NCBI GenBank assembly: GCA_030428865.1
Contig: JAUIEK010000002.1
Coordinates: 62,001 to 126,000, forward strand
DNA: 64,000 nt
Direction of reading: 5' to 3'
Origin: Bacteroidia bacterium
GTDB taxonomy: Bacteria; Bacteroidota; Bacteroidia; Flavobacteriales; Flavobacteriaceae
Position 1 is the stretch's first letter. Every line of letters starts with the position of its first letter. Below are positions 1 to 64,000 of the stretch, piece by piece. The translations under genes and the position numbers were made by a program. Below the pieces are notes generated by a model. The model searched no databases, was not told the origin of the DNA, and saw only the letters and a list, made by a program, of their open reading frames with translations.

Positions 1-453
1 GAAGAAGCAGAAGAGGTAGCTCAAGATAGTTTTATCAAGGCGTATAAATCTTTAAACCGATTTAAAGGAGATTCAAAATTTTCTACTTGGCTATATAAGA
101 TAACGTTTAACAATTGCATGGATGTTGTTAAAAAGAAAGAAAGAAAATACAATACAGTTAAAATAGATGATGTAACCGAAAACAAAATAGAATCAGTAGA
201 AAATACATTAGACTTTATAGAAAGAAAAGAGAGAGCAAAAATTATAGAAAGTTGCTTAAGTTTATTGCCAGATGAAGAAAGAACAATTTTATGGTTATTC
301 TATTTTCAAGAAAATAGCCTCAAAGAAATTGTAAATATCATGTCTTTATCAGAAGCAAATGTTAAAGTAAAGTTACACAGAGCTAGAAAACGACTGTTAA
401 CTGTTGTAAAAGAAAATGTAGAACCTGAAATTATTGATAAATATGGGAACTAG
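1..453 (+). CDS. ECF-type RNA polymerase sigma factor, 5'-truncated by the window edge
   Basis: Frame 1 is open from base 1 (EEAEEVAQDSFIKAYKSLNRFKGDSKFSTWLYKITFNNCMDVV...), giving sigma region 2, then a region 4 HTH (LSLLPDEERTILWLFYFQENSLKEIVNIMSLSEANVKVKLHRARKRL). The ORF track starts too late, at 118. Confidence 0.9.
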   Translation, partial: EEAEEVAQDSFIKAYKSLNRFKGDSKFSTWLYKITFNNCMDVVKKKERKYNTVKIDDVTENKIESVENTLDFIERKERAKIIESCLSLLPDEERTILWLFYFQENSLKEIVNIMSLSEANVKVKLHRARKRLLTVVKENVEPEIIDKYGN

Positions 454-853
454 CAAAGAGAATAAGTTATTAGACGCTTTTACTAAAAAGTATTTTAACG
501 ATATTAATCTAGAAAATACTTCTGATGATTTTACCAAAAATGTATTAGATCGTATTGCTTTAGAAAAGATGGTTGTAAAAAAACACAAACCTTTGATATC
601 TTGGAAAATATGGAGTGTTATCTGTCTAGTTATTTTTGGATTAATAATATTCCCGTTTCAAAATTCTGAAGGCAGTATTTTGTCAAAAGTTTCTTTTGAT
701 TTTTCATTATCAGAATGGTTTTCAAAAGTGTTTACTGTTTTTGATTTCTCAGTTTCTTCTATTACTTTCTATGGTATATTATTCTTTGGAATAATGATTA
801 GTTTTCAGGTTTTTTATCTAAAAGGATATTTCAATCGTAAAATTTCATTTTAA
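434..853 (+). CDS. Membrane protein downstream of the sigma factor, possible anti-sigma-type partner
   Basis: 139 aa ORF overlapping the sigma factor end by 20 bp; two hydrophobic segments. Confidence 0.65.
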   Translation: MINMGTSKENKLLDAFTKKYFNDINLENTSDDFTKNVLDRIALEKMVVKKHKPLISWKIWSVICLVIFGLIIFPFQNSEGSILSKVSFDFSLSEWFSKVFTVFDFSVSSITFYGILFFGIMISFQVFYLKGYFNRKISF

Positions 854-886
854 AAAAAATCCTCTGAATTTTCAGAGGATTTTTTG
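853..886. terminator. Bidirectional intrinsic terminator
   Basis: AAAAAAATCCTCTGAATTTTCAGAGGATTTTTT between convergent genes. Confidence 0.85.
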
Positions 887-894
887 ATTATCAT

Positions 895-2802
895 TTATTT
901 TATCAATTCATAACTTCGTTTTACAAAGTCTGTTAATTCTTCTCCGTGGAGTAAATTCTGAGATAATTTAGCCAGATCAAAAGCTTGTTTTATTAAGCGT
1001 TTGCGCTTTTGTTCTGTTTTCGTATTTAGAATTTGACTAACAAGCTCATGATTGGTGTTTACAACTAAATTGTACATTTCAGGCAGATTGCCCATTCCCA
1101 TCATTCCGCCGCCAGTTGCACTCATTTCTTTCATTCTTCTCATAAACTCAGGAACTGTAATTAAGAAAGGAGAAGCGTTAGAATCCATTGCTTCTAATTG
1201 AACTGTGTAAGTTTCCTTTGGCACACTTTCTTCAATCATAGGTTTTAGTTTCTCTTTTTCTTCATCAGATAGTTTGCTAATTACATTATCATCTTTTTTA
1301 ATCAGATTGTCAATATGATCAGAATCTACACGAGTAAAACGAATTTTTTCTTCTGATGTTTCCAGTTTTTGCATTAAGTGAGAAACAATAGGAGAATCTA
1401 ACAATAAAACCTCATAACCTTTGTTCTTCGCCTCTTGAATGTAACTGTGTTGCGCATCTTTGTTTGCTGCATACAGAATAATGTGATTTCCTTCTTTATC
1501 TGTTTGCGCATCTTTCGTTTCTTTAAGAAACTCTTCAAACGTGTAAAATTTATCATCAACAGATGGATACAAAGCAAACTTTTTCGCTTTATCAAAGAAT
1601 TTCTCTTCCGATAACATTCCGTATTCGATAATTACTTTAATATCATTCCATTTTTTCTCAAAATCTTCTCGATTATTTTTAAATAGAGAACTTAGTTTAT
1701 CAGCTACTTTTTTAGTGATATAACCTGATATTTTTTTAACAGCTCCGTCGGCCTGTAAATAACTACGAGATACATTTAGCGGAATATCTGGAGAATCTAT
1801 AACACCTTTTAGCATTTGTAAAAAGTCAGGAACGATTCCTTCTACATTATCAGTAACAAAAACCTGATTTTGGTAGAGCTGAATTCTATCCTTTTGTACA
1901 TCTAGGTTTTGTGTTAGTTTAGGGAAATATAATATTCCAGTAAGATTAAAAGGATAATCTACATTTAGATGAATATGAAATAACGATTCTTCAAACTGCA
2001 TAGGGTACAGCTCTCTGTAGAAATTTTTATAGTCATCATCTTCTAAATCAGCTGGTTTTTTTGTCCAAGCAGGATTAGTATTGTTGATAATGTCATCAAC
2101 TTCAATTTGCTTATGTGGTTCCTTACTTTCTTTACCGTCTTTATCTTTTATAGTTTTTGGTTCAAAATCTGGATCGTTAACTTTCTTTGTTCCAAACTTA
2201 ATTGGAACTTGATTAAAACGATTGTATTTAGTTAGTAACTCCCGAATTTTAGGATCCTCCAAAAACTCTTTAGAATCTTCTGCTATATGAAGAATAATTT
2301 CTGTTCCTCTTTCTTCTTTCTTGTTCTCAACAAGCGTATATTCTGGAGATCCATCACATGTCCAATGAGCGGCAGGCTCTTCTTTAAAAGATTTTGTTAT
2401 GATTTCTACCTTATCAGCTACCATAAAAGCAGAATAAAAACCTAATCCAAAATGCCCAATAACACCGGTTTCGTTTTTATCGTCTTTGTATTTTTCTAAA
2501 AACTCTTCTGCACCTGAAAAAGCAATCTGGTTTATATATTTCTCTACTTCCTCAGCTGTCATACCAATACCTTGGTCAATGATGTGTAGTCGTTTCTTTT
2601 TTGAGTCAATTTTTATTTCTATCATTGGATTTCCATACTCAACTTTTGCTTCTCCAATAGAAATAAGGTGTTTTAATTTAGTGGTTGCATCTGTAGCATT
2701 CGAAATAAGTTCTCGTAAAAATATTTCATGATCAGAATACAAGAACTTTTTAATTAATGGAAAGATATTTTCTACCGATACATTAATACTTCCTTTGCTC
2801 AT
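895..2802 (-). CDS. htpG: Molecular chaperone HtpG (Hsp90)
   Basis: 635 aa; MSKGSINVSVENIFPLIKKFLYSDHEIFLRELISNATDA...; GHFGLGFYSAFMVADKVEI motif. Confidence 0.97.
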   Translation of the reverse strand: MSKGSINVSVENIFPLIKKFLYSDHEIFLRELISNATDATTKLKHLISIGEAKVEYGNPMIEIKIDSKKKRLHIIDQGIGMTAEEVEKYINQIAFSGAEEFLEKYKDDKNETGVIGHFGLGFYSAFMVADKVEIITKSFKEEPAAHWTCDGSPEYTLVENKKEERGTEIILHIAEDSKEFLEDPKIRELLTKYNRFNQVPIKFGTKKVNDPDFEPKTIKDKDGKESKEPHKQIEVDDIINNTNPAWTKKPADLEDDDYKNFYRELYPMQFEESLFHIHLNVDYPFNLTGILYFPKLTQNLDVQKDRIQLYQNQVFVTDNVEGIVPDFLQMLKGVIDSPDIPLNVSRSYLQADGAVKKISGYITKKVADKLSSLFKNNREDFEKKWNDIKVIIEYGMLSEEKFFDKAKKFALYPSVDDKFYTFEEFLKETKDAQTDKEGNHIILYAANKDAQHSYIQEAKNKGYEVLLLDSPIVSHLMQKLETSEEKIRFTRVDSDHIDNLIKKDDNVISKLSDEEKEKLKPMIEESVPKETYTVQLEAMDSNASPFLITVPEFMRRMKEMSATGGGMMGMGNLPEMYNLVVNTNHELVSQILNTKTEQKRKRLIKQAFDLAKLSQNLLHGEELTDFVKRSYELIK

Positions 2803-2980
2803 AATATATTTGATTTAATTTGTTTTTGATTGATGAAAGAATTGTCAAAAAAAATACCAAAAAAAACTTGCTGACAACATGGCACGAATTTATGGATTTG
2901 ATAAAAATGAATATTCAAAAATGAAAAATTTGTATTTTTGACCGATTCAACAACAAACAACAAATTCAATTTTTTAAATA

Positions 2981-3988
2981 ATGTACAATTCAAAAATTAC
3001 GGGTTTAGGGTATTACGTGCCTGAAAATGTGGTTACGAATGATGACCTTAAACAATGGATGGACACTAATGATGAGTGGATCCAGGAAAGAACAGGAATT
3101 AAAGAGCGTAGATGGATTGATCCTAAGACTGATGATACTACTTCTAGTATGGGGGCAAAAGCTGCCAAGATAGCAATAGAAAGAGCAGGTTTAACAAAAG
3201 ATGATATTGATTTTATCATTTTTGCTACGTTAAGTCCAGATATGTACTTTCCTGGAGGAGGTGTGCGCATTCAAGACATGCTTGATATGCCAACAATTGG
3301 TGCATTAGATGTTCGTAACCAATGTTCTGGATTTATTTATGCAATGTCTGTTGCAGATCAGTTTGTAAAAACAGGAATGTACAAAAACATATTAGTAATT
3401 GGTTCTGAAAATCATTCTGGAGGTTTAGAACGCTCAACAAGAGGGAGAAATGTTACTGTAATTTTTGGGGATGGAGCTGGAGCTGCTATCGTTTCTAGAA
3501 GCGAAGAGAAAGGAAAAGGTATTCTATCTTCTCATCTGCATTCAGAAGGAAAATATGCGAGAGAGTTAATGTTGGATGGGCCTTCTACAACACGTTGGGT
3601 TCCTGAAATATTAGAAGCAAATGATCCAGAAGATGTTTCATATTTTCCGTATATGAATGGACAGTTTGTTTTTAAACACGCCGTAGTTCGTTTTTCTGAA
3701 GCAATTATGGAAGGTTTGCAAGCAAATGGATTGCAAAAAGAAGATATTGATATGTTAATTCCACATCAAGCAAATTTGAGAATCGCCCAATTCATTCAAA
3801 ATAAATTTAACTTATCAGATGATCAGGTTCACAATAATATTATGAAGTATGGAAACACCACAGCGGCTTCTGTCATTATTGCATTAACAGAAGCATGGGA
3901 GTTAGGAAAGATTAAAGATAATGATTTGGTTGTGCTTGCTGCTTTTGGTAGTGGCTTCACTTGGGGTAGTGTGGTTATTAGATGGTAA
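2981..3988 (+). CDS. fabH: 3-oxoacyl-ACP synthase III (KASIII)
   Basis: 335 aa; NDEWIQERTGIKERRW; catalytic Cys context RNQCSGFIYAM; IPHQANLRI and GNTTAAS motifs. Confidence 0.92.
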   Translation: MYNSKITGLGYYVPENVVTNDDLKQWMDTNDEWIQERTGIKERRWIDPKTDDTTSSMGAKAAKIAIERAGLTKDDIDFIIFATLSPDMYFPGGGVRIQDMLDMPTIGALDVRNQCSGFIYAMSVADQFVKTGMYKNILVIGSENHSGGLERSTRGRNVTVIFGDGAGAAIVSRSEEKGKGILSSHLHSEGKYARELMLDGPSTTRWVPEILEANDPEDVSYFPYMNGQFVFKHAVVRFSEAIMEGLQANGLQKEDIDMLIPHQANLRIAQFIQNKFNLSDDQVHNNIMKYGNTTAASVIIALTEAWELGKIKDNDLVVLAAFGSGFTWGSVVIRW

Positions 3989-4012
3989 CTTACTAAAAAA
4001 AGATATTTAAAT

Positions 4013-4042
4013 AAAAAAGCGGCTTGTGCAAGCCGCTTTTTT
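4013..4042. terminator. Intrinsic terminator
   Basis: AAAAAAGCGGCTTGTGCAAGCCGCTTTTTT. Confidence 0.9.
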
Positions 4043-4074
4043 CAATTTATATAATCATAGTAATCAGATTTGGT

Positions 4075-6537
4075 CTAAAATAAACCTCCACCACCTTGCT
4101 TTTCTCTATCATCTCTTTGGCGTCTAGATTTTGCTCTATTTTTACCACCACCAAATCGGTAATTGAATCCTAAGTATGTAGTTCTGCTTTCCCATTGAAA
4201 ACGACCGTTTTGGACAAATGGATTAGAAGAATTAAATTTAAACTTCATTCCCCTAAAAATATCATTAAAACGTAGGTTAATATTTCCTTTTCCTTTTAAA
4301 ACAGTCCAACTACCACCTAGGTTTATCATCCACATATTATCGATATCCCATTGAATATTTTTTTGAGGTCCTCTGTACATAGCAAATAATTGTAAACTTA
4401 GATTTTTACTAGCTTTAAAGTTATTACTCACCCGAGCATTAAAAACATTATTTTGAACAGATAGCTGTTGAGGATTATCACCAGTGTTATCGATATTTCC
4501 ATATTGTTTCTGAGAATAAAAATCTGCACTAGAGTTTACTCTCCACCACTTATTTACTTTAAAATTAGCAGAAAGCTCAGCTCCAAAAGCATCTGTATCG
4601 TTAAAGTTTGCGAAAGACAATAATTGTGCTACTTCAGGATTGCCAGGGTCAGGATTGGTTATTCTTGAAATTACATCTGAAATTTGTCGATAAAATGTGC
4701 CAATAGTTAAATTTCCTCCCTTAATCTGGCGTGTATAATTTAGTTCAAGGGAATTTGTAAATTGAGGAACTAAATCAGGATTTCCTACTGATGTAATATA
4801 TGGAGTACTCCATTCTCTAATTGGATTTACTTGTTGAATATTAGGTCTATCTACTCTACGACTATAACTAAATTGCCATTGATTTTTTTCTGAAGGGCTA
4901 TATGTAAAGAAAGCAGATGGATACACAGTGAAAATGTTATCAGTTACGGGCTGAGATTCTTGACCAACTTGATTAAACGTTCCTTCAACTTCAAAGTTTT
5001 CAATCCTTGCACCTAATTGCATTGTGATTTTCTCCCAGTTTTGTCCATAGTTTATGTATCCAGAATAAATTCTTCTTTCATATGTAAAATCAGAATTAGG
5101 CACAGCCTGAGTACCTGATATTTCACCATTATTATCAAAAGTGTATATCTCTTGGTTTGTAATGTTTGCATTATCTGTTTCGTCAGTTCTGTATTCTAGA
5201 CCTAATTCTAATTTTGTTTCTTTAGATAAAGGATTTGTATAATCTAAATTGATTAATGTATTGCTTCTGTTACTGGTAATATCATTGAAGTAGTTAAATA
5301 CGTTATAATCAAAATCGCTAGGGTCTTGGAGTATATTTCTGTTAGTAATGCCTGTTTCTCCATCTGTATTTGAGTATGTTGCTTCAAACTCTAAACTATG
5401 ACCTTTTTTAGCGAAATCTAGTTTATAATTTATGTTGTACGTTCCTGTTGGAGAATAATTATCTTGAACATTAGGAGCATTAACTAGTTGATTTTGATCA
5501 GTATCTGTTGCAATTGTTCGGCCCGTACTTAGACCATCATACCAGTTCTGTGTAGTATAAAATGACAATGTGTTTTTATCATTAATATAAATATCTGCTC
5601 CAAACTTTACTAAATGTGATTGATCATTATTGATAATCACAAAATCTTGGAGATTTACTCCAGATCTTTCAACAAAGCCTTTATTAAAATGATCACCTCC
5701 ATTGTAACCATAGTTTAGAAAAAAGTTTACTTTTCCTGTTTTATAATTCATATTAGTTGAGGCATTGTAGCGTACATAATGTCCAGCAGTAACTCCACTG
5801 TCAACGCTTCCATTAAAACCTGTATTGGCATTTTTATTTAAAATGATATTAATAATACCACTCATTCCTTCTGGATTATACTTAGCTGAAGGATTGGTAA
5901 TCAACTCAATACTTTTTATGGAATTGGAAGGTAGCTGTCTTAGCAATTGAGCCGTTGGAATATTAGTGGGTCTACCATCTACTAAAACACGCACATTTTC
6001 ATTTCCTCGTAAACTAATTTGTCCAGTTTGACTATCAACACTCACAGATTGTACGTTATTTAAAAGTTCAGAAGCAGTAGTTCCTGCTGAGGTTAGATCT
6101 TTACCAACATTAATTACTTTTCTGTCTACTTTTTGAACCACAGAAGATGTTTCAGCTCGTACAACAACTTCATCTAACTTGGCAGAGCTTTCTTTTAAAG
6201 TAACAGTTCCTAGGTTAACAACTTTTGAACTATTTGAGATCGTAATTTCTTTACTGTAAGTTTCGTAACCAATAAATTGGAGCTCTACAATACTTTTTCC
6301 TTCTGGTATATCTTTAATGGTAAAAGAACCATTATCACTAGTTATCCCTCCAGTAATTACTTTTTTTGCCATATCTCTAATAATCACATTAACATAAGGT
6401 AGAGGTTCTTTTGTAAGAAAATCAATCACTTTACCAGTAACCGTACCAGGTTTTGGCAAGTTGTTTTTGGTAAGTTGTGCAAAAGCAGGGCTGCTTAAAA
6501 CTGAAAAGCATAAGCAGAATAAAATTAATTTTTTCAT
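4075..6537 (-). CDS. TonB-dependent receptor / outer membrane beta-barrel protein with carboxypeptidase-regulatory-like N-terminal domain
   Basis: 820 aa; signal peptide, GTVTGKVIDFLTKEPLPYVNVIIRD, plug region (TTASELLNNVQSVSVDSQTGQISLRGNENVRVLVDGRP), C-terminal barrel. Confidence 0.9.
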   Translation of the reverse strand: MKKLILFCLCFSVLSSPAFAQLTKNNLPKPGTVTGKVIDFLTKEPLPYVNVIIRDMAKKVITGGITSDNGSFTIKDIPEGKSIVELQFIGYETYSKEITISNSSKVVNLGTVTLKESSAKLDEVVVRAETSSVVQKVDRKVINVGKDLTSAGTTASELLNNVQSVSVDSQTGQISLRGNENVRVLVDGRPTNIPTAQLLRQLPSNSIKSIELITNPSAKYNPEGMSGIINIILNKNANTGFNGSVDSGVTAGHYVRYNASTNMNYKTGKVNFFLNYGYNGGDHFNKGFVERSGVNLQDFVIINNDQSHLVKFGADIYINDKNTLSFYTTQNWYDGLSTGRTIATDTDQNQLVNAPNVQDNYSPTGTYNINYKLDFAKKGHSLEFEATYSNTDGETGITNRNILQDPSDFDYNVFNYFNDITSNRSNTLINLDYTNPLSKETKLELGLEYRTDETDNANITNQEIYTFDNNGEISGTQAVPNSDFTYERRIYSGYINYGQNWEKITMQLGARIENFEVEGTFNQVGQESQPVTDNIFTVYPSAFFTYSPSEKNQWQFSYSRRVDRPNIQQVNPIREWSTPYITSVGNPDLVPQFTNSLELNYTRQIKGGNLTIGTFYRQISDVISRITNPDPGNPEVAQLLSFANFNDTDAFGAELSANFKVNKWWRVNSSADFYSQKQYGNIDNTGDNPQQLSVQNNVFNARVSNNFKASKNLSLQLFAMYRGPQKNIQWDIDNMWMINLGGSWTVLKGKGNINLRFNDIFRGMKFKFNSSNPFVQNGRFQWESRTTYLGFNYRFGGGKNRAKSRRQRDDREKQGGGGLF

Positions 6538-6636
6538 TAGGTTAATTGTTTCGTGTTTTATTTATCAATGCTTTATAGACTTAATAATTGTTACTTTTGT
6601 TACTTTATTTAACAGTGTTTAACGTATTCTTAACAA

Positions 6637-7002
6637 ATGAAAAAAGAGGTTACTTTGGTTTTTGGGGCTTCTACAAAAGAGGATAGATATGCTTATAAAG
6701 CGATTAAAATGCTGAGATCTAATCAAGTGCCTACTAAAGCATTTTCTTTAAAAGAGGGGCAAATAGAAGATGTTTTTTTTGACACAGAATTAGTTCCTTA
6801 CAAGAATATTGATACAGTAACCTTATACCTAAACCCATTAAATCAAGAAGAATATTATAACTATATTCTTTCTTTAAAACCAAACCGAGTTATTTTTAAT
6901 CCAGGAACTGAAAACACTGAGTTTATCGAATTATTAAAAGATAATGGAATAAAAACAGAGGTTGCTTGTACATTAGTTTTACTAACAACTAAACAATATT
7001 AA
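6637..7002 (+). CDS. CoA-binding-domain-like small protein
   Basis: 121 aa; VTLVFGASTKEDRYAYKAIKMLRSNQ...RVIFNPGTENTEF, resembling the YccU/CoA_binding_2 fold. Confidence 0.7.
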   Translation: MKKEVTLVFGASTKEDRYAYKAIKMLRSNQVPTKAFSLKEGQIEDVFFDTELVPYKNIDTVTLYLNPLNQEEYYNYILSLKPNRVIFNPGTENTEFIELLKDNGIKTEVACTLVLLTTKQY

Positions 7003-7913
7003 GCTGTAATTTCCTTTCCTGCTTCAGCTAGTATAACATTGTCAAATACTGTTTTTGCTTCTTCTAAAAACAAATTAATGTCTGGATATCGGCTAGAGTA
7101 GTGTCCTAAAATTAAGGTTTTTACTTTTGCTTCTCTGGCAATGATTGCGGCTTGTTTGGCAGTTGAATGTTTTGTTTTTTTGGCAAGTGCTTCTTTGTCT
7201 GATAAAAAAGTTGATTCGTGATATAATAAATCAGCATCTTTTATTATTTCAGAAATAGATGGTTTATAAGCAGTATCACTGCAAAAAGCATATTTTTTAA
7301 GTTTAGATGGACTTTTAGTTAAAACTTCATTTTTAAGAACAGTTCCGTCCTTTAGTTTAAAATCTCTACCAGCTTTTATATTATTATAATCACAAGTTTC
7401 AATTTCTGGATAGTTACTAATAACTTCTATATTTAGCTTTCTTGGTTTTTCTTTCTCAACAAACAAATAACCATTTGTGTAAATTCTATGATTTAGTGGA
7501 ATTGTATGAACACGTACTTTTTCATCTTCGAAAACACATTCACTTTTTTTAGCAGATAATTCATGGAAATGTAAAGGAAATCTTACGTGAGATTGAGATA
7601 CATCTAGTTGTAATCCAATTGCTTTTTTAATTCCTTTAGGTCCAAAAACGTGCAAATCTTTTTCCCTATTTAAAATTCCGTATGTAGCAATAAGACCAAT
7701 TAAACCAAAAAAATGATCGCCATGTAAATGTGAAATAAAAATGTGATTAATCTTAGAGAATCCAACTTTGTATCGCCTCATTTGGCGCTGAGTTCCCTCG
7801 CCACAATCAATTAAAAAATGTCTGTTATTAATTTCGAGATATTGAGCAGTAGGGTGTGCATTTACTCTAGGAGTTGCTGAATGGCATCCTAAAATAGTGA
7901 GTTTTAAACTCAT
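6999..7913 (-). CDS. rnz: Ribonuclease Z
   Basis: 304 aa; MBL motif HLHGDHFFGL, DCGEGTQRQM, GHYSSRY. Confidence 0.95.
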   Translation of the reverse strand: MSLKLTILGCHSATPRVNAHPTAQYLEINNRHFLIDCGEGTQRQMRRYKVGFSKINHIFISHLHGDHFFGLIGLIATYGILNREKDLHVFGPKGIKKAIGLQLDVSQSHVRFPLHFHELSAKKSECVFEDEKVRVHTIPLNHRIYTNGYLFVEKEKPRKLNIEVISNYPEIETCDYNNIKAGRDFKLKDGTVLKNEVLTKSPSKLKKYAFCSDTAYKPSISEIIKDADLLYHESTFLSDKEALAKKTKHSTAKQAAIIAREAKVKTLILGHYSSRYPDINLFLEEAKTVFDNVILAEAGKEITA

Positions 7914-8227
7914 TTAATAACAAAGCGTTTAGAAATTAACTCTGATTTATTTTGGAGTGTATAAATATACATACCAGAGTGAAGATCATTTTTTTGAAAA
8001 AGAATTTCGTTTTTACCAGGCTTTAAGGTTATTTGTTTTTTATAAACAACTCTTCCTAAAACATTTTTGACACTAAAAAAAACAGGCTGAGAGACAGTAG
8101 ATGAAACTTCTATTTTTGTTTGAAAATCAAAAGGGTTAGGAACAGCACGAACGCTGCTCATACTTTTTTGAGAAAAAGCATAAAATGAAAAAAGAAGGCA
8201 AAAAGTAAATAGTAACTTTTTAATCAT
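7910..8227 (-). CDS. Short secreted protein made up of a signal peptide and a T9SS type A-like sorting domain
   Basis: 105 aa; signal peptide then VRAVPNPFDFQTKIEVSS...KNVLGRVVYKK...LHSGMYIYTLQNKSELISKRFVIK, typical of the T9SS CTD. Confidence 0.75.
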   Translation of the reverse strand: MIKKLLFTFCLLFSFYAFSQKSMSSVRAVPNPFDFQTKIEVSSTVSQPVFFSVKNVLGRVVYKKQITLKPGKNEILFQKNDLHSGMYIYTLQNKSELISKRFVIK

Positions 8228-8239
8228 ACACTTTATTGT

Positions 8240-8563
8240 TTAAAACCCTAAATCTCTCTCTATAGCTTCCATTTCTATAATATCTTCTGCTTCCGTAAGC
8301 GTGGGCACAACATTTAGTTCTTCTGGTATAAGATCAAGATCGAGCCCATTTTTTACTATCACAAAAGATGTACCATTTTTTTTCTTAGATTGAGCTATAT
8401 CCAAAAATAAAAAGAATTTTTCATTAGAGATGTTAAGATTCTCAGAAAGCTGTACTACGCAGTTTTTATTAACCCATTTTTTTATCTTAGCTGATAAGGA
8501 TTCAATAATGTTTTCATCATTTACTTCTAAAAAAACATAATTCTCTTTTTCTTGAAATATCAT
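8240..8563 (-). CDS. Conserved hypothetical (STAS-like) protein in the rnz-pyrB neighbourhood
   Basis: 107 aa ORF; compact gene order with rnz and pyrB. Confidence 0.6.
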   Translation of the reverse strand: MIFQEKENYVFLEVNDENIIESLSAKIKKWVNKNCVVQLSENLNISNEKFFLFLDIAQSKKKNGTSFVIVKNGLDLDLIPEELNVVPTLTEAEDIIEMEAIERDLGF

Positions 8564-8568
8564 TATCT

Positions 8569-9498
8569 CTAGCGTTTTATTTGTTGTGCAAGTAAGTAAA
8601 TTACCGCCATTCGCACAGCAACTCCATTTTCAACCTGATTTAAGATGATGGATTGGTCAGCATCAGCAACATCACTAGTGATTTCAACCCCTCTGTTAAT
8701 TGGTCCAGGATGCATAATTACAATTTTCTTTCCAAGATTGTCTAGTATCTCTTTGTTGATTCCGAATAGTTGTGTGTATTCTCTGGTTGAAGGAAAGTAT
8801 TTAATATCCATTCGCTCATGCTGTACTCGTAAAACGTTGGCTACATCACACCATTCTAGTGCTTTTTTTATGTTAGTTTCTACTTTTACTCCTAAGCTTG
8901 AAATATATTTAGGAATTAGTGTTGTTGGGCCACAAACTTTTATTTGAGCTCCCTGTAATTGTAATGCAAATATGTTTGACAAAGCTACGCGCGAGTGTAA
9001 AATATCTCCGACAATCACGATTTTTTTCCCTTTTACACTACCTAATTTCTCTTTTATAGAATAACAGTCAAGTAATGCTTGAGTAGGATGTTCATGAGTT
9101 CCATCTCCTGCATTAATAATTCTGGCATTAACGTGTTTAGACAGAAAAACACCAGCACCAACACTGGAATGTCTCATAACCACAATATCTACTTTCATAG
9201 ACAAAATATTGTTTACAGTGTCTATTAAAGTTTCTCCTTTCTTAACAGAAGATTGACTAGCCGAAAAATTAATTACATCTGCAGACAAGCGCTTTTCTGC
9301 CAGCTCAAAAGAAAGTTTAGTACGAGTGCTATTTTCAAAAAATAGATTGGCTATAGTAATATCTCTTAATGAAGGAACTTTTTTTATGGGTCTGTTTATT
9401 ACCTCTTTAAAGTGATCTGAAGTCTCAAAAATGAGTTCTATATCGCTTTTCTTGAGGTACTTTATTCCTAATAAATGTGGTACACTTAATTGTTTCAT
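8569..9498 (-). CDS. pyrB: Aspartate carbamoyltransferase catalytic subunit
   Basis: 309 aa; FFENSTRTKLSFELAEKRL (carbamoyl-P motif), GDGTHEHPTQALLD, MHPGPINRGVEI. Confidence 0.97.
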   Translation of the reverse strand: MKQLSVPHLLGIKYLKKSDIELIFETSDHFKEVINRPIKKVPSLRDITIANLFFENSTRTKLSFELAEKRLSADVINFSASQSSVKKGETLIDTVNNILSMKVDIVVMRHSSVGAGVFLSKHVNARIINAGDGTHEHPTQALLDCYSIKEKLGSVKGKKIVIVGDILHSRVALSNIFALQLQGAQIKVCGPTTLIPKYISSLGVKVETNIKKALEWCDVANVLRVQHERMDIKYFPSTREYTQLFGINKEILDNLGKKIVIMHPGPINRGVEITSDVADADQSIILNQVENGVAVRMAVIYLLAQQIKR

Positions 9499-9501
9499 GC
9501 T

Positions 9502-10041
9502 CTACTTTGGCTCTATATAAACAGCATCTTTTTTATGTGTTTCTTTCCAGTTCACAACTACTCGTTCATTGTTAATAGCATCTACTTGCCTTCCTTTATA
9601 ATCAGGTTGTATAGGTAAGTGTCTACTAAACCTTCTATCAATTAAGACTAAAAGCTCAATACTTTCAGGTCTTCCGTACGATTGAATTGCAGTTAATGCA
9701 GCTCTAACACTTCTTCCAGAGTAAAGAACATCATCAATAAAAACAACTTTCTTATTCTCAATTAAAAATTGAATATCAGTAGAACTTGCTTCAATCGGTT
9801 CTTCGCGCCTTCTAAAATCATCTCTATAAAAGGTAATATCTAGAAAACCTAGTTTTAAATCCTTAATCTTATAAGTTGAGGTTAGTAATTCTGATAACCT
9901 TTTTGCGAGATAAGAACCTCTTGGTTGTAATCCAATTAACACAGTATTAGAAAAATTGTTGTGATTTTCAATTAACTGGCAAGCTAACCGATGTAGGATG
10001 ATGTCTATTTCAGATGTATTGAGTAGTACTTTTTTTCTCAT
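9502..10041 (-). CDS. pyrR: Bifunctional pyr operon regulator / uracil phosphoribosyltransferase PyrR
   Basis: 179 aa; PRPP motif VVFIDDVLYSGRSVRAAL, IGLQPRGSYLAKRL. Confidence 0.95.
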   Translation of the reverse strand: MRKKVLLNTSEIDIILHRLACQLIENHNNFSNTVLIGLQPRGSYLAKRLSELLTSTYKIKDLKLGFLDITFYRDDFRRREEPIEASSTDIQFLIENKKVVFIDDVLYSGRSVRAALTAIQSYGRPESIELLVLIDRRFSRHLPIQPDYKGRQVDAINNERVVVNWKETHKKDAVYIEPK

Positions 10042-10078
10042 GAAAATCGATCGTTTAAGTCGATAGCCTACATTAAAG

Positions 10079-10110
10079 CAAAGCTACTGTAAAAAAATAG
10101 ACGGGCAAAA
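10079..10110 (-). promoter_or_regulatory. Bacteroidota-type promoter for pyrR-pyrB
   Basis: Minus-strand TTTTG (10106-10110), 19-nt spacer, TAGCTTTG (10079-10086), matching the TTTG / TAnnTTTG consensus. Confidence 0.6.
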
Positions 10111-10237
10111 TATGATTGCTTAATAAAGCTCTGTATTTTTATTGTTAATTAAATTGTTGAAAACAAAAGCCATTATTTCTAAAGACAGGTAAGAGTTCTT
10201 TTAACTTTATAAATGTATAATTCAAATCTATCTGCTT

Positions 10238-11608
10238 ATGTCATTAGCAAAATTTGAATCGATGTTAAAAACCAATAACATCTACTTCTTTGATTTGGCT
10301 GAATTTGAAGAAATCATTGTTCATTATTTAGATACCGGAAAACACTCTCTCGCAAAAAAAGCAGTTCAGTTAGGTTTAGAACAGCACCCAGGTTCTATTG
10401 ATTTAAAATTACTGAAAGTTGAAATCTTAATTTTTGATAATAATCTGGAAGAAGCTACTAAAATGGTTAATAAAATAGAAGAGCTATATCCCAATAACGA
10501 TGAAATATACATCCAAAAAGCGACAATACTCTCAAAAAAGAATAATCATCAGGAAGCTATAGAAAATTTGAAAACAGCGCTTTATCATACAGATGATAAA
10601 GTAGATATATGGTCTCTTATGGGTATGGAATATCTTTATCTAGATGATTTTGAAAATGCTCGTTTAAATTTTGCCAAGTGTATCGATGTAGATTTTGAAG
10701 ATTATTCAGCTTTGTACAATGTGGTGTATTGCTATGATATGGAGAAAGATCATGAGCAAGCCATTGGGTTTTTAAATAACTATATTGATAAAAACCCATA
10801 TAGTGAAGTTGCTTGGCATCAATTAGGAAGGCAGTATTTTGTAATTGAGATGTATAAAGAAGCGCTTACCGCATTTGATTATGCTGTATTAATTGATGAA
10901 ACATTCATTGGAGCTTATTTAGAAAAAGCCAAAACATTAGAGCAAATGAAAATGTATGAAGAGGCAATAGAAAACTATTTGGTTACATTGGAGCTAGATG
11001 ATCCCACAGCATATGCATATGTTAGAATAGGAGAGTGCTATCATGCATTAAAAGACTTAGATACTGCTATTAAATATTATAAAAAAGCAGTTCACGAAGA
11101 TCCGTTATTAGACAAAGGTTGGGTTTTACTGACAGAAGCATACCATGAACAAAACGATTATCAAAAAGCGTACTATTATATAAACAAAGCAATAAAAATA
11201 GACGATTCAAATACGTTGTATTGGAGAAAGTATGCAAGCATTAGTATGAAATTGCATTTCTTTGAAGAAGCAGTAAAAGGCTTTGAAAACTGTTTGAATT
11301 TACAAGACCAAGCCATTGAGGTGTTTATAGGTTTAGCAGATGTGTTAACGTTTTTAGGAGAATTTAATGATGCGCTTGCTGTTTTATTTAAAGCTCAAAA
11401 GATATTTAAAGATTTTGCTGAGGTTGAGTATAGACTTTCGGGGCTTTTTTATACGCTAAATAAAAAGAGCTACGGAATAAATCACTTAATTAATGGGATG
11501 AAAATTGATTTTGAGTATCATCGTGTTCTAAAAGAGCTTTTTCCTGCTATATACGAAGAGAAGAACGTTCAAAAGCTTATTTCAGATTATAGCAAAGCAA
11601 TTGGATGA
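10238..11608 (+). CDS. Tetratricopeptide repeat protein
   Basis: 456 aa with many TPR units (e.g. AYVRIGECYHALKDLDTAIKYYKKAVHEDP). Confidence 0.9.
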   Translation: MSLAKFESMLKTNNIYFFDLAEFEEIIVHYLDTGKHSLAKKAVQLGLEQHPGSIDLKLLKVEILIFDNNLEEATKMVNKIEELYPNNDEIYIQKATILSKKNNHQEAIENLKTALYHTDDKVDIWSLMGMEYLYLDDFENARLNFAKCIDVDFEDYSALYNVVYCYDMEKDHEQAIGFLNNYIDKNPYSEVAWHQLGRQYFVIEMYKEALTAFDYAVLIDETFIGAYLEKAKTLEQMKMYEEAIENYLVTLELDDPTAYAYVRIGECYHALKDLDTAIKYYKKAVHEDPLLDKGWVLLTEAYHEQNDYQKAYYYINKAIKIDDSNTLYWRKYASISMKLHFFEEAVKGFENCLNLQDQAIEVFIGLADVLTFLGEFNDALAVLFKAQKIFKDFAEVEYRLSGLFYTLNKKSYGINHLINGMKIDFEYHRVLKELFPAIYEEKNVQKLISDYSKAIG

Positions 11609-11614
11609 AGCTGT

Positions 11615-12295
11615 TTATATTTTTAAGTACCAGTTAATTGAAACCCAAGAGGTGTGATTAGGGCCGCTTTTTAAAAAAGAGTTTAATCTGTAATCTAGTC
11701 CAAACTCTAATTTGCTTTTGTCAGTATATTTATATCCTAGCAAAGGAATAACACGAAGTCCGAGGTCGTATGAGTTATTTTCAAATCGATTAAGGATTTC
11801 ATGATTTACTTTTAAGTAGAACTCTTTAAAGTCAACACTTTTACCCTGCAGAGGTATTTCAAATGTTGTTCTGTAACGGAATCGAACCTCTACTCGGTTT
11901 TTGATTTCTAGAGTTTGATCACTAGCAAATCGATGAGCCATTCGGTAACCATCATAGTTCCGCACCAATGTATATTGTTGGATAAATCGTTTGTGAATAT
12001 CGTTGGGTCTAACTCTGGCTAAGAATCCTACAGATAATTTATTGCCAATTCCTACTTTCTTTGCGGCAATTAGAGAAAAATCAGTATGAATGTATTCTTG
12101 TCGCCTATTTACAACATTATCTGTTTTTTCTTGAAAAATATGACGTGCCTCAGTTTTAAAATTCACACTCCATTTTTTTGAAAGATCTGTGTTCAGATTA
12201 ATTGCAGGAAGTATTCCATATCTGTATGAAGATTGTCCAAAAAAATTGGCACAACATAATAGAAAGAAACAGAAGAAATAGATTTTAGTATTCAA
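11615..12295 (-). CDS. DUF2490-like outer-membrane protein
   Basis: 226 aa; signal peptide; beta-rich; W/Y-rich C-terminal strand. Confidence 0.65.
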   Translation of the reverse strand: MNTKIYFFCFFLLCCANFFGQSSYRYGILPAINLNTDLSKKWSVNFKTEARHIFQEKTDNVVNRRQEYIHTDFSLIAAKKVGIGNKLSVGFLARVRPNDIHKRFIQQYTLVRNYDGYRMAHRFASDQTLEIKNRVEVRFRYRTTFEIPLQGKSVDFKEFYLKVNHEILNRFENNSYDLGLRVIPLLGYKYTDKSKLEFGLDYRLNSFLKSGPNHTSWVSINWYLKI

Positions 12296-12851
12296 GATGA
12301 TCAGAGTTATTAGGAATAATTTCTCTTAATATTTTCATTTTTCCAGTGCTGTCAAATCGAAACTCCATCATTTTTGAGATATTATTTTTCTTACCGTAAA
12401 CTTCAATTTCATAGTAATTTGGAGTTTCTCTGAGTAAGCTATTATTTCGTAATTTATTGACAAGTGTTTCTGCGCTATCAATAAATTGTTGCTGAATTTT
12501 TAAAATTCGATACTTTGAAAAGTATTTATCTAAGAAATCTCTGATTTCAAATTGTGCTTTTTCAGGAATCTCTTTTTCTTTTATTTTAATTTCCACATCT
12601 TGTAGATTTCCCTTTAAACCAAATTCAATGCTAATTTTTTTCTTCTTTTTTTTGAACTTTGCTTCATACGAGTTTCCTGATTCATTTTCTTCATAATACC
12701 ATTTAATTCTGCCAGAAGTATTTATGCTTTTAATAAGAGAAACTGCTTTTGACGGAATTTTTTCTTCTGAAATTCGGAACTCTTTTTCCCGTTTTTGAGC
12801 CATACAAAAGCACGTAAGAAAAACAGTAAAAAAGAAAAAAATATTTCGCAT
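12285..12851 (-). CDS. Secreted hypothetical protein, PepSY-like
   Basis: 188 aa with signal peptide (FFFFTVFLTCFCMAQ); overlaps the next gene by 11 bp. Confidence 0.55.
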   Translation of the reverse strand: MRNIFFFFTVFLTCFCMAQKREKEFRISEEKIPSKAVSLIKSINTSGRIKWYYEENESGNSYEAKFKKKKKKISIEFGLKGNLQDVEIKIKEKEIPEKAQFEIRDFLDKYFSKYRILKIQQQFIDSAETLVNKLRNNSLLRETPNYYEIEVYGKKNNISKMMEFRFDSTGKMKILREIIPNNSDHLEY

Positions 12852-12934
12852 AATAAATATTGAAAGCTATGAAAAACAAAAGTAATAAGAAATAAAAACA
12901 GAAAAGTTATCTTCGTACATTGAATTGATATAGC

Positions 12935-13867
12935 ATGGCAAGAACTAAAAAAGATTACATAATTATTGCTCTTAAAGGAATAGCAATGGGAGCTGCAGAT
13001 GTTGTTCCAGGAGTTTCAGGAGGGACTATTGCTTTTATATCGGGAATTTACGAAGAACTTTTAATTACAATTAGTAGTATCAATTTTACATTGTTTAAAA
13101 CACTCAAAAAAGAAGGAATTTTAGCTGCTTGGAAACAAATGAATGGTAATTTTTTAGTTTCCTTGCTGTTTGGTATCGCTATAAGTGTCATATCTCTTGC
13201 TAAGGGTATTAAGTGGATGCTAGAAAACCAACCCATTATGCTTTGGTCTTTTTTCTTTGGATTGGTGTTAGCAAGTGTTTTATACATAGGAAAGCAAATA
13301 CAAAAATGGAATGTAATTTCCATTATTGCTTTATTGGCAGGAGCTATTTTGGCATATTATATAACAACACTAGACCCTTTAGTAAGTGAAAACTCACCGC
13401 CTTGGTTTTTGTTTGTAGCAGGAGCTATTGCTATTTGTGCTATGATTTTACCCGGTATTTCAGGAGCTTTTATTCTAGTGCTTTTAGGTGCATATAAATC
13501 GATATTAGATGCAATTAATAATCGAGATTTTTTAACAATTTCGATAGTGGCTGCAGGAGCTGTCATAGGTCTTTTGTCTTTCTCTAGAGTTTTAAAATGG
13601 TTGTTTTCTCGTTTTAAAGAATATACTCTTGCTACTTTAACCGGATTTATAATTGGTTCTTTAAATAAGATTTGGCCCTGGAAAGAAACATTGACCTGGA
13701 GGATGAATTCAAAAGGTATGGAGGTTCCTCTTAAGCAAGTAAGTGTTTTACCCAATAATTTTAATGGAGACTCTCAACTGTTGTTGGCAATACTGTTAGC
13801 AATTGTTGGGTTCTTAGTTATTCTATTTTTAGAAAAGTTAGCAGCAGAAAAACCAACGCATGCATAA
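12935..13867 (+). CDS. DUF368 family membrane protein (undecaprenyl-phosphate translocase family)
   Basis: 310 aa; LKGIAMGAADVVPGVSGGTIAFISGIYEEL and ILPGISGAFILVLLGAYKSIL repeats. Confidence 0.9.
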   Translation: MARTKKDYIIIALKGIAMGAADVVPGVSGGTIAFISGIYEELLITISSINFTLFKTLKKEGILAAWKQMNGNFLVSLLFGIAISVISLAKGIKWMLENQPIMLWSFFFGLVLASVLYIGKQIQKWNVISIIALLAGAILAYYITTLDPLVSENSPPWFLFVAGAIAICAMILPGISGAFILVLLGAYKSILDAINNRDFLTISIVAAGAVIGLLSFSRVLKWLFSRFKEYTLATLTGFIIGSLNKIWPWKETLTWRMNSKGMEVPLKQVSVLPNNFNGDSQLLLAILLAIVGFLVILFLEKLAAEKPTHA

Positions 13868-14870
13868 AGAAAGGAGCTTTATAGAAAAACTAGTATTGTT
13901 TTTAAAAGGCTTGGCTATGGGAGCTGCGAATAAGGTTCCTGGAGTCTCTGGAGGTACTGTCTCCTTTGTATTGGGTTTTTATGAGGAACTTATTTATTCA
14001 TTCCAAAAAATAAATTTTGTTGCATTACGATTATTGATGAATGGTCGTTTTAGAAGTTTTTTTAAATATATAAATGCACAGTTTTTAGTCCTTGTTATTA
14101 CTGGTAGCTTGTTTAGCTATTTTAGTGTTTCTCTCGTTTTAGATTATTTTTTAAGGAATTATGAGCTCTATGTATGGAGTTGGTTTTTCGGTATGATAAT
14201 AGGGTCAATATACTACATTAGCAAAGATTTTGGAGAATGGACTATCAAGAATAGCGTCTCTCTTGTGTTGGGAGTTGCAGTAGGGATTAGTATAAGTTTT
14301 TTAACTCCAGCAGGAGAAAATGATAATTTATGGTTTGTATTCCTTTGTGGAATTATAGGTGTTTCTGGAATGACACTTCCGGGTTTATCAGGATCTTTTA
14401 TTTTGATCCTTTTAGGAAATTATGTTCTATTATTAGTAGATTCTGTAAATGCTCTTTTTAATGTGCTAGCAAGTTTGGCATCAGGTAATTTTGATGTGCT
14501 AAGTGATCCTGTAAAAATTAGATACTTAAAAATAATAGGTGTTTTTACAGTAGGTTCTGGGTTTGGATTAGTTTCCATATCACATGTTTTAGGTTATGTG
14601 CTAAAGAGATATCATCAAATAGTTATAGCTATTATTATTGGCTTTATTACAGGATCTTTAGGGATTGTTTGGCCTTGGAAAGAAAAAGTTTATAAACAAG
14701 TGAATGATGAATTTTTATTAGATCAAAATGGAGATAGAATTATACTTAACTACAAAAGATTTTTACCAAATGTGGGGCAAACAGAAACCTGGGTTGCTAT
14801 CTTCTTTATTCTTTTAGGAATTGCTTTGATATTGGGAATTGATTATTATGGTAGAGCAAGAAAAAAATAG
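13860..14870 (+). CDS. DUF368 family membrane protein, second tandem copy
   Basis: 336 aa; LKGLAMGAANKVPGVSGGTVSFVLGFYEEL; overlaps the previous CDS by 8 bp. Confidence 0.9.
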   Translation: MHKERSFIEKLVLFLKGLAMGAANKVPGVSGGTVSFVLGFYEELIYSFQKINFVALRLLMNGRFRSFFKYINAQFLVLVITGSLFSYFSVSLVLDYFLRNYELYVWSWFFGMIIGSIYYISKDFGEWTIKNSVSLVLGVAVGISISFLTPAGENDNLWFVFLCGIIGVSGMTLPGLSGSFILILLGNYVLLLVDSVNALFNVLASLASGNFDVLSDPVKIRYLKIIGVFTVGSGFGLVSISHVLGYVLKRYHQIVIAIIIGFITGSLGIVWPWKEKVYKQVNDEFLLDQNGDRIILNYKRFLPNVGQTETWVAIFFILLGIALILGIDYYGRARKK

Positions 14871-15606
14871 TGATAAATATATTTATGGGCTTTTAGGTAA
14901 GAATATTTCGTATTCATTTTCTAAGCAATACTTCGCAAATAAATTTAAAGCGGAAAATATTTCGAATGCAGCGTATATTAACTTTGATATCCCTACAATC
15001 AACGATGTTAGAAATGTGTTTACAAAAAGGGATTTAGTAGGTTTAAACATTACGATTCCTTATAAAGAGCAGATTATTCCTTTTTTAGATGATTTGTCTC
15101 CATCAGCAAAAGAAATAGTAGCAGTAAATACAGTTGTTTTTCAAGAAGGTAAAAAAATAGGTCATAACACAGATGTAATCGGATTTAGAGATTCATTAAA
15201 ACCACTTTTAAAAAATCATCATAAAAAAGCATTAGTTCTAGGAACAGGAGGTGCGTCAAAAGCAATTTCGTATGCCTTAAATCAGTTAGATATTGATCAG
15301 ACTATTGTGTCAAGAAAAATAAACGACTCTCATATTTCGTATAGCCAAATTGATGAGGATATTATTAGCACACACACAATTATTATTAATTGTACGCCAT
15401 TAGGAACTTATCCCGAAATACATCAAAAGCCAATAGTACCTTATCAGTACATTACGCAAAATCATATTCTATACGATTTAATATACAATCCGAAAGAAAC
15501 AGCATTTTTGAGATTGGGCAAGGAGCAAGGAGCTACTGTGAAAAATGGACTCGAAATGCTGGAAATACAAGCAGAAGAATCTTGGAAAATATGGAATATG
15601 AGATAA
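14848..15606 (+). CDS. aroE: Shikimate dehydrogenase
   Basis: YGLLGKNISYSFSKQYF, GLNITIPYKEQI, NTDVIGF, VLGTGGASKAI. ATG at 14848 preferred over the track's TTG at 14839. Confidence 0.93.
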   Translation: MVEQEKNSDKYIYGLLGKNISYSFSKQYFANKFKAENISNAAYINFDIPTINDVRNVFTKRDLVGLNITIPYKEQIIPFLDDLSPSAKEIVAVNTVVFQEGKKIGHNTDVIGFRDSLKPLLKNHHKKALVLGTGGASKAISYALNQLDIDQTIVSRKINDSHISYSQIDEDIISTHTIIINCTPLGTYPEIHQKPIVPYQYITQNHILYDLIYNPKETAFLRLGKEQGATVKNGLEMLEIQAEESWKIWNMR

Positions 15607-15721
15607 TTAACTTCTCTATTCCATAAGTCAAAAAATATTTTCGTTATAAAGAAATGATTTTTGTTTCTTTTATAACTTGTAAGTATATTTAAAAAATAAA
15701 CGAACTGTAAACATTGTATAT

Positions 15722-17641
15722 ATGTTAGAGAATAGAGAAGAAAAAGTAGAAGACGTACATTCTAATCACGAAGAAGAGGTTAAAGGAGAAACAGCTCAAG
15801 ATGTTAAGGATTCTGAAGCGTTATCTTCAGAAAAAGATGAAGGTAAAATTGATGTTGAAGATGCCAATAAAAAAGCATTAGACGAAGTAGAGAATAAGAT
15901 TGCAGAAGATGCAGAAAAAGATGATGAAAGAAACAATATTCCTTACAAAGAATATCAGCAGCTTGATTTGGAATCTTTAGTAGATGAATTAGAAGATTTA
16001 ATAAAGAAAAATCCTGTTCAACAAATTAACAAGCATGTCAATGAAATTAAGTCGGTTTTTAATAAAAAATTCGGAGCTCTGTTAGCCGAAAAAAAAGAAG
16101 CTTTTTTGGCAGAAGGAGGAGATTCTATAGATTTTCAATTTTCTAGTCCGGTAAAAACAAAATACAATACATTATTAGGAGATTATAAAAAGAAAAGAGA
16201 TCAATATTACGGTGAATTAGAAAAAACATTTAGCGAAAATTTAGAAAGAAGGCTAAAAGTAATAGAAGATTTAAAGCAAATTATAGAAGAGGCAGATGCA
16301 AATACAATGTATAAGTCTTTTAAAGAGCTCCAAAATACTTGGCGTTCTATTGGTTCTATTCCTAAAAGTAGATATAATGATACATGGAGAACATACCATC
16401 ACCATGTAGAGCGATTTTATGATTTACTTCACCTGAGTAATGACTTTAGAGAACTTGACTTTAAAAATAATTTAGAAGAAAAACTTCAGCTCATAAAAAG
16501 GGCAGAGGAATTAGCGGAGTTGGATGATGTAAATGAAGCTTTTAAAGAGCTTCAAAAGTTGCATAAAGCGTGGAAAGAAGATGTTGGTCCTGTTGCGTTA
16601 GAAATGCGCGAAGAAATATGGCAAAAGTTTAGTGATGCGACTAAAAAAGTTCATGATAAGAGACATGAGCATTACAAACAGATGAAGTCTCAATACCAAG
16701 ATATTATTGATGAAAAATTAAAGGTAATTGAGAAAATTGAAAATTATGATTTTTCTAATAACAATTCACATGCAGATTGGCAAAATAGTATAAAAGAAAT
16801 AGAAGCGCTAAGAGAACTATACTTTAAAGCAGGAAAGCTTCCTTACTCAAAGAGTGAACCTGTGTGGCAAAAATTAAAAGCAGCAACAAGAGAGTTTAAC
16901 AAAGCAAAAAACGAGTTTTACAAAAAAGAAAAGTCAGATCAGCAAGAAAATCTTGAGAAAAAACAAGAGTTGGTTAATGTAGCTGTGTTATTGAAAGATA
17001 GTGAAGATTGGGAGAATACGGCAAACAATCTGAAAAGAGTGCAGGCAGAATGGAAGAGAATAGGTCATGTGCCTAAGAAATTTTCAGATAAGATCTGGAA
17101 AGAATTTAAAACGGCATGTAACCATTTCTTTAATCGTTATCATCAACAAAAAAATTCGATAAGTAAAGAACAACAAGAAACTATTAATGACAGAAAAGAA
17201 TTTCTAGATAAAATTTTTGCAATTAAGAAAGCAACTAAAGAAGAAATAGTTGATTTAATTAACCAGTGGTCAGATTTTGGAAAATTGCCAAGAAGTGCGA
17301 GAAATCTTGATGTGAAATTCAATAAAGTCATTGATGATCTATTAGAGAAATTACCTATTGATAAAAGCGAATTAGCAATGATTAAGTTTGTTAATATTGT
17401 TGACGGTTATGTTAAGAATGAAAATTACAAGCGATTGGATTCCGAAGGTCATTTTGTTAGAAAGAAAGTAGATGAAATTTCAAAAGAAATACAACAGTTA
17501 GAAAATAATTTAGGGTTTTTTACAAATGATTCCGAAGATAGTCCAATGTTTGATAATGTTCGAGATAAGATAGAAGGTTTTAAAGATGATTTAGAAATAT
17601 GGAACAAAAAGTTAGAGTATTTAAAAGGACTTAAGTACTAA
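15722..17641 (+). CDS. DUF349 domain-containing protein
   Basis: 639 aa; repeated units such as LKRVQAEWKRIGHVPKKFSDKIWKEFKTACNHFFNR. Confidence 0.9.
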   Translation: MLENREEKVEDVHSNHEEEVKGETAQDVKDSEALSSEKDEGKIDVEDANKKALDEVENKIAEDAEKDDERNNIPYKEYQQLDLESLVDELEDLIKKNPVQQINKHVNEIKSVFNKKFGALLAEKKEAFLAEGGDSIDFQFSSPVKTKYNTLLGDYKKKRDQYYGELEKTFSENLERRLKVIEDLKQIIEEADANTMYKSFKELQNTWRSIGSIPKSRYNDTWRTYHHHVERFYDLLHLSNDFRELDFKNNLEEKLQLIKRAEELAELDDVNEAFKELQKLHKAWKEDVGPVALEMREEIWQKFSDATKKVHDKRHEHYKQMKSQYQDIIDEKLKVIEKIENYDFSNNNSHADWQNSIKEIEALRELYFKAGKLPYSKSEPVWQKLKAATREFNKAKNEFYKKEKSDQQENLEKKQELVNVAVLLKDSEDWENTANNLKRVQAEWKRIGHVPKKFSDKIWKEFKTACNHFFNRYHQQKNSISKEQQETINDRKEFLDKIFAIKKATKEEIVDLINQWSDFGKLPRSARNLDVKFNKVIDDLLEKLPIDKSELAMIKFVNIVDGYVKNENYKRLDSEGHFVRKKVDEISKEIQQLENNLGFFTNDSEDSPMFDNVRDKIEGFKDDLEIWNKKLEYLKGLKY

Positions 17642-17643
17642 GC

Positions 17644-17682
17644 AAAAAAGAAGCCTTAGAAAAAATCTAAGGCTTCTTTTTT
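17644..17682. terminator. Intrinsic terminator
   Basis: AAAAAAGAAGCCTTAGAAAAAATCTAAGGCTTCTTTTTT. Confidence 0.9.
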
Positions 17683-17705
17683 ATTTATGTTTTAAATAAA
17701 CTTGC

Positions 17706-18479
17706 TTAAGAAAATATTTTATCGATTTTTTCTTTTTCTTCTGCAGCTAGCGCAGCATCAACCAAAATTCTCCCACTGTGCTCGTCAATCGTAATCTTTT
17801 TTCGTGCAGCAATCTCTAGTTGTATTTGAGGAGGTATTGTAAAGAAAGAACCTCCAGAAGCACCTCTTTCAATAGAAACAACAGCAAGTCCATTTTTTAC
17901 CTTATTTCTGATTCTGTTGTATGCTTTTAACAAGTGTTCATCTATACTTTTAGCAAATTCCTCTGATTTCTTTAAAAGAGCTTTTTCTTCTTTTTCAGTC
18001 TCTTTTAAAATTTCATTCAATTCAGATCTTTTGTGCTCTAGGTGTTGTTCTCTTTGAGCAAGCTTTTCTTTGGTAGCTTCAATCACTTCATTTTTCTGCT
18101 CAATTTTAGCCTTAAATTCTTTAATCCTTTTTTCTGATAATTGAACTTCTAAGTCTTGGTATTCCACTTCTTTAGATAAAGAATCAAACTCTCTATTATT
18201 ACGAACTTTCTTCTGTTGTTCTTCGTATTTTTTTATCAATGACTTTGATTCTTCTATCGCTAACTTTTTGTTGGCAATATCTGTTTCTAGATTTGTAACA
18301 TCTTGTGCTAAATTAGAAAGTCTGGTATTTAAGCCCGCTACTTCATCTTCTAAATCTTCAACCTCTAAAGGTAGTTCACCTCTAACATTTCTTATTTCAT
18401 CAATTCTAGAATCAATTAACTGTAAATCGTAAAGAGCTCTTAATTTCTCTTCTACAGTAACATCTTTCTTTTTTGCCAT
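17706..18479 (-). CDS. Coiled-coil protein of the C4-type zinc-ribbon family, cysteine-less
   Basis: 257 aa; coiled coil, then GGSFFTIPPQIQLEIAARKKITIDEHSGRILV, which aligns with the usual ribbon but has no Cys. Confidence 0.8.
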   Translation of the reverse strand: MAKKKDVTVEEKLRALYDLQLIDSRIDEIRNVRGELPLEVEDLEDEVAGLNTRLSNLAQDVTNLETDIANKKLAIEESKSLIKKYEEQQKKVRNNREFDSLSKEVEYQDLEVQLSEKRIKEFKAKIEQKNEVIEATKEKLAQREQHLEHKRSELNEILKETEKEEKALLKKSEEFAKSIDEHLLKAYNRIRNKVKNGLAVVSIERGASGGSFFTIPPQIQLEIAARKKITIDEHSGRILVDAALAAEEKEKIDKIFS

Positions 18480-18481
18480 GC

Positions 18482-19576
18482 TTATAGGTAATAAATTGGA
18501 TTTGTACTTTTTTCTGATAAAACGATTGCAAAACTAGTGATTTTTTTTGTAAGATACTCAACCAAAAGGTTTTTTGTAAACTGTTCACTTTCGTAATGTC
18601 CTACATCAACTAATAGAATTTTTTCTTCTGCTAGAAAGAAATCATGATACTTAAAATCAGCACTAATGTAAGCATCCGCTTTTTGAGCAATAGCATTTTT
18701 TATTGCAAAGCTACCTGATCCTCCTAAAACGGCTACTTTTTTAATTTTTTTATTTAATAACTGTGAATGTTTTACACACCCTGTATTAAATGTATTTTTT
18801 AGAAACTTCAGAAAGTTTAATTCATCCATGGGTTTTGTCATGTTTCCAATCATTCCCATACCAATATTTTGATGCACGTTACTTGTGGTTATAACTTCAT
18901 AAGCAACTTCTTCATACGGATGATTTTCAAACAGTGTTTTTAGAATATTATTTTCATCTTTCGATTCGAATACCATTTGAATACAAATCTCTGATTCTTT
19001 GTGCAACAATCCTCTTTTACCAATAGTGGGATTAGCTAGTTCATTTCCTTTATAAGTGCCAATTCCAGATGCATTAAAACTACATGCATCATAATTGCCA
19101 ATAGCACCAGCACCTGCATTAAACAAGGTATTTCTTACCTCATCAGCATTTGATTCGGGAACATAAGTAATGAGTTTTTTAATAATTCCTGTTTTTGGAA
19201 GTAGCACTTTAGGATTCTGAATCCCTAACACTTCGCAAATTTTGCCACTAACACCTACTTTGCTATTATCTAAGGCTGTATGTGTGGCATAAATAGCAAT
19301 ATTGTTTTTGATAGCTTTTAGCACGGTACGCTCTACATAACCATTTCCATTGAGCTTTTTTAACCCTTTAAAAATAATAGGATGAAAGCTCATTATTAAA
19401 TTGCAATTTTTAGAAATTGCCTCATCAACAGTTTCTTCTAATGTATCTAGCGTAACCAAAATTCCACTAACTTTCTCTAAAGGATTTCCCACAAGCAATC
19501 CAACATTATCAAAATCTTCAGCATAGTGTAATGGCGCAATTTTTTCTACTAAAGCAGTAACTTCTTTTATAGTCAT
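18482..19576 (-). CDS. Nif3-like dinuclear metal centre protein (YqfO/YbgI family)
   Basis: ITALVEKIAPLHYAEDFDNVGLLVG-type start, SFHPIIFKGLKKL, GGSGSF, DVGHYESEQF. Internal ATG (MTIKEV) preferred over the track start at 19663. Confidence 0.9.
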   Translation of the reverse strand: MTIKEVTALVEKIAPLHYAEDFDNVGLLVGNPLEKVSGILVTLDTLEETVDEAISKNCNLIMSFHPIIFKGLKKLNGNGYVERTVLKAIKNNIAIYATHTALDNSKVGVSGKICEVLGIQNPKVLLPKTGIIKKLITYVPESNADEVRNTLFNAGAGAIGNYDACSFNASGIGTYKGNELANPTIGKRGLLHKESEICIQMVFESKDENNILKTLFENHPYEEVAYEVITTSNVHQNIGMGMIGNMTKPMDELNFLKFLKNTFNTGCVKHSQLLNKKIKKVAVLGGSGSFAIKNAIAQKADAYISADFKYHDFFLAEEKILLVDVGHYESEQFTKNLLVEYLTKKITSFAIVLSEKSTNPIYYL

Positions 19577-19626
19577 TGACAAAAGTTTGAATTCAAAGTT
19601 ACTATTTTTAATGTACTTTCGTAAAA

Positions 19627-20655
19627 ATGAAAATAGTTCGATTTTTATTATTTCCTCTTGCAATTTTATACGGTTGGATTACAAGTATCCGAAACGTATT
19701 GTACAATCTTAATTTCTTTTCATCTTCCTCGTTTGAAATACCTGTTATTGCAGTTGGTAATCTAAGTGTTGGAGGAACAGGAAAAACACCTCAGATTGAA
19801 TATCTTGTTCAGTTACTACAAGATACATACAAGGTTGCTATTCTTAGTAGAGGTTATAAAAGAAAAACAAAAAGATATATTTTACTCAATAATACTCACA
19901 CAGCAATAGAAGTAGGAGATGAGCCACTTCAATTTTTTAAGAAATTTCCAAAAGTTTTTGTAGCAGTTGATGCTAATAGAACTAAAGGAATACAGCAATT
20001 GCTTGTTGATGTAAACCCGGATGTTATTTTATTAGATGATGCATTTCAGCACAGAAGAGTAAAAGCAAGCTTTTATATTTTGCTCACAAAGTTTAACGAT
20101 TTGTATACAGATGATTTTTTATTACCAACAGGTAATCTTAGAGAAAGTAGGAGAGGAAGTAACAGGGCAAACGTTATTGTTGTAACTAAATGTCCAGAAA
20201 ATATGAGTGAAGAAGAGCAAGAAAAATTGGTTAAAAAGATAAAACCGAATTCGAAACAACATGTGTTTTTTTCTTCTATTTTATATTCTCCTCAAATTAA
20301 TGGTTTTAAACAATTACAGTTGAATGAATTAAAAGGGTATAAAATCTTATTAATAACAGGAATTGCAAATCCTGGTTCATTGCTTAATTTTTTTAAAAAA
20401 AATAAATACGATTTTGAACATATAAAATATCCTGATCATCATAATTTTACAGAAAAAGAAATAGCAACCATAAAGGCAAGGTTTCAAGGCATAAAAGATT
20501 CTGATAAAATCCTTTTAACTACAGAAAAAGATTATATGCGATTGTCTTCTAAAATAGAAGAATTATGCTATCTAGAGATAACAAACCAGTTTTTAGGGTT
20601 GAATGCAGGGGAGTTTGATAGAGTTATCAAATCACATTGTAATACAAACTTTTAA
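19627..20655 (+). CDS. lpxK: Tetraacyldisaccharide 4'-kinase
   Basis: 342 aa; PVIAVGNLSVGGTGKTPQIEYL, LSRGYKRKTK, LLDDAFQHRRV. Confidence 0.96.
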   Translation: MKIVRFLLFPLAILYGWITSIRNVLYNLNFFSSSSFEIPVIAVGNLSVGGTGKTPQIEYLVQLLQDTYKVAILSRGYKRKTKRYILLNNTHTAIEVGDEPLQFFKKFPKVFVAVDANRTKGIQQLLVDVNPDVILLDDAFQHRRVKASFYILLTKFNDLYTDDFLLPTGNLRESRRGSNRANVIVVTKCPENMSEEEQEKLVKKIKPNSKQHVFFSSILYSPQINGFKQLQLNELKGYKILLITGIANPGSLLNFFKKNKYDFEHIKYPDHHNFTEKEIATIKARFQGIKDSDKILLTTEKDYMRLSSKIEELCYLEITNQFLGLNAGEFDRVIKSHCNTNF

Positions 20656-21523
20656 TAATTCCGTCTGCCAAACCAATTTTAGGCACATAAATTTTTCGAG
20701 CACCACTCCATTTCATGGCAGATAAATAAATTTTTGTTGCAGGTATTATAACATCTGCTCTATCTGGATTTAAGCTTAATTCTGTTATTCGCTCATCATA
20801 GCTCATTTTCTTTAAGAATTGATACTGAGCATTTAAATAGATATAAGAAATTGGGCTTCCTTCAGTTCTTCCAGACATTTTGAATAGTTTATTGATATTT
20901 CCACCAGAACCAATAAGCGAAATTTTTTTAAAGGGTTCAGCCATTTCTTTTACCCAATTTTCTACTTTTTTAAAAGCTTCTTTATTTTCTTGTTTTGTGT
21001 TATTTATTAAACGAACCGTACCAATTTTAAAAGATTTTGAATTGATAATTTTTCCTTTAGAAAACAGAGTAAATTCAGTACTACCACCTCCCACATCTAC
21101 ATACAAATACGTTTTATCTGACTTAATGAGTGTTTTTAGATCGGTAGAAGAGATAATTTTTGCCTCTTCTTTACCACCTATAATATCTATAATAATGCCT
21201 GTTTCTTCTTTTATTTTTTGAGCTACAGCTCTGCCGTTACTAGCTTCTCTCATAGCAGACGTAGCACAAGCTTTGTAATGCTCAACGCCATGTACTTTCA
21301 TTAACAATTTAAAAGCTTCCAGAGCATTAATCATTCTTTGCGTATTCGAATCACTTATTTTTCCTGTAACGAAAGAATCGGCCCCTAAACGAATAGGCAC
21401 TCTTACTAAAGAAGATTTTCGGAATTGAGTTTCTGAGTCTTGTTTTTCAATAACATTAGATACAAGCAATCTTACGGCATTAGAGCCAATATCAATTGCT
21501 GCATATTTTTTTATTGCTATCAA
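20627..21523 (-). CDS. Ppx/GppA family exopolyphosphatase
   Basis: 298 aa; AAIDIGSNAVRLLV, YVDVGGGSTEFTLF, GSGGNINKLF. Confidence 0.93.
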   Translation of the reverse strand: MIAIKKYAAIDIGSNAVRLLVSNVIEKQDSETQFRKSSLVRVPIRLGADSFVTGKISDSNTQRMINALEAFKLLMKVHGVEHYKACATSAMREASNGRAVAQKIKEETGIIIDIIGGKEEAKIISSTDLKTLIKSDKTYLYVDVGGGSTEFTLFSKGKIINSKSFKIGTVRLINNTKQENKEAFKKVENWVKEMAEPFKKISLIGSGGNINKLFKMSGRTEGSPISYIYLNAQYQFLKKMSYDERITELSLNPDRADVIIPATKIYLSAMKWSGARKIYVPKIGLADGIIKSLYYNVI

Positions 21524-21525
21524 AG

Positions 21526-22014
21526 TTATCTATGGTTTTTGGGAGCTTCTACAAGTATTGTTTTCCCTTCTCTAATATTTTTCCAGTGCTTTTCATCAAA
21601 TTGAATTCCAACAACTCCACAAGTAGGCACATGTGCTATTGGTTTACTGCCAAATTTGTTAACAAAAGTATTAATTCCATGATCGTGACTAAAAATGATA
21701 ACAGAATCAAAACTATTATCTAGCGCTTTTACTGTTTTTACCAGATAACCATCACTAAAACTGTATAATTCTTTTTTAATCTTTAAGTTGGCTAATGGAA
21801 ATCCGAAGTTTTCGCAAAAAATAATAGCTGTATGCAAGGCTCTATTTGCATAACTAGCAATAAAAGCATCAGGTTTGGTTATGTTTTTGGCTAAATATTT
21901 TGATAATAAATGAGCATCTGTAATACCTCGCTCTTTTAAAGGTCTATCTACATCTTTTACATTAGGGTATTTCCAAGAAGATTTAGCATGTCTAACAATG
22001 TACAGTGTTTTCAC
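21526..22014 (-). CDS. SixA-type histidine phosphatase
   Basis: 162 aa; LYIVRHAKSSW (RHG motif), VIIFSHDHGIN. Confidence 0.9.
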   Translation of the reverse strand: MKTLYIVRHAKSSWKYPNVKDVDRPLKERGITDAHLLSKYLAKNITKPDAFIASYANRALHTAIIFCENFGFPLANLKIKKELYSFSDGYLVKTVKALDNSFDSVIIFSHDHGINTFVNKFGSKPIAHVPTCGVVGIQFDEKHWKNIREGKTILVEAPKNHR

Positions 22015-22048
22015 AAACGAAAATTTGATTGTTGGTTAAATATAAAAA

Positions 22049-22696
22049 TTAAGGAGCTAATCGTTCTAGCTTCCAAGAAAAATCTTTTAACAATGTATAC
22101 CGAATTCGGTCATGCATTCTGTTGGGTCTTCCTTGCCAAAACTCAATAGAAACAGGTTTTACAATAAAACCACCCCAATGTGATGGCCTGGGGATTTCTT
22201 TTCCATCAAACTTGTATTCATACTCCTTTAAAGAGTTATCTAATTCTTCTCTAGAAGAAACAACACTACTTTGGTTAGACGCCCAAGCACCTAGTTTGCT
22301 TCCTTCAGGACGCGAATCAAAATAGCCGTCAGATAAGTTTTTAGAAATCTTTTCAGCAGTTCCTTTTATGATAATTTGCTGCTCTAATACAGGCCAAAAA
22401 AACGACAAACAAACATGGTTGTTTATCTCGATTGCTTTTCCTTTTTCCGAATTATAATTCGTGTAAAAAATAAAACCTTCCCATGTGTATTTTTTTAGTA
22501 ACACCATTCTGCTTTTTGGGAAACCGTCAATTCCTATTGTACTTAATGAGACTGCGTTTGCTTCTTCAACAGTTTCGCTAGAATTGGCGTTTAAAAACCA
22601 CTTCTGAAATAATTCCATAGGATTTTCAGGACAATTTTGTTCAAGCAACTCAAGCTTTTGATAAGATTTTCGATAGCTACTTAAGTCTTTCGACAT
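22049..22696 (-). CDS. pdxH: Pyridoxamine 5'-phosphate oxidase
   Basis: 215 aa; C-terminal WGGFIVKPVSIEFWQGRPNRMHDRIRY...WKLERLAP. Confidence 0.97.
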   Translation of the reverse strand: MSKDLSSYRKSYQKLELLEQNCPENPMELFQKWFLNANSSETVEEANAVSLSTIGIDGFPKSRMVLLKKYTWEGFIFYTNYNSEKGKAIEINNHVCLSFFWPVLEQQIIIKGTAEKISKNLSDGYFDSRPEGSKLGAWASNQSSVVSSREELDNSLKEYEYKFDGKEIPRPSHWGGFIVKPVSIEFWQGRPNRMHDRIRYTLLKDFSWKLERLAP

Positions 22697-22785
22697 AGAT
22701 AAAGATTAAGAAACAAATATAAAAAGGATTTTATAATTCTTTTGTTGATACTTAAGCTAAAAAGAAATGATAATGTCATTAAAAA

Positions 22786-23157
22786 TTATACATGCTGATC
22801 AATCAATACAGGGTTTCCGTCAGGATCTATTAGTACAATACTACCAGGTCCTGATGTATTTTCATCTATCTCTCTGTTAAGTTTGATTCCTTTATTTTTC
22901 AGTTTTTTTTGAATGGTTCTTACATCGTCAAAATCATTTAGCTTTTTGGCGCTTTCATCCCATCCAGGATTAAAGGTTATAATATTGTTTTCAAACATTC
23001 CTTGAAAAAGGCCAATTAATGCATTACCATTTTTTAAGATGAGATAGTTTTGAGACTCATCACCTGCAAAAACTTTAAAACCTAAGTTTTGATAAAATAA
23101 TTTAGAATCTTGTAGGTTTTTTACAGCCAAGCTAATAGAAAAAGCACCTAGTTTCAT
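22786..23157 (-). CDS. VOC (glyoxalase/bleomycin-resistance) family protein
   Basis: 123 aa; SISLAVKNLQDSKLFYQNLGFKV...IVLIDPDGNPVLIDQHV. Confidence 0.88.
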   Translation of the reverse strand: MKLGAFSISLAVKNLQDSKLFYQNLGFKVFAGDESQNYLILKNGNALIGLFQGMFENNIITFNPGWDESAKKLNDFDDVRTIQKKLKNKGIKLNREIDENTSGPGSIVLIDPDGNPVLIDQHV

Positions 23158-23159
23158 TA

Positions 23160-24602
23160 TTAAGAGAGTTTGTGTTTTATAAATATAGTTAATCCTATAA
23201 ATGTGTATAAACCATTTAATACTAGCACAAAAAATTCAAAATCAAATTGAAAAAGCGTAAGTGAGATAAAATTGGTTAAATAAGTGAGTACTGGAGAAAT
23301 AATACAGATAACAGGAACCATTTTATCATTTACCTGTTTCTTTGTAAACATACCAAATGCATATAGACCCAGTAAAGGTCCGTAAGTGTATCCTGCAAAC
23401 TGGAAAATTTTAGCAATAACGCTTTCATTAGCAATAAAATACTTGAATATAAGTATAGTAGCAATTAAGATTCCTGAAAATAGTATATGAACTTGTTTGC
23501 GTATTTTTTCTTGTTTTTGTTTGTCTTTTTTCTGATCAATTTCTAAAATATCAATGCTAAAAGAAGTTGTTAAAGATGTTAAAGCAGAATCTGCGCTAGA
23601 GTATGCAGCCGCAATTAAACCGAGTAAAAAGAAGATAGCAGTAGCATAGCCTAAACTTCCTTGAGTAGCAACTAAAGGAAACAACTCGTCTCTTTGTGCT
23701 TCTATTCCGTTTGTTTGGGCATAATTGGTTAGTAATATTCCTAATGCTAGAAAGAAAAAATTAACAATAACTAACACAATGGTAAACCAAAACATATTTT
23801 TTTGAGCATCTTTTAGGTTTCTACAAGTTAGATTTTTCTGCATCATATCTTGATCTAAACCTGTCATTACTACCGCAATAAAAGCTCCAGATAAAAATCG
23901 TTTCCAAAAATAGTTACCTGTTTTATAATCATCAAAAAAGAATGTTTTAGATAGTTGGCTATCAGTAATATAGCTAAACAAATTATCTATTTGCATTTGA
24001 TGTGATATTTGATAAATACACACTCCAACTGCAATTAGCATAAATAACGTTTGCAATGTATCTGTCCAAACGATTGTTTTAATTCCTCCTTTGTTTGTAT
24101 ACAACCAAATCAATAAAATAGTTAGCGTAACAGTTACCCAAAAAGGAATGCCAAGCTCTTGAAACAAGAGTAAATCGAGAACTTTTGCTACCAAAAATAA
24201 CCTAAAAGCAGCACCGATTGTTCTAGAAAGTAGAAAGAAAGCAGCACCTGTTTTGTATGAATATTTACCAAATCTGGTATCTAGATAAGTATAGATGGAA
24301 GTCAGGTTTAATTTATAATAAAGAGGTAATAAAACTAGTCCAATAATTGTATAGCCTAACACATAACCTAATACCATTTGCATATAGCTCATACTCTGTG
24401 TTTCTACCCATCCAGGGACAGATATAAAGGTAACGCCAGATAATGAGGCGCCAATCATACCAAAAGCAACCAAATACCAAGGAGAGCTATTATTTGCCTT
24501 AAAAAAAGTGGTATTATCTGCTTTTTTGCCTGTTACATACGAAATGAAAAATAATACAGAAAAGTAAACAGCTATTAATAACAAGATGTAAATTGGTTGC
24601 AT
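23160..24602 (-). CDS. Sodium:solute symporter (SSS family)
   Basis: 480 aa, many TM segments; GMIGASLSGVTFISVPGWV; GLIAAAYSSADSALTSLTTSFSIDI. Confidence 0.93.
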   Translation of the reverse strand: MQPIYILLLIAVYFSVLFFISYVTGKKADNTTFFKANNSSPWYLVAFGMIGASLSGVTFISVPGWVETQSMSYMQMVLGYVLGYTIIGLVLLPLYYKLNLTSIYTYLDTRFGKYSYKTGAAFFLLSRTIGAAFRLFLVAKVLDLLLFQELGIPFWVTVTLTILLIWLYTNKGGIKTIVWTDTLQTLFMLIAVGVCIYQISHQMQIDNLFSYITDSQLSKTFFFDDYKTGNYFWKRFLSGAFIAVVMTGLDQDMMQKNLTCRNLKDAQKNMFWFTIVLVIVNFFFLALGILLTNYAQTNGIEAQRDELFPLVATQGSLGYATAIFFLLGLIAAAYSSADSALTSLTTSFSIDILEIDQKKDKQKQEKIRKQVHILFSGILIATILIFKYFIANESVIAKIFQFAGYTYGPLLGLYAFGMFTKKQVNDKMVPVICIISPVLTYLTNFISLTLFQFDFEFFVLVLNGLYTFIGLTIFIKHKLS

Positions 24603-24700
24603 CTAAAAGAAATCTAGTAAGGTTAACAATTACGAATATAGAGTTTATTTACTGATTTCATACTTGGTTTATCAGAGTTCAAAAGTGTATTTTTGCCCCT

Positions 24701-25318
24701 ATGGATTTTTCGTCAAAACTTCTTGAAAATGCGGTAAACGAAGTTTCACGTTTACCAGGAATTGGAAAACGAACAGCATTACGGTTGGTGTTGTTTTTAC
24801 TGAAGCAACCTAAAGAGAATACAACGTATTTAGCAGAAGCCCTTCAAAAACTTAGAACGGAAGTAAAAACGTGTAAAAAGTGCCACAATATTTCTGATAC
24901 AGATTTTTGTGAGATTTGCTCGAATCTTAATAGAGATTCGAAAACGATTTGTGTGGTAGAAGATATTAGAGACGTAATGGCAATTGAGAGTACAGCTCAA
25001 TATAGAGGTTTGTATCATGTTTTGGGCGGAAAAATATCACCTATTGAAGGCGTGGGACCACAAAACTTGACTATTGATAGTTTAGTAGAGAAAGTTAAAA
25101 AAGGAGAAGTAAAAGAACTCATTTTTGCATTGAGTTCTACGATGGAAGGCGATACTACCAATTTTTATATTTACAAACAAATAGAAGAGTTTGGGATCAC
25201 GACTTCTACAATTGCTCGCGGAATTTCTGTAGGAGATGAGTTAGAATATGCAGATGAAGTAACTTTGGGTAGAAGTATTTTACATCGAATTCCTTTTGAG
25301 CAATCTTTTCAGAAATAA
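24701..25318 (+). CDS. recR: Recombination protein RecR
   Basis: 205 aa; [14 protein letters not shown]4 zinc finger [16 protein letters not shown], Toprim [12 protein letters not shown]. Confidence 0.97.
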
Positions 25319-25319
25319 T

Positions 25320-25347
25320 AAAAACCCTCGATTTATCGAGGGTTTTT
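25320..25347. terminator. Bidirectional intrinsic terminator
   Basis: AAAAACCCTCGATTTATCGAGGGTTTTT between convergent genes. Confidence 0.9.
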
Positions 25348-25372
25348 ATTATTTAAATTATGATTTTATAAG

Positions 25373-27397
25373 CTATAGCTTAACAAACCGTTGGTTTTTT
25401 TGTTGGTTTTCTGTACCTATAATTTTTAAGATGTAAATTCCTTCAGGTAGTTGACTAACGGAAACGGAAGATTGTTTGCTTTCTAGCATTTTGCTACCCA
25501 ATAAATTATAAACGACCATTTTTTTAATGGTTGTTGTATTACTTTCTATAGTTAATACATCTGTAACTGGGTTTGGGTATATTTTTACTTCGCCAAAAGC
25601 TACATCATCATCATCGGTAGATAAAACCCTGCATTCTTCTGCAGATTCTGAAAACGTGGTGGTGTTGTCTATGTTTGTCCAGTTTGTAGTACTGTATGTA
25701 ACATCATCTACAGTTATACAGGCTAGATTAGGGTTGTTTCCAGCAATAAAACTAGAGTTTGCAATATTAGTGTTATTTCCATTACGGATATTTAAGGTAG
25801 TTAATTGATTATTATTGCATGACAAACTTGTAATGGCAGGATTATTAGATGCATCTAAGCTAACTAATTGATTACTTGAGCATTCTATGTTTGTTAGAGC
25901 TGTATTATTAGATATGTTTAAACTAGTTAAATTATTATTACTAAGAAATAATCTTTCTAGGCTTAAGTTATTTGAAATATCAATATTAGAAAGATTGCTA
26001 TTTCTTAATGATAGCGTTTCTAGGTTTATAAGATTAGAGATATCTATCCCTAAAGATAAATCATTGTTTTCAGCAACTAAATTAGTTAAACTTGAGTTAT
26101 TAGATAAATCTATAGAGGTTATATTAGTATCACTAAAATCTAAATTTGAAAGATTAGAATTTGAAGATACATCTAGACCGGTTAGTGAGTTATTTCCAGA
26201 ACAAGTTAATCTATTAAGCGATGTATTGCTAGATACATCCAATTGAATTAATTCATTATCAAAAAGCAACAACTGCCGTAAGTTGATGTTATTTGATATA
26301 TCAATACTAGATAAACTATTACTACCGCAGTTTAAAAAGGTTAATGCAGTATTGTTTGATATGTCAATTGATGTTAGGCTATTGCCAAACAAACTTAAAT
26401 TTGTAATATTGGTAAACGCTTCAATGCCTGTAATATCTTGAATGTTTAGGTTATTTCCGTTAATTGCTCCTGCGTAGGCTGTAGCTTCACTTACCTGTAT
26501 TTCGTTATCTTCATTGGTATCAATATCTGTATTTCCTACCAAAGCCGCTTTAAAATTAGCATCAGGAATGTTGATGGGTAATGCATTGCATTGTTCTTGA
26601 GTTTCTACAAAAGTGCTTGTATCATCTACATCTGTCCAGTTAGTAGTACTATATGCTGCATCGTCTACAAAAATGCAAGTTAAGTTTGGGTTATTCGTAG
26701 AAATGAACGAAGCAATGTTTGAAGCATTTCCGTTTTGCACATTTAAGCTAGTTAATCGGTTAGAAGAACACGTTAGTATCCTTAGACTAGAATTATTAGA
26801 AACATCTAAACTTGTTAACAGATTATCTCGACAAATCAAACTGGATAAATTGGTATTGTTAGATACATCTAGTGTTGTAATAGGATTCCCTGTAGTTGAT
26901 AGGTTTGTTAAATTAGTATTATTTGATATATCTAAACTAGTTAAGTTGTTGCCTTCACAAGTTAATCTTTCTAAAAGAATATTATTTGATACGTCTAAAT
27001 TAGTTAAACTATTATTTTCACAGTACAAACGCAATAAGTTAATATTAGTTGATACATCTATACTGTTTAAATTAGTATTGTAGCCACATGTTAATCTAGT
27101 CAAACGAGTAAGCCCAGACAAATTCAAACTAGTTAGATTATTGGAGTCACAAGATAATTCCGTTATCTCAGTAAAAGCTTCAATCCCTGTAAGATCTTGA
27201 ATGTTTAGGCTATTAACACTAATAACTCCTGTATAAGCTACAGCTTCACTTACTTGAATTTCACCATCATTGTTTGAATCAATACTATAGTTGTTTAGTA
27301 AAGCCGCTTTAAAATTAGCATCTGGTATGGTTACTATTTGTGCGTTTGCAACCTGAAAAATTAAAATAAAAAATAAAAGAGTAATTGTTTGTTTCAT
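25373..27397 (-). CDS. Secreted leucine-rich-repeat protein with two EF-hand-like/LRR modules and a T9SS sorting domain
   Basis: 674 aa; signal peptide; two [DANFKAAL..D-x-N-x-D-x-E-I-Q-V-S-E..LRR] modules; VKIYPNPVTDVLTIES...LPEGIYILKIIG C-terminus. Confidence 0.9.
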   Translation of the reverse strand: MKQTITLLFFILIFQVANAQIVTIPDANFKAALLNNYSIDSNNDGEIQVSEAVAYTGVISVNSLNIQDLTGIEAFTEITELSCDSNNLTSLNLSGLTRLTRLTCGYNTNLNSIDVSTNINLLRLYCENNSLTNLDVSNNILLERLTCEGNNLTSLDISNNTNLTNLSTTGNPITTLDVSNNTNLSSLICRDNLLTSLDVSNNSSLRILTCSSNRLTSLNVQNGNASNIASFISTNNPNLTCIFVDDAAYSTTNWTDVDDTSTFVETQEQCNALPINIPDANFKAALVGNTDIDTNEDNEIQVSEATAYAGAINGNNLNIQDITGIEAFTNITNLSLFGNSLTSIDISNNTALTFLNCGSNSLSSIDISNNINLRQLLLFDNELIQLDVSSNTSLNRLTCSGNNSLTGLDVSSNSNLSNLDFSDTNITSIDLSNNSSLTNLVAENNDLSLGIDISNLINLETLSLRNSNLSNIDISNNLSLERLFLSNNNLTSLNISNNTALTNIECSSNQLVSLDASNNPAITSLSCNNNQLTTLNIRNGNNTNIANSSFIAGNNPNLACITVDDVTYSTTNWTNIDNTTTFSESAEECRVLSTDDDDVAFGEVKIYPNPVTDVLTIESNTTTIKKMVVYNLLGSKMLESKQSSVSVSQLPEGIYILKIIGTENQQKNQRFVKL

Positions 27398-27479
27398 ATC
27401 AATTATTAATGATGTTCGAATAGCAAAGATATGAAATTAACAGTCAGGTAATTAGTTAAAACTGATTAACAAACCGTTA

Positions 27480-27511
27480 TAAAAACTGCTTGAAGAAATT
27501 TCAAGCAGTTT
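27480..27511 (-). terminator. Intrinsic terminator of the second LRR gene
   Basis: AAACTGCTTGAA-gaaat-TTCAAGCAGTTT dyad just downstream of the minus-strand stop, with a T run on the minus strand. Confidence 0.7.
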
Positions 27512-27539
27512 GGTTATTATCATTAAATAGATCGGTTCC

Positions 27540-28922
27540 TTACAGTTTAATAAACCGTTGATTTTTTTGTTGGTTTTCTGTACCTATAATTTTTAAGATG
27601 TAAATTCCTTTAGGTAGTTGATTAACAGAAATAGAAGACTGTTTGCTTTCTAGCATTTTACTACCTAGTAAATTGTATACTTCTATTTTTTTGATTGTTG
27701 TTGTGTTACTTTTTACAGTTAATAAATCTATAACTGGATTTGGATATACTTTTACTTTACCAAAATCTACATCATCATCAGTAGATAAAACCCTGCATTC
27801 TTCTGCAGATTCTGAAAATGTGGTGGTGTTATCTATGTTTGTCCAGTTTGTAGTACTGTATGTAGCATTATCTACAGTTATGCAGGATAGGTTTTCGTTA
27901 CCTCTAGTATCAAATCTTACTATATTTGCATTTGTTTCATTTCTAATGTCAAGGTGTGTTAGTAAGTTCCCTCCGCACCATAACTCTCTAATATTTATAT
28001 TGTTAGATAAGTCTATAGAAGTTAACTCATTATTATGACAGTATAATTTACTAAGGTTGATATTATTAGAAACATTTAAAGAAGTTAAATTATTGCCCGC
28101 ACAATATAACCCTGTTAATTCTTTATTGTTAGATAAATCAATTGAATATAAGTTGTTGTCTTGGCAATTAAGCTCTGTTATTTTTGTAAATGCTTCAATA
28201 CCTTTTAGGGTACGAATGTTTTGAGAAGATACATCAATACTTCCCTGATAAGCTATAGCCTCACCAACTTGAATTTCGTCATCATTATTTGTGTTAATAC
28301 TAGAATTTTCTAGTAGAACTGCTTTAAAATTAGCATCAAGAATGTTTACATAGACTTCGTTACATTGCTCCTCTGTTTCAACAAATGTGCTTATTTCATT
28401 ATTAATTTGTGAACTCCAATTTTCATTACTCCACGTAGCATTATCTACAAAAATACAGGATAAGTTAGGGTTATTTGCCGCATAGAAATGCGTAAAATCA
28501 CTATTTCCACCATTGCGCATGTCTAAACTAGTTAGTGGGTTATTTCCACAATATAGTCTTATAAGATTTGTATTATCGGATAGATCTAAAAAAATTAAAT
28601 CATTACGACTACATCTTAATTCGAGAAGACTTGTATTGTTAGATAAATTTAATGTGGTTAGCTCATTTGAGCTACAATCTAAACCTGTAATATTAGTAAA
28701 AGCTCCGATACCTGTAAGATCTTGTATGCTTCGGTTAATAACACTGATGGACCCCGTATAAGCCTCTGCTTCACTTACCTGAATTTCACCATCATTATTT
28801 GTGTTAATGCTAGAGTTTCCTACTAAAGCCGCTTTAAAATTAGCATCTGGTATGTTTACGATCTGCGCGTTTGTAAGCTGAAAAGTTAAAATAAAAAACA
28901 AAAGAGTAGTTACTTGTTTCAT
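27540..28922 (-). CDS. Paralogous secreted LRR / EF-hand-like / T9SS protein
   Basis: 460 aa; same signal peptide, EF-loop, LRR and T9SS CTD architecture as the neighbouring CDS; shorter LRR blocks. Confidence 0.9.
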   Translation of the reverse strand: MKQVTTLLFFILTFQLTNAQIVNIPDANFKAALVGNSSINTNNDGEIQVSEAEAYTGSISVINRSIQDLTGIGAFTNITGLDCSSNELTTLNLSNNTSLLELRCSRNDLIFLDLSDNTNLIRLYCGNNPLTSLDMRNGGNSDFTHFYAANNPNLSCIFVDNATWSNENWSSQINNEISTFVETEEQCNEVYVNILDANFKAVLLENSSINTNNDDEIQVGEAIAYQGSIDVSSQNIRTLKGIEAFTKITELNCQDNNLYSIDLSNNKELTGLYCAGNNLTSLNVSNNINLSKLYCHNNELTSIDLSNNINIRELWCGGNLLTHLDIRNETNANIVRFDTRGNENLSCITVDNATYSTTNWTNIDNTTTFSESAEECRVLSTDDDVDFGKVKVYPNPVIDLLTVKSNTTTIKKIEVYNLLGSKMLESKQSSISVNQLPKGIYILKIIGTENQQKNQRFIKL

Positions 28923-29038
28923 AGTTTTTTTGTTAGAATTTATAAGCTTATAAATTTACTTGCCTGCAATATTTATGTGAATTAACTTAAGTTAATTTCT
29001 TTTTAAAAATATTAAACAGAAAAATAAAAAGTGAAATT

Positions 29039-29593
29039 TTAAATTTCGTCTTCCCAGTCACGTTTTTCTCTTATGGTTTTGTATAATCGAATGCTTAGCA
29101 TTAAAAGAATGCCAAATAATACAATTCCTACAACACCCCAAATCCAACTAATAGACGATTTTAGAACAACTAAAAAAACAATAGCAAATAATAGAATAGT
29201 TGCTACTTCATTCCAAATACGAAGTTTAAATGAAGAATATTTTATGTTATTTTTTTGCAGTTGATTATAAATGCGTTGGCAAGAAACATGATAAAAATAT
29301 AACCCCAGAACAAAAGAGAGTTTTACTTGCATCCAACCCATAGATAAATATTCAGGTTGTAACCATAGCATCCAAAAAGCAAAAATGCTAGCTAATATAG
29401 CAGATGGCCATGTAATAATATACCAAAGCCGCTTACTCATCAATTTATATTGGGTTTGTAAAATTTCTTTAGCAGTTGCTTCTTTTTTATCAGCTTCTAC
29501 ATGATAGATAAATAGCCTAACCATATAGAACAATCCTGCAAACCACGTAATAACAAAAATGATATGAAGTGCTTTAATGTATAAAAAATTCAT
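29039..29593 (-). CDS. hemJ: CopD/HemJ-like protoporphyrinogen IX oxidase
   Basis: 184 aa; KALHIIFVITWFAGLFYMVRLFIYH..., next to hemH. Confidence 0.85.
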   Translation of the reverse strand: MNFLYIKALHIIFVITWFAGLFYMVRLFIYHVEADKKEATAKEILQTQYKLMSKRLWYIITWPSAILASIFAFWMLWLQPEYLSMGWMQVKLSFVLGLYFYHVSCQRIYNQLQKNNIKYSSFKLRIWNEVATILLFAIVFLVVLKSSISWIWGVVGIVLFGILLMLSIRLYKTIREKRDWEDEI

Positions 29594-29595
29594 AA

Positions 29596-30603
29596 TTAGT
29601 TGTTTTCAATCCAGCTTACTAATGTATTAGCCCAGTCTTCACGATCGTTAATGCAAGGTACGGCATAAAACTCATTTCCGCCAGCTTCTATAAATTCTTC
29701 TTTGCCTTCCATTCCAATTTCCTCGAGTGTTTCGAGACAATCAGAAACAAAAGCAGGCGTTACTACAGCTAGTTTTTTAACGCCTTCTTTGGCTATATTT
29801 TCTATAGTTTGATCAGTATAAGGTTGAAGCCAAGGATCGTTGCCTAATCTTGATTGAAACGAGGTATAATATTGATTTTCTTTTAAGTTTAAATATTTTA
29901 CTACCTGTTTGGTTGTTTCGTAACATTGATGTCTGTAACAAAATTCGTGTGCTGGAGATGGTGTATTGCAGCAAGTGCCATCAATTTTACAGTGGCTTTT
30001 AGTTATGTCTGACTTTTTAATGTGTCGTTCTGGAATCCCATGATAAGAAAAAAGAATTTTATCCCATTCTTTATCAGACAGATAATCCTTTATACTTTCT
30101 CCTAGTACTTTAATATATTCTTGTTTATTATAAAACGCAGGAATATGATTAAGATTCATATTAGGGAAGAACTTTTGTTGTAATTCCTTAGCCAATACCA
30201 AAATAGTTTCTGTAGTTGCCATAGCAAACTGAGGATATAATGGAATCATTAACACATCAGTAGCTCCTTTATCATGTAATTCTTGTAAGCCTGACTTTAT
30301 AGACGGATTTCCATATCGCATTGCCAGTGCAACTGGGTATTGCGTTTTGTTTTGTACTTTTTCTTTTAATCGCTCAGATAAAATGATAAGAGGCGATCCT
30401 TCTTTCCACCAAATTTTTTTATAAGCAGCTGCCGATTTTTTAGGCCGTGTGTTTAAGATAATTCCTTTTACTAAAAATAATCGTAATAAATAAGGAACAT
30501 CTATTACTCGTTTATCCATCAAAAACTCACCTAAATATTTTTTCACATCTTTTACGTCTGTACTGTCTGGAGATCCTAGATTTACAAGTAAAATTCCTTT
30601 CAT
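29596..30603 (-). CDS. hemH: Ferrochelatase
   Basis: 335 aa; GILLVNLGSPDSTDVKDVKKYLGEFLMD; LFSYHGIPERHIKK; FQSRLGNDPWLQPYT. Confidence 0.97.
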   Translation of the reverse strand: MKGILLVNLGSPDSTDVKDVKKYLGEFLMDKRVIDVPYLLRLFLVKGIILNTRPKKSAAAYKKIWWKEGSPLIILSERLKEKVQNKTQYPVALAMRYGNPSIKSGLQELHDKGATDVLMIPLYPQFAMATTETILVLAKELQQKFFPNMNLNHIPAFYNKQEYIKVLGESIKDYLSDKEWDKILFSYHGIPERHIKKSDITKSHCKIDGTCCNTPSPAHEFCYRHQCYETTKQVVKYLNLKENQYYTSFQSRLGNDPWLQPYTDQTIENIAKEGVKKLAVVTPAFVSDCLETLEEIGMEGKEEFIEAGGNEFYAVPCINDREDWANTLVSWIENN

Positions 30604-30623
30604 ACCTAATTGTCTAAATATGT

Positions 30624-31136
30624 TTATGATTGATTTTTATTCATTTGATTTGTAGCTTCATATAATGTAATTGATAAACTATGAACTACATTCATAGATG
30701 AATTTCGTCCATACATAGGAACATTAATCGTGGTGTCCGTCAGTTGAATATTCTCAATTCCGTTCCGCTCACTACCTAAAATAAAAACTATTTTTTCAGG
30801 CTTCTTAAAATCGAATTTTTGAATAGGAATACTTTTATCAGTTATTTCAATCCCAATAATTGTATATCCTTCAGATTTAAGTTGCTTAATGATATCGTTG
30901 AAGCTGTTGTAGTATTCATGTTCAATCTGATTAATTGTATTTCGTGCAGTTTTCTTAACAATTCTATTCTCTAGATTTGGCGAGCTTTCGTGTAAATATA
31001 TTTTTTGAACACCAAAGCTTTCGGCTACTCGAAAACACATCCCAATATTTTCAGGAGTTCTTATAGCATCACAAACAATGGTAATAGGAAACACCTTTTG
31101 CTGATTTTCAATATCGTAATGACTTAATTGCTTCAT
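30624..31136 (-). CDS. TrmH/SpoU family RNA methyltransferase
   Basis: 170 aa; NIGMCFRVAESFGVQKIYL; FILGSERNGIENIQL; NSSMNVVHSLSITLYEA. Confidence 0.9.
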   Translation of the reverse strand: MKQLSHYDIENQQKVFPITIVCDAIRTPENIGMCFRVAESFGVQKIYLHESSPNLENRIVKKTARNTINQIEHEYYNSFNDIIKQLKSEGYTIIGIEITDKSIPIQKFDFKKPEKIVFILGSERNGIENIQLTDTTINVPMYGRNSSMNVVHSLSITLYEATNQMNKNQS

Positions 31137-31140
31137 GTTT

Positions 31141-32025
31141 TTAGCTATTTAAAGACATTACGTATTTTTTAGGAGTAATTCCAAATTTCTTTTTGAATGC
31201 AGTAATAAAATGGCTGGCTGTACTGTATCCTACTTTTAAACCTACTTCGTTTACGTTTAGCTGATTACTTTCTAGCAATCTTCTGGCGTGTTCCATTTTG
31301 TAATCAAATAAAAAACTATAAACCGTATCACCATAAATCTGTTTAAACCCTTCTTTCAATTTTTTAATATTCAAACCAATTTCATTGGCTAGTTCTTGTA
31401 AACTAGGAGGCTCTGCCATGTTAGCGATAACAATGTCTTTTGCTTTTCTGATTTTTTGAACATTTTGTTCATCAACTAAAAACGGACAATATTCGGCTAA
31501 ATTAGAATCATCTCCTTGAAAATGAAGACTTAATAGCTCGTATATTTTACCTTTTAAATATAAGTTTTTGATAGAGCTATTAATGCTGGAATTCACAATT
31601 TGTTGTAAAACGATTAATGTAGTTGGTTTAATTTCAATATCATCGTAATACTTTTTGTTTTTATTATTCTCACTTAAAAACGGAATATATGCCGCTTCGT
31701 TAGAAAATAGGGAATGAAATTTATTAATTGAAACCAGTAAAGAAACTAGAATAGATTGTGGTTGAATTTCCAGATTAATAGGTAATTTTATTTGCGGATT
31801 GTATAGAATAATTGAGTGTTGATCAATTACATCAAACGTATAGTTTCCTTGGTTAAATAAAAATGCAGCTTTTCCTTTAATGCTAAAATGTAGCTGTATA
31901 AATGTATTATGAACAGCTCGTTCAAACTTTTGTGTTTTAGTTGATTCGTTGCTAAAAATCAATAACTTAAAATCCTTGTCAAGATCATGCTCTTCAAAAG
32001 TACTTTTAGCGATATTTTTTATCAT
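31141..32025 (-). CDS. AraC family transcriptional regulator, divergent from hemA
   Basis: 294 aa; C-terminal HTH: SLQELANEIGLNIKKLKEGFKQIYGDTVYSFLFDYKMEHARRLLES...VGYSTASHFITAFKKKFGITPKKY. Confidence 0.93.
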   Translation of the reverse strand: MIKNIAKSTFEEHDLDKDFKLLIFSNESTKTQKFERAVHNTFIQLHFSIKGKAAFLFNQGNYTFDVIDQHSIILYNPQIKLPINLEIQPQSILVSLLVSINKFHSLFSNEAAYIPFLSENNKNKKYYDDIEIKPTTLIVLQQIVNSSINSSIKNLYLKGKIYELLSLHFQGDDSNLAEYCPFLVDEQNVQKIRKAKDIVIANMAEPPSLQELANEIGLNIKKLKEGFKQIYGDTVYSFLFDYKMEHARRLLESNQLNVNEVGLKVGYSTASHFITAFKKKFGITPKKYVMSLNS

Positions 32026-32044
32026 ACTACTTGTAGAGTTAGAA

Positions 32045-32066
32045 AACTATTCTATTTAGAATAGTT
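32045..32066. promoter_or_regulatory. Perfect palindrome in the AraC-hemA intergenic region, candidate operator
   Basis: AACTATTCTA-TT-TAGAATAGTT (10+2+10). Confidence 0.45.
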
Positions 32067-32233
32067 CTATATAATAATTTATTTAAATACTGAAAACACT
32101 ACAAAAGTAAGGTATTGTTTAGGTTTATCATTAAAAAACAAACTAAATTACTTTTTTCGATAAAAAAAGTACTTCTATCGATACTTTTCTGATATGAAAC
32201 TTTTTACTTTTGACCCGTTTTTTAGAAAGATCG

Positions 32234-33475
32234 TTGAGCGAGAATCAGTTACATACGTATTTTTACAATATTGGGGTTAGTTATAAAAAAGCTGATGCTC
32301 ATACACGCGGTAAATATAGTCTTACAAAAGAGAATCAACGTTTACTACTTCTAGAAGTTGCCAAAAAAGGTTGCGAAGGGTTGTTTGTTTTATCTACATG
32401 CAACCGAACAGAAATTACTGGTTTTGCAGAACATCCTTTTCAGTTAATCGAGCTACTGTGTAAATATTCTGAAGGGTCTGTAGAAGAATTTGCACAAATA
32501 TCAAACATTTATAAAGGGAAAGATGCAGTTAATCAGTTATTTAGAATAGGAACAGGTTTAGAAAGTCAAATTCTAGGAGATTATGAAATTGTAGGGCAGA
32601 TGAAGTTGGCGTTTAAGCAAGCAAAAAAGTTGGGTGTAACCAATGCTTACTTAGAACGTTTGATGAATTTGGTGCTACAGGCAAGTAAAAAAGTGAAAAA
32701 TCAAACCCAGTTGAGCTCGGGTACCACATCAGTTTCATATGCCGCCATTCAGTACATTATAGATGCTGGAAAAAATAAAAAACACAAAAATATTTTAGTA
32801 TTTGGTTTGGGTAAAATGGGTAAATATACTTGCAAAAACTTAAATCAATACATACCTAGTTCATCAGTTACTTTGATTAATAGAACAGCATCAAAAGCTA
32901 CTGAATTTGTACAAAATCATCCACTAATAAGGCAAGCAAAAATTGAAGATTTATCAAGCGAAATTGAACAAGCTGATGTGTTAATTGTATCAACAGGATC
33001 AGATAAACCTACAGTAACAAAAGAACATATTTCTAAAGAAAAAGAACTTTTAATCTTAGACTTATCTATGCCAGAAAATGTAGATACGCTATTAGAAAAA
33101 TACCCAAACATTACGTTAGTTAATATAGATAAATTATCTAGAGTAACTGATGAGACGCTGGCATTGCGAAAGAAGGAAATACCGCTAGCAGAGAAAGTTA
33201 TAGAAGCTCATAAAGAAGAGTTTAATGAGTGGCTTAATCATAGAAGATTAACTCCTGCAATTAATGCTTTAAAAGAATCATTAGAGGCAATTCAAAAAGA
33301 TGAGCTTAGTTATCACAGAAAAAAAATCAGCAATTTTAACGAAGAACAAGCTGCAATTATAACCAATCGGTTTATCCAAAAAATTACAACACAGTTTGTT
33401 AAGCATTTAAAAGATGGAGAAACCTCTGTAAGCGAAAGCATCGAGGTAATGACAAAAGTTTTCGGAAAAGTTTAA
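32234..33475 (+). CDS. hemA: Glutamyl-tRNA reductase
   Basis: FYNIGVSYKKADAHTRGKYSL; LSTCNRTEITG; GQMKLAFKQAKKLG. No ATG in frame; TTG at 32234 proposed rather than TTG 32210, which lies in a promoter-like TACTTTTG. Confidence 0.9.
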   Translation: MSENQLHTYFYNIGVSYKKADAHTRGKYSLTKENQRLLLLEVAKKGCEGLFVLSTCNRTEITGFAEHPFQLIELLCKYSEGSVEEFAQISNIYKGKDAVNQLFRIGTGLESQILGDYEIVGQMKLAFKQAKKLGVTNAYLERLMNLVLQASKKVKNQTQLSSGTTSVSYAAIQYIIDAGKNKKHKNILVFGLGKMGKYTCKNLNQYIPSSSVTLINRTASKATEFVQNHPLIRQAKIEDLSSEIEQADVLIVSTGSDKPTVTKEHISKEKELLILDLSMPENVDTLLEKYPNITLVNIDKLSRVTDETLALRKKEIPLAEKVIEAHKEEFNEWLNHRRLTPAINALKESLEAIQKDELSYHRKKISNFNEEQAAIITNRFIQKITTQFVKHLKDGETSVSESIEVMTKVFGKV

Positions 33476-33483
33476 ATTACTTC

Positions 33484-35067
33484 ATGCAAAAAATAATCAG
33501 GATAGGTACTCGAGACAGCCAATTAGCAATGTGGCAAGCCAGAAAAGTGCAACGTATGCTAGAAGAGTTAGAGTATAAAACGGAAATTGTACCTATAAAA
33601 TCTACAGGAGATATTGTTCTAGATAAACCAATATATGAGCTAGGTATTACAGGAGTTTTTACAAGAAACTTAGACATTGCTCTTTTAAATAATGAGATAG
33701 ATATTGCTGTGCATTCAATGAAAGATGTGCCTACAATTTTACCAGAAGGAATTACGCAAGCAGCAGTTTTAAAGAGAGCGAATTACAATGATATATTAGT
33801 TTTAAAAGATAACGAAGAGTTTTTTGCCCAAGAAGAAGCCATTATTGCTACAGGGAGTTTACGCAGAAAAGCACAATGGTTAGATAGATATCCTACACAT
33901 ACTGTTATTGATTTAAGAGGAAATGTAAATACTCGTCTACAAAAATTATCTGATAGTAATTGGAATGGAGCCATCTTTGCCGCTGCAGGATTAGAGAGGA
34001 TAGGGTTGAGGCCAAAAGGAGCAGTTAATTTATCGTGGATGATTCCTGCTCCAGCACAAGGAGCAATCATGGTTACTGCACTACAAGAAGACGAGTTTGT
34101 GAAAAAAGCTTGTTTAGAAATTAATGATAAAGACACAGAACTTTGCACAGCTATTGAGCGTGAATTTTTAAATCGGTTAGAAGGAGGTTGTACTGCTCCA
34201 ATAGGAGCTTTGGCAACAATAGATGAAAAAACTTCTGAGATTAATTTTAAAGGAGTCTTGCTTTCAAAAGATGGTAGAAAGAAAATTGTGGTTCAAAGAA
34301 AAGCGAAAATGGGTAAGCATAAGTTTTTGGCTAAAGATTGTGCGGATTATGTTATTGAAAAAGGAGGTAAGCAATTAATTATTGATGACCTTGAAATAGC
34401 AAAAAGAATACACGTTTTCTCAACTAAAAACCTCTCAGAGGCACAAGAAAAATTATTTCATGATGATATTGGTGTAGAGAGTTCTGATTTTATTAAAATA
34501 CGTTTTAATAGATTAAGCCCAACTATTGTTAAAAATCCAATAAAAAATGTAATCATTACAAGCAAAAATGGAGTAGAATCATTGCTAAATAGTTTTGCAA
34601 AAGATGAACTGCAATTTGAAAATATTTATTGTGTTGGTAGAAGAACAAAAAAACTAATAGAACAAAAAATTGGTTTAGTAAAGCATTCAGAAAAAAATGC
34701 TCAAAAACTAGCTGAATTTTTATCTAAAGAAATAAAAGGGCAAGAAGTTACCTATTTCTGTAGTGATTTACGATTAGATACGTTGCCTAAGGTTCTGTCA
34801 GAAAATGGAATTACAGTCAATGAAGTAGAAGCGTATAAAACTGTTTATAGTTCAGCTGATGTGGAAGACAAGGTTAGCGGAATATTGTTTTACAGCCCAT
34901 CCACAGTAGAGAGTTATATTCAAAAAAACTCAGCAGACAAAATAGCCTTTTGCATAGGAACATCTACGGCAAACGAAGCAAGAAAACATTTTAAAGAAGT
35001 AAAGATTGCACAAGTGCCTACAGTAGAAAGCGTAATAGAATTGGTAAATCTTCATTATGTACAATAG
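33484..35067 (+). CDS. hemCD: Fused hydroxymethylbilane synthase / uroporphyrinogen-III synthase
   Basis: 527 aa. N-terminal HemC ([30 protein letters not shown] dipyrromethane Cys). C-terminal HemD-like domain from about residue 350 ([17 protein letters not shown]...[13 protein letters not shown]...[12 protein letters not shown]...[13 protein letters not shown]). Confidence 0.92.
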
Positions 35068-36028
35068 AACAAGAAGACTTAGAACTTCCGAGGGAATTAG
35101 AAGACTTGTACGCGAAACAAAACTTTCTGTAGATGATTTTGTTTATCCCTTATTTATTGAAGAAGGAGAGGATATTGAAACTGAAATTGCTTCTATGCCA
35201 GGGATAAAAAGATATTCGTTAGATAGAATTTCAAAAGAGTTAGATGAAGTAGTTGATTTGAGTATTCCAGGAGTGTTATTGTTTGGAATCCCATCAAAAA
35301 AAGATGAGGAAGGTACTGAAACATGGAATGAAAACGGAATTATACAACAAGCAATTCGGTTTATTAAAAAACATTATCCAACTCTATATGTAATTACAGA
35401 TGTTTGTTTTTGTGAATATACTTCTCATGGTCATTGCGGAATTATTCACAACAATGATGTAGATAATGATGCAACATTAGCTAATATTACCAAGCAAGTT
35501 GTTTCTCATGCTCAAGCAGGAGTAGACATGGTAGCTCCTTCAGGAATGATGGATGGAACGATTCAGACAATTCGAGAAGTACTAGATAATCATGGTTTCG
35601 TCAATTTACCTATCATGGGGTATTCTGTAAAATATGCTTCAGCTTTTTATGGTCCTTTTAGAGACGCTGCAGATTCTGCTCCAACTTTTGGAGACAGAAG
35701 AACTTACCAAATGGATCCAGCAAATAGGAAAGAGGGATTGCGAGAAGCTACTTTTGATGATCAGGAAGGAGCCGATATTTTGATGGTAAAACCAGCTTTG
35801 TCATATTTAGATATAATTCGCGATTTAAGAAATAATTTTGAAAAACCGATTGCTTGTTATAATGTGAGTGGAGAATATGCTATGGTTAAAGCTGCAGCAG
35901 AAAAAGGTTGGATTGACGGAGAAAAAGTGATGATGGAAAGCTTGCTATCGATGAAGCGAGCAGGCGCAGATATCATCATAACCTATTTTGCTAAGGAAGC
36001 AGCAAAAATTTTATCAAAAGAACGATAA
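35057..36028 (+). CDS. hemB: Delta-aminolevulinic acid dehydratase
   Basis: 323 aa; [40 protein letters not shown]. Confidence 0.97.
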
Positions 36029-37323
36029 TGAAAGAGTTTCAAAAATCGCAAAAGCTATATAATAAAGGATTAGAAAACTTAGTAGGAGCTGTGAATTCGC
36101 CAGTTCGTGCCTTTGCTTCTGTAGGAGGAAATCCTCTGTTTATTAAAAAAGGGAAAGGCTCCAGAATTATAGATGTAGATGGTAACAAGTACGTAGATCT
36201 AGTTTTGTCATACGGACCAATGATTTTAGGTCATCGTCATAAGAAAGTTCAAAAATCTATAAACAAAGCATTGAAAAATGGATATTCATTTGGAGCATCT
36301 ACTGAAAATGAAATTAAACTAGCTAAAATAATTTGTGATACTTTTCCAGGAATGGATAAGGTTCGTTTTGTCAATTCGGGTACAGAAGCTGTTTTAAGTT
36401 CAATAAGATTAGCGAGAGCATACACAGGAAAGAGTAAAATCATTAAATTTTCAGGTTGTTACCATGGACATCAAGATTCATTACTGGTAGCAGCTGGTTC
36501 CGGTTTGGCAACATTGAGTTTGCCAGGAAGCAAAGGAGTGCCAGAAGATGCAGTAAAAAACACATTAATCGCTGAGTATAACGATTTAGAGAGTGTAAAG
36601 AAACATTTCGAAAATCATGATGATATCGCGGGAGTAATTATAGAGCCTGTAGCAGGAAATATGGGAGTTGTAATTCCTCAAAATAAGTTCTTGGAAGAGT
36701 TAAAAACATTTCTGCAATCTAAAGGAGCTTTACTAATTGCAGATGAGGTAATGACAGGTTTTCGATCCAAATTTGGTGGAGCACAAGAGCTGCTAGGGGT
36801 TGAAGCAGATATTACTTGCTTAGGGAAAGTAATTGGAGGAGGTTTTCCGGTAGGAGCTTATGGAGCTAGAAATGAAATTATGCAAATGGTCGCCCCATTA
36901 GGAGAAATGTATCAAGCAGGAACATTGAGTGGTAATCCAATTGCAATGGCTGGAGGAATTTCTACCTTAACTGAACTCAAAAAACAAGATCCTTATATAT
37001 TGTTTGATAGAGTTGGAGAAAGAATAGAGAATATATTATTAGATGCTGCTAAGAAACACAATGTAGATATTACAGTGAATAGATTTGGCTCTATGTTAAA
37101 CCCATTTTTCACGAAAGTAAAAGTCACGAATTTTAAAGAAGCACAAACTTCTGATACTAAAAAGTTTGCAGTTTTCTTTTGGGAAATGATTAAAAATGGT
37201 GTGTTTTTACCGCCTTCTCAATTTGAAGCTTGGTTCCTAAGTTCAGCGTTAACTGAAGAAGATATACGAGTAATAGAAAACGCAGTTGATAGAGCAATGG
37301 AGAAAGTTGCTGAAAGCAAATAG
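36028..37323 (+). CDS. hemL: Glutamate-1-semialdehyde 2,1-aminomutase
   Basis: 431 aa; GAVNSPVRAF; FVNSGTEAVLSSIRLARAYTG; CLGKVIGGGFPVGAYG. Confidence 0.97.
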   Translation: MKEFQKSQKLYNKGLENLVGAVNSPVRAFASVGGNPLFIKKGKGSRIIDVDGNKYVDLVLSYGPMILGHRHKKVQKSINKALKNGYSFGASTENEIKLAKIICDTFPGMDKVRFVNSGTEAVLSSIRLARAYTGKSKIIKFSGCYHGHQDSLLVAAGSGLATLSLPGSKGVPEDAVKNTLIAEYNDLESVKKHFENHDDIAGVIIEPVAGNMGVVIPQNKFLEELKTFLQSKGALLIADEVMTGFRSKFGGAQELLGVEADITCLGKVIGGGFPVGAYGARNEIMQMVAPLGEMYQAGTLSGNPIAMAGGISTLTELKKQDPYILFDRVGERIENILLDAAKKHNVDITVNRFGSMLNPFFTKVKVTNFKEAQTSDTKKFAVFFWEMIKNGVFLPPSQFEAWFLSSALTEEDIRVIENAVDRAMEKVAESK

Positions 37324-37346
37324 CTATTAGGTGTTAGCTATTTGCT
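37315..37346. repeat. 12-bp perfect inverted repeat at the hemL stop codon
   Basis: AGCAAATAGCTA (37315-37326) / TAGCTATTTGCT (37335-37346), 8-nt loop; includes hemL TAG at 37321-37323. Confidence 0.85.
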
Positions 37347-37351
37347 ATTAG
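37335..37351 (+). repeat. Left terminal inverted repeat of the four-helix-bundle cassette
   Basis: TAGCTATTTGCTATTAG; matches the reverse complement of 37742-37758 at 15/17 positions (11-bp exact core TTTGCTATTAG). Confidence 0.75.
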
Positions 37352-37371
37352 AAAAAGAAAAAAATATTGTT

Positions 37372-37731
37372 ATGAGAAAATTTAAAAACCTTGAAGTATG
37401 GAATCAAGGAGTTGAAATTGTAAAGGAAATCTACAAACTCTCAGAAATTTTACCAAAAGAAGAGAAGTTTGGTTTAAGGAGTCAAATTACTAGAGCTTCT
37501 GTATCAATTCCTTCTAATATTGCAGAAGGAGCGAGTAGAAATAGTGAAATTGAGTTTAAAAGATTTTTAGAAATAGCTTTAGGTTCTCTCTTTGAATTAG
37601 AAACTCAATTGATAATAATAAATGAATTAAGATTAGCTAATGAGTTTAATTTTGAGGATATTTTTCATTTAATTGAAAAACAAGCAAAAATGATTAATTC
37701 ATTGATCTCAAGATTAAAGAATAATAATTAA
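37372..37731 (+). CDS. Four helix bundle protein (23S rRNA intervening-sequence / S23 family)
   Basis: MRKFKNLEVWNQGVEIVKEIYKLSEILPKEEKFGLRSQITRASVSIPSNIAEGASRNSEIEFKRFLEIALGSLFELETQL, a hallmark of the family. Internal ATG chosen over TTG 37342. Confidence 0.93.
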   Translation: MRKFKNLEVWNQGVEIVKEIYKLSEILPKEEKFGLRSQITRASVSIPSNIAEGASRNSEIEFKRFLEIALGSLFELETQLIIINELRLANEFNFEDIFHLIEKQAKMINSLISRLKNNN

Positions 37732-37741
37732 GTGCAAAAAG

Positions 37742-37758
37742 CTAATAGCAAAAAGCCA
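37742..37758 (-). repeat. Right terminal inverted repeat of the four-helix-bundle cassette
   Basis: CTAATAGCAAAAAGCCA, ending 9 nt before the hemE ATG. Confidence 0.75.
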
Positions 37759-37767
37759 AGAGCAAAG

Positions 37768-38787
37768 ATGATAAAAAACGATTTATTTTTAAGAGCTTTA
37801 AAAGGAGAAACAGTAGATAGACCTCCTGTATGGATGATGCGTCAAGCAGGACGTTATTTGCCTGAATTCATGGAAATTCGTGAAAAGTATGACTTTTTTA
37901 CTCGTTGCAGAACACCTGAATTGGCCTCGGAAATAACAGTACAACCTATCCGCAGATTTGGCATGGATGCTGCTATTTTGTTTTCTGATATTCTAGTAAT
38001 TCCACAAGCAATGAATATTGAGGTGGAAATGAAGCCTAATTTTGGTCCGTATTTGCCCAATCCAGTACGCGATCAAAAAGGAGTTGATAATGTAGTTACT
38101 CCCGATGTTCATGAGGAATTAGGGTATGTAATGGATGCAATTAAAGCCACCAAAGAAAAATTGAATGATGAGGTTCCGTTAATTGGTTTTGCTGGTTCTC
38201 CTTGGACAATCCTTTGTTATGTAGTGCAAGGTCAAGGTTCCAAAAATTTTGATAAAGCCAAAGCTTTTTGTTTTACAAATCCTAAAGCTGCGCACGAATT
38301 ACTACAAAAAATTACAGATACAACTATTTCATATCTAAAAGCTAAAGTTAAAGCTGGTGTTAATGCTGTTCAAGTATTCGACTCTTGGGGAGGAATGTTA
38401 TCTCCAACGGATTATCAAGAATTTTCGTGGCAATATATCAATCAAATTATTGAAGCCTTAAAAGATGATGCTCCAGTTATTACCTTTGGAAAAGGATGTT
38501 GGTTTGCACTACAAGAAATGGCAAAATCGAATGCTTCTGCTCTAGGGATAGATTGGACTTGCTCTGCAAGAAATGCTCGTTATCTAACAGGAGGAGACAT
38601 TACATTGCAAGGAAATTTCGATCCGTCAAGATTATTATCTCCACCAAAAGAAATTAAAAAAATGGTACGACGAATGATTGACGAGTTTGGAAAAGATAAG
38701 TACATAGTCAACCTAGGTCATGGAATTTTACCCAATATTCCTATAGAAAATGCCAAAGCTTTTATTGATGCAGTAAAAGAATATTAA
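37768..38787 (+). CDS. hemE: Uroporphyrinogen decarboxylase
   Basis: [40 protein letters not shown] at 37768 ([14 protein letters not shown]) preferred over GTG 37732, which would lie in the repeat. Confidence 0.96.
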
Positions 38788-38855
38788 ACTTTAGTTTACT
38801 GTTACGCAACCTTTTGGTAAAAACACCATCTAGTAAAAAACTTTAAATAATTTAC

Positions 38856-39884
38856 GTGATGAAAAACTATTTAATTTTGCTAGGATTGGTGTGCCTAGCA
38901 GTGAGCTGCAGTAAAAAATATATTATTCCAGAACCACCAGTTCCAACTTTAGTAGAAGAATGGTCTCTTATAACCCTGCCAGATAGAGTTTACGGCATAG
39001 AAGATATTGATTTTTCAGATGAAAACTTTGGTGTTGCTACTGGAGCTAATGGGACTTTTATTAAAACGGTAGATGGAGGAAGTACTTGGGAAAGAAAGGA
39101 AGTTATATCTGGTTCAAGATTAGCATTTAGGACGTGTGCAATATTAAATGAAAATGAATTTTTTGTCAGTAGAAGCTTAGTGTATAAAACAGAAGATGGA
39201 GGAGATATATTTTCTGAGTATACCGAAAGGGAATCAGCTAATACTTTTTCTTTTGAATTTGTAAACACTACAACAGGTTTTTTATCAAGATCTGGAAGAA
39301 TTTATAAGACAGAAGATGCTGGTAGTTCTTGGAATATGTTGTTTAGTACAGTATCAGACATATATAATGTTTATCCCACAAAACTAAAATTTGCTTCTGA
39401 AAGAGTAGGCTTTTTTTATGGAGGAAGCTCAAGGGAAGGAAGTTCTCAAGGAAGATTATATATAACTACAGATGGTGGAGAGAATTGGATAAAAAAGGAA
39501 GAAGAGGACTCAGAAATTAAAGCAATGTCTTTTGTAAATGAGCAAGTGGGGTATTATGCGAATTTCAACAATCAAATAGTAAAAACAGAAGATGGAGGAA
39601 CAACATGGACGGTGGTAGGGAGTGTACCATTGTATTTTACAGATATACTTTTTGAAGATGCTGACACAGGGTATGGCATCAATGAATTAGGTCAAATATT
39701 TAAAACAGAAAATGGAGGGGTAACATGGAGAGTTATTTTTGAATCTCAAGATGTAACAGGTCTTTATAAATTAGCAAAAACTCCAAATAATGTTATATTT
39801 GCCGCAGGTCATAATGATGTTTATGATAGCACTAATTATAGAGGAGGCGTTGTGCTTAGAAGAGAGTTTGTAGAAGAAAGGTAA
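38856..39884 (+). CDS. YCF48/BNR-like beta-propeller lipoprotein
   Basis: 342 aa; lipobox LAVSCSK; repeated TVDGGSTWERK / TTDGGENWIKK / TEDGGTTWTVV motifs. Confidence 0.85.
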   Translation: MMKNYLILLGLVCLAVSCSKKYIIPEPPVPTLVEEWSLITLPDRVYGIEDIDFSDENFGVATGANGTFIKTVDGGSTWERKEVISGSRLAFRTCAILNENEFFVSRSLVYKTEDGGDIFSEYTERESANTFSFEFVNTTTGFLSRSGRIYKTEDAGSSWNMLFSTVSDIYNVYPTKLKFASERVGFFYGGSSREGSSQGRLYITTDGGENWIKKEEEDSEIKAMSFVNEQVGYYANFNNQIVKTEDGGTTWTVVGSVPLYFTDILFEDADTGYGINELGQIFKTENGGVTWRVIFESQDVTGLYKLAKTPNNVIFAAGHNDVYDSTNYRGGVVLRREFVEER

Positions 39885-39938
39885 GAATCTGAAAAATCAT
39901 AATTTGTTTGTGATATATGATTCGTTTTTAATGAACTA

Positions 39939-40841
39939 ATGAAAGAAAAGTTTTACTCGTATATCACAGATTTGCAAAATCATATAACTTCTACTTTAGA
40001 AAAAGTTGATGGAAAAGCAAAATTTCAAGAAGATTTATGGACTCGGAAAGAAGGAGGTGGAGGCAAAACAAGAGTTATAGAAAAAGGTAGTGTTTTTGAA
40101 AAAGGAGGAGTTAACGTATCTGCAGTTCACGGAAAGTTACCTGCTCCTTTACAAAAACAGTTTGAGGTTGATGCAGGAGATTTCTATGCTTGTGGATTAA
40201 GTTTGGTACTTCATCCTAAAAATCCATTTGTACCTACTGTTCATGCAAACTGGCGTTATTTTGAAATGTATGATGCTGAAGAAAAAATTATTACTCAGTG
40301 GTTTGGAGGAGGTCAAGATTTAACACCATATTACTTGTTTAATGAAGATGTAATTCATTTTCATCAAATATGTAAGCAAGTATGTGATAATCATGATTCA
40401 GAATTCTATTCTTTATATAAAAAAGCGTGCGATGATTATTTTTGGAATGAGCATCGGAATGAAGCTAGAGGAGTAGGAGGATTATTTTTTGATTACCTAA
40501 AACAAACAGATGAATTTTCTATGCAAGATCGTTATGATTTTGTTACAGAAGTAGGCAATAGTTTCTTAGATTCATATGTTCCTATAGTAGAAAGAAGAAA
40601 AAGTACTTTTTATAACGAAAGTCATAGAAATTGGCAAGAAATTAGAAGAGGGCGTTATGTAGAATTCAATTTAGTTCATGATAGAGGTACGTTATTTGGT
40701 TTAAAAACGAATGGACGCATTGAAAGCATATTAATGAGTTTGCCTCCAGTTGTTCAGTGGAAATATGACTATCATCCTGAAAAAAATAGTGAAGAAGAAA
40801 AATTAGTAAGTGTCTTAAAAAATCCAGTAGACTGGATTTAG
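39939..40841 (+). CDS. hemF: Oxygen-dependent coproporphyrinogen III oxidase
   Basis: 300 aa; VFEKGGVNVSAVHG; WFGGGQDLTPYYLF; RRGRYVEFNLVHDRGTLFGL. Confidence 0.97.
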   Translation: MKEKFYSYITDLQNHITSTLEKVDGKAKFQEDLWTRKEGGGGKTRVIEKGSVFEKGGVNVSAVHGKLPAPLQKQFEVDAGDFYACGLSLVLHPKNPFVPTVHANWRYFEMYDAEEKIITQWFGGGQDLTPYYLFNEDVIHFHQICKQVCDNHDSEFYSLYKKACDDYFWNEHRNEARGVGGLFFDYLKQTDEFSMQDRYDFVTEVGNSFLDSYVPIVERRKSTFYNESHRNWQEIRRGRYVEFNLVHDRGTLFGLKTNGRIESILMSLPPVVQWKYDYHPEKNSEEEKLVSVLKNPVDWI

Positions 40842-40887
40842 TTCTTATAGAATATTTAATGTTTTAACTACCTTATTGTTTATAGTT

Positions 40888-40918
40888 AAAAAAACAGATT
40901 GTAATGCAGTCTGTTTTT
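40888..40918 (+). terminator. Intrinsic terminator after hemF
   Basis: AAAAACAGATTGTAATGCAGTCTGTTTTT. Confidence 0.75.
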
Positions 40919-41024
40919 GAAGATAATTCAAGAAAAAATATTTCCTGTAGTTATTTTTACCTCTCTCAAATACAAAAATAATCGCTTAATTTTGTATTTT
41001 CGCAGTCCATAAACTTGGTTACTA

Positions 41025-42338
41025 ATGGCAAAATTTGAATTAAAGTTACCCAAAATGGGAGAAAGTGTGGCGGAAGCTACTATTACTACTTGGTTAAAAG
41101 AAGTTGGAGATACCATTGAAATGGACGAAGCTGTTGTTGAGATTGCTACTGATAAGGTAGATTCAGAAGTGCCTAGTGAAGTGGAAGGAAAACTCGTGGA
41201 AATCCTTTTTGAAAAAGATGATGTTGTAGAAGTGGGACAAACAATTGCCATTATTGAAACCGAAGGTAGTGGTAATGCTTCTGTAGAGAATAATGACAAA
41301 AAAGAAGAAGAATCAAAAGAGGTTGTTGAGTTAGAAAAAGCTATTGAAGTGGTTAAAGAAAACGCTTCACAGCCAATTAGCAAAACCTCAGCATCAGGAA
41401 AATTCTTCTCGCCTTTAGTTAGAAATATTGCTCAAACTGAAGGTATTTCCATGCAGGAGCTTGAAAACATTCAAGGAACAGGAAAAGATAGTAGGGTCAC
41501 TAAGAATGATATATTATCTTACATAGAAAACCGAAAAGCTACTCCAGAAATAGTAGCAACAGAAAATAAAGTAGTAAAAGAAACAAAAGTAGAGCCTTCT
41601 AAGCAAGTAGTGCCTGTTTCTGTAAATGGAGGAGATGAGATTATTGAAATGAGTAGAATGGGTAAACTGATTGCCAAGCATATGGTAGATTCAGTTCAAA
41701 CTTCTGCACATGTACAGTCATTCATAGAAATTGATGTAACAAACATTGTAAATTGGAGAAACAAGGTAAAAGATGCGTTCTACAAACGAGAAGGAGAAAA
41801 GTTGACGTTTACACCAATTTTTATGCAAGCTGTTGCTAGCACCATTAAAAAATATCCGTTAATCAATATTTCTGTTCAAGGAGAATCAATTATTAAGAGA
41901 AAAAACATCAACCTTGGAATGGCAGCAGCCTTGCCAGATGGAAATTTAATTGTTCCTGTAATTAAAAATGCAGATCAATTGAATTTAGTAGGGATGACTA
42001 AACAAGTAAACGATTTAGCAAACAGAGCTAGAGCAAACCAATTAAAACCCGATGAAATTCAAAACGGAACTTATACGGTTACTAATGTAGGTAGTTTTGG
42101 TTCAGTAATGGGAACACCTATTATTAATCAGCCACAGGTAGCTATTTTAGCGTTGGGAGCGATTCGAAAAGTTCCTGCCGTAATAGAAACTCCAGAAGGA
42201 GATTTTATAGGTATTCGTCAAAAAATGTTCGTATCACATTCCTATGATCATCGAGTGGTTAATGGAGCTTTAGGAGGAATGTTTATAAAAGCTTTAAAAG
42301 AAACATTAGAAGCTTGGGATATAAACCAAGAATTTTAA
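41025..42338 (+). CDS. 2-oxo acid dehydrogenase E2 component (dihydrolipoamide acyltransferase), one lipoyl domain
   Basis: 437 aa; lipoyl EIATDKVDSEVPSEVEG; E3-binding SPLVRNIAQTEGI; catalytic VSHSYDHRVVNGALGG. Confidence 0.93.
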   Translation: MAKFELKLPKMGESVAEATITTWLKEVGDTIEMDEAVVEIATDKVDSEVPSEVEGKLVEILFEKDDVVEVGQTIAIIETEGSGNASVENNDKKEEESKEVVELEKAIEVVKENASQPISKTSASGKFFSPLVRNIAQTEGISMQELENIQGTGKDSRVTKNDILSYIENRKATPEIVATENKVVKETKVEPSKQVVPVSVNGGDEIIEMSRMGKLIAKHMVDSVQTSAHVQSFIEIDVTNIVNWRNKVKDAFYKREGEKLTFTPIFMQAVASTIKKYPLINISVQGESIIKRKNINLGMAAALPDGNLIVPVIKNADQLNLVGMTKQVNDLANRARANQLKPDEIQNGTYTVTNVGSFGSVMGTPIINQPQVAILALGAIRKVPAVIETPEGDFIGIRQKMFVSHSYDHRVVNGALGGMFIKALKETLEAWDINQEF

Positions 42339-42354
42339 AAATAGAACTTTATGT

Positions 42355-42390
42355 AAAAAAAGCCTTGATACTTAGTATCAAGGCTTTTTT
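42355..42390 (+). terminator. Intrinsic terminator
   Basis: AAAAAAAGCCTTGATACTTAGTATCAAGGCTTTTTT. Confidence 0.9.
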
Positions 42391-42452
42391 ATTCTATCTC
42401 TAAAGAGATGGTTTATATATAATCTCTATCTTTAGACTTTAAAAATAAAAAC

Positions 42453-43184
42453 ATGAAAAAAATATTGTTACTTGTAATGCTTGCTTTATCTACAGTAAGT
42501 TTCTCCCAAAAAAGTGTACTTCTTAGACTCAACTATAATGTAGGCGATAAATACCTTATGAGCATCTCATCTAAGCAAGATATGGCTCCTGCTATGGTTA
42601 TGAGTATGGATATCGAAATGAATATGGATGTAACAGGAAAAAAAGATGAAAATTTTTTAACAGAATCAAAAGTAACTCATATGAAAATGGATATGATGCA
42701 AGGAGGAATGGCTATACAATACGATTCTAGCACAAAAGATGAAGATTTAGATGAGGCAGGTAAAATGATGAAAACACAAATGGCACCAATGTTAAGTGCA
42801 ATTACTACTACAATTATGTCTCCAAGAGGGGAGATTGTGAGTAGTAAAACTAATTCAACTGCTGCTGGAAGTAAAGATTTAGCAAATCAAAATTCCGTAG
42901 TTTATCCAGAAAAATCGGTAAAAGAAGGAGACTCATGGTCTAGTTCTAAAACAAATAACAATATAACAATCAATACAACATATACAGTTAAAGAAATTCT
43001 TAAAGATGTTGTTAAGATTGATGTTTCTGGACAAGTAACTAATGGAGCATCAGGAACTGTTTCGGGAGCTGTACTTATTGATAAAGCTATGGGTATACCA
43101 AAAGATTCGAAAATGCTAGTAGAATTAGAGTTGCAGGGTCAAAAAATGAAATCTGAAGTTCATGTTACTATGAAAAAACAATGA
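42453..43184 (+). CDS. Secreted protein, DUF6263-like
   Basis: 243 aa; signal peptide; NYNVGDKYLMSISSKQDM...YPEKSVKEGDSWSSSK. Confidence 0.65.
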   Translation: MKKILLLVMLALSTVSFSQKSVLLRLNYNVGDKYLMSISSKQDMAPAMVMSMDIEMNMDVTGKKDENFLTESKVTHMKMDMMQGGMAIQYDSSTKDEDLDEAGKMMKTQMAPMLSAITTTIMSPRGEIVSSKTNSTAAGSKDLANQNSVVYPEKSVKEGDSWSSSKTNNNITINTTYTVKEILKDVVKIDVSGQVTNGASGTVSGAVLIDKAMGIPKDSKMLVELELQGQKMKSEVHVTMKKQ

Positions 43185-43203
43185 AATTTTCACTAATACT
43201 AAT

Positions 43204-43235
43204 AAAAAAGCCTCGAAATTTTTTCGAGGCTTTTT
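43204..43235. terminator. Bidirectional intrinsic terminator
   Basis: AAAAAAGCCTCGAAATTTTTTCGAGGCTTTTT. Confidence 0.9.
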
Positions 43236-43255
43236 AGTTATTTATTTTCTCATTA

Positions 43256-44848
43256 CTATGCTAACATAGTAACAGGATTTTCTATAAATGAACGAACTGT
43301 TTGTAAAAACTGTGCTCCTGTAGCACCATCAACAGTTCTATGATCACAAGCAAGTGTTATTTTCATCATATTTCCAACTACTATTTGTCCGTCTTTTACA
43401 ATAGGTTTTTGTTCAATAGCACCTACAGATAAAATAGCTGAATTAGGTTGGTTAATGATTGATGTAAACTCTTGAATACCAAACATCCCTAAGTTAGATA
43501 CAGTAAATGTACTTCCTTCCATTTCGTTAGGAGTAATTTTTTTACTTCTTGCTCTTCCTGCCAAATCTTTAACAGCGCTTCCTATTTGAGTCAAACTCAT
43601 TTGATCGGTAAACTTTAATACAGGAACAACAAGACCTTCGTCTACAGCAACGGCAACTCCCATGTGTACATGTTTATTATATCTAGTTGTATCTCCATTC
43701 CATGTAGTGTTCACTTGAGGATGCTTCTTTAAAGCCATGGCACAAGCTTTAACTACCATATCATTAAAAGAAACTTTTGTATCAGGGAGAGAATTGATTG
43801 TTTTTCTAGAAGCAATGGCATTATCCATATTTAACTCGATCGTTAAATAGTAATGTGGTGCAGAAAATTTTGATTCGGCTAAACGCTTAGCAATCACTTT
43901 TCGCATTTGTGAGTTTTTCACTTCTTTACTAGCTTCTTCTCCAGCAGGAGCAAAAGCAGCTACAGGAGTTGATTTAGATATTTCTGATGTAGCAGCTATT
44001 TTTGAAGGTTGGTAGTTTTCTACATCTTTTTTTACAATTCTGCCATTTTCTCCAGAGCCTTTTAGTGAAGCTAAGTTAATACCTTTCTCTTTTGCTATTT
44101 TTTTTGCTAAAGGAGATGCAAATATTCTATCAGTATTTTTATCAGCTTTAGAAGTAGTTTCTTGAGAGTTTGCTTCTGGCATTGCAGAAACTTCTTTTTC
44201 CTGTTCTGTTTTCTCTTCTTTTTGATTTGTTTGAAGTGAGCCACTAGCTTGTGCTTCAATCACAGTAGAAATATTAGTCCCCTTTGGACCAATTACAGCA
44301 AGTAAGCTATCAACAGGAGCGCTTTCACCTTCGCCTACACCTATGTGCAAAAGAGTTCCTTCATAGAAAGACTCAAACTCCATAGTTGCTTTATCGGTTT
44401 CAATTTCAGCAAGAATATCTCCTTCTTCTACTGAATCTCCAACTTTTTTAAGCCAAGAAGAAACTGTGCCTTCTTCCATCGTATCACTTAAACGTGGCAT
44501 AGATATAATTTGAACATTTTCTGGAATCGATATGTTTGAAGTGCTTTTTTCTGCCGATTTTTCTTCTTCTTTATTTGAATTCTTAGATAATAGGGAAGAA
44601 ATATCTTCTCCTTTTTCACCAATAATAGCAAGTAAAGAATCGACAGGAGAAGTTTCTCCTTCTTGTACACCAATGTGTAAAAGTGTTCCTTCATTAAAAG
44701 ACTCAAACTCCATGGTTGCTTTATCAGTTTCGATTTCAGCAAGAATATCTCCTTCTTCTACCTTATCGCCCACTTTTTTTAACCATTTTGCCACAACACC
44801 TTCTTCCATTGTGTCACTTAACCGTGGCATATTAACTACTACTGCCAT
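43256..44848 (-). CDS. pdhC: Pyruvate dehydrogenase E2 (dihydrolipoamide acetyltransferase), two lipoyl domains
   Basis: 530 aa; two MPRLSDTMEEGxVxxWLKKVGDxVEEGDILAEIETDKATMEFESF units; E3BD; ACDHRTVDGATGAQFL. Confidence 0.95.
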   Translation of the reverse strand: MAVVVNMPRLSDTMEEGVVAKWLKKVGDKVEEGDILAEIETDKATMEFESFNEGTLLHIGVQEGETSPVDSLLAIIGEKGEDISSLLSKNSNKEEEKSAEKSTSNISIPENVQIISMPRLSDTMEEGTVSSWLKKVGDSVEEGDILAEIETDKATMEFESFYEGTLLHIGVGEGESAPVDSLLAVIGPKGTNISTVIEAQASGSLQTNQKEEKTEQEKEVSAMPEANSQETTSKADKNTDRIFASPLAKKIAKEKGINLASLKGSGENGRIVKKDVENYQPSKIAATSEISKSTPVAAFAPAGEEASKEVKNSQMRKVIAKRLAESKFSAPHYYLTIELNMDNAIASRKTINSLPDTKVSFNDMVVKACAMALKKHPQVNTTWNGDTTRYNKHVHMGVAVAVDEGLVVPVLKFTDQMSLTQIGSAVKDLAGRARSKKITPNEMEGSTFTVSNLGMFGIQEFTSIINQPNSAILSVGAIEQKPIVKDGQIVVGNMMKITLACDHRTVDGATGAQFLQTVRSFIENPVTMLA

Positions 44849-44851
44849 AAT

Positions 44852-45841
44852 TTATCTGATAAAAGGATAATCTTTTTGTTCGTATACTACATCATATAAT
44901 TGATTTAGTTCTGGATATGGAGATTCTTCTGCAAATTGCTCACACTCCTTAACCATGTCCTTTACTTCTTTATCAATTGCTTCAACTTCTTCTTCTGTAG
45001 CGTAATTTTTCTCTTTTATAATATCTAAAACCTGTGTTATAGGATCTAATTTCTTGTACTCTTCTACTTCATCTTTGGTTCTGTAATGTTGTGCATCAGA
45101 CATGGAGTGTCCTCTGTATCGGTAAGTTTTTACTTGTAAGAAAGTAGGACCTTCACCTCGTCGGGCTCTCTGGATAGCTTCATCTACTGCTTCTGCTACT
45201 TTTACAGGGTTCATTCCATCAACAGGGCCACAAGGCATCTCATATCCTAAACCTAACTTCCAAATATCATTATGATTAGCAGTTCTTTCTACAGAAGTTC
45301 CCATTGCATAACCATTATCCTCAACAATAAATACAACTGGAAGTTTCCACAACATAGCCATATTAAATGTTTCATGTAAAGAACCTTGTCTTGCGGCACC
45401 ATCACCAAAAAAAGTTAGTGTAACAGCGTCATTTCCTTTATATTTATCTGCAAAGGCAATTCCTGCACCTAATGGAATTTGACCTCCTACAATTCCATGA
45501 CCACCATAAAAACGATATTTTTTAGAAAATATATGCATCGAACCTCCCATACCATGAGAAGTACCTGTTGCTTTACCATATAGTTCGGCCATCACGCGTT
45601 TTGGGTCTTCGCCCATCCCTATAGGTTGAACATGATTTCTATAAGCTGTAATCATTTTATCTTTTGAGAGATCCATTGCATGAAGTGAGCCCGCTAGAAC
45701 GGCTTCTTGACCATTGTATAAATGTAGGAAACCTCTTACTTTTTGCTGAATATAAACGGAGGCTAATTTATCTTCAAATTTTCTCCAAAAAAGCATGTCT
45801 TTGTACCATTTTAAGTAGACATCTTTTGTGATTTTTTTCAT
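44852..45841 (-). CDS. pdhA: Pyruvate dehydrogenase E1 component subunit alpha
   Basis: 329 aa; MLFWRKFEDKLASVYIQQKVRGFLHLYNGQEA; TPP motif GDGAARQGSLHETFNMAMLWKLPVVFIVEDN; RYRGHSMSD. Confidence 0.96.
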   Translation of the reverse strand: MKKITKDVYLKWYKDMLFWRKFEDKLASVYIQQKVRGFLHLYNGQEAVLAGSLHAMDLSKDKMITAYRNHVQPIGMGEDPKRVMAELYGKATGTSHGMGGSMHIFSKKYRFYGGHGIVGGQIPLGAGIAFADKYKGNDAVTLTFFGDGAARQGSLHETFNMAMLWKLPVVFIVEDNGYAMGTSVERTANHNDIWKLGLGYEMPCGPVDGMNPVKVAEAVDEAIQRARRGEGPTFLQVKTYRYRGHSMSDAQHYRTKDEVEEYKKLDPITQVLDIIKEKNYATEEEVEAIDKEVKDMVKECEQFAEESPYPELNQLYDVVYEQKDYPFIR

Positions 45842-45975
45842 GAATTACGTATTAAGTTTAGATGATCTAAGTTCTTAAACTCCATTAGGAGATTCGTGGC
45901 TACAAAAGTAGCTTATTTGAATAGAATAAAAAAAATCGTTAAGGTAAAAAAGGGATAACGTTTTTTGTAGTAGAA

Positions 45976-46626
45976 TTATTCGTTTTTGGTTATAATAAAA
46001 GTAGCTCTTGCTCCTGTAGCAAGAAACCAATAATCTGATGCTATTCTTATTCCATCACTATTTATTAATTTATATTGAGCAGTATTTGCTCCAACATCAC
46101 CTTGATTTAATGCTCTAATTTCGATTTTGTTTTCTCCTTTTTCTAAATGTAGTTGGTATGATTGATAATGTTCATTTAGAGTTATTCTCTTTATTATTGG
46201 AATATTATTATGGAATATAGAAATAACATCACCATCAATTGTTCCGAAATCTCTAAATGAAATAGTAAGGGTTTTTGATAGAGTTAAAAAGTTGCCCAAA
46301 TTTGTGTCTACTTTTTCTATTTTTTGCTGCCCATAAAGCTCTTTTATTTTCAGGTCATTTAATTGTGCTTTTGATAAAACTCCTTTGTTTCTTAGATCGT
46401 TTTCTTCTTTTTCTTTTTGTTGTTTTTTTCCAAAAGCTTTTTTAAAACCTTCGTCAGAATCAGGTTCATTTGTTGTTGGTTTTTCTGTTTCTTTAGCAGG
46501 AATAGCTGTAATTACTTTTTTCTTACCCTTTTCATTACCTCCATTAGAGCCATCTATTTGAGCAAAAGAGAAACTTACAGAGAACACGAGTAGCACTAAC
46601 ATTAAAAAACTTTTGCAGGATTTCAT
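45976..46626 (-). CDS. Secreted hypothetical protein
   Basis: 216 aa; signal peptide; low-complexity K/E/N region; beta-rich C-terminus. Confidence 0.65.
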   Translation of the reverse strand: MKSCKSFLMLVLLVFSVSFSFAQIDGSNGGNEKGKKKVITAIPAKETEKPTTNEPDSDEGFKKAFGKKQQKEKEENDLRNKGVLSKAQLNDLKIKELYGQQKIEKVDTNLGNFLTLSKTLTISFRDFGTIDGDVISIFHNNIPIIKRITLNEHYQSYQLHLEKGENKIEIRALNQGDVGANTAQYKLINSDGIRIASDYWFLATGARATFIITKNE

Positions 46627-46705
46627 TTGTTATTTTTTGTAAAACTAATTGATTAACAAATATAATGCCGTTATAATTTTATAGTTGCTTCTGAAATGTT
46701 AAATT

Positions 46706-47365
46706 CTATTTAACAGGAAAATCAAAGAAAGTATTAGGAAAAGGCTCGTTTCGTAATGTAAAATGCCACCATTCGTTTTTGTATGATCTAAACCCATTAA
46801 TGTTCATCATTTTCTTTAATAACATTCTATTAGCTCTTTGTTGGTGAGTTAAATTTTTGTGGTAAATATGAGAGATTTTTCCAAAAAAATCAAAAGGACT
46901 TCCCATGTCTAGCTCTTCTCCTGTTTTTAAATCAACTAAAGTGAGATCTACAGTACTTCCTCTAGTATGGCCAGATTTAGAAGAAATATAACCTAGTCTA
47001 AACAAGTTTCTTTTGTTAATATTAGGGTAAAAAGTCTGTTTATTTATTGTGTCACTTAATTGGCGAGCCCATTTTACAAAATGATTAACAGCTTGTTGTG
47101 GTCTGTATGCATCATAGATTTTTAAGCTCAAGCCAAATGGTTTTAGCTGACTCTGAACTTTTTTTAATGCAATTGCAGCTGATTGGGTTATAATTACTTT
47201 ATTCTCATAATATCCATTAATTGGTTTTCCAATAAAATTATTACTAGAATGGTATCGCAAATCTTTTTTTATAGAAGGATCAATTAACTCAAGGTAAACA
47301 AAATCTTTAGGCAATTGAGCAAAAATATTTGTTGAAAAAAGAAGAAGAATAAATAGCTTTTTCAT
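46706..47365 (-). CDS. M15D/VanX-type D-alanyl-D-alanine dipeptidase
   Basis: 219 aa; KIYDAYRPQQAVNHF; SGHTRGSTVDLTL; NEWWHFTL. Confidence 0.92.
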   Translation of the reverse strand: MKKLFILLLFSTNIFAQLPKDFVYLELIDPSIKKDLRYHSSNNFIGKPINGYYENKVIITQSAAIALKKVQSQLKPFGLSLKIYDAYRPQQAVNHFVKWARQLSDTINKQTFYPNINKRNLFRLGYISSKSGHTRGSTVDLTLVDLKTGEELDMGSPFDFFGKISHIYHKNLTHQQRANRMLLKKMMNINGFRSYKNEWWHFTLRNEPFPNTFFDFPVK

Positions 47366-47415
47366 TTTATAAAAGTAGGGAAACTTTACTTAAATAGAAG
47401 GTAAGTATAGAAAAT

Positions 47416-47443
47416 AAAGGTTAGCATATATATGCTAACCTTT
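47416..47443. terminator. 28-bp perfect palindrome, probable terminator-like hairpin
   Basis: AAAGGTTAGCATATATATGCTAACCTTT. Confidence 0.6.
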
Positions 47444-47497
47444 ATTAAGTAAACTAATAAAACCAAGTGTATATCTTATAATTTTTTACAAGATATA

Positions 47498-47587
47498 TTA
47501 GTTAAATAAGGTGGTCATAATTGTGTCAATATACTCAAGTATAAAGCTGATTATGTTTTGTGTTAGTTCTTTAATAATACTTTTCAT
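47498..47587 (-). CDS. Possible 29-aa peptide downstream of the DUF2807 gene
   Basis: ATG..TAA encoding MKSIIKELTQNIISFILEYIDTIMTTLFN, followed by hairpins at 47470-47497 and 47416-47443; not in ORF track (<60 aa). Confidence 0.35.
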   Translation of the reverse strand: MKSIIKELTQNIISFILEYIDTIMTTLFN

Positions 47588-47633
47588 GATAAATGAGTTG
47601 GTTAGTTGAATGATTGGTTAGTTATTACTTTTT

Positions 47634-48359
47634 TTAAGATCTTGAATGAATACTTCCTCCAGAGGAACTGTTTTTACTTACTGTTTTAGGTTCTCCATAA
47701 TATCGAATATCTCCACCGCTACTTGCTCGTGCATTAATAGATTCTGTTGTATGAATAGAAATATCTCCACCGCTACTTGCCTTAACAGTGGCATTTCTTA
47801 CCTTTAATTTATTTGCCTTGGTTGAGCTTCCGCTAGAGGCTGATCCTTCAAAATTATCTGCCTCACCAATTAATCTCATATCAGCACCACTAGAAGAAGA
47901 AGCTGTTATTGTATTGGCTTTTACTTCTACTTTCATAGATGCACCACTAGAAACACTAATGTCTAAAGAATTAGCATCTAGCGTATTTTGTGAGTATAAG
48001 TTACTGCCACTACTCGCTTTTAATTCTTCTAAATTTTTAATAGTTACATATACTTTTTTAGCCTTTGCTCTTCCAATGTTTTTTTCTGAATAAATTTTTA
48101 ACATTCCGCTTCTAAACTCCGTTATAATAAGTTCATGTAAGTTTTCATCAGCCTCAACTGTAATTGAATTAGTATCTCCTTGGCTAACGTATAGATCTAG
48201 TCCGTTGCCAACTTTTACTCTTGTAAAATCTTCGTTTACTTTTCTTTGTTTAGTAATAACGTTTCTATTTCCTTGTACTCGATTTAAAAAATCAACATTA
48301 CAAGACGTGAGTGTAGTTGCTATAAAAAGAATAGCAATAAGATTTTTGGTTGTTTTCAT
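47634..48359 (-). CDS. DUF2807 (head GIN domain) lipoprotein
   Basis: 241 aa; lipobox LTSCN; repeated SSGA/SSGG motifs (KASSGSNLYS, SVSSGASMKV, ASSSSGADMRL, SASSGSSTKA). Confidence 0.88.
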   Translation of the reverse strand: MKTTKNLIAILFIATTLTSCNVDFLNRVQGNRNVITKQRKVNEDFTRVKVGNGLDLYVSQGDTNSITVEADENLHELIITEFRSGMLKIYSEKNIGRAKAKKVYVTIKNLEELKASSGSNLYSQNTLDANSLDISVSSGASMKVEVKANTITASSSSGADMRLIGEADNFEGSASSGSSTKANKLKVRNATVKASSGGDISIHTTESINARASSGGDIRYYGEPKTVSKNSSSGGSIHSRS

Positions 48360-48458
48360 GGTTTTTGGTTTTTAAGTTTATTTTTATCAAATGTCTTTTT
48401 AAAAAATCTATCTGTTTTAAAATAGTTACTGAATTGTTCTATTTTTTATACGAACTGT

Positions 48459-50087
48459 TTAAAGTGTATCATTTTTGTCTAAGTCGTTCTCGCAATCTGA
48501 GCAGTCTAATCCTTTTTGAGTCATTAAAAAATAATGATTTACCATATCCTCATCATAGATGTTGTCTGTATTGTAAACATGATATAAGAAAGAACTGGTG
48601 GAACTGTCAAAAAATATAGTATTGCCCTCTGGTAAGAAAAATGTTACGAAAACGGCTTCATCTTTAGCATAATTGTTTAAATCAGATAAAAAATAGGAAT
48701 CTAATGTTAATGCGTTATCAGTAAATATATAGTTATACTTTATCTCTGATGCATTTTTTTGAGCTTTGGTTATATTTCGACCGCTAGACCTTTTTCTAAT
48801 TTCTAAATAAGCATTGCCCGTTTTACTTTCTTGAACATCTAATTTTACGTAGTTTGAATAAATCGTTGTTTTATCATTTATATAAACCTCTTCGTGATTA
48901 TCTCTAGATCTTATGTTTTCTTGATAATACAAATCATTATTATTAGCCATTGTTATAGTTAGTGTATCTTTTAGTTTAAGATCAATGGACTTTTTCTCTA
49001 TAAAATTACCCGATCTTGCGTTACTCGTTCCAAACTCAATAGCAGAACTAATAACTACTAATAAAGCAACTATCCATATTCCAATAAGAGTTAAAGAAGT
49101 CGTTTTATTGAATTGTCTTACATTACTAGATAAAATTCGTAAGCCTAAAACAAATAATAATAAAAATGGGAATCCTACTAAGATTAATACACAGATGCCT
49201 AATATCCAATGTGGAACAGAAGATTCGTAAAAGAAAGGCAATGTGTGAATATCATGTAATCCCATAAATTCAAAACTTCCTATAGAAAAAGCAGCAATGA
49301 TGAATGATATGATTACAATTGCGGAAACCAAAACAAGTATAAAGCCAATGAACTTTCCAATCATTTTAAAGAATGCTACGATAATCTTCCCGATTACGTC
49401 TATAAAATCTTGAAAGCCCGACTGTGCTTTTCTACCGTTTTTTTTTATTCCGTCATTAACTTTCTTTGAAACTTCGTTAGCACCTTCTTTTATGGTATCT
49501 TTCATTGAACTAAACTCTTCACGAATTTTTTTTTCAATATTATCGATGTTAACGGCTTCTCCTTCCATTTGAAGCTTTTCAGTAGTAGTAGTAGCTTCAG
49601 GTGTAATAATCCAAAATATGATATATGCAAGCAAACCAATGCCACTAAAAATAGTAGTTAAAATGAAAGCCAAACGAATCCAAACAACATCAACGCCTAG
49701 GTAGTAACCTAATCCAGAAGCTACACCTCCTATAAATTTACCATCACGATCTCTGTAAAGCTTCTTGTTAGAACTGGTTCTTCGATAAGAAGTTTGGTTA
49801 GCTTCTGAAAAATCAGCATCAGCTTCTGAGTATGCCTCAGGCTCTCCCATTATTTTTATGATGTCATTAATATCCTGCTCATTAACAACCTGTCTAGAAT
49901 CTGTTATTTTTTCTGATAATAACTCACTAATTCGTGTTTCTATATCAGAAATAATTTCATTTTTCCCTTGCGGATCATCACTTAATGACTTTGCAATAGC
50001 ATCTAAATACCGTTTCAATTTTTGATAGGCATTTTCGTCTATATGGAAAAAATATCCACCTAAATTTATATTGATTGTCTTATTCAT
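48459..50087 (-). CDS. PspC domain-containing membrane protein
   Basis: 542 aa; KLYRDRDGKFIGGVASGLGYYLGVDVVWIRLAFILTTIFSGIGLLAYIIFWIITPEA. Confidence 0.93.
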   Translation of the reverse strand: MNKTININLGGYFFHIDENAYQKLKRYLDAIAKSLSDDPQGKNEIISDIETRISELLSEKITDSRQVVNEQDINDIIKIMGEPEAYSEADADFSEANQTSYRRTSSNKKLYRDRDGKFIGGVASGLGYYLGVDVVWIRLAFILTTIFSGIGLLAYIIFWIITPEATTTTEKLQMEGEAVNIDNIEKKIREEFSSMKDTIKEGANEVSKKVNDGIKKNGRKAQSGFQDFIDVIGKIIVAFFKMIGKFIGFILVLVSAIVIISFIIAAFSIGSFEFMGLHDIHTLPFFYESSVPHWILGICVLILVGFPFLLLFVLGLRILSSNVRQFNKTTSLTLIGIWIVALLVVISSAIEFGTSNARSGNFIEKKSIDLKLKDTLTITMANNNDLYYQENIRSRDNHEEVYINDKTTIYSNYVKLDVQESKTGNAYLEIRKRSSGRNITKAQKNASEIKYNYIFTDNALTLDSYFLSDLNNYAKDEAVFVTFFLPEGNTIFFDSSTSSFLYHVYNTDNIYDEDMVNHYFLMTQKGLDCSDCENDLDKNDTL

Positions 50088-50424
50088 CTTTCGTTGATTT
50101 TTTGCTTGTTACTTGGTTTACAGCGGTAATTAAATTATGCCACGTTTTATTTAATTCTTTTAAAAACATGGTGCCATTTTCTGTTAATACATAGTATTTT
50201 CTTGGTGGTCCAGAAGTAGATTCTTCCCATCTATACGATAATAATCCTGCGTTTTTTAAACGAGTTAGTAACGGATAAATAGTTCCTTCTACCACAATCA
50301 TTTCTGCACTTTTTAGCGAAGAAAGAATTTCAGAAGTATATGCATCACCGTGTTGTAGGATAGATAAGATGCAATACTCCAGAACTCCTTTTCGCATTTG
50401 TGCTTTTGTGTTCTCTATCTTCAT
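50080..50424 (-). CDS. PadR family transcriptional regulator
   Basis: 114 aa; GVLEYCILSILQHGDAYTSEILSSL...VEGTIYPLLTRLKNAGLLSYRW...GPPRKYYVLTENG. Confidence 0.95.
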   Translation of the reverse strand: MKIENTKAQMRKGVLEYCILSILQHGDAYTSEILSSLKSAEMIVVEGTIYPLLTRLKNAGLLSYRWEESTSGPPRKYYVLTENGTMFLKELNKTWHNLITAVNQVTSKKSTKDE

Positions 50425-50433
50425 GTGGTTTAA

Positions 50434-50871
50434 TTATTTTAAAAACTTGATTGTTAGCGGATACTTATAGTTTTCTCCTTTATTTGCTTTAATGGCAGCT
50501 AAAATGATTAGAGCAAATTTTATAATTCCAATAATGCCAACTAAAGATGAAATGCCAATAAATCCAAAAAGATCACCCATTCCAAAGTCGATATCAAAAT
50601 CTACATTATGATGCCAATTTCCTCTTAGGCTATCAAAAACAGATCGCAGAAAAAATGGAATAAAAATTAAGCTGGCTAAAAACATATAAATACTATAACT
50701 AATATTAAAATTAACAGCTTCTTTACCTTGGTTATCTAAAAATGCACTTCTATTTTTTAGCGTTTGCCAAACAATTAGAGGAACAACAATACTTCCGAAA
50801 GGGAATAAATATCCTGCAAAAGCAGAGATATGAATTAAAAAAGCATTTGTGTTTTCACTATTATTACTCAT
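50434..50871 (-). CDS. DUF4870 domain-containing membrane protein
   Basis: 145 aa; HISAFAGYLFPFGSIVVPLIVWQTLKNRSAFLDNQGKEAVNFNISYSIY. Confidence 0.9.
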   Translation of the reverse strand: MSNNSENTNAFLIHISAFAGYLFPFGSIVVPLIVWQTLKNRSAFLDNQGKEAVNFNISYSIYMFLASLIFIPFFLRSVFDSLRGNWHHNVDFDIDFGMGDLFGFIGISSLVGIIGIIKFALIILAAIKANKGENYKYPLTIKFLK

Positions 50872-50903
50872 GATTAATTTAATTTCTATAATACTTTACT
50901 TTG

Positions 50904-50945
50904 CAAATATATATCTAAAAAATGGTATTATGCAAAACATAGTAC
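50904..50945 (-). promoter_or_regulatory. Bacteroidota-type promoter of the DUF4870-PadR-PspC operon overlapped by a dyad
   Basis: Minus-strand TTTTG (50933-50937), 21-nt spacer, TATATTTG (50904-50911); dyad GTATTATG-caaaa-CATAGTAC (50925-50945) centred on the -33 element. Confidence 0.55.
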
Positions 50946-51101
50946 TGAATTTTAACAAATTTTAACAAATAGAACTATCATTAATTTGTGGTATTATACC
51001 CCCAAAAAGAAAACGCTATACCCGTAAAAACCAAACGCAAATAAATATAGTTGATAAAAAGAGCATCTTTTCTCAGTACTTATAAGGCTTTGGTGCATTT
51101 T

Positions 51102-51134
51102 TTTGCATTTGGACTTCGTAAAACGAAATGCAAA
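51102..51134. repeat. Bulged hairpin containing an inverted copy of the 15-mer TTTGCATTTCGTTTT
   Basis: TTTGCATTT-ggacttcgtaaaacg-AAATGCAAA; AAAACGAAATGCAAA at 51120-51134. Confidence 0.75.
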
Positions 51135-51326
51135 TAAACAGTTATTTAGCGATAGCGAACCGATATTACTAATCTCGATTTAGACCCTTTTTAAATTGTT
51201 ACAGATATTATATACGCAATATGCGAAAACAATAGGGTTTTTCAGGTTTAGAAAAGGCATTATTATATAATTTTTTGATTAGAAATAAATCGATTTAATG
51301 TTTCAAATTTTAGCATTAGGGTGAAG

Positions 51327-51350
51327 TGTAGGATGTAATGTAGGGTGTAA
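51327..51350 (+). repeat. 12-bp imperfect tandem direct repeat
   Basis: TGTAGGATGTAA / TGTAGGGTGTAA (11/12). Confidence 0.7.
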
Positions 51351-51599
51351 AAACATTGATTTGATATACTTGTTATTACACCTTTAATGTAGCTTGAAAC
51401 CGCTTAAATGATTTTAAATAGTGTTATGTTATATATTTATAAAAACAATGAGATAAAAGTGGTCTAACAAATAGAGAGACTTACATTTTGATTCCACTTG
51501 TATCAAAGTAACTTTTGTCTATTTTTCTTTGAGCAAACACAAACTGGGCGATTATTAATAGTCTTGGTTGTGTTTGTTTTTTATATTTACCTAAAATTA

Positions 51600-51636
51600 T
51601 TTGCATTTCGTTTTAAAAACCTTTGCATTTCGTTTT
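51600..51636 (+). repeat. Two direct copies of TTTGCATTTCGTTTT
   Basis: Exact 15-mers at 51600-51614 and 51622-51636; third inverted copy at 51120-51134. Confidence 0.85.
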
Positions 51637-51665
51637 CGCGATTATAAATTCTTTTAAAGAACCTT

Positions 51666-52121
51666 ATGAAGATAAAACCCAGTAATATTAACACTTTCAT
51701 GTTTTTTAAACTACCATTAGCTTGGTGGGGAGGAGTTAGAGTAAAAAGTATAAATAATTTATCTTGTATTGTCCGAATTAAGCATAAGTGGCTAAATCAA
51801 AATCCTTTTAAATCAATGTTTTGGGCAGCTCAAGGAATGGCTGCTGAAATGAGTACAGGTGTTTTGGTAATGAAAACGATTTCTGAATCAGGGAAGAAAG
51901 TTTCCATGTTGGTAATTAATCAAAGCGGAACATTCACAAAAAAAGCGACGGGTTTAATTCACTTTGAATGTAATGACGGAGATTTAGTTTCGGACGCTAT
52001 AAAAAAATCTGAACAAACAGGAGAAGGACAACTAATTACAATGAAATCAAAAGGAGTAAACTCAGATGGAGTTTCTGTTTCTGAATTCGAATTTCAATGG
52101 AGTTTAAAAGTGAAAAATTAA
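51666..52121 (+). CDS. DUF4442 (hotdog/thioesterase-like) domain protein
   Basis: 151 aa; LPLAWWGGVRVKSI...KHKWLNQNPFKSMFWAAQGMAAEMSTGVLVM. Confidence 0.8.
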   Translation: MKIKPSNINTFMFFKLPLAWWGGVRVKSINNLSCIVRIKHKWLNQNPFKSMFWAAQGMAAEMSTGVLVMKTISESGKKVSMLVINQSGTFTKKATGLIHFECNDGDLVSDAIKKSEQTGEGQLITMKSKGVNSDGVSVSEFEFQWSLKVKN

Positions 52122-52822
52122 TCCTTAGATTCTTCTTTTTTAATATTTTCAATAAAGCGATTAAGTTTTTTACCGTACAGAGAATTTTTTACATTTTCTG
52201 ATAGTGATGTGTAAACGGTATCTAACAGTTTTACGTTAGCGTTTGTAAGCTCACTAAGAGCAATATACGCAGCTGCATCAGTATCAGGTTTTGATAAGGC
52301 AAAATTAGTAGTATAGAGATACTGTCTTTTTAGTAAGTTTTCTGACGCTTTTTGAATAGAATCTTGCTGTTTAGTGTTTTTAGCTTTTTGAGCATCAAAA
52401 TTTGCTTTTAACAAATACAGTCGTTTTTCTTGAAACTGAGATCGCATTGTAAAATAATCCTCCAAAACCAATTGGTTTTTTGAACCACTTATTTTTGGAT
52501 TAATGCCAAATTTTTCCAACTTATCGGTAATAGTAATTATTCCTTGTTCGCCAAAAAACATAATTCTTTTTTCAGAAGTATTGGTGTCAAACGTTAAGTA
52601 GTACACTTGAGGAGAAGCTACATTATCTGTTAGTGTAAATTGATCGGTTCCTAATAGAGAAATAGAATCTACAGAAACTAAAGTTGTGTCATTCATTTTT
52701 TGAAGATAGAGCGTTCCTTTTTTTAGTCCTTCTATTTGCCCGTTCACAATCATATTACCTTCTTTTTTAGAAGAACATGCGGTAACAAAAATCAATAAAA
52801 CTAGTAGCAATAAATGTTTCAT
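52118..52822 (-). CDS. DUF4369-like lipoprotein
   Basis: 234 aa; lipobox FVTACSS; GQIEGLKKGTLYLQKMNDTTLVSVDSI. Confidence 0.75.
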   Translation of the reverse strand: MKHLLLLVLLIFVTACSSKKEGNMIVNGQIEGLKKGTLYLQKMNDTTLVSVDSISLLGTDQFTLTDNVASPQVYYLTFDTNTSEKRIMFFGEQGIITITDKLEKFGINPKISGSKNQLVLEDYFTMRSQFQEKRLYLLKANFDAQKAKNTKQQDSIQKASENLLKRQYLYTTNFALSKPDTDAAAYIALSELTNANVKLLDTVYTSLSENVKNSLYGKKLNRFIENIKKEESKD

Positions 52823-52865
52823 CTTAACTTATTTTAGGCTGCAAATATGAGAAAAAGAATCGTAT

Positions 52866-54260
52866 TTAACTCACCCATTTCATCAATAAAGCACAAGCAA
52901 AAGCACCATAAGTACCCAATGCATAACCTAAAACAGCAAGTAAAACCCCTACAGGAGCAAGAGATGGATGAAAAGCTCCTGCTACAACAGGTGCAGATGC
53001 AGCTCCGCCAATATTTGCTTTAGATCCAACGGCAAGAAAAAAGTAAGGTGCTTTAATCAATTTACCAACTAAGAATAGTAGTCCTACATGAAAGATCATC
53101 CAAACAAGCCCAATAGCAAACAAACTTAAGTTTTCTGCAATAGCGTTTAAATTCATTTTCATTCCAATTGTTGCAACTAAGATGAAAATGAAAACACTTC
53201 CTATTTTACTAGCTCCAGCTCCTTCATAATTTCGAGCTTTTGTGAAAGATAATGTAATACCAAAAGTAGTGGCTAAAATAATAAGCCAGAAAAAGGAACT
53301 GCCCAATCCAAAATCAACAAGAGATTTCATATGTTCATTAATAAAAGAGCTTAAATTATCTCCTAAAAAATGACTCAAAGAAGTGATTCCAAAACCAATA
53401 GCTAACAAAATAATTAAATCATTAAATGATGGAATTCTAGCTGTTTCTAGTGTAAATTTTTCCATCTTGTTTTGAAGGGTTTTGATAGAGCTATTGTCTG
53501 CTTTAAAAAAACGATCCAAGGCATCTGATTTAGCAACTCCTAATAGTAAAAATGCCATCCATACCTCAGCAACTAATACATCTACAACTACCATAATACT
53601 AAATAAGCTATCGCCTACTTCCCATTGTTCTTTCATAGCTAATTGATTGGCTCCGCCACCAATCCAGCTTCCTGCCACGGTAGATAAGCCTTTCCATAGT
53701 TCAGTTCCTTCTACAGAATTAATAATATCAGGAGAAACGTATTTAAAAAATAGAATGGCTAACGGTCCGCCAAGCATAACGCCTAAAGTTGCTGTAAAAA
53801 ACATAATAAGTGCTTTAGAGCCTAATTTGAAAACTCCTTTTAAATCAATACTAAGCGTTAAAAAAATTAGTGAAGCTGGCAGTAAATAACGAGAAGCAAT
53901 ATAATATAAGTTGCTGCTTCCTGTAAATTGTTTGTATTCAGATTCGTTAATGTTGTTTTGAATGATGTATTTTTTTAACTGGTCTAATGTTTCTACACCA
54001 GCCAAATTTCCGTATGAGTTTTGTAAAGATTGAATAGTGGCATTTACATCAATCCATTTATCAGCAATAATTCCTAAGGATGTTAATACAGAAGGTAAAA
54101 AATAGCACAGTAATAATGTAGGAACAACTTTATAAAAATTAGTGAAAAAAGATTTTTTAGAAGTATAGAAGATAAGAGCTAAAGTTGTACATAAAACTCC
54201 AAAGGTTACTGTATCATTTGTAAATAAAGGAATGTTATTATTGATGTGTGAAATACTCAT
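52866..54260 (-). CDS. DUF819 family membrane protein
   Basis: 464 aa polytopic; GSWIGGGANQLAMKEQW; ANIGGAASAPVVAGAFHPSLAPVGVLLAVLGYALGTYGA. Confidence 0.9.
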   Translation of the reverse strand: MSISHINNNIPLFTNDTVTFGVLCTTLALIFYTSKKSFFTNFYKVVPTLLLCYFLPSVLTSLGIIADKWIDVNATIQSLQNSYGNLAGVETLDQLKKYIIQNNINESEYKQFTGSSNLYYIASRYLLPASLIFLTLSIDLKGVFKLGSKALIMFFTATLGVMLGGPLAILFFKYVSPDIINSVEGTELWKGLSTVAGSWIGGGANQLAMKEQWEVGDSLFSIMVVVDVLVAEVWMAFLLLGVAKSDALDRFFKADNSSIKTLQNKMEKFTLETARIPSFNDLIILLAIGFGITSLSHFLGDNLSSFINEHMKSLVDFGLGSSFFWLIILATTFGITLSFTKARNYEGAGASKIGSVFIFILVATIGMKMNLNAIAENLSLFAIGLVWMIFHVGLLFLVGKLIKAPYFFLAVGSKANIGGAASAPVVAGAFHPSLAPVGVLLAVLGYALGTYGAFACALLMKWVS

Positions 54261-54301
54261 AAATAAAAATTATCTGCTAATGTAATGAATATGAGAAAAA
54301 T

Positions 54302-54328
54302 AAAAAGCGGAGTTAAACTCCGCTTTTT
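54302..54328 (-). terminator. Intrinsic terminator
   Basis: AAAAAGCGGAGTTAAACTCCGCTTTTT; lies 5' of the DUF819 gene and just 3' of the 54331-57546 gene. Confidence 0.8.
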
Positions 54329-54330
54329 AT

Positions 54331-57300
54331 TTAAAACTTTTTGAACTCTTTAAAAGGAGACAATTCAATATTTTCCATTTTTGATTTGTAGCTTGTCCAG
54401 CTTTTCTCAAAAAATGTATTGGTTTTATTAATGCCTGAATTTAAAGCATCTTTAAATTGCTTGATTAATTGTTCCTCCGTTTTACTTAGTTTTTCATATC
54501 TGCTTGATACATACCATCTAGCATTGTTTAATCGTTGACTAATTGTAACTTCTGGATTTCTTGTAATGCCTTGTCGTTTATCAATTTTTCCTAAAAATAG
54601 ATCAAGTAGACTGTCAATTTCTTTTATCACATCTTTTGAAAGTTTAATCTGATCTTTATACTTAGTTTTATCTTCTTTAGATAATTTAGAAACAAATTCG
54701 TTTGCTGTCGTTTTGCTTTCAACAAGTTGTTTTACCATATCAGCTAGTAATTTTTGATCTTTTTCTAGCTCTTTTAGTGTTGTGTAAATTTCATTAGTAG
54801 TTTTAGGTTTTATATTAAGTCTTGGATCATATTTTACCTCAATCATGGATTCTGAAGTTTGATTACCAAAAGACATTTTTAGTGTATACTTACCAGGTTT
54901 TACTCTAATACCGCTAGGTTCTCTCGTTAATTTTCTGATTCTTCTAGAAGGTCTAGCAACACCTTTTTCATCAAGATACCAATACATTCTGTGTACTCCA
55001 TTTTCTTTTGGAGCTTTTCTTTTCAGTGTTCTTATTAAACGCTCACCATCAAATATTTCTAGTTTAATAGAATCCCATTTTATTTTACTGATAGTGCTAT
55101 CTTTTTTTAATTCAACAATTTTTTCTTTTCTTTTTTTCTTGCGTTTTTGATTCTTTTCAGGTTCTTTTCCCTTTGTATTTGGTCTATTAATATAATAGGA
55201 AATCATTGCTCCAGAAGATCTGTTTTCTCCATTGTACAAAGCATCTGCTCCAAATCTGCTACCTGTGGGTTGTTGATACGAAGCTAAATAAGTTGTAGGA
55301 GGAGAAAAGAGTTTTAAATTTTTATTTAAAACATTTGTATTTGCTATTTCACGAAGCGGTTTTATATCATCTAAAACCCAAGCAGCTCTACCAAATGTTC
55401 CAATAATTAAATCATGCTCTCTAGGGTGAATTACCAAATCTTTGGTTGAAACTGTTGGAAATCCACTAGTCCATTTTGTCCATTTGTTTCCTGCGTCTAA
55501 AGAAATGTACAAACCATCATCAGTACCCAAGAATAATAAGTTTGCATTAATAGGATCTTCAATAATACTTAATGTATAGCTTTCCACATCTTTTTCGTCA
55601 ACAATTCTTTCCCAGCTTTTACCATAATTTTTTGTTCGGTATGCGTAGGGCGTATAGTTAAATCTTCTATAATCATTAACAATTAATAAAGCTTCGCCTT
55701 TATTTTTATTAGACGCTTTTATTTGAGCAATCCAGCTACCATTAGGCAAATCAGGAATGTTTTTACTAACGTCTGTCCAAGTTGCTCCTCCATTTTGTGT
55801 TATTTGTACACGACCATCATCAGTTCCTACCCAAAGCGTATTTTTTTCAACTGGAGAGGGTTCGATAACTAAAATAGTACAATGATTTTCTGCACCTGTA
55901 GCATCCATTGTTAAGCCACCACTTTCAGATTGCTTTTGTTTTTCTTTGTCATTTGTAGTTAAATCAGGAGAAATGATTTCCCACGTAAGTCCTTTATCTG
56001 TTGATTTATGAACAAACTGGCTTCCAAAGTATATTGTGCTGTTATCAAAAGGATCGATATTAATTGCAGAGTTCCAATTGAAACGAAGTTCTACTTTAGG
56101 GTCTGGGTGCGTAGGACGAACAGTATAATTATTTCCAGTTAAGTAGTCATATCTGCTAACAAAGCCTTGTTGACTCATCGTCCATCCATATCTAGAATCA
56201 TCTCTATCAGGAATTACATCAAAACCATCTCCAAAACTAATTTCTTGCCAGTACGAATTTCTGATTCCTTGGGCTTTCCATACATAAGCAGGACCTCTCC
56301 AAGAACCATTATCTTGCATTCCTCCATACACATTGTATGGATACTCGTTATCTACAGCAATATGATAAAATTGAGCAACAGGTAAATTGCCAATAAATCG
56401 CCATGTTTTTCCTCTATCTCTGGTGATGTTTAGTCCTCCATCATTTCCATCAATCATAAACGAGCCGTCTTTTGGATGTATCCACCAGGCGTGATGATCT
56501 GGATGGATACCATTTGAAACACCGTAAGCTGGCATAAGTTGTTTAAAGTTTTTACCACCGTCTTCAGATACATTTACGTACGTGAAAATACTGTACACTC
56601 TATTTTCATTTTCTGGATCAACATAAATTTCTGAGTAATAAAAAGGTCTGTTTCCAATGTCAGATTTATCATTTATTTTTTTCCAAGAAAAACCGCCATC
56701 TTCACTTTTGTATAATGCATTTTTCTTGGCTTCAACTAAAGCATAGATCACATTTGGATTACTTTTAGAAATAGCAACGCCAATTCTTCCTAAGTTTCCT
56801 TTTGGAAACCCTTCTTTCTCTGTGACTTTTTTCCAATTTTCTCCTCCATCATGAGTGATGTATAAACCACTTCCTTCTCCACCCGAAGTAAAGAACCAAG
56901 GTTCACGCTTGTGTTGCCACATGGTAGCAATTAATTTATTAGGATTGGAAGGGTCCATTATCAAGTCTGCGGCTCCTGTTTTTATATTGTTGAATAAAAT
57001 TTGTTTCCAAGTTTTTCCACCGTCAGTGGTTTTATAAACGCCTCTTTCTTGGTGCTCTCCCCAAGGAGAACCAATCGCGGCAGCATATACTGTATTTGGA
57101 TTTGTAGGATCGACAACAATTCTATGAATATGTCTGGTTTTTTCTAATCCCATAGATTTCCAGCTTCTGCCTCCATCTAAAGATTTAAAAATACCATAAC
57201 CTCCATTTAAACTGTTTCTAGGATTTCCTTCTCCTGTTCCTACCCAAACTACACTGGGATTGGATTGTTGAATTGCAACGGCTCCAATAGATGCAGTCAC

Positions 57301-57546
57301 TTCTTTTTCAAAAACAGGCTCCCATTTGATTCCGCCAGAAGTAGATTTCCATAACCCGCCTGAGGCAGTTCCCACATACATAATATCTGGACTTTCATGA
57401 ACGACATCAATTGCTGTTACACGACCACTCATTCCTCCAGGACCAATATTTCTGGGTTTCATATTTTTAACCAAATCCATAGAGAATTCCTGAGCAAGTA
57501 AGGAAAGAGATAATGATAAGAGTATGAGAGAGAAGAATTTTTTCAT
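54331..57546 (-). CDS. VPS10/sortilin-like BNR-repeat beta-propeller secreted protein
   Basis: 1071 aa; repeated SLDGGRSWKSM / TTDGGKTWKQI / SEDGGFSWKKI; signal peptide. Confidence 0.9.
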   Translation of the reverse strand: MKKFFSLILLSLSLSLLAQEFSMDLVKNMKPRNIGPGGMSGRVTAIDVVHESPDIMYVGTASGGLWKSTSGGIKWEPVFEKEVTASIGAVAIQQSNPSVVWVGTGEGNPRNSLNGGYGIFKSLDGGRSWKSMGLEKTRHIHRIVVDPTNPNTVYAAAIGSPWGEHQERGVYKTTDGGKTWKQILFNNIKTGAADLIMDPSNPNKLIATMWQHKREPWFFTSGGEGSGLYITHDGGENWKKVTEKEGFPKGNLGRIGVAISKSNPNVIYALVEAKKNALYKSEDGGFSWKKINDKSDIGNRPFYYSEIYVDPENENRVYSIFTYVNVSEDGGKNFKQLMPAYGVSNGIHPDHHAWWIHPKDGSFMIDGNDGGLNITRDRGKTWRFIGNLPVAQFYHIAVDNEYPYNVYGGMQDNGSWRGPAYVWKAQGIRNSYWQEISFGDGFDVIPDRDDSRYGWTMSQQGFVSRYDYLTGNNYTVRPTHPDPKVELRFNWNSAINIDPFDNSTIYFGSQFVHKSTDKGLTWEIISPDLTTNDKEKQKQSESGGLTMDATGAENHCTILVIEPSPVEKNTLWVGTDDGRVQITQNGGATWTDVSKNIPDLPNGSWIAQIKASNKNKGEALLIVNDYRRFNYTPYAYRTKNYGKSWERIVDEKDVESYTLSIIEDPINANLLFLGTDDGLYISLDAGNKWTKWTSGFPTVSTKDLVIHPREHDLIIGTFGRAAWVLDDIKPLREIANTNVLNKNLKLFSPPTTYLASYQQPTGSRFGADALYNGENRSSGAMISYYINRPNTKGKEPEKNQKRKKKRKEKIVELKKDSTISKIKWDSIKLEIFDGERLIRTLKRKAPKENGVHRMYWYLDEKGVARPSRRIRKLTREPSGIRVKPGKYTLKMSFGNQTSESMIEVKYDPRLNIKPKTTNEIYTTLKELEKDQKLLADMVKQLVESKTTANEFVSKLSKEDKTKYKDQIKLSKDVIKEIDSLLDLFLGKIDKRQGITRNPEVTISQRLNNARWYVSSRYEKLSKTEEQLIKQFKDALNSGINKTNTFFEKSWTSYKSKMENIELSPFKEFKKF

Positions 57547-57613
57547 TGTGTAAACTTATTTGGGATATAAAAAATAGTTAAAAATGTGAGTAGTTTTTTT
57601 GAAAGAGGTTCGG

Positions 57614-58192
57614 TTAATTTTCTTTTGAAAGTAAGATGGGTATATTATTTCCGTTTCGATTCGATAAAATCCATTTTTCTCCATACACATCAGCATAAAT
57701 AATTTCATAGATTACCTTATTTTTTTTAAGAAATTCTTTAAAAAGATTTTCTGCCTCCGCACTTTTTAAATTTAAAATGTGAATAGCTTCTCCAGCAGGA
57801 ATTACTTTTCCTGATTTGAAAGTACTGGTTGATATGGGGTGATTTTTTAATTCAGGAAGTGCTTGTCTGACTTTGTTGAACAGATGGTCGCTGTTATTAA
57901 ACAGTAAGCTATCGTTTAATTCAAATTTAACAGTTTTAATAAAAGCAGGACCAACACCTACATTTCCAAAAGTCATTTTAAATCCATCTAAGTTGCTAAA
58001 CCATTGGTCTAAATATGGCAATACACTTGCGCTCTGTTGTTTTCTAATTAATTCGTTTTCTTCTCGAGCTAAATTGAGTTGATGAAAAAGAGCAAATAAT
58101 GATATTGCACTAACAAATAAAGCAGAAATACTCATTACTTTTTCTGCAGACCATTTAATGCGCCATTTTTTGTTTTTAGTTCCTTTAGACAT
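57614..58192 (-). CDS. Hypothetical protein with one N-terminal TM segment
   Basis: 192 aa ORF. Confidence 0.6.
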   Translation of the reverse strand: MSKGTKNKKWRIKWSAEKVMSISALFVSAISLFALFHQLNLAREENELIRKQQSASVLPYLDQWFSNLDGFKMTFGNVGVGPAFIKTVKFELNDSLLFNNSDHLFNKVRQALPELKNHPISTSTFKSGKVIPAGEAIHILNLKSAEAENLFKEFLKKNKVIYEIIYADVYGEKWILSNRNGNNIPILLSKEN

Positions 58193-58241
58193 GTAAGAAT
58201 TTTATTTAAAGGCTAAATATAAAAAAGATAGACAAGTATTT

Positions 58242-58406
58242 TTAATCATTTTCTTTTTTAGTTTCTCTTTTAGCATTTTTAAGAGACTGCATTAGCATCC
58301 ATTCAATTTGACCATTTGTAGAACGAAATTCATCCGCAGCCCACTTTTCAATGGCTTTTAACATATCTTCATTAATTCGTAGAGCAAATGCTTTTTTCTT
58401 AGCCAT
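58242..58406 (-). CDS. Arc-like ribbon-helix-helix DNA-binding protein
   Basis: 54 aa, absent from ORF track: MAKKKAFALRINEDMLKAIEKWAADEFRSTNGQIEWMLMQSLKNAKRETKKEND. Confidence 0.85.
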   Translation of the reverse strand: MAKKKAFALRINEDMLKAIEKWAADEFRSTNGQIEWMLMQSLKNAKRETKKEND

Positions 58407-58416
58407 AACTTAGGGT

Positions 58417-58608
58417 TTATAAATATTTATTAGGGGTATCTAAGTCATGACCCGAAATGATTAAATTTTTAGATTTTTTGATGCAAGATAACGTGTCTGA
58501 TAATTTGATGGTTTTATTTTGTATAACCAGTTCTTCCGTAAAAATTTGAGATTGATTTTTAGAAATTAAACTAGCAACAAATAGTATAATTAAGCCAACT
58601 ATTTTCAT
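58417..58608 (-). CDS. Small hypothetical protein with signal-like N-terminus
   Basis: 63 aa; 4-bp overlap with upstream gene. Confidence 0.5.
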   Translation of the reverse strand: MKIVGLIILFVASLISKNQSQIFTEELVIQNKTIKLSDTLSCIKKSKNLIISGHDLDTPNKYL

Positions 58609-59105
58609 TTTTCTTTTATTTTATGCTGATAAGCAGATAATACTTTTTTTATGTCTTCTTCTTTTTGTGTTCCTACTAGAATTTTTTTGCCATTAATTAA
58701 CTCTATTTGAATCCCTTTATTACCAACAATGTTAATTGCTTTTCCATTTTTTCTTCTCCAACCAGCTTTAATTCCCCAGCCGCCGTATTCAGAAATAGCA
58801 CTGTATTCTCGATGGTAGATTGTTTTAATCTCTGCCCAGCGAATTATTTTATTATTTATATGAATGGGGAAGAAACGATAATGAATTCCAATTTCATCAA
58901 TTTTTGTTTCTAACTTGATCAAAAAAACAGGAATTGTAAAAAGTATAATGAGTCCAATTGTTAAAACAAATTTAATAGTAGTCATCTCGCTAATTTCTGA
59001 TGTATATTCTTTAACAGTTATACCAACTGCTATGAGAATTCCTATTAACATGACTATAATCATTGGAGATTGTACAAATCGTTGTGTTTCTTTGAAAACT
59101 CGCAT
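58605..59105 (-). CDS. Membrane protein, two TM segments, PH-like C-terminal part
   Basis: 166 aa; two N-terminal TM segments; IRWAEIKTIYHREYSAISEYGGWGIKAGWRRKNGKAINIVGNKGIQIEL. Confidence 0.7.
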   Translation of the reverse strand: MRVFKETQRFVQSPMIIVMLIGILIAVGITVKEYTSEISEMTTIKFVLTIGLIILFTIPVFLIKLETKIDEIGIHYRFFPIHINNKIIRWAEIKTIYHREYSAISEYGGWGIKAGWRRKNGKAINIVGNKGIQIELINGKKILVGTQKEEDIKKVLSAYQHKIKEK

Positions 59106-59263
59106 TACCTATTTTTGTTTCGTTCAAAAACAATTCTATTAGATTGTTCTCCTAAGTATTTAAGTGTCCAGCCACTTCTTGCATATTCGTTTAAGGTATC
59201 TTCCAAACGTTCATTGTTTTTAGACAACCCTTTTTTCCAAGTGATAACTTTATATTCTTTCAT
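59105..59263 (-). CDS. Small DUF4177-like protein
   Basis: 52 aa, absent from ORF track: MKEYKVITWKKGLSKNNERLEDTLNEYARSGWTLKYLGEQSNRIVFERNKNR. Confidence 0.7.
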   Translation of the reverse strand: MKEYKVITWKKGLSKNNERLEDTLNEYARSGWTLKYLGEQSNRIVFERNKNR

Positions 59264-59266
59264 TTT

Positions 59267-60127
59267 TTAATGATTTAGAGTTCCTGTATTTAAAACAGGT
59301 GAAGCTTCTTTATCTCCACACAAAACAACCATTAGATTACTTACCATAGCTGCTTTTCGCTCTTCATCTAGTGTTACAATTTCTTTTTTATTGAGTTCTT
59401 CTAAGGCCATTTCTACCATACTTACTGCTCCTTCAACAATTTTATGTCTTGCAGCTACAATTGCTGTTGCTTGTTGACGTTTCAACATGGCATTTGCAAT
59501 TTCTTGTGCATAAGCAAGGTATCCGATTCTGGCTTCTAGAACTTCTATTCCCGCTATAGCTAATCGTTCTTCTATTTCTTTTTCCAGCGCTTCGCTAACT
59601 TCATTAACACTAGAACGTAGTGTAATCTCCTCTTCACGACCTTCATCAGCAAAATTGTCATAAGGATACATGCTAGCGAGCTTTCTCACTGCTGCATCTG
59701 TTTGAACACGTACAAAATTTTCGTAGTTATCTACATCAAAAGCAGCTTTGTAAGTATCTGTAACTCTCCAAACCAGTATGGTACTAATCATTACTGGATT
59801 CCCTAGTTTGTCATTAACCTTTAGTCGTTCACTATCAAAGTTGCTAGCTCGTAAAGAAATTTTCTTTTTAGTGTAAAGAGGGTTTGCCCAATACAATCCA
59901 TTTTTCTTAATTGTTCCAACGTATTTACCAAAGAGCAGAATTACTTTAGAAGTATTTGGATTTACTAAAATAAAACCAAACATACTAATAAAACCGATTG
60001 CAGTTAGAATTAAAAATACAGGATTATTGTAATTGATAGATAAGATGATTCCCCCAAAGAAAACACCTATAACGAAAAATAGCATTAAATAGCCACTTGT
60101 AGGGTTGATGATTTTTTCAGCTTTCAT
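59267..60127 (-). CDS. SPFH domain (stomatin/prohibitin-like) protein
   Basis: 286 aa; LRASNFDSERLKVNDKLGNPVMISTILVWRVTDTYKAAFDVDNYENFVRVQTDAAVRKLAS; EALEKEIEERLAIAGIEVLEARIGYLAYAQEIANAMLKRQQA. Confidence 0.93.
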   Translation of the reverse strand: MKAEKIINPTSGYLMLFFVIGVFFGGIILSINYNNPVFLILTAIGFISMFGFILVNPNTSKVILLFGKYVGTIKKNGLYWANPLYTKKKISLRASNFDSERLKVNDKLGNPVMISTILVWRVTDTYKAAFDVDNYENFVRVQTDAAVRKLASMYPYDNFADEGREEEITLRSSVNEVSEALEKEIEERLAIAGIEVLEARIGYLAYAQEIANAMLKRQQATAIVAARHKIVEGAVSMVEMALEELNKKEIVTLDEERKAAMVSNLMVVLCGDKEASPVLNTGTLNH

Positions 60128-60238
60128 GATTTGAAATGATATTAAAATGATATCATAAAGATATAAATATTTTTTAGTTTTTGAAAAAAATTAACACCTA
60201 AATTATTTTTACCTTAGCCACACATTAAAAACGACACT

Positions 60239-61021
60239 ATGAAGCGTATATTCTTATTTTTAATTAGTTGCTTAGCTTTTATAACTGTAAATGCATCCAA
60301 TGAGTTACTATGGGGACAAACAGGGCATCGAGTAGTTGGAGAAATTGCTTATCAACATTTGACAAGAAAAGCTAGAAAAAACTTAGAGAAGCTTTTAGAT
60401 AAAGAAGGTTTAGCTATGGTCTCTACTTTTGCAGATGAGATAAAATCTGATAGAAAGTATGACCAATTTAAGCCATGGCATTATGTTAATTTTAAAGAAG
60501 GAGAAACGTACGAAGCATCAGAAAAAAATTCTTCTGGAGACTTAATTGTAGGAATAAAAAAGAGCAAAGAAATTATATTGAACTCTAGCAGTTCTAAAGA
60601 GGAAAAAATATTTTATTTAAAACTATTGGTTCATTTAATAGGTGATTTACATCAACCACTACATGTTGGAAGAACAGAAGATAAAGGTGGAAATTCAATT
60701 AAAGTAAAGTGGTTTAGGAGTAACACGAATTTACATTCTGTTTGGGATACAAAAATGATTGAATCTTTTGGAATGAGTTATTCAGAATTGAGTAGTAATC
60801 TTAATAATTTCAATCCAAGTGAAGTAAGAGAAATTCAAAAAGGATCTGTTTTAGATTGGGTTACTGAAACGCGAGAAATTACAATGAAAGTATATGCGTC
60901 TACAGAACCAAACCAAAATTTGAGCTACAGATATATGTATGATCATTTTTCTACTGTAAAATCTCAATTACAAAAAGGAGGACTTCGTTTGGCAAAAGTG
61001 CTGAATGAACTGTTTGGTTAA
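60239..61021 (+). CDS. S1/P1 nuclease
   Basis: 260 aa; mature start WGQTGHRVVGEIA; KPWHYVNF; HLIGDLHQPLHVGRTEDKGGNSI. Confidence 0.95.
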   Translation: MKRIFLFLISCLAFITVNASNELLWGQTGHRVVGEIAYQHLTRKARKNLEKLLDKEGLAMVSTFADEIKSDRKYDQFKPWHYVNFKEGETYEASEKNSSGDLIVGIKKSKEIILNSSSSKEEKIFYLKLLVHLIGDLHQPLHVGRTEDKGGNSIKVKWFRSNTNLHSVWDTKMIESFGMSYSELSSNLNNFNPSEVREIQKGSVLDWVTETREITMKVYASTEPNQNLSYRYMYDHFSTVKSQLQKGGLRLAKVLNELFG

Positions 61022-61079
61022 GCTGTTAAGCTTTTGTTAATCAGAATAATGAAGGTATTCTTATTTGTACCTTTACGCA

Positions 61080-61607
61080 ATGAGAATTTTTTTTATAGTT
61101 ATTATATGCTTCACTACTTTTCTTTCTTGTAAAAGGCAAGAGAAAGAAGAAACAAAAGCTGAAATTATAGAAGTAACCTCTAAGAAAGAAAATATACCTA
61201 CGGTTGATTATTCTGGTCTAGAGCCTTATCTTACTAAAAATGATGACAAAATATATGTTGTCAATTTTTGGGCTACTTGGTGTAAACCTTGCGTAGAAGA
61301 ATTACCTTATTTTGAGGCAATCACTCAACGTTATAAAGAAAATAATGTAGAAGTTTTGTTGGTTAGTCTAGATTTTCCTAATCAAAAAGAAAGTCGGCTA
61401 ATTCCATTTGTAAATAAAAAGAAGTTATTATCTAAAGTGATTCATTTTGATGATGAAAATGAGCAAGAGTGGATTCCTAAAATTAATAATAATTGGACAG
61501 GAGCAATTCCTGCTACAATAATTTACAATAAGAACAGACGTAAATTTTATGAACGATCTTTTACAGAAAAAGAGTTAGAAAGCGAATTACAAACATTTTT
61601 AAATTAA
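61080..61607 (+). CDS. TlpA-like thioredoxin-fold lipoprotein
   Basis: FWATWCKPCVEELPYF motif; lipobox LSCKR; ATG 61080 preferred. Confidence 0.9.
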   Translation: MRIFFIVIICFTTFLSCKRQEKEETKAEIIEVTSKKENIPTVDYSGLEPYLTKNDDKIYVVNFWATWCKPCVEELPYFEAITQRYKENNVEVLLVSLDFPNQKESRLIPFVNKKKLLSKVIHFDDENEQEWIPKINNNWTGAIPATIIYNKNRRKFYERSFTEKELESELQTFLN

Positions 61608-61613
61608 CACATC

Positions 61614-62228
61614 ATGCAAACAATTAAAGCTTTTTTAGTATTAACTACTCTTGTGGTTACTACTTTTCTATCAAAAGAGATAGAAAAAGGATACAAGGTA
61701 GGAGATTTTGCCGATGATTTTCGTTTAGAAAATATAGACGGAAAAATGGTTTCTATGGCAGATTATAAAGATGCCAAAGGATTTATTTTAGTATTCACAT
61801 GCAACACATGTCCTTATTCAGTAGCAAATGAAGATAGAATTATTGCGTTGGACAAGAAATATAAATCAAAAGGATACCCAGTGATTGCAATCAATCCTAA
61901 TGATCCGGCTGTAGTTCCTGCAGATGATATGGCTTCAATGAAAGAGCGAGCAAAAGAAAAAGGATTTTCATTTCCTTACTTGTTAGATAAAGAGCAAAAA
62001 GTTTATCCTAAATATGGAGCAACAAAAACACCTCATGTTTTTGTTCTTAACAAAGAAAAAAGCAAATACAGAGTTGAGTATATTGGTGCAATAGATGATA
62101 GTTCTAGAAATCCAAACAATGTGAAAGAAAAATTTGTAGAAGATGCTGTAGAAGCTCTTTTAGTTGGTAAAAAACCTGAAAAAGTATATACAAGAGCCAT
62201 AGGTTGCTCCATTAAAGTAGCGAACTAA
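61614..62228 (+). CDS. Thioredoxin family / AhpC-TSA redoxin
   Basis: 204 aa; FTCNTCPYSVANEDRIIALDKKY; YGATKTPHVFVLN; GAIDDSSRNP. Confidence 0.92.
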   Translation: MQTIKAFLVLTTLVVTTFLSKEIEKGYKVGDFADDFRLENIDGKMVSMADYKDAKGFILVFTCNTCPYSVANEDRIIALDKKYKSKGYPVIAINPNDPAVVPADDMASMKERAKEKGFSFPYLLDKEQKVYPKYGATKTPHVFVLNKEKSKYRVEYIGAIDDSSRNPNNVKEKFVEDAVEALLVGKKPEKVYTRAIGCSIKVAN

Positions 62229-62239
62229 CAAAAACATAC

Positions 62240-62269
62240 AAAGTGAACTTGAAAAGGTTCACTTTTTTT
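62240..62269. terminator. Bidirectional intrinsic terminator
   Basis: AAAGTGAACTTGAAAAGGTTCACTTTTTTT between convergent genes. Confidence 0.85.
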
Positions 62270-63296
62270 ATTCAGTTACTTTTAGTCTTGCTTTTGCTGA
62301 TACAGAACTTGGAGCTTTGTAGTCCTGTAAGTATTTCAAATATCCTGTAATTCCAATCATAGCGGCATTATCTGTTGTATATTCAAATTTAGGAATGTAG
62401 GTTTTCCAGTTCCAATGTTTTTGGGCCAACTCTAATTGCTTCCTAATCTCTGAATTAGCAGAAACTCCACCAGCTATGGCAATCTGTTTAATATCAGTTT
62501 GTTTTACAGCAGTTTTTAGCTTATCCATCAATATTTCAACAATAGTATGTTGTATAGATGCGCAAATATCATGTAGATTCTCTTCGATAAAATTAGGGCT
62601 CTCTTTTAGGCTTTTTTGGATAAAATATAAAATTCCAGTTTTTAAACCACTAAAGCTAAAATTTAATCCTTCAACCTTAGGTTTAGAAAAACGAAATGCT
62701 TTTGGATTTCCTTTTTGCGCGTATTTATCAATTAATGGTCCGCCAGGATAAGGAAGTCCTAGTATTTTTGCAGATTTATCAAAAGCTTCACCAACGGCAT
62801 CATCTATGGTTTCTCCCAATATTTCCATATCAAAATAATCTTTTACTAAAACAATTTGAGTATGCCCTCCAGAAATAGTTAAACAGATAAAAGGAAAAGA
62901 AGGAATTTTATTATTATCATCTTTTATGAAATGAGCAAGAATATGTGCCTGCATATGATTGACATCAACCAGTGGAATATTTAGAGCTAAAGCTAATGAT
63001 TTAGCAAAAGAAGTCCCTACTAATAGAGAACCCATTAAACCTGGTCCGCGTGTAAAGGCAATGGCACTGAGTTGTTTTTTATCTACATTTGCTTTTTCTA
63101 GCGCTTGTTGAACAACAGGAACAATATTTTGTTGGTGAGCTCTTGAAGCTAGTTCAGGGACTACACCACCATACTTTGCATGAACTTCTTGATTTGCAAT
63201 TACATTACTTAGAACAGTATTACCTTTTAAAATAGCAGCACCTGTATCATCACAAGAAGATTCAATAGCTAAAATAAAAATATCTTGTTTTTTCAA
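62268..63296 (-). CDS. tsaD: tRNA N6-adenosine threonylcarbamoyltransferase
   Basis: 342 aa; AIESSCDDTGAAIL; VDVNHMQAHILAHF; SGGHTQIVLV. Confidence 0.97.
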   Translation of the reverse strand: MKKQDIFILAIESSCDDTGAAILKGNTVLSNVIANQEVHAKYGGVVPELASRAHQQNIVPVVQQALEKANVDKKQLSAIAFTRGPGLMGSLLVGTSFAKSLALALNIPLVDVNHMQAHILAHFIKDDNNKIPSFPFICLTISGGHTQIVLVKDYFDMEILGETIDDAVGEAFDKSAKILGLPYPGGPLIDKYAQKGNPKAFRFSKPKVEGLNFSFSGLKTGILYFIQKSLKESPNFIEENLHDICASIQHTIVEILMDKLKTAVKQTDIKQIAIAGGVSANSEIRKQLELAQKHWNWKTYIPKFEYTTDNAAMIGITGYLKYLQDYKAPSSVSAKARLKVTE

Positions 63297-63477
63297 AAAG
63301 CCTTATTTATATGCAAAAATACCCAATAAAGCTCTGTATTCTTACTTTTTTGAGTTAGAAATTTAATAGTTTGTTAAATTTATCGTTCTTTGTACTAGTT
63401 GGCAGCATATTTGCGTTTTTTAAGAAAATAACAATCAAATTCTTACGGTAAGTCTTATAAAAAAATTTGCAAAAATA

Positions 63478-64000
63478 TTGTTTAAGTGGCTTAGGAACGT
63501 ACTGCTTTTTCTATTGTTCCTTGTCTTACTTTTTTCTTTACCTCCTGTGCAAACAAGTTTAGCAAAGCTTGTTACTAATAGAGTTAATAATGACTTTGGT
63601 ACAGATTTAGTTATTAAAAGAGTTGACCTGTCTTTCTTAGGGAGTGTATCTCTTAAAGGAATACAAATAAGAGATCATCATAAAGACACATTAATATTTG
63701 TAGATAAGTTAAGTACTTCTTTAATCAATGCAAAACGTATTCTAGATAATAAAGTAGAGTTAGGAAGCATTTCATTACAAGGTGTTAATTTCCATTTAAC
63801 CACATACCCCAAAGAGCAAGATGATAATTTAAGTGTATTTATAGATTCTTTTGAAGAAGAACCTAAAGATTCTACCTCAAGTGGTTTTGTGCTAAAGACA
63901 TCTAACATATACCTAGAGGATTTTACATTTAGGCAAACTAATCTAGATAAAAGTAAAATCCCTGAATTCTCAGCTTCTAATATGGGAGGAAATATACAAG
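63478..64000 (+). CDS. TamB/AsmA-like translocation and assembly module protein, 3'-truncated by the window
   Basis: Frame open from 63424 through the end: (L)FKWLRNVLLFLLFLVLLFSLPPVQTSLAKLVTNRVNNDFGTDLVIKRVDLSFLGSVSLKGIQIRDHHKDTLIFVDKL...; missed by ORF track; start uncertain (TTG 63478). Confidence 0.8.
   Translation, partial: MFKWLRNVLLFLLFLVLLFSLPPVQTSLAKLVTNRVNNDFGTDLVIKRVDLSFLGSVSLKGIQIRDHHKDTLIFVDKLSTSLINAKRILDNKVELGSISLQGVNFHLTTYPKEQDDNLSVFIDSFEEEPKDSTSSGFVLKTSNIYLEDFTFRQTNLDKSKIPEFSASNMGGNIQ

Follow-up and report, generated by a model that had tools for sequence, protein, structure and literature searches.

The 794-bp gap that separates the genes for a DUF4870 membrane protein and a DUF4442 protein in the window (the whole stretch of 64,000 nucleotides analysed) very probably contains a gene-less remnant of a Mu-like transposable phage, ie a natural mini-Mu that arose by internal deletion. 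The insertion extends left end to right end over 652 bp (50995-51646, + strand), running TATACCCCC...CGATTATA, and its termini match those of related prophages and of the isolated phage TCUEAP3. It is a defective derivative of a known group of Bacteroidota Mu-like transposable phages. The original prediction drew attention to the gap for its repeated 15-mer and its lack of a convincing open reading frame; the longest ORF is indeed 49 aa or less. Two of the explanations it offered, a remnant mobile unit and protein-binding sites, are borne out in outline in the analysis described here, and the other two, attC-like cassette boundaries and a structured ncRNA, are not.

The host locus and its empty site

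On the left of the gap, on the minus strand, are the DUF4870 gene (50434-50871, Pfam PF09685), which is conserved beside the PadR and DUF4442 genes, and the gene for a PadR-family regulator (50080-50424, Pfam PF03551), a host anchor gene present in 146 of the 168 genomes of the genus. The right neighbour, on the plus strand, is the DUF4442 gene (51666-52121, Pfam PF14539), assigned to the host by synteny. This divergent arrangement is conserved across the genus. The spacing between DUF4870 and DUF4442 is 151-235 bp in 18 congeners, compared to 794 bp here; subtracting the 652-bp insert leaves 142 bp of host DNA, close to the empty-site length. Only approximately the first 100 bp of the gap is conserved; when the gap was used as the blastn query, positions 1-104 were matched in most of the congeners screened, and the alignment corresponds to the promoter region of the DUF4870-padR operon (50875-50971, - strand). 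The insert is missing from this interval in all congeners examined. The synteny check that had been proposed thus shows the gap, at the level of sequence, to be a lineage-specific insertion relative to its relatives, and the constant length that had been named as evidence against a mobile unit is not observed, the length of the region differing between relatives.

The distance between the PadR and DUF4442 genes was surveyed by reading the position tables of approximately 120 genomes in which a single contig carries both, and nearly all fell between 536 and 920 bp. The outliers were this genome (1242 bp), G058 (36,486 bp), G060 and G132 (about 1.03-1.06 kb) and six genomes whose distance measures 2.07-2.24 kb; G124 is a further exception, its PadR and DUF4442 genes not being adjacent. 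A phage right end was sought in those six and in G060 and G132, and none was detected in these eight long-gap genomes. Phages were rejected as a general cause of variability in the DUF4870-DUF4442 gap; the gaps of approximately 2 kb represent extra host genes, without a phage end. At six loci (L101-L106, in G085, G091, G084, G081, G129 and G007, respectively) there is an additional gene upstream of DUF4442. In some congeners it encodes a protein of 429-513 aa, with the frame apparently broken in G084; in G129 and G007 the product is a symporter-like protein of 482-483 aa, and DUF4870 is not detectable there.

The insertion parts DUF4442 from its usual upstream DNA. The DNA that intervenes (51530-51665) includes a terminator-like hairpin as well as the phage right end, and DUF4442 may therefore now depend on a new promoter. 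The hairpin (51534-51582, + strand, -9.8 kcal/mol, z -4.2) is long, is followed by T6 and lies just inside the right end of the element. It was not called in a strict terminator scan, which returned nothing. A terminator-like hairpin occupies a similar position near the right end of the G178 prophage.

Ends, repeats and iterons compared with full prophages

The related prophages were found through the iterons described below and then through a transposase. At locus L059, in a MAG that belongs to a different genus of the family (G183 = G429), a repressor gene is followed by genes for a MuA-like transposase (703 aa) and a MuB-like ATPase; the three products are classed as an S24/CI-type repressor, phrog_310 (1e-35) and phrog_296 (5e-33). 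The two junctions of the G183 prophage are on separate contigs, and it is therefore only presumably complete. With the L059 transposase as query, full-length copies were found in the congeners G178, G085, G008 and G058 and fragments in others; elsewhere in the family there was a relative in G547 and a fragment in G502. The G058 prophage, of about 35.8 kb, has genes for portal, terminase, protease, major head, tape-measure and baseplate proteins, and its transposase is 53% identical to that of G183. The genome studied here has no match to the L059 transposase, and the element therefore cannot move by itself.

At host-phage junctions the left ends of the prophages start TATAACCC, TATAGGGC or TATAACCCCC, and in G183 TACCCCCC; the right ends close with CGATTATA. 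The left terminus of the window element, TATACCCCCAAAAAGAAAACG (50995-51020, + strand), corresponds to TATAACCCCCAAAAAGAAAA in G058 and to TATACCCCCTAAAATAAAATG in TCUEAP3, and the C-rich start TATA(A)CCCCC is common to all three. An L1-like site lies about 11 bp in and is weak. The right terminus at 51646 reads CGCGATTATA. The last 45 bases of the element match the right ends of G183, G178 and G547 at 39, 36 and 35 positions, respectively, whereas the best match to these ends elsewhere in the window is 27/45; the 29/45 obtained with G085, taken alone, does not exceed chance. By these alignments both ends of the element are shown to be homologous to the ends of full Mu-like prophages.

The 15-mer TTTGCATTTCGTTTT occurs exactly at 51600-51614 and 51622-51636 (+ strand) and at 51120-51134 (- strand), as had been reported. 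These are the only exact copies in the 2.26-Mb genome, all of them in this gap and spanning 517 bp. A first-order Markov model predicts 0.04 occurrences, and the copy number is thus far above the composition-expected frequency that would have made the repeat trivial. Nor does the motif stand near other, orphan genes, as had been suggested for a genome-wide check; it is confined to this single locus. The only one-mismatch match elsewhere in the genome (G000:C3:63365) is in apparently coding sequence. A single isolated exact copy was present in 4 of 60 sampled congeners, and in the two of these that were read, G022 and G042, it too lies in apparently coding sequence. The identity of the outer pair extends beyond the 15-mer to 19 bp (51119-51137 and 51597-51615, 100%).

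Judged from sequence and position, the 15-mers are most likely transposase-binding sites: R2 (TTATTTGCATTTCGTTTT, 51597-51614, + strand) and R1 (51622-51646, + strand, with the right terminus as TTTGCATTTCGTTTTCGCGATTATA) at the right end, and an inverted L2 near the left. The opposite orientations of the left and right copies follow from the structure of a Mu-type transposon, whose two ends are mutually inverted. In Mu, R1 and R2 are 22 bp apart and L2 is about 111-132 bp in. The right-end pair, represented here by the 15-mers at 51600 and 51622, is spaced by exactly 22 bp beside the terminus in seven of seven right ends compared, and, of the 168 genomes of the genus, only this one and G178, at its prophage right end, show the R1-R2 pattern itself. 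At the left end, the inverted 15-mer (51120) stands about 126 bp in. Sites at a similar offset, about 105-125 bp from the left terminus, are GAACGAAATGTAAAT in G178, about 106 bp in, and a weaker one in G058. By analogy, the architecture of the element resembles a Mu transpososome substrate and would work like one.

The bulged hairpin originally described at the inverted copy does fold as single-stranded DNA (-8.6 kcal/mol, z about -3), and forms because a second, opposing half-copy at 51102 faces the site at 51120; the half-copy (51102-51110) and the L2-like putative site (AAAACGAAATGCAAATAAA, 51120-51138) together occupy 51102-51138 (+ strand). A degenerate putative copy, AAAACCAAACGCAAATAAA, lies at 51027-51045 (+ strand) and is 89% identical to 51120-51138. 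The inverted copies do bracket approximately 480 bp, as noted at the outset, but the element itself is larger, extending from 50995 to 51646.

Three 12-bp iterons, TTAGGGTGAAGT, GTAGGATGTAAT and GTAGGGTGTAA (51316-51350, + strand), are the presumed repressor operator. Within the genus the 35-bp iteron pattern is found only here and in the G085 prophage, and outside it in the L059 prophage of G183. In both prophages the iterons have the same sequence as here and lie between the left end and the repressor gene; at L059 that is between the host DUF4870 gene and the prophage repressor gene. Iterons of differing sequence occupy the same place in G058, G178, G008, G547, G502 and TCUEAP3, and three repeats are present at this place in all the prophage left ends examined. 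The comparison shows sequence homology between the iterons of the element and those of full Mu-like prophages. Their sequence differs between phages even where the flanks are near-identical, as in G085 and G008, which is as expected if the repressor of each phage reads its own operator, and we infer that the iterons form a repressor-binding operator. The near-identical left-end DNA of L076 (G085) and L078 (G008) carries iterons of GTAGGGTGCAAT type and ATGGAGTGCCTT type, respectively, a complete difference that looks like a swap of immunity specificity.

A search of genome contigs with the iteron pattern returned eight matches, of which one (L059) was informative; a scan of viral contigs was empty. 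Two of the others (Rheinheimera and Rhodobacteraceae) look like chance and were set aside, as were five runs of (TAGGGTGAAAAG)n in apparently coding DNA. These runs, from distant bacteria (L057, L058, L060, L062 and L064), have the same 12-bp period and immediately precede a helix-turn-helix-like stretch; they are a curious recurrent repeat with no relation to the phage operator.

Homology to phages on the left side of the element is firm up to the iterons, continues weakly as far as about 51371 (E 0.04, G502) and picks up again at about 51570. No homology to the compared phages was detected in the middle stretch (about 51377-51569), and therefore the deletion junction cannot be placed. A blastn comparison of the insert with phage and plasmid records gave nothing useful, only a weak match to a Microcystis plasmid, and only the iterons emerged from a six-frame search for decayed phage genes. 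Most of the short matches to the insert in congeners are in unrelated coding or intergenic DNA, the informative ones being in G085, G178 and G012.

Origin of the element and alternative readings

The element lies at a site that is empty in relatives, has termini with paired putative transposase sites homologous to the ends of transposable phages, and carries operator repeats of the kind found between the left end and the repressor gene, the repressor gene itself having been lost. A MuA-like DDE transposase gene is present in the related full prophages and in neither the element nor its own genome; the element is therefore a deletion derivative and not a phage. In the sequence of events we propose, a Mu-like phage would first have integrated near the DUF4442 promoter, in the intergenic region of the divergent DUF4870-DUF4442 pair. 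Nearly all of its genome of roughly 35 kb would later have been deleted, the loss beginning immediately right of the iterons and stopping a little inside the right end, and 652 bp would be left. What remains of the left end would be the terminus, the L2-like site and the three 12-bp operator iterons, fused to a right end consisting of the terminator-like hairpin, R2, R1 and the terminus. The 15-mers would be binding sites for the MuA-like transposase of the phage. Having no transposase gene, the element would be inert in this genome; a related infecting phage could in principle act on its ends. Both the origin by internal deletion and the present inactivity are deductions of ours.

Target-site duplications do not complete this account. 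Mu duplicates 5 bp on insertion and B3 6 bp; the flavobacterial Mu-like prophages studied here have 4-bp duplications, which are perfect in five of them: GATT (G058), TTTG (G085), GTTT (G178), TCAT (G183) and TTTG (G547). They were seen at the junctions L074/L075, L076/L077, L079/L086, L059/L073 and L090/L091. The window element has no recognisable duplication, being flanked by GTAT on the left and AATT on the right; another AATT stands 8 bp further to the left, perhaps by chance. The missing duplication is a real gap in the argument, and mutation, a small deletion in one flank or an origin from two phage copies could account for it.

The same absence weighs against regarding the element as an active non-autonomous satellite, ie a MITE-like mini-Mu selected as a minimal transposon that uses the transposase of a helper phage, rather than a dead relic, and perhaps titrating repressor or transposase so as to hinder infecting phages. 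In Mu the end sites suffice for transposition in trans, and it is true that both ends, the 22-bp site spacing and the three operator iterons are intact here with all else gone. However, the element is present as a single copy in its own genome, which has no resident helper, and there is no second copy among the 168 congeneric genomes; we consider a satellite unlikely. Further from the data is a cassette boundary, integron-like or otherwise, with attC-like folded sites for a tyrosine recombinase. The bulged hairpin does fold plausibly, but its motif is restricted to one locus, the insertion sits between conserved neighbours without a cassette array, and both termini match the ends of transposable phages instead, so that the chance of this being correct is close to negligible. 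Non-coding DNA directly upstream of DUF4442, with some stable hairpins, could also be a structured ncRNA or a regulatory leader of that gene. An Rfam scan of the window gave no match, the DNA is missing from every congener examined, and all the stretches of firm homology are phage ends or iterons; a leader or ncRNA is thus very improbable. The remnant of a Mu-like phage remains the preferred explanation.

A recurrent insertion site and the known transposable phages

Mu-like phages are usually thought to insert nearly at random. The prophages of G058 (L079, G058:C48) and G183 (L059/L073), which are related, both lie between DUF4870 and DUF4442 in the orientation of the window element. Three related Mu-like elements, from three species and two genera, therefore share one interval and one orientation. 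The chance of two of six prophages (the window excluded) falling in one intergenic region of approximately 2000 is about 4 in a million, by our own simple arithmetic on a small sample of six. Elsewhere, the G085 prophage is beside a zapB-like gene and that of G547 upstream of one that is lipoprotein-like. A restriction of these phages to intergenic sites was considered and dropped, as the G178 prophage is inside a TPR gene and that of G008 occupies the final codons (3' end) of a gene for an rRNA methyltransferase. Integration hotspots have been documented for some Pseudomonas transposable phages (PMC5977238), and it is plausible, on a small sample, that the DUF4870-DUF4442 interval is another. 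The larger proposition, that the interval is a cross-genus hotspot for Bacteroidota Mu-like phages and that the element is a minimised, helper-dependent satellite retaining both ends and the operator, is distinctly improbable; if true, it would describe a group of transposable phages with a preferred site and orientation.

Elements of this kind are already known; what is unusual is that a 652-bp remnant at a recurrent site has kept both ends and the operator. The gap can now be read as a fossil that displays the presumed operator and the two ends with their presumed transposase sites. The flavobacterial Mu-like phages concerned have been little studied, and exact termini should help in finding other remnants. 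Related insertions at one site in three species also pose a testable question about phage target choice.

The closest isolated phage is Elizabethkingia phage TCUEAP3 (OK632026), a complete 33-kb phage, in contrast to the gene-less window element. The phage record opens with 31 foreign bases and continues TATACCCCCTAAAATAAAATG, beginning with the same TATACCCCC as the element, and its right end is likewise CGATTATA; the termini are therefore confirmed independently by an isolated phage. It also has three 12-bp iterons near the left end, like the element, together with MuA-like and MuB-like genes at the left, the transposase being 41% identical to that of L059. The hankyphage is reported to package about 30 bp of host DNA at its left end (PMC12135933), to which the 31 bp ahead of TATACCCCC can be likened. 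Hankyphage p00 and related Bacteroides phages are complete, Mu-like and transposable in Bacteroidota hosts; identity with the L059 transposase is only 23%. Flavobacterium columnare phage fF4 (PMC7761591) and Winogradskyella phage Peternella (PMC8776804), likened by description, are complete Mu-like transposable phages of Flavobacteriaceae. In form the element resembles the mini-Mu derivatives of Mu, which also consist of two phage ends without genes, with the right pair of sites 22 bp apart and a left site approximately 110-130 bp in. Those are laboratory constructs, whereas the window element is natural and belongs to a distant phage group in which the relatives have 4-bp rather than 5-bp duplications.
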